In this document: positions 1-64,000 of the stretch, piece after piece | Numbering within the stretch: the stretch's first letter is position 1 | How the letters are laid out: each line of letters opens with the position of its first letter | Origin: Lampris incognitus | Taxonomy: Eukaryota; Chordata; Actinopteri; Lampriformes; Lampridae | Assembly (NCBI RefSeq): GCF_029633865.1 | Contig: NC_079219.1 | Location: 18,191,963-18,255,962 of the forward strand | Reading direction: 5' to 3' | Length of the DNA stretch: 64,000 nucleotides | Notes under the pieces: model-generated | Database searches by the model: none | What the model was told of the DNA's origin: nothing | Seen by the model: the letters and a program-made list of their open reading frames with translations, nothing else | Program-made: the position numbers and the translations under genes

Positions 1-295
1 ACACCGCTCCCGCTGGAGGACTGGACGGTTGTCGAAGGGTTTGAATCCAAAATAAATGGCAAGGTGGGCCAAATAGAGTCCTGTGTGTCCCCGCTCCTTC
101 CTTGATAATGATGATGATGATGAGAGACTGAGGGCCCCCCACAACACCTGGGGCCCCACACAACTAGAACACAACACAGAGCTACTGATGAGAGTGACGG
201 GCATGCAGCAGGCTGACCAGCATAGAACAGCATAGGACTGCCCCCGTTACACCAGCAGCCAGGAGAGACAGCGGAGATGTACATCCGGACATTGT
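1..295 (+). mobile_element. Ty3/gypsy 5' internal remnant (partial gag)
   Basis: This stretch precedes the long gypsy reading frame and is cut by the window edge, so the 5' LTR and primer site are not visible. From about 277 a frame resembling the end of a mag-type Gag matrix/capsid domain runs into a stop near 310. The long frame starting at 296 carries the continuation, so gag is broken by a small indel around 305-312. A GATGAT microsatellite run lies near 107-123. The element class is inferred from the adjoining pol. Confidence 0.6.
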
Positions 296-3200
296 ATGAG
301 CTGTCTGAACACTGAGTTTGGGGACAAGAGGGATGAACATATCAGAGATCGTCTGGTAGTGGGCACAAAAGACAAGGTGCTCTCCCGTCAGTTCCAGCTC
401 ACAGCGGACCTTACTCTGGTGAAAGTCATTGAACAAGTGCGCCAGGCGGAGGCAATAACAAAGCAGCTCAGCCTCCAAGCTAACCAACCAGAGGCCCAGC
501 TGGCTAACGTCAATGTTGTCCGACGGCGGGACGGACGCCAAAACAAAAAGGGCGGACAGCGTCATGGTGGCAGCAGACCTGCAACCAACAAAGTAGATGA
601 ATGCGGGAGGTGCGGCAAGACGCAGCACACCGATGAGCGGAAGTGTCCTGCAACGAACAGTAAGTGCAACAAGTGTCATAAAAAGGGACATTGGGAGCGT
701 GTATGTCACTCTAAAGCGGTGAGAGAAGTCACTGAAGAGGTTAAACAGCTGTACTTTCTGGGAGAAGTTGGCAAAGAGAGCAGTCAGGAAGATTGGACTG
801 TTAGTTTAACAATAAGTGATGTACCAATAACCTTTAAAATTGACACGGGGGCTGACGCTACTGTTATCAACCAAGGGACATTTAAAAAGCTGAAGCCAAA
901 CATAAAACTGGGACCTCCTGACACATGCTTCATAAGCCCAGGTGGAAACATCAGCTGCATAGGACAGTTTCAAGCCACAACCAACTACAAGGAGAAACGG
1001 TACTCCTTTCCAGTGTATGTGATCAAGGGGAGAGGCAGCTGTCTGCTGAGTCGTCCAGAGGCAGTGGAGATGGGTCTAGTGAAGCGGATGAATGAGGTCA
1101 GTGGAGTTTTCGGTTCAAGTGGACTGCTGAAAACAGACCCAGTGAAAATAGCTCTGGTGGAGGGTGCCCAGCCATACGCGGTGCATACAGCCAGACGGAT
1201 ACCGCTGCCACTTGTACCACTGGTTAAGAAAGAACTGCAGCGCATGGAAAATGAGGGAATTATTGAAAAAGTGACTCAGCCCACAGAATGGTGCGCCGCT
1301 ATGGTGCCGGTGCTGAAACCGAACAAGAAAGAGGTTCGCTGCTGCGCTGACCTCAGGAGGCTGAATCGAGCGGTGAAACGTGAGAAATACGTGCTGCCCA
1401 CTATGGAGGAAATAATGCCAAGGCTCGCAGGGTCAAAGTTCTTCACAACGTTGGATGCAGCAAGTGGGTTTTACCAGATCCCCTTGCATGAAGACAGCAG
1501 GGGGCTCACCACTTTCATCACCCCATTTGGGAGGTATGCTTTCTGCCGCCTTCCATTTGGTATAACGACTGCTCCAGAGATTTTCCAGAGAAAGATGGCG
1601 GAAACTCTGACCGGGCTAGAGGGCACAGAGGTGTACATGGATGACATCCTTATACATGGAGAGACTGAGGAAATCCATGACCGGCGCCTAGCAGAGGCGC
1701 TGGGGGTCATTGAAACAGCAGGTCTCAAACTGAACCAAGCGAAATGCAAGTTCAAACAGAAACAAGTCCGCTTCCTTGGTCATATCATCAACGAGGCAGG
1801 CATCAGACCTGACCCGGACAAAGTGGCCGGAATAGAGAACTTTCCTCAGCCCCAGAACGTGACGGAACTCAAGAGGTTCCTCGGGATGGTGAACTATTTG
1901 GCAAAATACGTCCCAGAGCTGTCCACTGTAGGTCAGCCGCTTTATGGACTGCTTAAAGCAACGACAGAGTGGCAGTGGGGACCTGCACAGAACACAGCAT
2001 TCCAAGACCTTAAAGCAGCACTCGCCACCGCCCCGGTACTCACCTTTTATGACGTCACTAAGGCTACGGTGGTGTCAGCAGATGCCAGCAGCTACGGGCT
2101 GGGAGGCGTTCTGCTCCAGCAGCACAGGGAACACTGGAAGCCCGTGGCCTACTGCTCCCGACGGCTGAGTGATGCAGAGACAAGGTACGCACAGATCGAG
2201 AAAGAGTGCTTAGCCAGCGTCTGGGCATGTGAAAGGTTCGAGAAGTACTTGTTTGGGCTTGACAATTTCAGACTTGTCACCGATCATAAACCACTAGTGC
2301 CTCTCATGAACAGCAAAGACTTGGATAATGTGCCCATTAGGTGCCAGAGACTGTTAATGAGGCTGATGCGTTTCAATGCAGTGGCTGAATACGCACCAGG
2401 CAAAACTTTAGCTGTGGCTGATGCACTCTCCAGAGGCCCAGAGCAGTGCTACGGAGATGGTGCTTCTCATGATGATGTTGCAGCGCACATTGATGCCATC
2501 GTGTGCCAGGTGCCTGCCACACCTCAAAGGATGCAGGAGATAAAACAGAGCACGGATGGGGATCTGCAGCTCCAGACAGTGTTGGGCTTCATCAGACACG
2601 GCTGGCCTGAGTATGTCGATAAAGTGCCGGAGACAGTCAGAGACTTTTATCAGGTGAGAGGGGAGTTATCTGAGGTAGATGGTTTAGTCATCAGAGGCAG
2701 TCGTATCGTCATTCCCACAGAGATGAGGGAGGTGATCTTAGACAGAATACACGACGGGCACCAGGGGATAGTTAAGTGCAGAGAGAGAGCTAGCCAGTCA
2801 GTGTGGTGGCCCAAAATGACAGAGCACATTACAACAAAGATACAGCAATGTCAATTCTGCAGAGAACACAAGAACACACAGAGAAAAGAGCCTTTAATGT
2901 CAAGTGAGCTCCCATCCAGACCATGGCAGAAAGTTGGCATAGACCTGTGTGAGTACAAAAAGCAAAACTACTTGATAGTGTCTGACTATTATTCCAGGTT
3001 TTTGGAGATTCTAAATCTACCAACAACTACTAGCAGTCAGGTTGTAGCAAGGCTGAAGGCTACATTTGCACGTTTTGGTATCCCTGAAATTGTAGTTAGT
3101 GATAATGGGCCACAGCTAGTTTCAGAAGAGATGAGGAGGTTCAGTGAGGATTATGATTTCATCCATGTGACTTCAAGCCCACACTACCCCCAGAGTAATG

Positions 3201-3799
3201 GACAGGCAGAGAGGGCTGTTCAGATAGCCAAAAGCATATTAAGGCAGGAAGACCCTCTCCTCGCCCTGTTGACATACAGAGCTACACCCTCTTCTTCCAC
3301 TGGAGCCAGTCCAGCGGAATTGCTCATGGGTAGGAGACTCAGAACCACCTTACCCACATTGCAGCATAACCTGAAACCGGCCTGGCCTAAAGAGGAACTG
3401 ATCAAAACCGCTGACGCCGCAGCCAAATCGAGGCAGGCTTTCTACTACAACCGCAGGAACGGCGTGCGGACACTGCGCCCACTGAACTCGGGTGACGCAG
3501 TACTCACCAAACTTGATGGACAGAGAACATGGACAATGCCAGCAGTTGTTCACATTCAGAGCTCCACTCCCAGATCCTACATAGTGGAGACAGCTCAAGG
3601 TGAACATTACAGAAGGAACAGGCGCCACCTGTTGGCCACACCTAAAACACTCACCTTTGTCAGCAGGGATCCTGACCATGTCACTCCAGGGGAGAATGGA
3701 AACACGGATGAGTCCCGAGCAGCAGAAATGCCAACTTCCACACCATATGTTACTCGCTCTGGCAGGGTGAGCAAGCCAGCAATCCGGCTGGATTTGTGA
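296..3799 (+). CDS. Ty3/gypsy (mag/K02A2.6-like) gag-pol polyprotein, 5' truncated frame
   Basis: This is one uninterrupted 1167-codon frame of an LTR retrotransposon. Domains in order: end of Gag with two CCHC-type knuckles (about residues 101-137, CX2C...H...C), a retropepsin-like protease with FKIDTGAD near residue 181, reverse transcriptase with the YMDD box near 446, RNase H (SADASSYGLGG near 595), and an integrase with an HHCC zinc region near 825-860 and a DD35E core (D in GIDLCEYK near 881, D in VSDNGPQ near 935, E in NGQAERA near 970). All pol catalytic residues seen are intact. The ATG at 296 is only the first Met after the gag frame break and is probably not the natural start. The element lies outside SCGN on the plus strand. 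The clade is assigned from overall pol resemblance and is a family-level inference. Confidence 0.9.
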   Translation: MSCLNTEFGDKRDEHIRDRLVVGTKDKVLSRQFQLTADLTLVKVIEQVRQAEAITKQLSLQANQPEAQLANVNVVRRRDGRQNKKGGQRHGGSRPATNKVDECGRCGKTQHTDERKCPATNSKCNKCHKKGHWERVCHSKAVREVTEEVKQLYFLGEVGKESSQEDWTVSLTISDVPITFKIDTGADATVINQGTFKKLKPNIKLGPPDTCFISPGGNISCIGQFQATTNYKEKRYSFPVYVIKGRGSCLLSRPEAVEMGLVKRMNEVSGVFGSSGLLKTDPVKIALVEGAQPYAVHTARRIPLPLVPLVKKELQRMENEGIIEKVTQPTEWCAAMVPVLKPNKKEVRCCADLRRLNRAVKREKYVLPTMEEIMPRLAGSKFFTTLDAASGFYQIPLHEDSRGLTTFITPFGRYAFCRLPFGITTAPEIFQRKMAETLTGLEGTEVYMDDILIHGETEEIHDRRLAEALGVIETAGLKLNQAKCKFKQKQVRFLGHIINEAGIRPDPDKVAGIENFPQPQNVTELKRFLGMVNYLAKYVPELSTVGQPLYGLLKATTEWQWGPAQNTAFQDLKAALATAPVLTFYDVTKATVVSADASSYGLGGVLLQQHREHWKPVAYCSRRLSDAETRYAQIEKECLASVWACERFEKYLFGLDNFRLVTDHKPLVPLMNSKDLDNVPIRCQRLLMRLMRFNAVAEYAPGKTLAVADALSRGPEQCYGDGASHDDVAAHIDAIVCQVPATPQRMQEIKQSTDGDLQLQTVLGFIRHGWPEYVDKVPETVRDFYQVRGELSEVDGLVIRGSRIVIPTEMREVILDRIHDGHQGIVKCRERASQSVWWPKMTEHITTKIQQCQFCREHKNTQRKEPLMSSELPSRPWQKVGIDLCEYKKQNYLIVSDYYSRFLEILNLPTTTSSQVVARLKATFARFGIPEIVVSDNGPQLVSEEMRRFSEDYDFIHVTSSPHYPQSNGQAERAVQIAKSILRQEDPLLALLTYRATPSSSTGASPAELLMGRRLRTTLPTLQHNLKPAWPKEELIKTADAAAKSRQAFYYNRRNGVRTLRPLNSGDAVLTKLDGQRTWTMPAVVHIQSSTPRSYIVETAQGEHYRRNRRHLLATPKTLTFVSRDPDHVTPGENGNTDESRAAEMPTSTPYVTRSGRVSKPAIRLDL

Positions 3800-3893
3800 G
3801 GCGTATGGACTTGTGTACTGTGGGGGATTTTTTATTTTTTTTTGTGAAAAGGGGGGTGATATACAGGTTAGAAAATCATCTTAGAGGGGGAGA

Positions 3894-4083
3894 TGTAATG
3901 AATGAAAGGTCACGTGTTTAACTTGACCTACTCACGGGTGTACGTGCAGTGCGTGTGACGTATACAGGAAGTTAGAAGCGCATGTTATGAAGGTTGTATG
4001 TCGGATGAACGCTAGTAAAAGCTACACAGTTAAGAACCTACGAAGTCGGCTCGTTCTTGAATTATTCTTATGTCAGTAAGACA
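3894..4083 (+). repeat. 3' LTR of the gypsy element
   Basis: The LTR begins TGTAATGAATG directly after a purine-rich tract (AGAGGGGGAGA, about 3882-3893) and probably ends ...GTAAGACA, giving TG...CA ends and about 190 bp. The 5' partner lies outside the window, so the right boundary is inferred from the terminal CA and from the start of unrelated hAT-like coding sequence. It contains no long open frame. Confidence 0.65.
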
Positions 4084-4276
4084 AGGCGTCTACGGACATT
4101 ACAAGAGGTGTCTCAGTACACTTAAGAGGATCAAATCATTCCTCCGAAGTACTATGGGACAGGATAGGCTGGACGCCCTGGCTATGCTGTCTGTTGAGCG
4201 GGACTTCATCCAGAAATCACCGGACTTCAGTGACGTGGCGATGAACCTGTTTGCGCCCCAGAAAGGTCGTCGATGA
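4084..4276 (+). pseudogene. hAT-family transposase C-terminal (dimerisation) fragment
   Basis: About 64 codons resembling the extreme C-terminus of hAT transposases or ZMYM1-like proteins: a segment with FLRSTMGQDRLDALAMLSVE followed by a short helix and a basic end (APQKGRR) before a TGA. No transposase core lies upstream; gypsy LTR sequence abuts it instead, so this is a truncated remnant, possibly the site the gypsy element entered. The family call rests on the RSTMG.xRL.ALA-type motif only. Confidence 0.55.
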
Positions 4277-4637
4277 GAGCGTCTCTTCAAATAAGGTAGG
4301 CCCAAGCCTATAGACCTCTTAAAAGACCATCAGACACGTTTAGCTTTCCTGTCTACATATTGCTTGCCTCTCTTCTATTTTTGCTGTGCTTACCAGATTG
4401 TTTTATTCGGGATATGTTTGGCACAATGTGTTGCAAAACAGTTGTGATAAAAACACTTGAAGTGTTTATTGGCAGCCGTTTCAGTTGGGACACGTTTTGT
4501 TGTGCATCCTTAGGTGAGCCCTTTTCTGACACTGTAGGCTACATGATTCTGCATCCTGTTCTGTCGTGTAGCATATGCCATCATTCTTGCATATGATGTT
4601 CTTGTTAAAAATGGCATGTGCTGATGTGTACAGAGAA

Positions 4638-4702
<65 letters not shown>

Positions 4703-5445
4703 TTTTTTGGCATCGGGCCATTCTTATACTTCTCTATAGTGTTGTTGTAGAGCACTTGCTATAACAAGGTAGTTGCTGCAAACAATAATTAGATGTGAAA
4801 GAAGACAAAGCTTTTAGTGTAAATGGGAAATTGTTTGCCCTCTGACAGCTGGGTAGCAGCTGCTCTGCTCACACAAATGCACAAACTCAAGCGCTGACAG
4901 CATACACACGCAAACCCATGTCTGACAGCATACACACGCCTGGCAGCATACACACGCAAACATGCCTGACAAGCATGCTGTACTCTACTGTATTCATGTG
5001 TGGATGTGTGTTTCTCTCTCTCACATACACACTCACACACATCCAAATAACACACAAACAAACATGAACACACACACACACAGCCCTAGGCCCAGGCAAT
5101 AATAAGCCAACCCACATACCCATTTGAGGACTCAAAAGGGAGTGTGAGGTGGGGTAAAGCTTTTAGGACAGCACCATTAGTTTTCTTTTAGTCGCTGGAG
5201 GGGTTTCCACCTCTATAACTGTGTTGGTTTTCCTCCCCTAGCCCCTACTTAACAAACAGACATGCCTTGCCCGCTGCTGTTATATCTTTAAATGCACGGT
5301 TCACAGTGACATGATACCCATTGTATTGTGAAAGTGTATGGAGCTTAGTTCCACAGTGCATTTTAAAAGATGTTTTTTGAGCGTTTCCTTGGTTAAACCT
5401 GAATCGACCATGAGATAATACTTCAGGCTCATGTGTGACGTCTAA
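4277..5445. other. intergenic stretch, no gene recognised
   Basis: Non-coding sequence holding a TG microsatellite (4640-4694) and CA-rich, TACACACGC-like short repeats around 4895-5090. I see no supported gene or element boundary here. Confidence 0.6.
4640..4694. repeat. (TG)n microsatellite
   Basis: About 27 uninterrupted TG units, followed by a short GA run (4695-4702). Confidence 0.95.
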
Positions 5446-6105
5446 TAATTATAATAATAATACACATTTTATTTAAAGGTGCCTTTCATGACACTCAAGC
5501 TCACCTTACATCAAATACAGTAAAACAAAGCAGTAAAAAACTTAAGTGCAATCAACTCACACAATGAGCAATAGAGCATGCATCAGCAGGAGAAGAAAAA
5601 AGATAAATTTAATGCTGTTAAAGTGAGTATGCTAGTTTAAAAAGGTAGAGTTTTAAGAGCAGTTTTGAATTCTGTAATTGAGTCCAGTAAACAGGGGACA
5701 GGGATGGAATTGCAGAGTTTGGGTGTAGTAAAGGAGAAAGGCCTGGCACCCATTGCGCTGAGGTTGATGGCTGGTAGTGCCAATAAACCTGCTGGTGAAG
5801 ACTGCAGGGAGCGAGATGTAGTGTAACTCTGGAGGAGGTCTGTGAGATAAACTGGATAGATTATTAAGAGCTCGAATGTTAATGACAACATTTTAAATTA
5901 ATCTGCTGTGACACAGGAGGCCAGTGTAATTGAATCAGCAGGGGAGATACATGTTCAGTGGACTTTGAACCTGTCCGTGCTGCACAATTCTGGATGAGTT
6001 GAAGTCGGTGAATAAGTTTGCTGGGGATGCCTGCCAAGATCACATTGCAGGAGTCAATGCGTGATGTGACCAAAGCATTGACTAAAACGTCCATGGTGTG
6101 TTGTG

Positions 6106-7524
6106 TTAAAACGGGGAGTAGTCTGGAGATGTTTCACAGATTCGAAAAAGGCAATCCGGGAAACTGTTTATATGACTGGAAAAGGAAAGGGTGCTAACTC
6201 TGCTAGTTAAATCAGCTGTTTTTAAATCAGCTGTTTTTAAATCTAGGATAACACCAAGGTTCTTAGCCTGAGCGGAGACAGGTATGGTGGCTCCAGCAAC
6301 GGGGAGTGAGCAAATTTTAGTTTTTGAGAGTGTAGATTTAGTGCCTATGAGGAGTAGCTCAGTTTTACTACTGTTGAATTTCAGATAATTGTTAGTCATC
6401 CATATCTGTATATCATGGAGACAAGCAGTGAGGGCACTGGAGGTGAGAGAGGAAGTGGGCTTGGTGAACAAATAAAGCTTTGTATCAGAAGCATAGCAGT
6501 GGAAATGGATAGCATAGTGACAGAAGATTTTGCCAAGAAGGAAAAGGTAAATAATAAACAGGAGTGGCCCCAACACTGAACGCTGTGGAACTCCACGAGG
6601 AACTATCAAACTTTCTGACTGGTAATTCTGAATTTGTAAAAAATGTGTCCTGTCTGTAAGGTAAGAACCAAACCACTGGTACACAGTGCCCCCAACTCCA
6701 GTTCTAGCCAGATGATCCATGTGGAGCTGATGGGACATAGTATCAAAGGCTGTGGTGAGGTCAGGGAGGATGAGGATGGAGAGTAGACCAGAGTCAGCTG
6801 CACGAAGGCGGTCATTAGTGAGCTTAACCAGGGCTGTTTCTGTGATGTGTTTGGGGCGAAAGCCATATTGGAATTATACAAAGAGATTATTGTTATCAGG
6901 GTAGATCTGGAGCTGAGAGGCAACTACCCTCTCAAGGATATTGGTAATGAATGGTAAATTGGAAATAGGTCAGTAGTTGTTTTGGTCAGTATAATCTAAA
7001 TTATTTTTTTTCAGAGTTGGTCTGATTATGGCAACCTTCAGTAAAGGGAGGACTGTACCAGTTGTCAGAGAGGAGTTGATAGTGAAGGTTATCAGGGAGA
7101 TGATAAAGGGCAGGTATGTTTTAACTAGGGTCGTGGGGATTGGATCCAGGTGACACGTGGAAGTGCTAAATTTAGTAATAAATTCAGAAACGTGATTTTC
7201 AGTTGGAAGACTGAAGTCACATAGGACAGTGGATGGGGACAGTTTCATGGCGCTTACTGATGGTGAGTCAATCTGCATGATGTTAGCAGAGACTAGCTGC
7301 TCATGAATGGTACTACTTTTGGAGTTGAAAAACTTCAAAAAAGCAGAGTATTGTTCATTAGAAAGGTTACTGTTCATATTGGTTTCAGCTGGATTTAGTA
7401 ACCTTTTAATTGTGGCAAAGAGAGTTCCAGTATTCCCTTCAACTGTACTGATGATATTTGCATAATAGGATGTTTTAACTGTTGAAAGAGCATTTTTGTA
7501 ATGGAGTATATGATCCGAATACAT
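6106..7524 (-). pseudogene. L2-type LINE reverse transcriptase (two broken frames)
   Basis: The 7524-6970 piece holds the N-terminal RT region (DPIPTTLVKTYLPF followed by a TTGTVLPLLKVAIIRPTLKK segment). The 6738-6106 piece holds the palm (GVPQRSVLGPLLFIIYL) and the catalytic box. That box reads YASDTKLYLF where the family usually has YADDTQLY, so the first catalytic Asp is lost. A gap with frame shifts lies between the two pieces. Together these show an inactive polymerase. Confidence 0.85.
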
Positions 7525-7554
7525 TTTTTTGTGAACAGCAAGTCCAGTCTTGTT

Positions 7555-8480
7555 TCAAAGCCTCTCAAGGCGCTGACCTATAGCTTTGACCTGACATAAT
7601 TCAGGTGTGTACCAGGGAGCAGTATGGGCAAATGAGACAGCCCCTGTTTTCAGGGAGGCTAAAGTATCAAGTGTAGAAGATAAAATATTATTGTAGTAGT
7701 CCATGAGATCAGGGAGTGAGTCGGTGGAAGCAGGAATGGGGTTCAAGGCAATTAAACTGCTGAGATCATCTGGATTAACATATCTAATGTTGTGGTATGA
7801 TATGGCATGATGCAGCCTTGATTTACCGAGCAGTAGGTTGGTGTTGAATAACACAGCTTTATGTCAAAGATGGTAGGTCAGCAGAGATGATGTTACATGG
7901 TGCAATGCCGGAACAGCAAACTAAGTCAAGGATATGACCCTTGGTGTGGGTTGTAAAGTTGACATTTTGCGTTAGATCAAAGCAATCTAACGTTGCTTTA
8001 AAATCTTTATGAACATATTTTCAGTGTTATCAAAATGAACATTTAAATCTCCTATTAGGATTATATTTGGATACATTGCATTAAGGGTGGTTAAAATTGT
8101 TGAGCATTCAGTGATAAAAATATCCGATACCTTAGGTGGTCTGTACAGAGCAACAATAATGATGCGTGTAGGTCCATAGAGCTTAACAGCCAGCAGTTCA
8201 AAGGAAGAATTATCAGGGGGAGAGAGTGGCATTTGTTTTATATTATTGCGATAGATCAGCGCAAGGCTGCCTCCTCTGCCCGAAGACCGAGGTTTGGATA
8301 TGTAAACAAATCCTGGTGGACTTGCTGAATTTAGCTGTAGAAAGTCATTCTGTTACTGCCAGGTTTCTGTCAGACATAAATGGTCAAGTTTGTGCTCTGT
8401 GATGAAGTCATTGACCAGAGGTTCTTTGTGGGTAATAGAACAGATATTGTAGAGGGCAAACTTATGACAGGTTGTGTGCG
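7555..8480 (-). pseudogene. L2-type LINE endonuclease and linker region
   Basis: Fragments read as an exonuclease/endonuclease/phosphatase-type domain: RIIIVALYRPPK and IILIGDLNVHFD (8232-7987) fit the conserved Y-R-P-P and GDxN blocks of LINE AP endonucleases. N-terminal endonuclease sequence continues to about 8480 with stops. The 7854-7555 piece is the linker before the RT. The reading frame is interrupted throughout. Confidence 0.75.
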
Positions 8481-8775
8481 TATAAACAACTGATTTAACT
8501 AGCAGAGTTAGCACACTGTGGTCTACATGCCATCTCTTTAGCTCTATGGAAGTATTGAAACCCAGAGTATCAGAGATTAATGATCACAATGCAAGTAATA
8601 TCTAATGGAGAATAAAAGCAATAAATCCTCCCTTGGGCAAGACTGACAAAAAGGCCCACATATGAAAAACAGATATAATGCCCTTGAAATGGTGCAGTAC
8701 ATTACTGTCAATGTCAAAGTACATTGTTGTCCCTTGCTGCTGGTAAGTCATATTATTTCTGTCAGTGTTGACTTC

Positions 8776-9250
8776 CAAAGTTAAAGAAGTTTGAATCAGT
8801 TCATCTCAAGACAGCGTTTATTGACAGATATGTTTCATCACTCATCTAAGTGACCTCTTCAGTCTAAACTGACTGCAGGTATCCCCACCCTTTATAAACA
8901 ATACAGTTGCATAACGACCGAAACCAACGACCAGTTTCATATGGAAATATGGGTGTGACCATTAACTAGAGTTACAATCGCCATGTGTACTATTCACAGA
9001 GGATTTGGGAATGTTTGCAATCACAGCATTGTAAGATGGTGACAGATGTACTCTAATCCCCCCCCGTTCAGGGATGGTCATTCCCTCGTCACATAGATGG
9101 CCTCTTTGACTCCCCATTCAAACCAGTGTTCCTCCCTATCAAGGATGTGCACATCCCCATCCATGAAAGAATGGCACTGGCCTGTAGATGGATGTAGACT
9201 GCGGAGTCCTTGCCTGATGTGTTGGCTCTCCTGTGTTGTGCCATTCTCTT
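8776..9250 (-). mobile_element. Penelope-like element 3' fragment (GIY-YIG end)
   Basis: On the minus strand, 9240-8975 translates in shifted frames to the C-terminal region of Penelope-like proteins: HSFMDGDVHILDREEHWFEW followed by GVKEAIYV and a LSPSYNAV-like tail, the part after the GIY-YIG nuclease. Downstream (8880-8776) is the terminal non-coding end ending AACTGATTCAA. The same end recurs at 21410-21530, 22040-22135 and 23262-23390. The right edge is cut by the BEL LTR at 9251. Confidence 0.75.
8822..8862 (-). ncRNA. hammerhead-ribozyme-like motif in the Penelope end
   Basis: On the minus strand, CTGAAGA (8862-8856) fits the CUGANGA core. It is followed by a stem II GTCACT/AGTGAT with a six-base loop (one extra G next to the core), then GAAA (8836-8833), a three-bp stem III ACA/TGT with a TATC loop, and a GTC triplet (8825-8823) at the expected cleavage point. 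GTTTA upstream can pair with TAAAC downstream as part of stem I. Penelope-like elements are known to carry hammerheads in their terminal repeats. Activity here is an inference. Confidence 0.4.
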
Positions 9251-9591
9251 TGTAATGGAACGGTTTCCTTTATTTTTAGAGCTTCCCTACCACTAGGGGC
9301 ATATATCCATTATCTTGAGTCTTTTGCCTTCTAGTGGCATAGATAAGTACCGCAGTTTCAGCTACTTCCTTTTCCTGTGACAACAAGAAAATGGTGTGAC
9401 AACACGGCAATATTCATGCTCCATCATTAGCCATCACCTAGTTTCTACCCCTTTGAGTGGCAATATCTGTAAGTAAAGCTATTATCCATCATTGCTAGAA
9501 TCTTTATTTTGAAGTATTTTTTTACTTATTTGCTACAGTTTGTATAATTTTGGTAACATGTATGACAGCACATTTTAATGATGGCATTCAG
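9251..9591 (+). repeat. BEL/Pao 5' LTR (at least this far)
   Basis: Begins TGTAATGGAACGG and is near-identical to 13878-14157 through GATGGCATTCA, apart from about 55 extra bases (about 9285-9340) absent from the 3' copy. The similarity ends at about 9590. Either this is the LTR end (terminal CA) or the 3' copy is truncated. It interrupts the Penelope-like fragment on its left. Confidence 0.7.
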
Positions 9592-10035
9592 GCTATACTT
9601 TTGATGCTAGCGTAAATAGTGTTCAATGCTATACCTGGTTAGTTACAACTTACATTTTATTCCTGCAAAGAAAATGTTAGTTTTATACTTACCTTTGTTT
9701 CCTGAAAAATAGAGGATTAGTTATCCTTACTGTAACTCTAGATTGCGTAAGCTGTTTTGTATTGTATACTGATGTATGCTTTTCTGTATGTTTATTTTCA
9801 GTTTCACACTTCTTGTTATTAAATCCCGTCCATATACAACACTGATCTGTTCCTTGGAGGATATGATGCAAGGGAGAGTTTAGCTGGCTGTAAAACCTAA
9901 TATAGGACAAGAGTCACATTGGGTGTAGCAGTACAGTAAAAAGATAGCACTCTGTGAGGGACATCAACTAGCTGTCGGACTCAGCTAGAGGTCTGTATCT
10001 GACAAAGCCTTTTCAAGTCAAGCACTCATCGACAT
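9592..10035 (+). other. BEL/Pao leader or LTR continuation
   Basis: Sequence between the LTR similarity and the solo LTR insertion. No coding frame or recognisable primer binding site could be assigned. It belongs to the BEL element by position. Confidence 0.4.
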
Positions 10036-10361
10036 TGTTACGTTCCCCATTAAAGGTCCAGGGGATGAGGGGAAGTAACAAAGAAAATAAAAGTGTCCCG
10101 GGGGAATAAGAAAGGTGGGAGTCAGAACCAGGTGTAAAAACATAGCTTTATTAACAAAAACGAACCTTCAGTCAAAATATAGAATAAACAGGCAACTAAA
10201 GATGCTGGCTCTTAACTAACCAGGCTTTAACAAAACAAACTCAGACCAAAAAGAAAGAAACGAACACCAACACAGGTTTCACCCTCCTCCTCAAGGAGTA
10301 TAGAGTCCTGACACAAGAGCTTGCTCTCTGGTTGACAACGATGGCCCACTGGCCGTTTCTT

Positions 10362-10437
<76 letters not shown>

Positions 10438-10617
10438 TTCTCTCTCCCTCCCCCTGGCTGCCAAGAATGGCCCACTGGCCCTGTTGGGCGTCTCTCTCCG
10501 AGTTATATACCCAGCTGATGAGCAATTGGGGTCACCTGGGCTCAATCAGCAGTTTCACAGGAGGCGGGGCATTACCTGGAGAGAGAAAATTAGACATGCG
10601 GCACTAGGGCCGTAACA
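10036..10617 (-). mobile_element. solo LTR, unrelated family, inserted in the BEL leader
   Basis: 582 bp with TGTTACG...CGTAACA ends, flanked by a perfect 5-bp direct repeat GACAT (10031-10035 and 10618-10622). Read on the minus strand it has a TATATAA box (10509-10503) and, about 355 bases downstream, an AATAAA signal (10152-10147), the order expected in an LTR. No coding sequence is present. It contains a long CT tract. It separates the BEL leader from its gag. Confidence 0.85.
10360..10434. repeat. (CT)n tract within the solo LTR
   Basis: Mostly uninterrupted CT units; downstream of the TATA-like box when read on the minus strand (GA)n. Confidence 0.9.
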
Positions 10618-10623
10618 GACATA

Positions 10624-13600
10624 ATGGAACATTTAGAGGCTCAAGGTCAAGACCGCGAGGAGAATAAATCACTCTCCTCTCACTCCTTAAAGTCCTCAAA
10701 ATCTTCAAGAAAGCTGAGTGTTAGATCCTCAGCAGGATCTTCAAAAAGATCGTCTGCATCAGCTAGAGCCAGTATGGCAGCAGCACTAGCACTGGCTGAA
10801 GCACAGGCTGCTAAAGCCAGAGCAGCCTACGCTGATCAAGAAATGAACATTAAATTAGAGAAAGCTCGCATAGAAGCTAATGCAAATGTTGAAAAGGTCC
10901 GCTTAGATGTAACTGTTGATGCACTTCAAGCCAAGAAAGAAGCTGACACTTTCATGGCCAAAGCAGAGGTAATGCAGTCTACTGCTGTTCAGCTTATTGC
11001 AGATCGAAGTGAAGAGTTAGAGTTCTTGCCCATCCAAGTAAAGCCAGAGCAGAAAGTGAGTGAGTACATAAATAAACACTCAAGCAACTACACTGAGCTC
11101 ACGCAAAGACAGAAAGACATGTCCACTCAGCATAATGACGTCACCGCTCAGCAAAAACAAGTGAAACCTTCACCAGAGTTAACATCTTACTTCAGCGATT
11201 CAAATCAGTACCACTCGTCACCACCAGAGGGCAGTAAACCGGCGCTGCAAAGAGATACACTTCAACAATGTCTTTCCTACAGCGAGCACAACCACAGTGG
11301 AGGTGTAACCCAAACCTTGCACCTACTGACAACACCACCAGTGACCTCGCCAGGTTCCTAGCAAAGAGCCAGCTGGTAACTGGAGGACTGACTAAGTATG
11401 ATGACAAGCCGGAGAATTATCTCAGCTGGAAGGTTACCTTTCAGAGTACCATTGCAGACCTTGGTCTTACTGCCAGTGAAGAAGTAAACTTGCTCATCAA
11501 GTGGCTGGGCCCAGAGTCCTCAGAACATGCTAGAAGGGTCAAAGCAGTCAACATACGTCATCCATCTGTTGGTCTAGGTATGATCTGGACAAGACTCGAC
11601 GAATGCTATGGTTCAACAGAGGCAATAGAAAGAGCCTTGTTCTCTAGAATAGAGAACTTCCCAAAGCTCTCCAGCAAAGAAACTCACAAGCTCCGCGAGC
11701 TATCAGACTTGCTGTCAGAACTGTCAGCTGCAAAGCTAGGTGAATATTTACCTGGTTTATGTTACCTCGACACAGCCAGGGGAGTAGGTCCAATTGTGGA
11801 GAAGCTACCCTTTCACCTCCAAGAAAAGTGGACAACGGTTGGGTCGGCATTTAAAGAGGAGCATAGAGTGGCCTTCCCCCTTTCTCTGTCTTTTCGGAGT
11901 TTGTGCAGAAAGAGGCCAGAGCAAGGAATGACCCAAGCTTTACAACAGCTTCTATCTTCTCTGTCAGCTTCAAGAAAGAAAAACCCATGGGTAATTACAA
12001 CAGAAACCCATCAGTTACAGTGCACAAGACAGACGTGTCAGCAGAGGTAACCACGAAAGTAGCAAGAGCAGTTGAAGATCTAAACAGACAATGTCCTATA
12101 CATCACAAGTCGCACCCACTGAAAAGATGTAGAGGTTTCAGGATGATGCTGCTTGAAGACAGAAAGCAGTTCATCAAAGACAATAACATCTGTTACCGTT
12201 GCCTTGCATCCACCAGTCACCAGGCAAAGGACTATAATGTCACCATCAGGTGTGTGGAGTGTGAGAGTGAGAGGCACTTGGCAGCTCTTCACCCTGGCCC
12301 AGCACCACAGACAACCGAGCCCCTCTCTGCCCCTAAACAGCATGGCAGGGAGGAAACAAGCTCATCAAAGCTGGATGTTACAGCAACGTGTACAAAGGTA
12401 TGTGGAAATGGATTTACAGGAAAATCCTGCTCGAAGATTTTCCTTGTGCATGTCTTCCTTGAAGGTCGGCAACATAAAAGCAAGAAGATGTACACAATTG
12501 TGGATGACCAAAGTAATCTGTCCCTTGCAAAGACTGAGTTTTTTGACATGTTTGACATTCAAAGCACAGTTGAACCATACACTGTGAAGACCTGTGCTGG
12601 CGTAGTAGAAACATCAGGTAGAAGAGCTTGCAGCTACACAATAGAGTCAGTAGATGTGAAAATGAGTTTTCCTCTCCCTATGCTCATTGAGTGTAATGCT
12701 ATTCCTAACAACAGGGAAGAAATACCCACTCCTGAAGCTGCACTACACCACCGCCATCTGCGGTCAATAGCTGCTGAGATACTGCCCCTAGACCTAGATG
12801 CAGACATCCTCCTGCTCATTGGACGGAACCTTCTGAGAGCTCACAAGGTGAGAAAGCAGCTCAGTGGCAGAGACAATGACCCATACACACAGAAGTTCGA
12901 CCTGGGCTGGGTTATCATAGGCGATGTGTGCCTCGGCAGTGCTCACAAGCCAACTAAAGTGAGTGCTCTAAAAATGCATGTATTCGATAATGGACGCCCA
13001 AGCCTTCTCACCCCCTGTGACAGCCGCATCAATATGAAGGAGAACTTCAATCTGAGTTACTCGAAAGCCACTCCCCATCAACTTCAAGCTTCAAGCCCAT
13101 ACTCGAGACCCACTGAAGAAAGTTGAGGAGAGACAGTCTTTCGCTGCACTGATGACGACAACCAGCTTGCACCATCTGTCGAAGACATGCTCTTTCTGAA
13201 GAAGATCGAAGGAGTCTTCAAAGATGAAACTAACAGCTGGGTCGCCTCATTACTCTTTCACAGCCCCAGACATCTACTCCCAGACAACAGACCCTATGCC
13301 TACAAGCGGCTTATGTTTCTTCGATGCCAGCTGGACAAGAAGGAAGACTTGAGAGCACACTTTGTCGAGTTCATGCAGAAAATGCTCGATAACAATCATA
13401 CAGCGCTGGCAACACCTTCTGACAAAGCTAAAGAGAGATGGTATCTTCCCACTTTCGGTGTCTACCAGCCACAGAAGCCTGGTAAAATTTGTGTGGTGTT
13501 TGACTCGAGTGCACAGTTTAATGGAGTGTCTCTCAATGACATGCTGCTTTCGGGGCCAGACCGCAACAACACACTTTTGGGTGTGCTTTTCCACTTCCGA

Positions 13601-13825
13601 AAGGAACCTGTTGCTGTCACAGCAGACATAGACCAAATGTTCTACTGTTTTGTTGTTCAGGAAGATCACCGAGATTTTCTTCGCTTTCTCTGGTATCAGG
13701 ACAATAACCTCAGCAAAGATGGAGTAGTCAGGAAAGTGGAGGTCAAGCTTACCCGTCACAAGACTACTAAGACTTTCTCCAGACCCATCTCAGAGTGTAT
13801 TCTTCTCTTGTCTCCAGAAGATTAG
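10624..13825 (+). pseudogene. BEL/Pao gag-pro-RT remnant
   Basis: Three successive frames read as a BEL/Pao polyprotein. 10624-11361: Ser-rich start and Ala/Glu/Lys-rich coiled coil (KARAAYADQEMNIKLEKA). About 11330-11900: Pao-type Gag core (SQLVTGGLTKYDDKPENYLS). From 11903: Cys/His region near 12090-12290, a protease with the VDDQSN active-site motif near 12500, then the N-terminal part of the RT (13187-13825). Frame breaks fall near 11300 and 11900 and a stop at 13126. The YVDD half of the RT, RNase H and integrase are absent: the sequence passes from RT to the 3' LTR. The element is internally deleted and dead. Confidence 0.85.
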
Positions 13826-13877
13826 ATAATATAAATGTTTATTTATTGTGGCATTTTAAATAATTCCAGACGGGGAG

Positions 13878-14157
13878 TGTAATGGAACGGTTTGCGTTAT
13901 TTTTAGAGCCTGCATAGATAAGTACTGCAGTTTCAGCTACTTCCTTTTCCTGTGACAAGAAAATGGTGTGACAACAATATTCATGCTCCATCATTAGCCA
14001 TCACCTAGTTTCTACCCCTTTTGAGTGGCAATATCTGCAAGTAAAGCTATTATCCATCATTGCTAGAATCTTTATTTTGAAGTATTTTTTACATATTTGC
14101 TACAGTTTGTATAATTTTGGTAACATGTATGACAGCACATTTTAATGATGGCATTCA
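13878..14157 (+). repeat. BEL/Pao 3' LTR
   Basis: Starts TGTAATGGAACGG after a purine tract (GACGGGGAG, 13869-13877) and matches 9251-9591 except for a ~55-base block missing here and small indels. It ends at ...GGCATTCA. The sequence beyond is the probable SCGN 3' flank. No matching target duplication with the left end was found. Confidence 0.75.
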
Positions 14158-14913
14158 GAAAGAAATGACAAAATTCTGAAACCAAACACAACAGACAACA
14201 AAGAACTCATTACTTGTCATCCATTTTATTTTCTGAGCAGCACATCATATCAAAATTAAGATTTAAGGTACTTCAAACATTTTTGATACAGATGAATGCA
14301 ATACTGGCCAAAGGTAGGCAATGGCTGATAATATTACTGTAGCTACATTGTCAGGCCACTCTTTCTGTCCTTTGAAATAATATGTCCACTGGCAAATAAG
14401 TTAGCAAAGCCACAAAAAATAATGCAGCATTCCTCTTCAGCTGGGGAAAAAAACATTCTGAGTGATTCTTTCCATTGCCCACAGTGTGCACAAGAACACA
14501 ATGATGTGTACATTCAAAGTACAGTCAAGATGTAAAGTCAATCATGTACGTACTAGGACAACGATACCTCGAACAGTTGATAATAGAGACCAATAAAATA
14601 TAGATTGTTTTTTGTTTAATACTCTCTGTAGAGACATTCATGCTTATTCATGCCAATCATATTCAGTATCTAATAAATGAGCAGCAGTAGTGCTCTATGA
14701 TGACCCAACATTCACAGCATACTGTCCATATTACACTACATGTATGTCAATAGCAAAATGACTTTTATCTTTGCTCACCCAAAACACTTAGGCTGCTGAC
14801 TGTGCAACAGATGTGCACCTATTGTGTGCAGGTGTTTACATCAAAATAGAGTGTACAATCGATGCACAGTGGGTGCATGCAGGCCATTACCATATCTAAA
14901 TACATTTCTGTAA
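14158..14913 (-). other. SCGN: SCGN 3' UTR and flank
   Basis: Unique-looking non-coding sequence between the SCGN stop and the BEL 3' LTR; probably the 3' UTR. No long open frame or repeat was recognised. Confidence 0.5.
14225..14230 (-). promoter_or_regulatory. candidate polyadenylation signal of SCGN
   Basis: AATAAA on the minus strand, 684-689 bases past the SCGN stop and only about 70 bases before the BEL LTR edge. It is the first good signal I noticed downstream. Use of the site is inferred. Confidence 0.4.
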
Positions 14914-15042
14914 TTAAGGATTAGGCTTGACACCCAGACAGAGGGCCAGCTCATTTTTCTGGATCTTTCCATCTTTGTTGACATCGCAGTGGCCTAGTAG
15001 AACAGCCCGCAGCTTGTCCAGCTCCGCACCTGTGAGACTTGG
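14914..15042 (-). CDS. SCGN: SCGN exon 11 (stop codon)
   Basis: 129 nt, 42 codons plus TAA. Encodes [21 protein letters not shown] loop 6 [12 protein letters not shown] and the C-terminus [11 protein letters not shown]. Acceptor CTGCAG. Confidence 0.95.
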
Positions 15043-16676
15043 CTGCAGAGAAAGGGGGGGGGGTGCAGAAAGAGAAGGAAAGGGGGAATTGAGTATTGGA
15101 GTGAATTAGTGTGGGTTGTATAATAAAAGTAATAGCCAGTACAGACAATTTGCCTGTCTTTTCAGCATGTTCTTTGAACATGTTGTGGGTGGAAAATTGC
15201 TGGCCATAGTGTGTGAGGAGATAAAATGTTATCCCACATCTTTACAGATTTTCAAGGTCAAGATTTTCAAGGGGAAATAATATTCTGCCTCCAGTCTCCC
15301 CCGATTTCTCCTCTGTTTGACAGAACTGTCCTTTAGTGAATTGTAGTTTACAGCCCTCACCTACCCTCGCTGTGTGTCATCAGGAGAAATAACAGCTGTC
15401 CTCCCACATGCAAGGACAAGTACAAATGCAAGCAACCTCAGATTCAACATCATGTCAGCATTCATCCAATTGGGGCTGTTTCACAACTACTGCAAAGGCT
15501 ACTCAAGTCACGGGCAACACAACGTATCAGGATAAACTGACAGCATCATAGTAGCTTACCCTGACCAGCTCCATCATGTCTTTAACAAAGCCATCCACCT
15601 CAGGACCCTCCAATGCTCCTGTCTTACTCTAAAAAACACACCAAAGAAAACATAGCATTGGAAAGAAAGAATAAACGGGATTCTTGTGGGAAATATGCAT
15701 GTAGTTTACAGTACAGTTGTATCAATTTTACTACTATAGCTAATACAATTTTGGATGATTCACAAAAACATCTCTCTAAAATTATAGGAAACAGAATTGT
15801 CCATCTACTGTTACATATGGTTTGGCCTCAATCTATCATCCCAAATGGAGTAATATTTAGGCAGGTACGATGATGACTTCAAGCATGTGTTCACTTAATG
15901 CAGCCATGTCCTGCATATCAAAGTCTCTTACCCTTGGGACAAAGTCTCATAAAAATTATTTTGGCTTTATGATTTGAACAAGCCTTGCGAAGCAAGCATA
16001 AATCCTGCACACTTAGCTCAGTTTGCTATAAAAAAGCAATACATGTTGGCTGGCTTTGAAAGATTAGATTTGGACACCCACCAGGGATTTGTGCCTCAAT
16101 ACAAATAATAAGAAGCAAGGATCGATTGACAGTGGATGCACTGTACTTGGACTGATGACTAATAGGTCACCAGTTCATCACAAAGGCTTACACCTATGAG
16201 CAATGTAGAGACTCCAGTTCACCCAATATGTGGACAGTTGAGGGAAACTCATGTAAACATGGGGAGAACATGCAAACTATACACAGATGGGCTGGCATTG
16301 AATGCAGGACCCCCTTTGCTGAGGTGACACTCTTAACTTCAGCCACCCTGATGTCCTCAGACAACTCCTACAATATACAATTATATAGACACAGAAATTA
16401 ATATTATCATGCAAATTAGACAGTTTTAACAGCGATTCTTAATAAGTGTGATCAACTCATATCCACAGATGCTTGGCGAGTGAGCCTACAACAATTAATT
16501 TATCAACACCAGAGAGTGACAACATAATGGGCACTTCATTTCATTATGTTTCATTATAGGGATAAGGCTAATTAAAATGACCTTCCTGCCCATCAGCACT
16601 GGCATTCAAATGCAAGCAGTTACACGTTTAGGAAGACTCAAATGAATGCACACATGCAAGCATTTGCACGTGTGTG

Positions 16677-16719
<43 letters not shown>

Positions 16720-16942
16720 CACAACACAAAATACGGACAAAACGCGAAACAAAAACACACCCAGGCACACACTCAAATTCTGAGGACACTTTTTTCATCC
16801 TGTAAAATAAATAAGCAGTGATATCCTTGAATATCCTGGCACTAGATAAGAAGGGATGGAGTTTTTATCCTCCACAACCAAACAAATTTGGGTAACCCTT
16901 CCTTTTACAGCCCCCTAATTACTAAGTATTTCCCCTGGTAAA

Positions 16943-16999
<57 letters not shown>

Positions 17000-19900
17000 G
17001 GCAAGTAAATACAGATAAACTACAGCTGAAATACTAAGAAAAAAACTCCACTATTAACCTCTGCAGGAACAATTTTCCTTATCGTTTGCCTGTAAAGCAC
17101 TTTGATAAGGTGCTATACAAATAGATTGCCTTGCCTTGCCTCTAGTGTTAAGGTATATCTTCTTAAATACTGGGTACGTTTCTGCAGATGTTTTTACAAT
17201 GTGCTCAATAAGTAAGTTAAAACTGTACTGTAAAATTAAGCCTTGTTTCCAAAAGGGACAAAAGGCTCCGCAGCTTGAAATCTACTAGCAAACGGAGGTT
17301 AGAACTGGATCCTCATTCAATTCTTACATATAATCCTTGCAGGTTGACTTGACTGGGCTCTTCATTGCCTCCATCAGCGTAAATAGTTGTTAGCAGAAGA
17401 ACCACATGTGTGGGCATAAGAATGTCAATCATTCACATATATTTTGGCATCATCAGAGAATTACCAGTTTCTGGGCAAATGTACATACTACAATGAGTAG
17501 TAGTAATAATATTACTAATAATGAACTGATGGCACGGTGGCCCAGTGGTTAGCGCGGTCGCCTCACAGCAAGAAGGTCCTGGGTTCGAACCTCCGGGGTT
17601 GTCCAACCTTGAGGGTCATCCTCTGTGTGGAGTTTGTATGTTATCCCTGTGTCTGCTGTGGGTTTTCTCCAGGTGCTCCGGTTTCCCCCACCAACAAAAG
17701 AAGCATGCATGTTAGGGTTTATACTCCTGTCTGTGCCACCTGACCAAGGCAATGGGAAAAGAAATGGAGTTGGTCCCCGGACGCTGCATGAAGGCAGCAG
17801 CCCACTGCTCCTAGCTACACAGATCACAGCTAAGATGGGTTCATTTGCAGTAACTGAATTTCCCCAAGGGGATTAATAAAGGAAACTTAAATAGTATATT
17901 TGGATATTGCTTCCTTGTGATATGTAGTATTTTATATCTGGCTAATGTGACCAGGGAGATTGTAACCAACAGACTTTATTATTCATTTAAAATATTATTG
18001 GCTGGTAGTAAAAGAAGCCATTACTAGAAGATGGTACGAAGTTTAGCCCCTGACTCAAAAACAATGGTTTGATGTAATCTGTGAGATTTTAGTCATGGAA
18101 AAATTAACACACATGTTAAGGATAAAAGCACAATTTGAGGAAAAATTAGGAAAGGTGGTTAAAATTTACATCTCGACAATAAGACGGTAACAATATGAAG
18201 GTTATATAATAATAGCAGAAGGAATGTGAATGTTTAACAAGTTTTATAAAATAACTGTTTGCTAGCTTTTTGTGTGCATTTGTGAAACTCCATAATAATT
18301 AAAGTGGTCAAAAAAAGGGAAATCCTTGCAGAATTACTGCCGTGATGAAGTCGATCATTTGATACCGGAATAAAATAGGTTGGCTATAATGAGATCGAAT
18401 CTGCGTCTGTCCCCCAGTGCAGCACTTACAACGTCGTAATGGGCAAAGATCTTCTCAAAGTCTCTCTTCCTCTCCACTTTGCTGGAGGCCTGAGGACATG
18501 GAAGAGAGAGGGAGAGGGTTATGGAGAGAGATTGGGAGAGGACAACGCCAAAGAAAACAGGATAATGTCTGCAGAAGGGAGGAAAAGGGGGAGAAAGGGC
18601 AGACCACAGGAGGGAGGATATGAAGAGGACAGGGCAAGAAATGGAAATCAAAACTATGCTAAGCACTCCTCTTACAGTTCCCCATGTGTCACATTATATA
18701 GGGCACCAGGTTTTTGAATTGCATGTGAAAGGAAGTAACCAGTTATTAATGATGTAATGGGAACCAACAATACTCTTTCTTGTCCCTCTGTATTTGGTCA
18801 TTGAAAATGTAATATTGCTACAAGTACATGTTGTAACATCATGGTCATAGTGTAACCGAAAAGGAAATAGCCATCTAAGAAAAGAAAGCGTGAGAATTTG
18901 CAAAGGCCATGAGAACCAACAGTTAATTAGAAATTTGCCTTCATTGTGGCCATTTGGCACAGAAGAAATCTCAGAATCTTCTTCTTCTGGCTTGTTCTCT
19001 GTTTCGCAGGGGTCACCACAGCGGATTTTACAGTTTCCATCAGTACCCTGTGAGGGCACAGCACCAATGGTGGTCGTTGTTAACCCGGGCCTCAAACGAT
19101 CCGGTATGGTTTTGTCAATCCGCATAATGGTTTGGCAAAATTTTACATTGGATGCCCTTCCTCAAACAACCACTAACCCTATGGACGGGGGAACAGGTAA
19201 AGCACTGGATGCTATCCCAGTACTCATGGACTTGTGCCCATGCTTGAAGAAATCTCAGAATACATACAGTAAGTAATTCCATCATATCTGTAAGACTCCC
19301 CCCAGTATTTAAGAGAACTTGGCAGAAAACCAAAGTGCCAGACTATTACTAATTCTCTGCACCATGTCACTTCATCACCTCTTACTTTGCCAGTACAAGA
19401 TCAGCTATGTTATTTGGTTTGGAGACGGTGGCACTGACGAAAAGACAGGAGGCAGAGCTGGAGATGGCAGAGTTGAAGATGCTAAGATTTTCATTGGGGG
19501 TGATGAAGAAGGACAGGATTGGGAATGATTATATTACAGGGACAGCTCAGTTTGGATGGTTTGGAGACAAACTAAGAGAGGCAAGACTGCGATGGCTTGG
19601 ACATGTGTGGAGGAGAGATGCTGGGTATATTGGGAGAAGGATGCTGAATATGGAGCTTCCAGGGGAGAGGAAAAGAGGAAGGCTAAAGAGGAGGTTTATG
19701 GGTATGGTGAGGGAGGACATGCAGGTGGCTGGTGTGACAGAGGAAGATGCAGAGGACAGGAAGAAATGGAAGAGCAGCCGAAAGAAGTAGTAGTAGATTT
19801 TGCCTGTATAAATCAATCCTTGTGTATATGTCTGAAGATTGTTGTGTTGTCGTGTTGTTATTTTATGTTAAGTACACTGTGAGAACAACGACACCGGAGT

Positions 19901-22466
19901 AAAATTCTGTGTGTGCAAACGTACATGGCCAATAAAATCTGATTCTGATGTGCATATAAATTCTATAGTCTCTATGACAAGTCTTACTAATACAGCACCT
20001 TGCTGGGGAAAAAAAAGGTTAGTCCTCTGTGGTGTATTGATAAATGTTCTATCATTCACTGTGGATACGGAACTACTTATTGTTTACATGTTGTTGACCT
20101 GATGTAACCCCGCCCAGAAAGGATATAAATATTAGGTGCAAAAGCGCCAAAACTCAGAACTGCGCTCTCTAATGCCTTGACAGTCAGGTGGACATGTACA
20201 GCCGAGAGATATGAATAAAAGCTCCTTTACATAAAGTCATCTCCGGGTACTTTGTCCATAAGAACACAACATCCTCATCTATAGGTAAGCATTAACCTCA
20301 ATTCAAAGAAACGGCACTATAAAACCCGGGCTATTGCTATCATATACCATCGGTACCTACAGGGTCGTTCCTTGCACTGACCGGTAAAAGAGGTGTTTAT
20401 TAGCCCACTTTCCAAAGAAATATAAAGACCGTTAAAAGAATAATAGAAAAGCTTTAACTAAATTGACATGAGCTTTCACAGATGGCAACATAATAACTTG
20501 GTGAACTCACATCCATGTGGAACTGAAGCAGGAAATTTTCTTCAAGAGCCAAAATTCTGAAAGAAAAGAAACATGTCACGCAGGCCCACCATGAGTACAT
20601 TCGCTGTGAAAGAGACATTTGACATATTAGGTATTGGTATGCTGAATGTTTTATTGATTTGTCCCCTCTTGGGATGCAGTTTAATGGGTAATGCTAATCC
20701 TGAACAGTTGGAATGAGACATTCCCGGTTTGAGCAATGGTCACAACAAGGTCATGCTGCACTTTGAACATGAAATCAATATACTTGCATCTCTTTTTTCC
20801 CTCCTTTTCTCCTCCAATTGTACTTGGCCAATTACCGTACTCTTCTGAGCTGTCCTGGTTACTGCTGCACCCCCTCTACCTATCCGGGGAGGTCTGCAGA
20901 CTACCACGTGCCTCCTCCAATACATGTGGGGTCACCATCCGCTTCTTTTCACCTGACAGTGAGGAGTTTCACCAGGGGGATGTAGCGTGTGGGAGGATAA
21001 CGCGATCCCCCCCCCCAAACAGGCGTCCCGACTGATCAGAGGAGGCGCTAGTGCAACGACCAGGACACATACCCACATCCGGCTTCCCACCCACAGGCGC
21101 AGCCAATTGTGTCTGTAGGGACGCCTGAACAAGCCAGAGGTAACACGGGGATTCAAAACGGCGATCCCCATGTTGGTAGGCAATGGAATAGACCACCGTG
21201 CTACCCAGACACCTATTGGCATCTTTTTGTGTACAGTCCTTGGAGTCAATTACTATTTAGGATAATTCATTTCATATGTACCCATGCCACATTTTTTTAC
21301 ATTGTTTGAGTTTGACTGAACATCCGCTTGAATTGTACTACTAACCCCAGTCAGACACTATCAAACGGACAATTATTGAGTTTGTAACAAACCTATAATG
21401 AATGTCTTTATGCATGCTCAATAATCCAGGTAAGAAAATCAAAGAAGGTTGAATTAGTTCATCTGGATACAATGTTTATTGACATTAGTTTCATCACTCA
21501 ACTAAGTGACCTCTTATATAAACCTATAATGAATATGTTGTATTTTATTGGCTTACTTACTTAACCTGCCTCACTCTTGACACATATTTTTGTTCCCCCT
21601 TTATACTTACCCAATGCAATCTGTAAGAAAGAAAATGTCCCTTTTGTTCTGGTTCTGTAATGTGAGTTAGTTGACAGCTTTGTTGTTTCTGTTAGCTGGA
21701 AATGTCCCTGTTCTGCAACACACATGCCATTCCTCTTTGTATCTATGATTGGCCTCAGACGTCCTCATACTGAAACCTGGCTTAGCAGGCTATAAAATTT
21801 CGTCAGTGGGAGGACTATGGGCATTAACATTACTTCCACACAATTGTACTTTTGAAGAAGAAAAATAAAACAGTCATCACTGGCACAGACAAGCTTGTAA
21901 AATGATCTAATAAAGTTGCTCAAAAAGACACCCTTCTAATCCTCTAAAAGGCCTGAGAAAAATCTACAGAGATATAGATGGATGGAAGTATCAATATGAG
22001 CCCATGTAAACATGACTACATTCCAGCCTTCTTATTTTCCTGCAATCAAAGAAGGTTGAATCAGTTCATCTGGATGCAACATTTATTGACAGATACATTT
22101 CATCACTCAACTAAAAGACATCTTCAGACAGCAGAAGTGATCGATGTGGCAATCCCGAGTGATGGCAACATCAGAAAGAAAGAGCATGAGAAGCTAAAAA
22201 AATACCAAGGGCTGAGGGAAGAACTAGATCAGATGTGGAAAGTGAAATCCACAATAGTCCCAGTGGTAATAGGAGCACTAGGGGCTGTGACCCCAACACT
22301 GGGAGAGTGGCTCCAGCAGATTTCAGGAACACCATCTGAGGTCTCTGTCCAGAAGAGTGCAGTCCTAGGAACAGCTAAGATACTGCGCAGAACCCTCAAA
22401 CTCCCAGGCCTCTGGTAGAGGACCCGAGGTTGAGGAGGACACACACCACCCGACAAAGGGGATTTA

Positions 22467-22497
<31 letters not shown>

Positions 22498-22559
22498 TTA
22501 TATTCCACTCATTTGTTGAGCACTTTTTTCAACACCATTGAGTTTCCAAAACAAAAAAA

Positions 22560-22592
<33 letters not shown>

Positions 22593-22784
22593 ATCTAGTA
22601 ATTCAAGTACATTTTTAATGAGACAGTACAAGCCTGTTTCATGCCATAAGCAATTATCAGCTAATGATTGCTTATGGCATGAAACAGGCTTGTACTGTCT
22701 CATAAAGAATTTACTTGAATCACTGGATTATTTTGCTCCTTATTTGTTGAGCACTTTCCCTATCGTTGAGTGTTTCTTTTAAAA

Positions 22785-22815
<31 letters not shown>

Positions 22816-25800
22816 CCATCCATCCATTATCCCATTATCCAATCCGCTTATCCTGCTATGTATATAATATATAATATTATATGTGTGTATACACTATACA
22901 GACCCCAAGAGGAGAGGGGCTATATGAAGCGAATGTGGGAACTGTGGACCAGTAGGAGACCTACTTCCACACTGACTCAGAGGCAGCTAGTGGTTCAATG
23001 CTCAAACATCAATAGAAGGAAGCTACTGTCATGAATTGAGATGGAGAAGCTCCAACAAGATGACCATACAGTTCAGCACCCTGAATGGCCACTCAGATGC
23101 ATGAAGACAGATCCCAACCAGCTGAAACAATCCTACCAGCCATGACAGCTGAAGCTACTGAGCTTCAAATGAGAATCATGGCCAGACTAAAGACAGCCAA
23201 CCCCCGGGCATGGCTTCCACAACTCGGTGACAAAGTACCATCACAAAAAAAACCTGCTTGCGGATGTGAACACAGCCTTACACAACTGAAGAGGTGTGAT
23301 GAAACGTATCTGTCAATAAACATTGTATCCAGATGAACTGATTTAACCTTTTTTGATTTTCTTACCTGGATTATTGAGCATGCATAAAGATATTTTCCTG
23401 AAAGTATTCAAATGTCCATTATCATCAGCACAAACCATTATTATTTGATCACCAAAGAATAAAGTGCAGGTTGCAAAAAGTACCTGGCCAAGTCATTCAG
23501 ATCCAAACGACCATCTTTATTTTTGTCAAAGATTTTCATCTGCAAGAAAAAAGAGAATGATTGAAATGCACAAAAACAGCTGCAATCACAGTAGAGTGCT
23601 TCTTCCACCTGTCACTACTGTTTTAAAGTGAGTGTCATCCATCTCATGGTTATTTCTCCATGCCACATTCGGCCCTAGAGCCGCCCCATCACACCAAGTT
23701 TATCCAGAGTAAGCGTTATTCTATTTCTTTTTTTTTCTTTCTTTTTTTTGGACCCCCCCCCCCCCAGTTGTATCCGGCTAATTGCCCCACTCTTCCGAGC
23801 TGTCTCGGTCACTGCTCCCCTCTGCCGATTCAGGGAGGGCTGCAGACTACCAAATGCCTCCTCCAATCCATATGGAGTTGCCAGCCGCTTCTTTTCACCT
23901 GACAGTGAGGAGTTTCACCAGGGGGACGTAGCGCATGGGAGGATCACGCTGTTCCCCCTCCCCCCTGAACAGACGCCCCAACCGACCAGAGGAAGCGCTA
24001 GTGCAGCAACCAGGACCACATACCCACATCTGGCTTCCCACCTGTGGACACGGCCAATTGTGTCTGTAGGTACGCCCGATCAAGCCGGCGGTAACACGGG
24101 GATTCAAACCGCCGATCCCTTTGTTGGTAAGTAACGGAGTAGACCGCTATGCCACCCGGATGCCCTCGTTATTCTATTCCAAAGGGAAATTTATTAAATA
24201 GAAGGTTTAGCTCATCCGAAGCTGAAAGAATCAGCTATAGTTTTCAGTGGTCATCAAATATGTCTCAGACATTTGAGAAAGTGGAAATTGTTGCAGCCAT
24301 CTGTTTCTCTTTTACCTTTGACGGCTGTGGCAACAGCTATTGTCTGTTAAAGACCTTGTCAAAATGATAGCTGAATAACAGGTTCAATTTTGAGTTAAGG
24401 TCTTTTTTACTTTGTAGCCAAGTACGTTTTGTTGCGGCTGGGTTATGAATTTGGTAGGGTGCTGCTCAGCATAAAGACGACAAAGCAAACATATCCAACT
24501 GATTCAACAGTTTGGGATGGGTTTTATTCATCTTGAATTACAAACATGGCGTCCCAAAAATGATCCGTGTATGCTGAATGAACTGGATAAAACGATTTCT
24601 TATGCTGTCCATTTGTTCACCACTATACTGCATACAGCTCAGTGCCAGACTGTAACTGTAGAAGTGGGAGAGATTAACTTCCTTATTTTCGGTTCGTTCC
24701 ATCCAAAATGCACATACAAGTCATTTGCTCATTTCATTTTTACTGTTGCCATGTGCAAATCCAAAAATCTCGATCCTAAACCATGCTTTAAAAAATTAAT
24801 AACTAAAATCTCTTCAAAAATTGATTTTAACATGATCCTTAAGCTCAGCCTTACTCCATTGTGGTCCCTGTTTAAAATCAGTGGACTCATTACACATTAA
24901 AGAGCAGCTAAACCCTCGACTGTTTATTCAGTTTGCTGACATCTTCAGGTTAAAAACAATGTACAGGTAAAAAGAAATGCCAGGTTGGTCTCGGTACACT
25001 ATGATTAGCATAGCATGATAAAAATAGCTGCAGATAATAACAATAATGGGTCTGTATGATTTAGATGTGTCAAAGGACCAGCATTGACGGAACTAGTGAC
25101 AATTGTTTGTGCTGGCTCTCTGTCCGTCAATGCTGATGTACGTTCACCTAAATCAAACATTGTTATTATCTGCAGCTGTGTTCCTCCTGCTATGCTTATA
25201 CCAGAGTACCAAGACCAGCCTGGCATGCTTTTAACCTTTAAAACATGTTTTTTAACCTGTAGGTGTCAGCAATCTCACCAAAATGTTCTAGGATTACTCT
25301 TTAAATTTACTCTTTTATATACTCTATTATATTATGTGTGGTTTGTCTCTCTTTATGTTGTATGTGTGTTTGCAGATGACAAAATCATCACTTTTAATAG
25401 CTAGTGGTGTGTGTGTGTGGGGGGGCTGGTATTACTACCATAGCATCTGTGTATTCCTCCATTTTGGCCAACGATACTTCCTTGTGGTGCTGCTGGAGCA
25501 GGTCTCCCAGGAAAGCCTGGCAGAGAGGACAGAATACAATGCAGACAGAAAGAAAATCTATTGCATGACAAAATACATGCTGACATACAGAATTTACCAA
25601 AAATCATATTGTCCAAAGATTTTTCTCTTACAGTTTCATATGCCACACTGGCATCCATCTTGTTTATATATCAATTAGGAAATAAACCCCCCTTACTTGT
25701 CATAGTATTTAGGTATCGCCTGAGGTACATAACAGAGCGCTGACTTCAGGGATACATTTGTGTACTGCTACTACTAATTTCAGCTACTCCCATTAGGGAT

Positions 25801-28529
25801 TACCACAGCGGAACATCCATTTCTATCTCTTCCTGTACTCTGCATCTTCCTCTGTCACACAAGCCACCTGCATGTCCTCCCTCACCACATCCATAAACCT
25901 CCTCTTTGGCCTTCCTCTTTTCCTCTTGACTGGCAGCTCCATATTCAGCATCCTTCTCCCAATATACCCAGCATCTCTCCTCCAACCATGTACAAACCAT
26001 CTCAATCTCGCCTCTCTTGCTTTGTCTCCAGACCGTCCAACCTGAGCTGTCCCTCCAATATACTTGTTCCTTATCCTGTCTTTCTTCGTCACTCCCAATG
26101 AAAATCTTAGCATCTGCAATGCTGCCACCTCCAGCTCTACCTCCTGTCTTTTCATCAGTGCCACTGTCTTCAAACAATATAACATAGCTGGTCTCACTAC
26201 CATCTTGTAAACCTTCCCTTTAACTCTTGCTGGTACCCTTCTGTCACACATCATTCCTGACACTCTTCTCCACCCACTCCACCCTGCCTGTACGCTCTTC
26301 TTCACCTCTCCTCTGCACTCCCTGTTACTTTAAACAGTTGACCCCAAGCATTTAACTCATCCACCTTCATCATCTCTACTCCTTGCATCCTCACCATTCA
26401 CCTGTGTGTTGTGTACGAGGTGATAAAAGTAGACTGAAATCACAAAATGCATGCATCCCACTGGTTTAAATTAACATGAGCTTACAACCTTACCCTTAGC
26501 TCCTGAGCACTTATGTAGCCGCTGCAGTCGACATCATACTTCCTCCATATCTATGTTGGGCAAAAGAGGCTGAAGAGTTATTGACTGTTTAATCCAACCC
26601 AGTTTCAGGTCATTCTTATGATAACTTATTTACATTTCTTAAAAATTAACCTACTTTATTCTGTGGCTATGGCTAGTGAACTGATATTTTGGTGCTTTAT
26701 GGAAAATTTGGGATTTAGAAAGTGACACATACAAAATAAAAATTCTATTGTGCTTGTGAAAATGGAGGACAGGAAGAGAACAGCAGCTTGAATAGGGACA
26801 TTGAAAATTCCCATTGAGTTTGCCATCCTATACTCTGTTCAAGCTTTAGATATGAACCTGCCAGTTCTTGGTCACAGTTTTCAGTTGAAGGACTCCTTCA
26901 CTTTATGTGTGCGTCATAATGTTGAGGTCTTTGGGGGGGAGGGGGGGACACAAAAGATTTTTCAGTCTTTTTTTCCCGTGTCACAAACAAGGAAAAGAGG
27001 AAAGGCTTAACACAAGAAAACCCTAAACACTACTCCTTGTCTGTCATGTTGACCTGACTAATTGGGGAGAGGTGAATGTGAAATGTCATCTATGGTTTAA
27101 CTGTCATAGCTGCAAGACTATCCTAACGGTAATCCACCGGTTCAGATTTTAATCTAGATTTTCTGTGGGTACAAAATAAAAGCACTATGTCAGAGTTTAA
27201 GAAACCAGGAAGTAGGGGCATCCGGGTAGTGTAGCAGTCTATTCCGTTGCCTACCAACACGGGGATCGTAGGTTCGAATCCCCGTGTTGCCTCCGGCTTG
27301 GTCAGGCGTCCCTACAGACACAATTGGCTGTGTCTGCGGGTGGGAATCCAGATGTGGGTATGTGTCCTGGTCGCTGCACTGGCGATAACTCGGGTCAGTT
27401 CGGGGAGCCTGTTCGGTGGGGACTGGGGGGAATAGTGTGATGCTCCCACCTGCTACATCCCCCTTATGAAACTCCTCACTGTCAGGTGAAAAGAAGTGGC
27501 TGGCGACTCCACATGTATCGGAGGAGACATGTGGTAGTCTGCAGCTCTCCTCGGATCGGCAGAGGGGGTGGAGTGGTGACTGGGACAGCTCGGAAGAATG
27601 GGATAATTGGCCTTTGCAATTGGGGAGAAAAAGGGGGAACCAGGAAGCAGACCATCTCCAAAAATAATTGTATCTGAATAAAACATTGTACATGACAAGC
27701 AATTTAAGATTACAAGTCTATCAGCTTTGTGTTCAAAGACGAGGTTTAGCAGTGACGCACAACTTTAAATACAACCAGCAACTTCTCAGCCTCAGTATCC
27801 AACCCTGTCTGATGATTGAACAGATATAGGAAAAAGCTGCAAATAAACACATCACAGGAATTAAGAGGGTACATTTAGGATGCATTTCTGATATGCTTTA
27901 ATAGCTTTTGATATAAACTGTATCTGCTTACCTTCATGAAGTCGACGCTGTTATCCAGAGTGGCCTCTCTACGAAACACCAAGAGGAAGTTCTCGTCCTC
28001 GGGGAGAATCATATTGGCCAACTGGGACACAGATTAATGGGGCGGGGGTCACAACGAAGAGCAGTGACTGTCCAGTTCTATTCTATGAAGTCGGTAGTGT
28101 GTTTATATATTCATCACACATCTCGGTTTCTGAGATAAAGGGAGGTTTTTCATGTGTGTGCATGTGGGTACAGGTGTGTATGTGTATCTACAGTGGAGAA
28201 AGAGAATTTCTCTTACAAGAGCATAAAATGATCGTGAAAAAAAAACAACAAAAAAACACACACATTGTCCAGCCTAACATCTAGTATTTTCATTAAAAAT
28301 TGAGAAATTACACACCCAGGACCGGTTCAGTCTGGTTGAATTTATTTTGTTCTGGTGCAGTTTTATGTGGCCTGGTATAGTATAATGTCATCCAGTCTTG
28401 TTCAAACAGCTAATTTCAGTCCAGTCCAGTGTAGTCCAGTCATGATTTCTTCTTTTCTCAGCTCTTCCCGTAAAGTGTCGCCAAAGTGGATCTGTGTGTA
28501 ATCACTGTCCTCAATGCTTTACCATGTAT

Positions 28530-28564
<35 letters not shown>

Positions 28565-30231
28565 TGCATGTGTCTGTCTATCTATCTATTCTCTTCCTGT
28601 CCTCTGCATCTTCCTCTGTCACACCAGCCACCTGCATGTCCTCCCTCACCACATCCATAAACCTCCTCTTTGGCCTTCCTCTTTTCCTCTTGACTGGCAG
28701 CTCCATATTCAGCATCCTTCTCCCAATATACCCAGCATCTCTCCTCCACAAATGTGAAAACCATCTCAATCTTGTCTGTCTTGCTTTGTCTCCAAACCAT
28801 CCAACCTGAGCTGTCCCTCTAATATACTCGTTCCTAATCCTGTCCTTCTTCATCACTCCCAATTAAAATTTTACCATCTTCAACTCTGCCACCTCCAGCT
28901 CTGCCTCCTGTCTTTTCATCAGTGCCACCATCTCCAAACCATATAACATAGCTGGTGTCACTACCATCTTGTAAACTTTCCCTTTAACTCTTGCTGGTAC
29001 CCTTCTGTCGCAAATCACTCCTGACACTCTTCTCCACCCTGCCTGCACACTCTTCTTCATCTCTCTTCTGCACTCCCTGTTACTTTGAACAGTTGTCCCC
29101 AAGTATTTAAACTCATTCACCTTCATCACCTCTACTCCTTGCATTCTCACCATTATGCTGTCGTCCCTCTCATTCACTCATATGTATTCCATCTTGCTCC
29201 TACTGACCTTCATTCTTCTTCTCTCCAGTGCATACCTCCACCTCTCCAGGCTCTCCTCAATCTGCTCCCTACTCTCACTACAGATCACCGTGAACATCAC
29301 AGTCTATGGAGACTCCCGCTTGAGCTTGTCCGTCAGCCTCTTCATCACCATTGCAAACAAGAAATGGTGCAGGATATGTATGAGGGCAGTGTGACAGTGT
29401 GGGTGGGTTCGAGGTGGAGGTGGGATTACATCAAGGATCGGCTCTGAGCCCTTTGTGTCTTTATGGATTTAGAGAAAGCATATAACAGTGCCAAGAGAGG
29501 AGGTGTGGTATTGTACGAGGAGGTCAGGAATGGTAGAGTCCTGAGTAATTCTGTTTATTTCATTTCATTTCGTTCTAGCACAGCCCAGTGTTGTTGAGCT
29601 AACAGTCTGTAGGCATAGAGTGAGAACAGCAGCAATCACTTTACCAACCCTTGTCCTGCAAATCCAATACAGTCCAGTATAATCCAGTTCAGCTTTGTTA
29701 ACTCCCATCTTGCTTGGGCATGCTAAAGAGAGAGCAAGTCTTCCCATCACCCCTTTAGCTCCCTCTAGCTCCCTGTCTGTCCTGTCTGTCTGGCTAATGA
29801 TATTAGCAATGCATTTGGAGATTAAAGTGAAGCCCCATTTATAAATCACAGTAAAATACTTGAAGACACTGCAGCAGTGTGGCCCACAAAACTGAAGTAT
29901 GTTAGCAAACCAAGCTGTCTGTCAGAGGCAAACGCAATGCGGTAGAAGCTTTGCCAACTACAGATATGTATTACAATGAACGGCTGATCCATAATCGTTT
30001 TAACTAAGAGACATTTCATACCATCTAAGGATAGTTTTGGAGAATAGCCAATGAGTCTCTGCCTGAGCTATTCCTTTCAAGAAGATGAACCACTTTTACG
30101 TGCAAACATCCATCCATCCATCCCTTATCCGAACCGCTTAACCTGCTTTCAGGGTCATGGGGAAGCTGGAGCCTATCCCTGCAGTCATTGGGCGGCAGGC
30201 AGGGAGACACCCTGGATAGACTGACAGGCCA

Positions 30232-30324
<93 letters not shown>

Positions 30325-32721
30325 CCTCATATCTAGGGACAATTTAGTATGGCCGATTCACCTGACCTATTTGTCTTTGGACTGTGGGAGAAAACTGGAG
30401 CCCACGGAAGAAACCCACGCAGACATGGGGAGAACATACACACTCCACACAGAGGACAACCCGGGACGACCTCCAAGGTTGGACTACCCCGGGGCTCGAA
30501 CCCAGGACCTTCTTGCTGTGAGGTGACCACGCTAACCACTGCGCCACCGTGCCGCCTGCAAACAAGCATAAAGACTGTAATACTAATAAAAGGCAGGACT
30601 ACATTCTTTTGCAGCAGGTTAAGTTTTAACTTCAGTATCAGTGAGTACCTACCCTGCCCAAGTTTCACTTAACTCGGCACTCAACCCCTGGCAGCTCCAA
30701 GGGTGCTGCTCTGGCCCTGAAATCTGATTTCTCAAGAAGAAGCCAAATGAAGGGACCACGGCCCTATTTCCCTCCAAAAATAAACGAACATGCATGATCA
30801 AATATGTGGCAGGCTTTTTTATTTGGGGGAGGATATTGTAAATGTGAATGTGAGTGAGACTGGGAGGTTTGTATATGCTTAGGAGAAGAAGTTCTGTACT
30901 TTACATCAGACAGGATGCTGTGGTTGAGGCCAACTTCCTTGTGAAAACTTCCTCAGAGTATTGACCGTGTGAGGCAAATGTAATTTAAATGGCTTTTGAG
31001 AGACATATCTGTTGCTCCTTATACTGATGAAATCATAGCTAACCCATTATTCTATAAGTTTTTTCTAGTTAACTGTAATTTTGATTAGCTTATTTTATAA
31101 ATACTTCTGCACTCCACTACATTTAAATCTTAAATCCAATTAGCTGAGTCTCTGCTAGCCCTCTTCTGCAGTCACATCAACCACTCAGGATGCAGAAAAA
31201 AGTAAAAACATAAGACCATTTTTGCATGCATTTATCAGTTTTCCAGTCTTTGCAGAAAACTCGGGGGTATTTCAGGTTTTGGCATGATGCATTAAGGATC
31301 TGCCCTAATGAATAAAAGTTACTTCATTCTCAGAGTTGAAGCAGAAGCACTTTATCACTTGTGCGAACTCTGAGGATGAGCTGGTGCTCTGCCAGGATAA
31401 CTTGTTCCACTAAGAGCATTTTATCCCCTCAAAATTTATGAAGCAATGTCATCAAAGTGCTCTTTTAAATTCCACAGAAAAAGCTACTGTTAATTAGACT
31501 TCAAGTTTGGTTTGATTTGTGTTTATCTTTTAGCTTCTCTTTTCAAAAAGCCCCTTTTTCAAATCCAATTGCATGTTATCAGACAAAGTGAACAGTTCTG
31601 AATTGAACTTTAGACATTATTTGGTGTCTTGTGATCGACATATTACGTAGCTGACCACTTGCATATAGTGATTCTTCAAAATGTAAGTTAGAGATCTGTC
31701 TAAAATTGGCCGTACATGTACAGAACTGTTCTATCCATCTCTGAGTAAACAGCCTGAGGTGACGTGTTCTTCTGTTCTAGGCGACTGCTGCATCAACGAT
31801 TACTTGGTTCTTTGTAAACCACTCTTGGGATTACAGCTTTCATTCTTCACTGAGTAGGGCACAATATGTATCACTGACCTTGATTCAGATAATAACTAAA
31901 CAGAGAAAGAAAGAGGCAAGACTGCTAACCCCCCCCCCCCCCCCCGTGACGGCCACATTTGTTCATTGGTAGACAAGAATATTAAGTACTCTATTTCATG
32001 GGAAATCCTCACAAAGAACAATGCATATTCAATTAACAGCAAAAGCTGTAACCTATGCTCAGCAGAGAAATATTTCATTATTTGCAAGTCTGATATTTCC
32101 ACCTTGAACAGTAGAAACGAATTGGCGACCAGTTGTAGAAACAGGGAAAAAAATATCTGCCTTGTAATTAGAACTAACCAATGTCTTTATCACCCCCCCA
32201 TCCGTTAGATAATACACGTGACATTTATTAGATGATATATTTTTATATTTTAACTGTCTGCCCTTCCAACTGTGTCCCAACACCACTCCGCTATATGATA
32301 TACGTAAATTACCCCCATTTGACATTATCTTGTTGTATTTTAAATGTACGCTTTTTCAACAGTGCCCTGGCCCTTTAAATCCTTGCTTTGTCAAAACAAG
32401 CCCCAACCCCAGTGGTTGTACTGTTTTCTATCCCACCATTGGTTGCTGTGCATCGTAACTACCTACCCCATTGGTTGTAATATTTCAAATGTTTTCTACC
32501 CTATCATTGGTTGCTGTTCACTGTAATTAGGGGCGTAATGCGGGGCATCATAATATTTATTGACTGTTTTTCTTTGTTGATTAATCACATTGGCAGCTGA
32601 TGAGTGTGTGATGCGCAAAACAAGCTTGTACTGAAATGCATTAAAGTTTTTTTTCCTACACCTATCTTTTTATATATATGTATATATATATATGAAGATA
32701 GATGTAGGGGGGAAAACTTAA

Positions 32722-32767
<46 letters not shown>

Positions 32768-35700
32768 CGTATTTTATCTTAACATGATAAACATTGTCCT
32801 GTACCTCTTGGATCTGTAGTTTCCCATCAGCAGTAACATCATAGGCTGACATGAACCTCTGCTTTAGTTTCTGGACCTGGTCTTCTGTCACTTTCTCCTT
32901 TTGGGACAAAACAGATATATTGCATTAATTGGTTGTTTCAGTACCTGGTCTTTTTCTCTTTTATTTTATCATGGTGCCTCTGGTGTAAAGATAATAAGTT
33001 CGCAAAAAAAAAGGACACAGACTAGCATGAAGCTCACAAAAATGGGATGGAATAACAATTAATAACATCTTAATTTCTGCAGTATGTAAATTAATTGCTT
33101 TCATCTTTTTATAATCAAACATATGGCTGAATAATTGCTGGATGCTTTTTGTTGTTGTTGCAATGGTAACCATGGATACTGATTCTATCTTTAGTTCCGA
33201 AGCCTGCTTTTGGAGCAAACTCCAGGCCACTGTGTCTGTTAAGACTTGCTGACACACACATATCTTTCTAAAACACACAAGGGATGTTTTCACATCTAAC
33301 AGCCATACTTTGCCAGCCATAAATATCACTTCACATTGTAATTATGATGGCATGTGTTAGTGCTATGTTGAAATAGCCCTTAGCCAATAAGAACGACCAG
33401 GATTTCACTCCTACTTAAAATGACCATGGGCGGTCAAAATGACCGTCGGTTTTTAAACTCTATATTCTGTCAAGATAAATACCCAATTGAGATATTAATG
33501 TATTGTATATGTTAGTATGTCTGTTACGAAACGACTGACACTAAAATTAAAATTTTAACAACTATAATACTATTTTTAATAAATTTCAGAGAGACATGGT
33601 CGAACTTGAATAGCAAAATTGAAAAAGTCAAAATATTACCTGAAAAACAAAACGGAAAACACATATTGCTAATCTAACAAATGTAACAAGGCCTATAAAA
33701 CGTGAAATGTAAACAACAAAAAAACTGAAAATAAATATTGAAACAGTCCCAAACAACGACCGGAACTTAAAAACTACTAGAACGACCGTGGGCGGTCATT
33801 TTGACTGCCATTGGTTTTAAACTCTATATCCTGTCAAAAGAAATACCCAATTGAGATTATCAATGCATTACATGTGTTAGTATGTCTCTTAAAAAACGAC
33901 TAGCACCAAAGTTAATATTTTAACAACTTTTAATATTATTTTTCAAACAATTAAAAATGCCCGCTGTCCAAGGCCTGTAAATACTGCAGTGCGTTGGTGG
34001 TAGTCATGGCGCGTCTGAAACCGCGTCTGTAACCAGACATGTTGGCAGTAATCAAAAATCAAGTTTGGACTATTACTCTGCACTGGAGAATGCTATTTTT
34101 TCTAGGACAGAGTAATGAACTTCACGAAGAAAATTATGCGACCAACACACATCATAAATAGTGACATGACGCGCAGGATCACGCGCAAATTACCAGCGGT
34201 CATTTTGACCAATCGTGGTCGTTTTAGGTAGATCTTATAACTTTTTTTGTGCAATTGATCTAAAACTCAAAATATTTTTAACCTGAACTCATTTTAATGC
34301 AAATATATGTAATTTTAGGAGCATTCAGGGAGCAGCAGGTCTGTATCTTTTTTCTTTTTTTTTTCACAAAGTTGTTAAACTTTTAAAATCCAAAACAGTC
34401 ATAATGACCATCTTGGTCGAACGTTCCAATGTAAAGCCTTCCGCCTCGCTCTCTGCTGTCTTGTATCACTCCGCTAAGCCGCTGCCACCAAATGACCGCC
34501 GCGTCGCTCTTCGGCAGTGATGGGCAGAGCAGTTCTTTTCAGTGTACTGAATCATTAGACTCAGTTCATTTAAAAGATTCATTCAAAAGATTTGTTCACG
34601 GAATCATTCAGTGCTTGACCGGACTCCCTACCGCGTAGTCCCACTCACTGAACTGAAACACGGCCGAATGTTCAGTTCAGCTCGCTAACTAGTGAACTGA
34701 GTGGTCGTTCGTGAAGGATAAGCCAGTGAGCTGAAAATGTAGTCGGGGAAAGATACTGTAGCGAATTCGGGGGGGAACCACAGGAACTGCCGCAGCCGGG
34801 ACGCGAACTCGTATCTCCCGCATTGCGGGAGACATCGCTAACTAATCGACTAAAGGGTCCAACCTGTTGTGACTTCTCTTATGTACACTATTGTAGTGTT
34901 ACTATTCGTGGGTTACTAACTTAATCACTATTATATATAAGTACACGGAGACGAGGATGCGGCACAAGTCTGATCTTTACTGACGGAGACATCACACACT
35001 ACTAGGCTCGACCAGTGTATTACAGAACTCAGTAGTGGTGACAGTCCAACACAATCGAGCACCGAGTGCTCGATCCAATACACCACATCCTCTTTTCCTA
35101 CTGAGATGTGGCCTACTCATCAGTTACTTCAACAGTAGACCCTTTACTGAACCATTAACGCTATGGCATCAACACTGAACAAGTCTTTTCTACTTGCATA
35201 CTTCAATGATTAATAAAGCATGTTTTTTAAATGACAGATGACTCTCATTAAACAACATAAACATTTCCTTTTCACATTCTGGTGGTTAGCATGTAAACAT
35301 TTACCTGAATGATCACACAAAAGAACCCTGAGGTTAGTCATTGTATCTGGCAGGGCGCCTAACTGCTCTGCCGCACTTTGTGTAGCACGTGGGTGTACTG
35401 CCTGTAGTCACCGGAGGGGGGTCGTGTGGTGGCAGGTCATGTGGTGGTGAGTCAACTGGCACAGGCGCTTGTGAGGGTGAGGGTTGTACCTCTGAGTCAA
35501 AATGTTCATCACTGTCCGTGTCTCTGAATAGGCTCGGATGTATCTTCCTCAGATGTCGCCTGTTCCTTCTTTGCATCCTCCAGGCCGGTGTCTGCACAGT
35601 GTAGGACCGTGGTTCATCTCGCTGTCGGAGGACATCGGCAGGCTCCCAGCCGCGCCGTGTTTGCATGTGTACGGTGTCTCCTGGGGTCAACACTGGCAGG

Positions 35701-38700
35701 GGCTTTGCACGCTGGTCGTAACGTAGTTTTTGGCGGAACTGCAGGTACTGGATCTTGCTGTGAATGTGCTGTGAGACTGATTGTGTCAGCACAGCACTGG
35801 AGCACGGAAGTGTGCTTCGTAGAACTCTCCCCATCAACATTTGTGCAGGTGATACGTCCAGTCCTGTCACCGGTGTGTTCCTCAGTGACAGCAGCACCAG
35901 ATGTTGGTCAGTGCCGGTCTGCATTGCCTTCTTCAGCGCATGTTTCACTGTCTTTATGGCTCTCTCAGCCATGCCATTTGAAGAGGGAAAACCTGGGTTG
36001 AAGTGTGTGAGCTTGAACTCCCATGAAGCTGCAAATGACTTCATCTCATAGCTGGCAAACGGGACATGGTCACTCACTATCTCCCTAGGAATCCCGTGTC
36101 TGGCAAACACAGACTTCATCTTCTGGATTACTGTGTATGCTGTTTTGTCAGATATGTTGAGCACTTCAGGATATTTGGTTAGGTAATCAACTAACAACAG
36201 GTATGACTGACCGTGTAGCTCGAAGATGTCAGCTCCGACTTTCATCCATGGCAGTTCTGGGACCTGATGCGGCATAAGTGGCTCAGCCTGCTGTTTGGGC
36301 TGTAGCTGCTGGCATTGCACGCACTTTTCCACCATTGCCTCTATATCTCGTGCCATGCCAGGCCAGTAGAGAGACTTTCTTGCTCTGGCTTTTGTGCGCT
36401 GCACTCCTTGGTGTGCAAGATGCAGCTTCTCCAAAATCGTGCTCCTGAAGCTCTGGGGTATGATGATTTTGTCTCCGACCAAGACAATGTCATCTTCCAT
36501 GCTTATAATGTCCTTTACTGTCCAGTAGGCGTGTAGTTTTCTGTCCAAACTTTTCTTTTTCATGGGACAGCCTTTCTTGTGTTTTTCACACACAGCTTGC
36601 AGCACGCTATCTGCTGCCGTTGCTTTCTTTAATTGGCTGAGTGTTTCCTCGCTCAAGGCATCTGTGGCATCCAAGGCATACACAACTCTCTCATCACAAG
36701 GGGTTTCATCTATATGGTCACCTTCTCTGCTAGCTGTAGTGCGTGAGAGTGTGTCGGCAATGTACATGTGCTTGCCTGATGTGTATGTTACACTCAGATC
36801 ATACCTCTGCAGTTGTAAAAGCATACCTTGCAGCCACGCAGGTGCTTTGCTCAGCGGCTTGCGCATGATGACCTCCAGAGGCTTATGATCGGACTGGACA
36901 GTTACTGGTCTGCCGTAGACATACTGGTGGAATCTCTTAGCAGCAAACACTATAGCGAGCAACTCTTTCTCTATCTGTGCGTACCTCTTTTCTGTGTCGG
37001 TGAGCGCTCGTGAGGCATAGCACACTGGGCGGTCGTCCTGCATCAGACAGGCTCCCAGTCCATCCTTTGAGGAGTCTGCTTGTAGAGTGAGAGGCTGCTT
37101 GTGATCGTAGTATCTCAGCACAGGGGCTTGTGTGAGGGTGGTCTTTAGTGCCTTTAGCGCTGAGCTGTGGTGCGGGCACCATTGCCACACTACATCCTTC
37201 TTGAGCAGCTGTCTGAGGGGTGCCGTGAGTGAGGCTTTGTTTGGTATGTATTGCGCTAGGAATTTTGTCATTCCCAGCAGACGTTGGAGACTGTTTGTCT
37301 TCCGGGGTTGGCATGTCGACAATCGCTTTGATCTTTGTGTCGTCAGCTCTCTGTCCTGCTGCTGTGATGACGTGTCCCATGTACTTCACAGTATCAACTT
37401 TAAACTGGATCTTGTCCCTGTTAAATTTCACATGTGCGGTCTTGGCTCTCTCCATTACTTTCTGCAGGATTTCATCGTGTTCCCGCTCTGATGACGCTGC
37501 GATGATCATGTCGTCTGCTATAATGTACACACCTGGGATATCGCCGAAGGTCTCACAGTTCTTTTGTTGAAACACTTCGCTGGCCGATTTGATCCCGAAT
37601 GGGAGTCTGAGGAAGCGGAATTGATGGCGTTCGAACACGACGATCTTCCGAGGGCTGCAGTAGTCCTTGAAGGCTTTCAGAACGTCCTCCATCGATTCGT
37701 CGTCTCCTTCTGAGATGATGGTGAATGTGTTATACACTTCTAGCGCCTCCTCGCCGATAGTGTGAAGCAGAATGGCTATTTTAACCGTCTCTTCCTTATC
37801 CAACGCACCTGAAGCGGTCATGTACAGCTGGCAACGCTGGTCCCATCTTCTCCAGTTTTCTGCGACATTCCCGGTAAGTATCAGCGGTGGTGGCGGCTTG
37901 AACTGTTCCATATTTGTGCTCAGGCTAGCACTTGTTAGCTAGCTGCCTCAGCTACCAGCGAACTCGTTGAAGTACCGCCCTCGAATTATACCGTAACTCC
38001 GTCTTCTGACACCATGTTGTGACTTCTCTTATGTACACTATTGTAGTGTTACTATTTGTGGGTTACTAACTTAATCACTAATATATATATAAGTACACGG
38101 AGACCAGGATGCGGCACAAGTCTGATCTTTACTGACGGAGACATCACACACTACAGGCTAGACCAGTGTATTACAGAACTCAGTAGTGGTGACAGTCCAA
38201 CACAATCGAGCACCGAGTGCTCGATCCAATACACCACACAACCCAAGGGCCCGTACGGGTTCGCGTCCCGGCTGCGGCAGTTCCTGTGGTCGCCCCCCGA
38301 ATTCGCTACATTGGTGTCAGAAGTGGGATACGCGTGGACGCGCTTTGCCGAAGGAGGGGGGTAGTGTAACGTGCATGGATAAGTAGACACGTTGGTCCTT
38401 AGCTAACCGATCGGAAATTTTTAGTCGAGCGGATAGCGATGTCTCCCATGGTGCGGGAGATACGGGTTTGCGTCCCGGCTGCGGCGGTTCCCGCGCTGCC
38501 CCCTGAATTAGCTACAATACCGTTTGCAAACTGAAAGCTGCTATGACAAAGTCATATCCTATTATGTACAGCACGTATATTTTTGCAATACCTAATTAAT
38601 AAATAAAATATTTGGTGCTACTTCCTACGTCATTGTGTGTATGAGTGCGCACGATGCTGCGTACAGTAACGTTAAATGCTAGCCTATGCATACAATATCA

Positions 38701-41700
38701 ATTTAGAAAATGTCATAAATCTGGATTGCAGTCCAAGACCAATGTTGTTGAATCATTGCAGCCAAATGTTAGTAACCCGAATCAGCTGTGTATTTAGTGT
38801 CTTGAACACACCCAATTCCTCCTGCGAACAGTGAGTTCCCTGCATGTTCAAATAGCAGATGAAAACTCGAGTGAGTGCTCGATTCCTGTCCCTGCGCTCG
38901 TTTATATATTCTGTGTGCGCTCTCATAATATAGATAGCAAAATGACGCCATATCAACTCAACTGAACTGACTGAGAATGAATGGATCGTGTCAGGAAGTG
39001 ATTGAGTTCAATTTGTCAGTCTGTTCTTTTGAACGAATCGTTCATGAATGGCATAACATTACTCCTCAGCCCCTTACATTCGTGTACAACCAGGAAATGC
39101 CAAAGCGAGACTCGTAAAACTCGTATCATGGTTGATAATCTATCCATGTAAAAAAAAAAAAAAATTTCAGCGCCTCTCCTAAACTAATATTGTTAATGTG
39201 AAGCAGATATTTCTAGTTGGTCTTGATGATTTTCAGTGTTAGGGTTTCGACCACAAACAACCGGCGGGGCAGGGTGGATACGAATTGATCGCATCCTGTC
39301 CATCTGCATTTGTAGAACAGCCGATAGGAACGCCCTCTCTCTGAAATGACCTGTCATTGGCTAAAATCTTCCGTCCCAGGCCAGATGTTTTATAGCCTGA
39401 ATAAAGAGCCAAGAGGAGGTGCATAAGTCTAGTTTTCTCTGCTGAAAGGTTGACATTTTTGCCCAATGACGCCATAAAAATTGCCTACACCAGCTTTAAA
39501 GCCTGACTAGGAAGTGCATTTTGGAATTGATGTATGGTGGGGGGGGTTTTTTTTCTCATTCCAAATGTACAGTAATAGCCATTCATTTCACTAGAATAAG
39601 GTGACAGCAGATTCAACCAGCCTCAAGGGAAGCAAACCTATCCCATCTGTACTGTGACTTGCTTCTCTGATCAATAATATACCCTACTTTGCCACACGGT
39701 TGACTGCCACTGTAACGCAGGGTGACAGATTGAGTCGACACGATACTGAATGCACTTACAGAGAGAGAAGAATGGTGGTACAACGCTGACCTTTTCATGG
39801 CAAGGCTCCTGATCTGATTTGTGTAAAAAAAAATTTTTTAAAAAGAGCTAAAAAAAAAGGATCTTATTTCTGACTGTATAATTCAAATCTTTACCTCATA
39901 TACACTGACTAAAATAGTTTCAAATTGCAGCTACAGGAGGTGTGATGTATGGGCGGGTAAATCAAGAACTATGCATATCATTAAGGGGGTAATTTCAAGA
40001 CGGTTCCCGCTAATTTCGTGAACCTGGTCTCTGTAACTATAGAAACCTGTTGATCTCCTTTGTTGTGTGCCTCCATAAAGAATTATGTCATCCAGTCCAG
40101 AGCGCAGTCTGCGGACTGCAGGGTGCCTGGCTGCTCATGAATATGTAATTATCCCTTTAAGTCAGCTGCACATCCTGCGCTTATGCTGGGTGCCAAAGTT
40201 CGCCTGTTGCTAAGCAGAGACTTAAAATTTGACTCGAGTTGTTTACCACGGCAGCCTTAATTAATGATGGAGATGGCCCCAATGTGTGACTATAAATAGG
40301 TGCTATGCCGATATGAAACCCTGATAAACCCCCATATCTGATAATTAGTCTAATTGTTAGATCATGCCTTAAAAAATTGTTAGTTTGTATTAATCATTCA
40401 ACCACATTTAGTCTTATGGATCAGCAGTTTACTATTAATAACTTAAACCACCGGTTTTTAATCTGGTTTAGGACCCGCGGTGCTGCTGGTTTTTTGTTCT
40501 GACAGGTACATTCAGCTGTTGAGTCAAGTCTAAAATACCTTTTTTTTTCAAGGTTTTTAGATTTTAAGATTTTTTTTCAGCACCAGATCTAGTCAATACA
40601 CACCTATGACAGGTGGGTTTGGTCAGTCAATTTGAGTGTTCTATTTGACAGCTGTCACTCACACACTCTCCTCACCTAAACCTCAACTTTTGACCAATCA
40701 CATGTTCGTGGGCGGGTCTTACCTAGTTGCATGTCTGGAACACCTGACACAACAGGTGAATGTGATCAACTACTATATGGCAGAATAGAAAACGAGCAGA
40801 ATGGGTGGTACCTGAGGACCTGATTGAGAACCAATGGCTCAAACAACCTCCAATGGATTAAGATAATCAAACTTTATTATGGGGAAAGGAAATGCAGCTG
40901 GATTAGAAGAAAAAGGTTAATCAACACAGAATTACCATGTCGTGAATGCTAACTTGTAAACAATGGAATAGAAAAGAATGGAATAGATTCTAATTAAGGA
41001 CTACATTTTCTTTCAAATCTCAAACTTGTTTGATGTTGAACAAATTAAACAACAAAAAAATGGAGGTGAACCTGTTAAAACAGGGTGTAAATACACCATA
41101 TCAGTGCTCAATGCAGCATGTTTGATTTCACAAACCGTCTCTCTTTGTTTTTGGGAACTTAATATCTTCTCTCAAGTTGCAGTTACTCTTCAATACAACA
41201 TGGTATCAGAATAGAATATGACAGAATATTTTCATTACGTTATTGTATTTAATGTGCTTCCCAGAACCACAAAGCTGAGCCTCTGGGATATGAAGAGTGC
41301 ATTGCAGCCTATTTGTTTTACAGCAAATCCATTAGTAACCAAGGAAGTCCTCTCGCCGCACTTAGTCAGCAAACAAATTGTCCTTTTGCCCAGCATGTAC
41401 AAACATACTGCTCTCATTTAGGGTTTTTTTTTTTTTTTTTAGTGGGCTTTAAGAGCAAGGGTTTCTCTCAATTTACCCTGACAGGAAACAGAGCACTTTA
41501 ATTGTGTTGTGTCTAACATCCATAATGTCACCCCACCCGTCCAGATAACCTCATGGAGGCTAACAGATGCTCAGCTAACCACACAAGTGAAAACATAGTG
41601 CTGTGTATGGGTCAGAGGCCTTCCCCCACTATTAAGCTGCTTGAGGATGAGATTGCAGGACATTGTATGTTAACTATTATTGTACGTTTACCTGCATGTT

Positions 41701-42722
41701 AACAGCGTCAAGTTATAGTGAGGGGAAAATGAAAAGAAATGCCTACTTGCAGCAGCAAAGCAGTGGCCTGATGTGCAGTGCAGCATATAAGTAATATTAG
41801 ATAAACATGTCTTTACATGTTATCAAATTAATCGTGAGATTCTAAGCAAGATACCATGTGCAAGCCCATTTCCTTTTCTCGTGCATAATGTGGTTCGAGA
41901 TATAGCTTCCCACATAATCTGCAGCAAAAATCAGCCGAGCTAACAATTTTCAAATGAAAATGAGTTTGCAGTGTATATTTTTCAGTACTTACTTTCACTC
42001 ATTGTTGACCTGTATTGTAGAGTTCAGGCTCCACTGAACATTCACCATAAGATGTTATCATTTCAGATAAATTAAAAGTTAACTTACCTGAGGACCCAGT
42101 TTCTTCATCATGTGACGGAAAAATTCATCAAGCTCCTTCCCCTCAATGTAGCCATTATCTGCCAAGAGAAAGCGCTATACTACTTGGTTTGGTCAATGTA
42201 GCACGTTTCGATTCAGCTCACGTTCCACCTTGATCAAATCAGGAAGTGGAGTTTCTTCTCAAGGACATAAATTGGATATTTTGACTTATACTATGCATTC
42301 TCCTCAGCATCAGGCATTATCTTTGAAATTGTACCTTCTGTGACCTTCATCTTTACAGATTAAATTTGGTTCATCGCTGCTGTCATTAGAAATGCTTAAA
42401 TTTCTCAAAAATATAAAATTCTTTGGTGATGGCAAGGGAATATGAAATATTACTCAGTACCAATTTTGTTTCTTGAAAATCGCATGGAAAAAGTCAGAAA
42501 TGCACTTCTTAAACATTAGATATCCTAACTATTGTTCTCATAAATATTGTCTAATGACCGAGTGTAACGAAAGCATAATGACATACTTGGGACGACCCAT
42601 TTACATGGTACATTTATAGGAATAATCGTATAAAGTCATAAAGTGTCCTCACCATCTGCATCAAAGTGTTGCCAGATCTCTAGGAAACCAGCTGCGTCCA
42701 AGTTATCAAAAGCAGTTTCCAT
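14914..42722 (-). CDS. SCGN: secretagogin, complete gene, 11 coding exons
   Basis: Secretagogin is a cytosolic six-EF-hand calcium sensor of neuroendocrine cells and neurons. The exons join to 819 nt (272 residues; the human protein has 276) with GT-AG ends and matching phases throughout. EF loops, by deduced residue: 21-32 [12 protein letters not shown], 67-78 [12 protein letters not shown], 114-125 [12 protein letters not shown], 158-169 [12 protein letters not shown], 206-217 [12 protein letters not shown], 250-261 [12 protein letters not shown]. Loops 1, 2, 3 and 6 look canonical. Loop 4 ends in Asp and loop 5 has Thr and Ala at coordinating positions. The ATG at 42722 has a good Kozak context (A at -3, G at +4) and an in-frame TGA 39 bases upstream. 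The gene spans 27.8 kb, swollen by transposons in introns 2, 3, 7 and 9. The neighbour on the same strand is CARMIL1. Confidence 0.96.
15043..15559 (-). other. SCGN intron 10
   Basis: 517 bp with no recognisable element apart from a short G run at 15054-15064. Confidence 0.7.
15560..15628 (-). CDS. SCGN: SCGN exon 10
   Basis: 69 nt, 23 codons. Encodes the rest of EF loop 5 ([10 protein letters not shown]) and the helix [13 protein letters not shown]. Donor GTAAGC, acceptor TTTAG. Confidence 0.95.
16090..16360 (-). mobile_element. old tRNA-derived SINE (family B), degenerate
   Basis: Weak but collinear similarity to the copies at 30103 and 53680, including GGGGAGAACATGCAAACT and a decayed B-box region before GTGACACTCTTAACTTCAGCCACC. 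It lies in SCGN intron 9. Confidence 0.5.
16680..16718. repeat. (CA)n microsatellite
   Basis: About 19 CA units in SCGN intron 9. Confidence 0.9.
16952..16996. repeat. (AT)n microsatellite
   Basis: Uninterrupted AT repeat in SCGN intron 9. Confidence 0.9.
17529..17893 (+). mobile_element. tRNA-derived SINE (family B), full length
   Basis: Starts GGCACGGTGGCCCAGTGG with a pol III A box (GTGGCCCAGTGGTTAGCG) and a B box (GGGTTCGAACC at 17580-17590). The body is TGTGTGGAGTTTGTATGTT then TTTTCTCCAGGTGCTCCGG. The tail ends GGGGATTAATAAAGG. Other copies lie on the minus strand at 30103-30556 and 53680-54009. Confidence 0.85.
18430..18489 (-). CDS. SCGN: SCGN exon 9
   Basis: 60 nt, 20 codons. Encodes [20 protein letters not shown], the entering helix and first residues of EF-hand 5. 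Donor GTAAGT, acceptor CTCAG. Confidence 0.95.
18960..19290. mobile_element. unclassified dispersed repeat (SINE-like)
   Basis: Contains GGGGTCACCACAGCGGA, also seen at RTE 3' ends in this window, and a TTGGATGCCCTTCC block of a kind common in fish interspersed repeats. No clear A/B boxes were identified. Classification is tentative. Confidence 0.4.
19400..19800 (+). mobile_element. RTE-clade LINE, C-terminal pol fragment
   Basis: Reads in shifting frames as the RTE C-terminal region: [59 protein letters not shown] and [15 protein letters not shown]. It ends with AGTAGTAGTA near 19790. It lies in SCGN intron 8. The same segment recurs at 25795-26395 and 28566-29362. Confidence 0.8.
20511..20556 (-). 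CDS. SCGN: SCGN exon 8
   Basis: 46 nt. Completes the split Arg codon, then encodes [15 protein letters not shown], the conserved linker after EF4. Donor GTGAGT, acceptor TTCAG. Confidence 0.95.
20796..21213 (-). mobile_element. SINE family A copy 1
   Basis: A tRNA-derived SINE of about 420 bp. The head (minus strand, from 21213) has TGGGTAGCACGGTGG and a B-box area (GTTTTGAATCCCCGT). The body contains CACAATTGGCTG and TGGTCGTTGCACTAGCGCC. The tail is CAATTGGAGGAGAAAAGG. It lies in SCGN intron 7. The TSD is unclear (GCATCT-like on both sides). Confidence 0.8.
21410..21530 (-). mobile_element. Penelope-like terminal fragment
   Basis: Minus strand AGAGGTCACTTAGTTGAGTG, ATGAAACTAATGTCAATAAA and GATGAACTAATTCAAC match the 8776-8870 end, but the CUGA half of the hammerhead-like core is missing. 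Confidence 0.65.
22040..22135 (-). mobile_element. Penelope-like terminal fragment
   Basis: Minus strand CTGAAGA (22127-22121) then GAGTGATGAAATGTATCTGT and GATGAACTGATTCAACC. It matches the other ends but stem II is degenerate. It abuts an R2-like LINE piece. Confidence 0.65.
22128..22440 (+). pseudogene. R2-like LINE C-terminal fragment
   Basis: An open stretch to the TAG at 22416 reads [48 protein letters not shown] and [20 protein letters not shown]. This resembles the C-terminal end after the RT of LINEs with a restriction-like endonuclease (D in IDVAIPSD). It lies in SCGN intron 7. The family call is by motif resemblance. Confidence 0.55.
22590..22731. repeat. ~140-bp near-perfect palindrome, hammerhead-like boxes
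   Basis: Arms 22618-22654 and 22667-22703 are perfectly complementary around a 12-base centre (TATCAGCTAATG); the match continues outward to about 22590 and 22731 with five mismatches. Plus strand: CTAATGA (22661-22667), GAAA (22681-22684), ACAG/CTGT stem then C. Minus strand: CTGATAA and GAAAC. Flanking sequences on both sides repeat TTTGTTGAGCACTTT. Probably the end of a Penelope-like or other repeat. It lies in SCGN intron 7. Confidence 0.8.
22816..22858 (-). mobile_element. SINE family B tail fragment
   Basis: ATCCATCCATCCATTATCC and CCGCTTATCCTGCTA match the 3' ends of the 30103 and 53680 copies. It is flanked by TA microsatellites. Confidence 0.5.
22895..23085 (+). pseudogene. second R2-like LINE fragment
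   Basis: Reads [20 protein letters not shown] then [17 protein letters not shown] before a stop, resembling the GYRKRM...W...F..T.QRL..Q segment of the same type of LINE pol as 22128-22440. A broken copy. Confidence 0.45.
23262..23390 (+). mobile_element. Penelope-like terminal fragment
   Basis: Plus strand CTGAAGAGG, GTGATGAAACGTATCTGTC, AATAAACATTGTATCCAG, then ATGAACTGATTTAACC: the same end as 8776-8870 with stem II shortened. Confidence 0.65.
23484..23539 (-). CDS. SCGN: SCGN exon 7
   Basis: 56 nt. Encodes MKIF and EF loop 4 [12 protein letters not shown], then LA and two bases of the next Arg codon. Donor GTACTT, acceptor TGCAG. Confidence 0.95.
23726..24166 (-). mobile_element. SINE family A copy 2
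   Basis: Full-length copy with a perfect 12-bp TSD CGTTATTCTATT (23714-23725 and 24167-24178). Minus-strand head GGGCATCCGGGTGGCATAGC, B box GGTTTGAATCC, and a polypurine tail (T- and C-rich on plus). It lies in SCGN intron 6. Confidence 0.9.
24180..24932. other. SCGN intron 6, nothing recognised
   Basis: Contains a 127-codon open frame (24517-24900, plus) with no recognisable motif and antisense to SCGN; probably a chance frame. Confidence 0.5.
24933..25272. repeat. 340-bp imperfect inverted repeat (hairpin)
   Basis: The left arm 24933-25091 and right arm 25123-25272 are inverted copies (TTGCTGAC...GCATTGACGGA against TCCGTCAATGC...GTCAGCAA). Shared blocks include AGCTGCAGATAATAACAAT, GCATAGCA, and the TTGGTCT/AGACCA region. 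The loop is 31 bases. Small indels distinguish the arms. It lies in SCGN intron 6. Either a fold-back MITE or a recent inverted duplication; it would form a long hairpin in the pre-mRNA. Confidence 0.8.
25439..25516 (-). CDS. SCGN: SCGN exon 6
   Basis: 78 nt, 26 codons. Encodes the helix [13 protein letters not shown] and [10 protein letters not shown] leading into EF-hand 4. Donor GTAGTA (weak), acceptor GCCAG. Confidence 0.93.
25795..26395 (-). mobile_element. RTE-clade LINE, 3' pol fragment
   Basis: Minus strand frames read [78 protein letters not shown] and [15 protein letters not shown]. The 3' end CCGCTGTGGTAATCCCTAAT lies near 25792-25811. It lies in SCGN intron 5. Confidence 0.85.
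26494..26550 (-). CDS. SCGN: SCGN exon 5
   Basis: 57 nt, 19 codons. Encodes EF-hand 3: IWRKY then the loop [12 protein letters not shown] and LR. Donor GTAAGG, acceptor CATAG. Confidence 0.95.
27213..27637 (+). mobile_element. SINE family A copy 3
   Basis: Full length with a 10-bp TSD AACCAGGAAG (27203-27212 and 27638-27647). Head GGGCATCCGGGTAGTGTAGC, B box GGTTCGAATCC (27271-27281), tail CAATTGGGGAGAAAAAGGG. It lies in SCGN intron 4, opposite to the gene. Confidence 0.92.
27932..28021 (-). CDS. SCGN: SCGN exon 4
   Basis: 90 nt, 30 codons, phase 0 at both ends. Encodes the EF2-EF3 linker including [19 protein letters not shown] and NSVDFMK. Donor GTAAGC, acceptor CCCAG. Confidence 0.95.
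28022..28525. other. SCGN intron 3, 3'-proximal part
   Basis: Repeated short CCAGT/CTGGT-type motifs at 28320-28445 (TGGTTGAATT, CTGGTGCAG, CCAGTCCAGTG), otherwise nothing recognised. Confidence 0.5.
28531..28562. repeat. (CA)n microsatellite
   Basis: About 16 CA units next to the RTE fragment. Confidence 0.9.
28566..29362 (-). mobile_element. RTE-clade LINE, pol fragment
   Basis: Minus strand: [94 protein letters not shown]. It covers the thumb and C-terminal region and has stops upstream. It joins head-to-head with the 29362-29546 piece. Confidence 0.85.
29362..29546 (+). mobile_element. RTE-clade LINE, RT palm piece in opposite orientation
   Basis: Plus strand reads [11 protein letters not shown], a GSEPF-like block, then [20 protein letters not shown] with frame shifts; this is the RT part that normally precedes the sequence at 29362-28566, here inverted. 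Confidence 0.65.
29547..30102. other. SCGN intron 3, nothing recognised
   Basis: CAGTCCAGT/CCAGTATAATCCAG-type short repeats near 29660-29695, otherwise no feature recognised. Confidence 0.5.
30103..30556 (-). mobile_element. SINE family B copy with internal CA expansion
   Basis: Minus-strand head GGCGGCACGGTGGCGCAGTG with TTAGCGTGGTCACC, B box GGGTTCGAGCC (30506-30496), body GTGTGGAGTGTGTATGTTCT, 3' end TAAGGGATGGATGGATG. A CA run of about 88 bases sits inside the element. Confidence 0.88.
30232..30320. repeat. (CA)n microsatellite inside the SINE
   Basis: About 44 CA units; one of the longest microsatellites in the window. Confidence 0.95.
30557..32804. other. SCGN intron 3, nothing recognised
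   Basis: AT-rich sequence with a poly-C run (31930-31945), TA repeats (32671-32692) and a TG microsatellite (32729-32762). No coding or element signature seen; CCCATTGGTTG-type short repeats occur around 32405-32510. Confidence 0.5.
32805..32897 (-). CDS. SCGN: SCGN exon 3
   Basis: 93 nt, 31 codons, phase 0 at both ends. Encodes EF-hand 2: the helix [10 protein letters not shown] and the loop [12 protein letters not shown], ending exactly at the loop's last Glu. Donor GTACAG, acceptor AAAAG. Confidence 0.95.
32898..33380. other. SCGN intron 2, 3'-proximal part
   Basis: No feature recognised; 33145-33170 has TTGTTGTTG and GGTAACCATGG. Confidence 0.5.
33390..34420. repeat. tandem-like repeat with AAAATGACCG / CGGTCATTTT motifs
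   Basis: Two direct copies of about 140 bp: 33417-33545 and 33789-33905, sharing GGGCGGTCA, AAACTCTATAT, AAATACCCAATTGAGAT, GTTAGTATGTCT and ACGACT. The inverted motif GGTCATTTTGACC and variants recur near 33412-33442, 33785-33808, 34197-34225 and 34400-34416. No coding capacity. Possibly piggyBac-like non-autonomous material, but no TTAA-bounded ends could be fixed. Confidence 0.6.
34865..35087 (-). repeat. gypsy 3' LTR (left copy)
   Basis: 223 bp, plus-strand ends TGTTGTGACTTC...AATACACCACA; near-identical to the right copy. Confidence 0.93.
35334..37911 (-). pseudogene. gypsy gag-pol, internally deleted and frameshifted
   Basis: The 37911 ATG starts a Gag N-terminal part ([20 protein letters not shown]) that after about 90 codons runs straight into the middle of the RT ([18 protein letters not shown], near 37620). 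The rest of Gag, the protease and the first half of the RT are missing. The RT box reads IIADDMII. A frameshift near 37310-37330 moves the frame to 37322-35334. That frame carries RNase H ([24 protein letters not shown]) and integrase: H-H-C-C zinc region, D in VGADIFEL, D in VSDHVPF (family usually DNG), E in NGMAERAIK. Not functional on its own. Confidence 0.88.
38015..38238 (-). repeat. gypsy 5' LTR (right copy)
   Basis: 224 bp. Differs from the left copy by single substitutions, a 2-bp TA insertion in the TATATA stretch and a 1-bp deletion. Confidence 0.93.
38365..38516 (+). repeat. LTR2 of the miniature element, with tRNA-like module
   Basis: Starts TGTAACGTGCATGG, ends TGAATTAGCTACA. 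Inside is a tRNA-like segment: A box TAGTCGAGCGG (38422-38432), D-stem GTCG/CGAT (38424-38427, 38437-38440), a TCTCCC/GGGAGA stem with a seven-base loop ATGGTGC (38442-38460), T-arm CGGG/CCCG with a seven-base loop (38463-38477), and a B-box-like GGTTTGCGTCC. No acceptor stem is preserved. Confidence 0.65.
39047..40440. other. SCGN intron 2, no gene
   Basis: Mostly unassigned. 39239-39475 has a short minus frame ([20 protein letters not shown]) that looks like a piece of a dispersed repeat rather than a gene. Poly-A and poly-T runs at 39149 and 39541-39555. Confidence 0.45.
40448..40837. mobile_element. hAT-type MITE, old copy
   Basis: Inverted ends: left CCACCGGTTTTTAATCTGG then TTTAGGACCC, right CTGAGGACCTGATTGAGAAC then CAATGG (reverse complement CCATTGGTTCTCAATCAGG). 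The interior has AACACCTGACACAACAGGTG and CACACCTATGACAGGTGGG, typical of a fish hAT-derived MITE. No coding sequence. Confidence 0.55.
40838..42087. other. SCGN intron 2, 5'-proximal part
   Basis: No feature recognised; a T run lies at 41424-41440. Confidence 0.5.
42088..42158 (-). CDS. SCGN: SCGN exon 2
   Basis: 71 nt between a GGCAG acceptor and a GTAAGT donor. Completes EF loop 1 (DNGYIEGKE) and the following helix ending KKLGPQ. Phase 1 in, phase 0 out. Confidence 0.95.
42159..42652. other. SCGN intron 1
   Basis: 494 bp, nothing recognised. Confidence 0.6.
42653..42722 (-). CDS. SCGN: SCGN exon 1 (start codon)
   Basis: 70 nt, residues 1-23 plus one base. Encodes [13 protein letters not shown], then the entering helix and the first residues of EF loop 1 (DAD). 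Donor GTGAGG. Ends in phase 1. Confidence 0.95.
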
Positions 42723-45700
42723 TCTAACAAAGGAATATAAGAGACCCTCAGCCTTTGCTCATAAATTGGTCTACAGTACTTCGGTTAAGTAGGCTATGGT
42801 GACAACCTGCTGCACTGTTCAGATGCCCTCTACTGTGGCATATGGGTCTCTGACCACACCTCCGGCGTGTGTGAGGGAAAATGAGAGATGCTCTATCTGA
42901 AGGGTTGTATTCACCACACCACCTGGTGGCTGATGTCTTGCATTGCAGGGAAGAGCTTGCGCTAGACAAAACCTGAACAGCAGCCAATGTGCTGGTGGGG
43001 AGAGAAAAGACACAGGGCAAATGCTTTAAAGCCTGTAAAATTATTTTAATTAATATTATTATTCACATGGAGAGTTGTCTAACACCAGTGGAATGATTTA
43101 GTAAAACAAGTAGATCCATGATGAAATGGAACAAATACCGTACTGCATAACAAGACTGCAGATGAGCAAAACATAACATTTGGTTTTTTTTTTCCCAGCT
43201 TAAAAAAAATAGCTGTTTTACTTTTTTTTTCACATCACGAGAGTAACAACTGATTGCGTGGAAAGGCAAATCAATACATACAAAGAATTACTTCCCGTAA
43301 TATAAACACAATTTAAATGTAAAAGAAAAACAACAAAAGATCCAAGACATCATTGGCTACCATTTGCATTATTTTATTTCAGAAGTTACATACAAATCCC
43401 TAGTGTAGTAGTGTACTTAGTACCAAACCAATATAGGATTTGTCGTGTTCACATACGTGTGTGAATATATCACAGTGTATATATGAAAACACATATATAC
43501 ATACCTTACAACTCAATCATCATGCAGTCTCGTGCACGTGCGTGCACACACACACGCAGATGGGAGTCTAGGCTCACTTCTATTGTTACTTTCACTTTTC
43601 CCATTCTGTCGCCCCCCCCCCCCCATCAAATAAAGTGACTGCTCACAAAGAGGGACACAAATGGCCAAACAGCTGCAGCGAGGAGAACTAATGTAAAGTG
43701 AAAGCAAAGAATTGGGGGAACAGACTAACAGATATACAGGCAAAGTACGCAACACAGGCCAGGTATGTAAAGCATGTAAAACTTGTTTTTTTTTCTCTCC
43801 AATACACCTTCCTTAACATCTGAACTTGTCATAAATCAGACGAAAAGAAATGTTTGTGGACTGTTATGAGACTGAAACTGTTAAAGCAAATAATTCATTG
43901 TTTGACACCAGGGACAGATAAATTATGTACAACAGCAAAGGTGTATTTTTTTCCCTCCACGCTATTATTGCAGATAAATAAGCTAAAAACAAACAAAACG
44001 ACAACAAAAAAAAAACCAACCACAAATGGGAAACGTACAGGACGGACAGACAGATATACACACACACCATAGGAGAAGGTGCAGCAGTTTTAAGACCTTT
44101 GGCCCTGACTACAATTAGACCCTTTATACAATACAAGTTGTGTGCCTTTCACACCGCCATCCAAAAACTGAACTGGACTCAACTGAATTGTGTATTTGGT
44201 TGGAGTACACGGTCAAAAAGCACTGGGACAGTGACCAAACGCAATTTATGTGTGTATAACCTCATCATCTTATTTAATTATAGCAGCGCACAAGACAATT
44301 TAGTTTTGTTCATCGGCCGCAGATTTGTCCCAAACCGTAGGCAGGCTTTGTCACGTGACTGTGAGGCTGCCTCAACCAAGGCCGATACCGATCCTATCGA
44401 TTGCACATCAAGCATGCCTTACTCAAAAACTACAGCGTTCGGGTTATTCTTCTTTGAAGTAAATGGATACGGATGGTTTGTGCACTGAGGAACTGGAAGC
44501 AGGTTTGTATCAGTGCTTGAAAAAGAGTGTTAGTCCTCAGGGAGAGAAAAGTCATAAACCTGAGAGCAGCGTTGGCGTGAAGCGTTCGGGTCCCGAAAGT
44601 AGTGGTTAGAGCCCAGAGTCCCAAAACAATACATAATCAGTCTCTTAACTTATGTTATGATAAACGTACTGAACACAGAGGTCAAAACGTGTCGGACGGT
44701 CGGAGTTTCCTCTGTGTCCTGCTTTCATAGTGAACATATCTGAAAACCTGCCTCGATAGCTCATCTGAAGCCAGACACTGAAACAGGTATCTTCACAGAT
44801 CACACTCTTTGTTGCTGTGAGTAGGTTCCTTACTTTCAATGGACCATCAGTACATGGGGGGTGGGGTGGGGGGGACCAGAGATGATGGTCTACTATCCAC
44901 ATCCACTTGCCTTAAAGAGCAACTCTGTGCCTATATGAAATCCTGTCACCATTCTAGAGCTGCAGCTAATAGGAAAAAGACTCTGCAGGTGGCATCTTGT
45001 AGCCTAGCGTTTCCCTATTCATGGTCTGTAGACTAGTAAATTATGGAAAAACAGGTATAATAAGCGAGTTACATGTACCCACAGGTATCCTGGCAACTGT
45101 CTCCTCTTTAGTACAGAGCTGAAGCCTCCCTGCTGCAGCTTGAGATTCACTGACAGTGTTAACACCGGCACATAGCCGTGTATGTGGCTACTCCGTATTG
45201 CATTTTAATGACATTTATTCAGCTACACTACTTCAGTATGTCAAAGTGTTTTTCTCTTGAATAGTAAAACAAATTAAAAGTTGTCTCGTGCACAGTGTCT
45301 AAACGAGGAGAAAAAAGCTAGTTTTAACAGTGCTTCAGCCCTATTTGATTGATTATTACTGAAGTTAGTTTTAGTAACCCACAGTCCTCTCAAAGCAACA
45401 CTTCATACAGTCACTCCAACTCACATTAAGGGACATAGACAAACATGAGTCCAATAGGGGCGTTTGATTTAGTTTGCCTTGAAAGCCAGGTGGAAGGTTT
45501 ATGCTCTTTTCTGGGTAAATACTCCATTCAAAAATCCATAAAATGGCAACACATCGCCTTAGAATGATGGTAAGGCTCACAAAAGTTGCCCTCGGTGTCC
45601 AAAAAGACAAACATGCTGGTTTGATAACAAAGTCCTGGAGCAGGTTGCCCAAATAAAACCCGGTCTTTTTCGGTTTTGCTACTGTAGGCAAACTGAACCA

Positions 45701-46663
45701 AACACAAAACCAAAACCAAAACTTGGCTGATTTTTGTGTAAGCTGAGGTTCTCAGCTGGACCTGTATTTTCCTGTAAAAAACATGTATTGCATAATGGCT
45801 TCGGCGACCCCTGAAGATAGGAGAGAAAACAAAGGAATTCACAAGCAGAAGTATCTGCCACGTATATAGCATATAGGAAAAAAAATCTATACAAATATAT
45901 AGAAGAAAAAAAATCCTATTGGGCTCAGGTCCTGGAGTATGTTATAGTTTCAGTACAGTACAGTGATATTATTATGGTGTATTTGGTCCCTGGAGGATGA
46001 GCTACTGGAAGCTATAGGATGCTGTCGGGTTAGTTCTCTTCTAGGTTAGAGAGGGAGACACTAAGGACTACACTCAACAGACTGACACAGTTTTATCTCT
46101 TTTTTCTGATAGCACGGCCGCTTGTACTAACCTTATGCTCTGGCCTGAAAGTATTTTGCTGCCATTTTAGTGGTTTTTACATGTTTGACTGAACCGAAAG
46201 ACTATGTGGTCCATTATGGGTTGAGTAAGCTTAATAATGCAAGGGCACATGACAACCCATTCAAAACTCTGTATAATTCAATGTTACGGAGAGAGATTCT
46301 CTTCGTGACTGAGATATGAAGCCCAGTTTGGTTTTACTGAGGGTTGTGTGAGAGAAAAAGGAATTGAACAAGGGTATCATGCCAAGTGGTATTATCCACT
46401 GTTCATTTTAAATTGCATCTTTTAATTCAACTGAAACCCTTTAGGTCCACATTGAGGTATGTGGGTCATGCCAGACCTATAGATCTCAAGTTTAAGGCAT
46501 ACCTCAACATAAACAAGGGAGAACGACTCTCAACCACTTCCAACACAAATGAAAACATATCAATTACATTTCCTTTGAGCGGTTTTCTTTCCCCCTAATG
46601 GAAAACACATGAGGGCTGTCACTGGATGTATTTCCCTCAAACAACCCCGCGAATCCACTTCAC
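42723..46663 (-). other. intergenic: CARMIL1 3' UTR/flank and SCGN upstream region
   Basis: About 3.9 kb between the CARMIL1 stop (46664) and the SCGN ATG (42722). It should hold the CARMIL1 3' UTR and the SCGN promoter/5' UTR. Minus-strand AATAAA signals occur (for example 43378-43373) but the true end is unknown. TTATAT lies about 15 bases before the SCGN ATG, too close for a TATA box. I see no transposon signature, which contrasts with the flanking introns. Confidence 0.5.
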
Positions 46664-61141
<14,478 letters not shown>

Positions 61142-61598
61142 ATTTGTTTTTTGTTTTTTTGGGATCCCCCCCCCTTTTTCTCCCCAATTGAACCCAACCA
61201 ATTACCCCACTCTTCCAAACCGTCCTGGTCACTGCTCCACCCCCTCTGCCAATCTGGGGAGGGCTGCAGACTACCACATGCCTCCTCCGATACATGTGGA
61301 GTCGCCAGCCGCTGCTTTTCACCTGACAGTGAGGGGTTTCACCAGGGGGGCGTAGTGCGTGGGAGGCTCATGCTATTCCCACCAGTTCCCCCTCCCCCCC
61401 GAACAGGCTCCCCGACCGACCAGAGGAGGCGCTAGTGCAGCAACCAGGACACATACCCACATCCGGCTTCCCACCCGCAGACATGGCCAATTGTGTCTGT
61501 AGGGACGCCCGATCAAGCCAGAGGTATCATGGGGATCCGAACCGGCGATCCTCGTGTTGATAGGCAATGGAACAGACCGCCATGCCACCCAGACGCCC
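61142..61598 (-). mobile_element. SINE family A copy 8
   Basis: Full length with an 11-bp TSD CAGCATTTCAA (61131-61141 and 61599-61609). Head GGGCGTCTGGGTGGCATGGC, B box GGTTCGGATCC, tail CAATTGGGGAGAAAAAGGGG. Confidence 0.92.
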
Positions 61599-61609
61599 CA
61601 GCATTTCAA

Positions 61610-64000
61610 TTTTAACAGGGCCAATGCAGGTGGGTTAAAGCAATGTTTACAGTTCCCCCACAAAAAAAGTCTTAAATCACCGACAAAGTGGTTAATTTTC
61701 CTTATTTGTGTTGAAGACAAGTTGAAGGAAAACACAGCTTCAGAGAACACACACTGATTTGAACGGGGTCTAAAATGAATTTCAGCCTCAACAGATTTCA
61801 CTGACACAATTCTTTTATGAATGTAATGTTTCAATCCAGATTAACATGAGTGAAATATTTCAGTATATATATCTTAGTTTAGTTAGATTTTTAAAGTAAT
61901 TTGATGTAATGAGATGATGCATAGTGTATGAAGTCATGATGACTAACGATGCCAGGGCGTTGGCCAAGTGTTGGATTTGTCTTTCTGTTCGTTTGGCTTC
62001 ACATCAGATGACATCATGACCTAGTCAAGCGAGCGATCCTTTCTTATACATGAGTAATTATCATGATGGAAAATATTTTTCATGGCTTTCAAGTATAACT
62101 TGGGTTACAGACAAAAAGGGCAAGACTACGGAGTTATTGTTTTGGCTAACTGGTCGATCACATAACTGGCAAAGCAAGGAGGTAATGTCTTTTCTTAAGA
62201 GGAATGAGACATTTCTTGCATGCTAATCTTACAATCAGTGCAAGGTCAACGTTTTCAGACTTTATTGTGTCGGCACACCATTAATCAGAAGGTGGCAAGA
62301 CGTTGATTGGCACTTGACAGAATACCAAGATGGTACAGCATCAGTTCTTCACATATTAATGAGATCTCAGATTCCCGAAATCAAGCTGCACAACATGGAG
62401 TTTGGACCACTATTTTAAAATCTGCATTAGAATAAAGGTACATGAGTCTCACAGCAGGGGCATGACAATTGACAACCATGTCGTGGAAATTAAAACAAAC
62501 CTGGTGTGCTTGATTTTAGTGCGACATGCACTGGAATACAAGAAACGTGATCATATTTCAAAATGTTTTGAGTTCAAGCGGTACGCATTTGTAAAGGTTG
62601 TGGTGATGCACTGGATAAAGGTTAGAAGGGTGCAGTGTGATTAGAGGGAACGGTGGTTTTAATCAATGACTTGCACATTCAACAGCATTGAATATGGAAC
62701 GAGAGAAAGAAAAGAAATGAGAAATATGGGGAAAGACAGTAACAGAAGAGAGAGACAGCTGGATCTACTATACTCCCATATTTATAGTTTTACCTAAAAC
62801 GAGTGACCTTCATGTTTGCATGCTACGTTTCAGTGTGTTGCAGGAACTAAATTAGATGCACACAGCATATTCTTCATACTGATGAAACAGGCGCTGTGCA
62901 GAAAACAACACAGCAGGCAGCCACAGTGGGGGCGAGGAAAGAGCAGGAAAAAGGAAGAGAAAGGAAGTGGATAGAAATGAGAGAACACAGGGACAGTCCA
63001 CAGCTACTTACACTTGTGCAGCACAGAGTCTCCATGAAGCAAAGGTTGAAAGAGAAGGAACGGAGGAAAAGGCGGAAGAGAGAGAAAGAGAACATACAGT
63101 AAGGCCTAACGAAGAGAAAGTGGAAGAATGAGAGACACAGCCATGACAGCACTTGAAAAAATGAACTCTTCTTTGGGTTTAAGAAGGAGAAGAAAGCGCT
63201 ATGGCTACGATAGGCCGAGAGTCGGGAGAAAGAAGAAGTGACAGACAGAAACAGAAAAGACAACATGCAACCTCCTGTTGGCTGTGGCCCGCTTTGACAA
63301 GGCTCAACCGTTTATCATAAGAAACAAATCGGAGTCGAATTTACGGGTTGCATCGATACCCCTGAACACTGCCAATTCATCAAAGCCAAGCTTTAACTAT
63401 GAGCACAGTCTGCTGTTGCACAGTAATCCATCACTTTTAATGAACATGAATTTATGGGCTACATTAAGCACCGGGGAGTTTATTGAACAGGAACATTACG
63501 CATCGGAAGAGTTGTTGGATGGAAACAACCTCTTAGACGCAATTCAATTTTATTCCCATTAGGGAAATCAGATAAATCAGATATTCCTCTATTTATGGAA
63601 ACAATAGAAGTTCAGGTGGCTTTATATTTAACTTTTTGGGGCCCAGTGTATCTGTTTTTTTTTTTTTTTGGTAATTTTAACAAGTATTATAAATTTAGCC
63701 TGGTCTCACAAATAACAGCAGCACTGGCAGTGGTGCATCCCTGAACACTGTAATGTACATCCTTTGGATAGAAACATTTTTGAACTGGGCAAATAGAAAC
63801 AGATTATGCTTCAAAAATGCTTTAAAATAAAAAAGGGAGCACGTGATTGAGCTGATTGCGTCGCAAAGTGACGGTTTCATCTTTGAGGACCTGCAATCAT
63901 CATATGTCTGGATGGGTAAATTAAACACACCTTATAGTTATGATAAATGGGGAGGCTTTTTAAATGTTGTGCTCAGGAGTGAATAATAGACAGACACGCT
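61610..64000. other. CARMIL1 intron to window edge, no exon confirmed
   Basis: I find no exon that can be tied to CARMIL1. A purine-rich block lies at 62890-63260. A possible 18-nt micro-exon at 63012-63029 was considered and not accepted. Confidence 0.45.

Follow-up and report, generated by a model that had tools for sequence, protein, structure and literature searches.

The window, a stretch of 64,000 nucleotides from Lampris incognitus, contains a small LTR element of the TRIM type that is interrupted by a gypsy element (Table 1). Insertion of the gypsy element inside the small element is confirmed by the CAACC found on both sides of it. With the gypsy element and one CAACC removed, the lengths given in a preliminary description of the locus hold, at 381 bp for the whole and 175 bp for the left repeat (called LTR1), and the ATAC flanks named there are present at both ends. 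The primer-binding site (PBS) was located as an exact match to TGGTGTCAGAAG at 38312-38323, one base past the CTACA end of the left LTR, and its assignment to a Leu tRNA, as in the preliminary description, is putative. A purine run, AAGGAGGGGGG, closes the 54-nt interior on the right, before the TGTAACG at 38365 that opens the 152-bp right LTR (LTR2). The primer site, purine tract and right LTR of the preliminary description were all recovered.

Table 1. Features of the window copy of the TRIM and of the gypsy element nested within it.
Feature	Position	Strand	Basis
Left target-site duplication, ATAC	34753..34756	.	Read directly
Outer inverted arm of palindromic left LTR (copy of LTR positions ~43-152)	34757..34864	-	Repeat comparison and profile
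CAACC, left target-site duplication of gypsy	34860..34864	.	Read directly
Gypsy 3' LTR	34865..35087	-	96.9 percent identical to 38015-38238
Gypsy interior, decayed; PBS word at 38003-38014	35088..38014	-	
Gypsy 5' LTR	38015..38238	-	96.9 percent identical to 34865..35087
CAACC, right target-site duplication of gypsy	38239..38243	.	Read directly
Final 2 matched bases of outer arm	38244-38245	-	Located past nested gypsy
Inner direct arm of palindromic left LTR (LTR positions 96-152)	38254..38310	+	Repeat comparison and profile
TRIM internal region, 54 nt; PBS from 38312, purine tract at right end	38311..38364	+	
Right LTR, 152 bp, TGTAACG...GCTACA, with box A and box B motif matches	38365..38516	+	
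Right target-site duplication, ATAC	38517..38520	.	Read directly

The interior of the nested gypsy element contains part of RVT_1, RNase H and an integrase zinc-binding domain in two overlapping reading frames, and its PBS starts with the same 12 nt as that of the TRIM. Because its reading frames are on the minus strand, the repeat at 34865..35087 was designated the 3' LTR. We considered the nested gypsy as a helper of the TRIM and set it aside; it is probably not the helper, because it duplicates 5 bp of target on insertion and the TRIM duplicates 4 bp.

Unlike an ordinary LTR, the left LTR of the window copy is a palindrome. The outer 110 bp matched positions 43-152 of the LTR profile in inverted orientation (minus strand, 108.7 bits), the inner 57 bp matched as a direct copy of positions 96-152, and the inner arm is complementary to the outer arm at 54 of 57 bases. 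Direct-repeat identity to LTR2 was found over the final 57 positions only (86 percent), and the outer part matched LTR2 in inverted orientation over 98 positions (82 percent, E 7e-22). When the first 30 nt of LTR2 were compared with the left repeat, 14 of 30 matched, a number reached in 364 of 500 shuffles. The arms are unequal, the outer starting at LTR position 43 and the inner at 96; an extension of the outer arm to position 31, judged by eye, was rejected in favor of the position 43 given by the profile. LTR1 and LTR2 are not a pair of direct repeats, and the complete element with two LTRs initially proposed is not supported, since the left LTR is a palindrome without a 5' LTR start.

Exact 33-nt segments of the internal region were found at 61 and 44 places in the genome, all of which were used. 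Merging of copies identical around the internal region left 58 and 42 distinct copies (another merging key gave 59 distinct copies from the 61 places). The main sample consisted of 100 distinct copies chosen LTR-blind, by exact internal segment, a criterion that enriches for well-preserved interiors. An additional 48 copies, from similarity-chosen or neighboring stretches, lie outside these 100 but contribute to the counts of duplications, centres, truncations and arm types. The 54-nt internal unit recurs in the genome copies, some of which (for example L008, L015, L026 and L036) have direct LTRs, the 54-nt interior and matching 4-bp flanks. As a family, the elements have the features that define a TRIM, being shorter than 1000 bp and non-coding, with a PBS and purine tract between two LTRs; the window copy itself has one ordinary LTR only. 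Both ends could be read in 36 single direct copies, and 10 of these have exact 4-bp duplications (permutation mean 1.9, with 0 of 20000 permutations reaching 10). The target duplication is ATAC in the window copy and ATAC, GTAT, ATAT, CTAT or ATAG in other copies. The proposal of a mobile TRIM-type family is therefore borne out by its many copies, some with the LTR-PBS-PPT-LTR layout and their own 4-bp duplications.

We also compared the two LTRs within copies. Among direct LTR pairs, 18 of the 21 in the LTR-blind sample had both members typed, and their R-U5 types differed in 11 and agreed in 7, a count confounded by arrays and age. The mean likeness of LTRs from the same element was about equal to that between elements, with arrays and old age again confounding the comparison. 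An apparent rule of a type B 5' LTR and a type A 3' LTR was discarded; it stemmed from the query used, and both directions occur among LTR-blind copies.

Using relaxed motifs after PMC10886601, box A followed by box B at a spacing of 20-45 was detected in 41 of 78 LTR copies compared to 9 of 1560 shuffles; on the opposite strand such pairs were found in 0 of 78. ARAGORN detected no tRNA in the window or in loci L001-L039, and Rfam gave no tRNA match within the stretches searched. The top Rfam match in one of these searches, to MIR7526 in L003 (49.7 bits, under the gathering score of 110), is the L003 palindrome read as a hairpin. Likened by description, the family appears to fit Helenus, a group of published TRIMs with a tRNA-like LTR (Kojima 2024, PMC10886601), in its small size, in the box motifs and PBS, and in target duplications of 4 bp. 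Shared features are short, non-coding elements with box A and box B sequence in the LTRs, a PBS and a purine tract, 4-bp duplications in animals, high copy number and tandem arrays (PMC10886601). In vertebrate Helenus the PBS is complementary to the 3' end of a His, Leu or Lys tRNA (PMC10886601). Such elements had been taken to be less well known in fish, but fish elements are already published as Helenus, including LTR-11_DR of zebrafish and its relatives, ostariophysan fish (PMC10886601). Some Helenus copies in zebrafish and goldfish are reported to be very young, those of goldfish being about 99.5 percent identical to their consensus (PMC10886601).

The inverted arm recurs in the family. 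Of the 100 LTR-blind copies, 40 have it on the 5' side and, by mirrored criteria, 7 on the 3' side. A stricter count of 32 of 100 drops 8 copies in which the start of this arm is at LTR position 1-4. The inner arm was also recognized in 29 of the 32. The 49 palindromic entries comprise 24 non-dimers ending at LTR position 148 or beyond, 16 dimers and 9 truncated copies; four of the dimers appear twice in this total, once from each side, and one of the four, L017, is within the 40 of 100. Outer flanks were tested in palindromic copies with both outer ends recognizable, 22 with one orientation taken per dimer plus the window copy. Exact duplications were found in 10 of these 23 (permutation mean 5.4, P 0.0072) and in 9 of 22 without the window copy (mean 4.7, P 0.0098), a test of moderate weight because the ATAC/GTAT target preference raises chance matches. 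The head-to-head dimers L011 and L031 have ATAC on both outer ends. No exact match was present in 13 of the 23, including L049 (GTAT/ATAC), L046, L076 and the dimers L052 (ATAT/ATAC), L078 (GCAG/ATAC) and L099 (GTAT/GTGA).

The position of the palindrome centres was also examined. They concentrate around LTR position 50, near the presumed RNA 5' end; by raw count 30 of 43 fall at LTR positions 40-70. Self-complementarity of this region, where either strand matches the profile, blurs the exact centres. Among 14 clean 5'-truncated copies (those without an element match within 150 bp upstream; window copy excluded), 5 begin at profile positions 41-49 and the remaining 9 at 8-40 or 57-115; the starts at 41-49 may mark the RNA 5' end. 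Typing of both arms was attempted in 39 copies and failed in 24; in the 15 typed, the arm types differed in 10, pointing to the joining of two molecules rather than to self-folding alone. Five minus-strand segments examined for a hairpin at position 49 folded no better than shuffles (z -1.0 to +0.6).

Several other origins for these structures were weighed. We give almost no credence to the left repeat being a diverged but ordinary LTR of a complete TRIM; the PBS, purine tract and ATAC flanks are all present as that reading expects, but it is contradicted by the inverted profile match of the outer 110 bp and by the missing 5' LTR start. Palindromes might instead derive from a pair of independent insertions, oppositely oriented or with one lying within the other's LTR, that deletions later trimmed; we consider this rather unlikely. 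The loci examined are indeed rich in arrays with nested and inverted neighbors, the 13 unmatched flank pairs are what separate insertions predict (decay would also give such mismatch), and the 8 of 40 arms starting at LTR position 1-4 are possibly whole inverted LTRs. In the available sections of PMC6934838, differences between left and right repeats of a bivalve TRIM are likewise attributed to inter-element recombination. Against separate insertions stand the bias toward the 5' side, outer ends that share a target duplication above permutation, and centres that are clustered rather than scattered.

It appears quite improbable that the palindromes arose in ordinary copies already resident in the genome, through inversion or fold-back replication. 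Palindromes are unstable, and the unequal arms of the window copy suggest rearrangement at the centre, both in keeping with such an origin. Such an origin would not be expected to leave the outer border with a U5 end beside an ATAC/GTAT target, however, and the 24 non-dimeric entries reach at least position 148.

On balance we favor the interpretation that the window holds an old Helenus-type TRIM copy that was inserted as a defective, integration-competent cDNA with a palindromic left LTR. Under this model the TRIM, which is non-coding and has an LTR containing Pol III box motifs, would depend for its mobility on an LTR retrotransposon acting in trans and producing 4-bp duplications. Its RNA would start at about LTR position 43-49, and the minus-strand cDNA would run off at the RNA 5' end. 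Rather than gaining U3 by strand transfer, the 3' end of the cDNA would join the 3' end of another minus strand, head to head, using short homology within the self-complementary sequence. The partner would often be of strong-stop length only and sometimes full length, and after copying, the DNA product would have a U5 end at both termini and undergo normal integration. The outer arm of the window copy (~43-152) would be of strong-stop length, and its unequal arms (43 versus 96) would require either that the switch was asymmetric or that part of the centre was deleted later. The gypsy element inserted into the palindrome afterward. More tentatively, at chances that we place slightly under even, head-to-head joining of minus-strand cDNAs at the RNA-5'-end sequence may be regular in this family, such that a large minority of copies integrated as two-U5 palindromes and ordinary copies also mix U5 from different molecules, a departure from standard LTR reverse transcription. 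A related side reaction occurs in HIV-1, where the 3' end of minus strong-stop DNA can self-prime instead of transferring. The likeness lies in a minus-strand 3' end that primes on itself; unlike in HIV-1, the analogous product here would be integrated many times, with arms often of different types.

Comparison with published elements places the inverted arm apart. Helenus as published has two LTRs, whereas about one third of the copies sampled here have an inverted arm replacing the ordinary 5' LTR. The terms palindrom-, inverted, hairpin and head-to-head are absent from the main text of PMC10886601, and no report of palindromic LTRs in TRIMs was found in the open-licence literature among the matches listed. 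Helenus is already known, and the palindromic left LTR is not mentioned in that main text or in those matches. In the sections of PMC7215508 available, Cassandra is similar in having a Pol III-type promoter sequence in the LTR, tandem arrays, a PBS and a PPT, and differs as a plant TRIM whose LTR sequence is from 5S rRNA; the word inverted is used there for PCR primers and not for copies of the element. The biv-TRIM of bivalves is an animal TRIM with tandem arrays and left and right repeats that are sometimes unlike, explained by recombination, but the part of PMC6934838 at hand places its inverted repeats and palindromes in the inner domain and not as an inverted 5' repeat. Abnormal template switching in Triticeae LTR retrotransposons also produces complex copies inserted as a unit; Sabot and Schulman (2007, PMC1950507) tabulate 2 such complexes alongside 400 insertions of LTR retrotransposons, and the terms inverted and palindrom- are not used in the portion seen.

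If two-U5 DNA has been integrated many times, failed strand transfers would have left a fossil record in this family that could be tallied across the genome. Integrase normally joins one U3 end and one U5 end, and the palindromic copies would then suggest that integration can proceed without strand transfer to U3. The model could also explain inverted-repeat loci that annotation might call foldback elements or MITEs, and it is suggested that detection based on paired LTRs would miss many Helenus copies.

The preliminary description put the whole element at 381 bp, of which 175 bp form its left part, once the nested gypsy and one CAACC were removed, and both lengths were reproduced. Contrary to that description, this part is not a second copy of the right LTR: its outer portion matches the family LTR profile on the minus strand (positions 43–152, 108.7 bits). 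The inner portion matches on the plus strand (positions 96–152, 50.0 bits), with 54 of 57 bases agreeing between the arms. Nothing in the 175-bp left part resembles the opening 30 bases of the right LTR more than chance would give. With the outer arm inverted and the right-LTR start missing on the left, the window element has a single ordinary LTR, with U5-type ends at both outer borders (TGTAGC... and ...GCTACA).

Features of the palindromic TRIM in the window
Feature	Position	Remarks
Window on genome	C12:18191963-18255962	1.48-Gb genome
ATAC duplication	outside left end of element, again outside right end	direct reading
Inverted arm	34757-34864	
Nested gypsy element	34865-38238	CAACC at either border
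Inner direct arm	38254-38310	
Interior, 54 nt	38311-38364	primer-binding site at start, purine tract at end
LTR, 152 bp	38365-38516	

The gypsy element is younger than the TRIM, since it is nested inside it. It has two reading frames, with reverse transcriptase, RNase H and integrase zinc-binding domains, and an LTR pair of 96.9 percent identity; the TRIM is 85–89 percent identical to other full-length copies among its best dozen matches. The 5-bp gypsy duplication argues against this element as the helper of the TRIM. A 12-nt start of the primer-binding site is common to the gypsy (38003-38014, minus) and the TRIM (38312-38323, plus), the duplication lengths being unlike.

A genome search upheld the earlier proposal of a mobile family, to which the TRIM of the window belongs, revealing many copies, some in the ordinary LTR-interior-LTR layout with their own exact 4-bp duplications (for example L008 CTAT, L015 ATAT, L026 ATAT and L057 ATAC). 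The right half of the element gave at least 78 genome matches (40 scored of 3326 candidates). Exact 33-nt internal segments occurred 61 and 44 times, and their backwards control 0 times. Exact duplications flanked 10 of the 36 single direct copies whose two ends could be read (permutation mean 1.9).

Copies were sampled with two patterns from the interior, which gave 58 and 42 distinct copies, to keep the left LTR from steering the choice. On the 5' side of these 100 copies, counting dimer L017 from both sides, the interior was adjoined by an inverted LTR arm in 40, a direct LTR in 35, a shortened LTR in 19 and no LTR in 6. Eight of the 40 inverted arms start at LTR position 1–4 and are possibly separate insertions; 32 remain without them, 29 with the inner arm also recognized. 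Mirrored criteria on the 3' side found inverted arms in 7/100. Head-to-head dimers (LTR-interior-palindrome-interior-LTR) also exist; L011 and L031 have ATAC at each outer end, and in further dimers, among them L052, L078 and L099, the outer pair does not match. A second interior type, in L010, L055, L078 and L079, seems to consist of internal positions 1–20, about 64 extra bases, then 20–54; dimers L055, L078 and L079 join one short-interior half to one long-interior half. Nine copies at C21:37.4-44.7 Mb (L007, L012, L013, L016, L018, L019, L030, L085 and L086) have array structure and flanks in common, as if a segment with an array of Helenus, a published group of TRIMs, had itself been duplicated, and may lower the palindromic share of the sample.

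Palindrome centers fell at LTR positions 40–70 in 30/43 cases, and 5 of the 14 truncated copies whose 150 bp of upstream sequence contain no element start at 41–49. RNA would start at about positions 41–49, and run-off minus strands would join one another there. Among 78 LTRs, 48 percent can form a stem of 5 bp or more from a short inverted repeat centered at position 49; further centers lie at positions 35 and 87 (46 and 45 percent). Arm sequence types were unlike in 10/15 copies typed on both arms (39 examined). This would fit a junction of two molecules better than a simple snap-back. Counting against the proposed joining are hairpin stability, no better than shuffles in five segments, and the unequal extent of the window copy's two arms. 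The 5' and 3' R-U5 types also disagree in 11/18 typed direct copies of the sample, a related sign of departure from the usual process, described as yielding identical LTRs (PMC1950507); this sign is weakened by arrays, age and recombination, the last being an explanation offered for bivalve TRIMs (PMC6934838). The proposed mechanism is moderately supported.

The outer ends bear on whether palindromes formed before integration or afterwards. Among 49 palindromic entries parsed, four dimers being counted twice, 24 reach to within 4 bases of the LTR U5 end; the rest comprise 16 dimers and 9 truncated entries. Exact outer duplications were found in 10/23 palindromic copies when the window copy was counted (permutation mean 5.4, P 0.0072) and in 9/22 without it (P 0.0098), in a test whose chance level is lifted by an ATAC/GTAT target preference. 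Given this preference and the 13/23 copies with no exact outer match, some palindromic copies may be composite insertions.

Helenus was published in 2024, with a tRNA 3' end as primer in vertebrates, 4-bp duplications in animals, and a zebrafish family, LTR-11_DR, of thousands of copies and tandem arrays (PMC10886601). The words palindrom-, inverted, hairpin and head-to-head are absent from its main text. A Helenus-type family is already known; the literature searched gave no description of a palindromic left end or of how often it occurs. Box-A- and box-B-like motifs spaced 20–45 apart occur in LTRs of 41/78 copies, compared with 9/1560 shuffles and 0/78 on the opposite strand, which fits the published description of Helenus. 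ARAGORN and Rfam recognized no tRNA in the stretches searched, so the tRNA likeness of the LTR is supported for the promoter boxes only. TTTT is present in just 7/78 LTR copies; a Pol III transcript would therefore rarely end within the LTR, and transcripts of the family may read through into flanking DNA.
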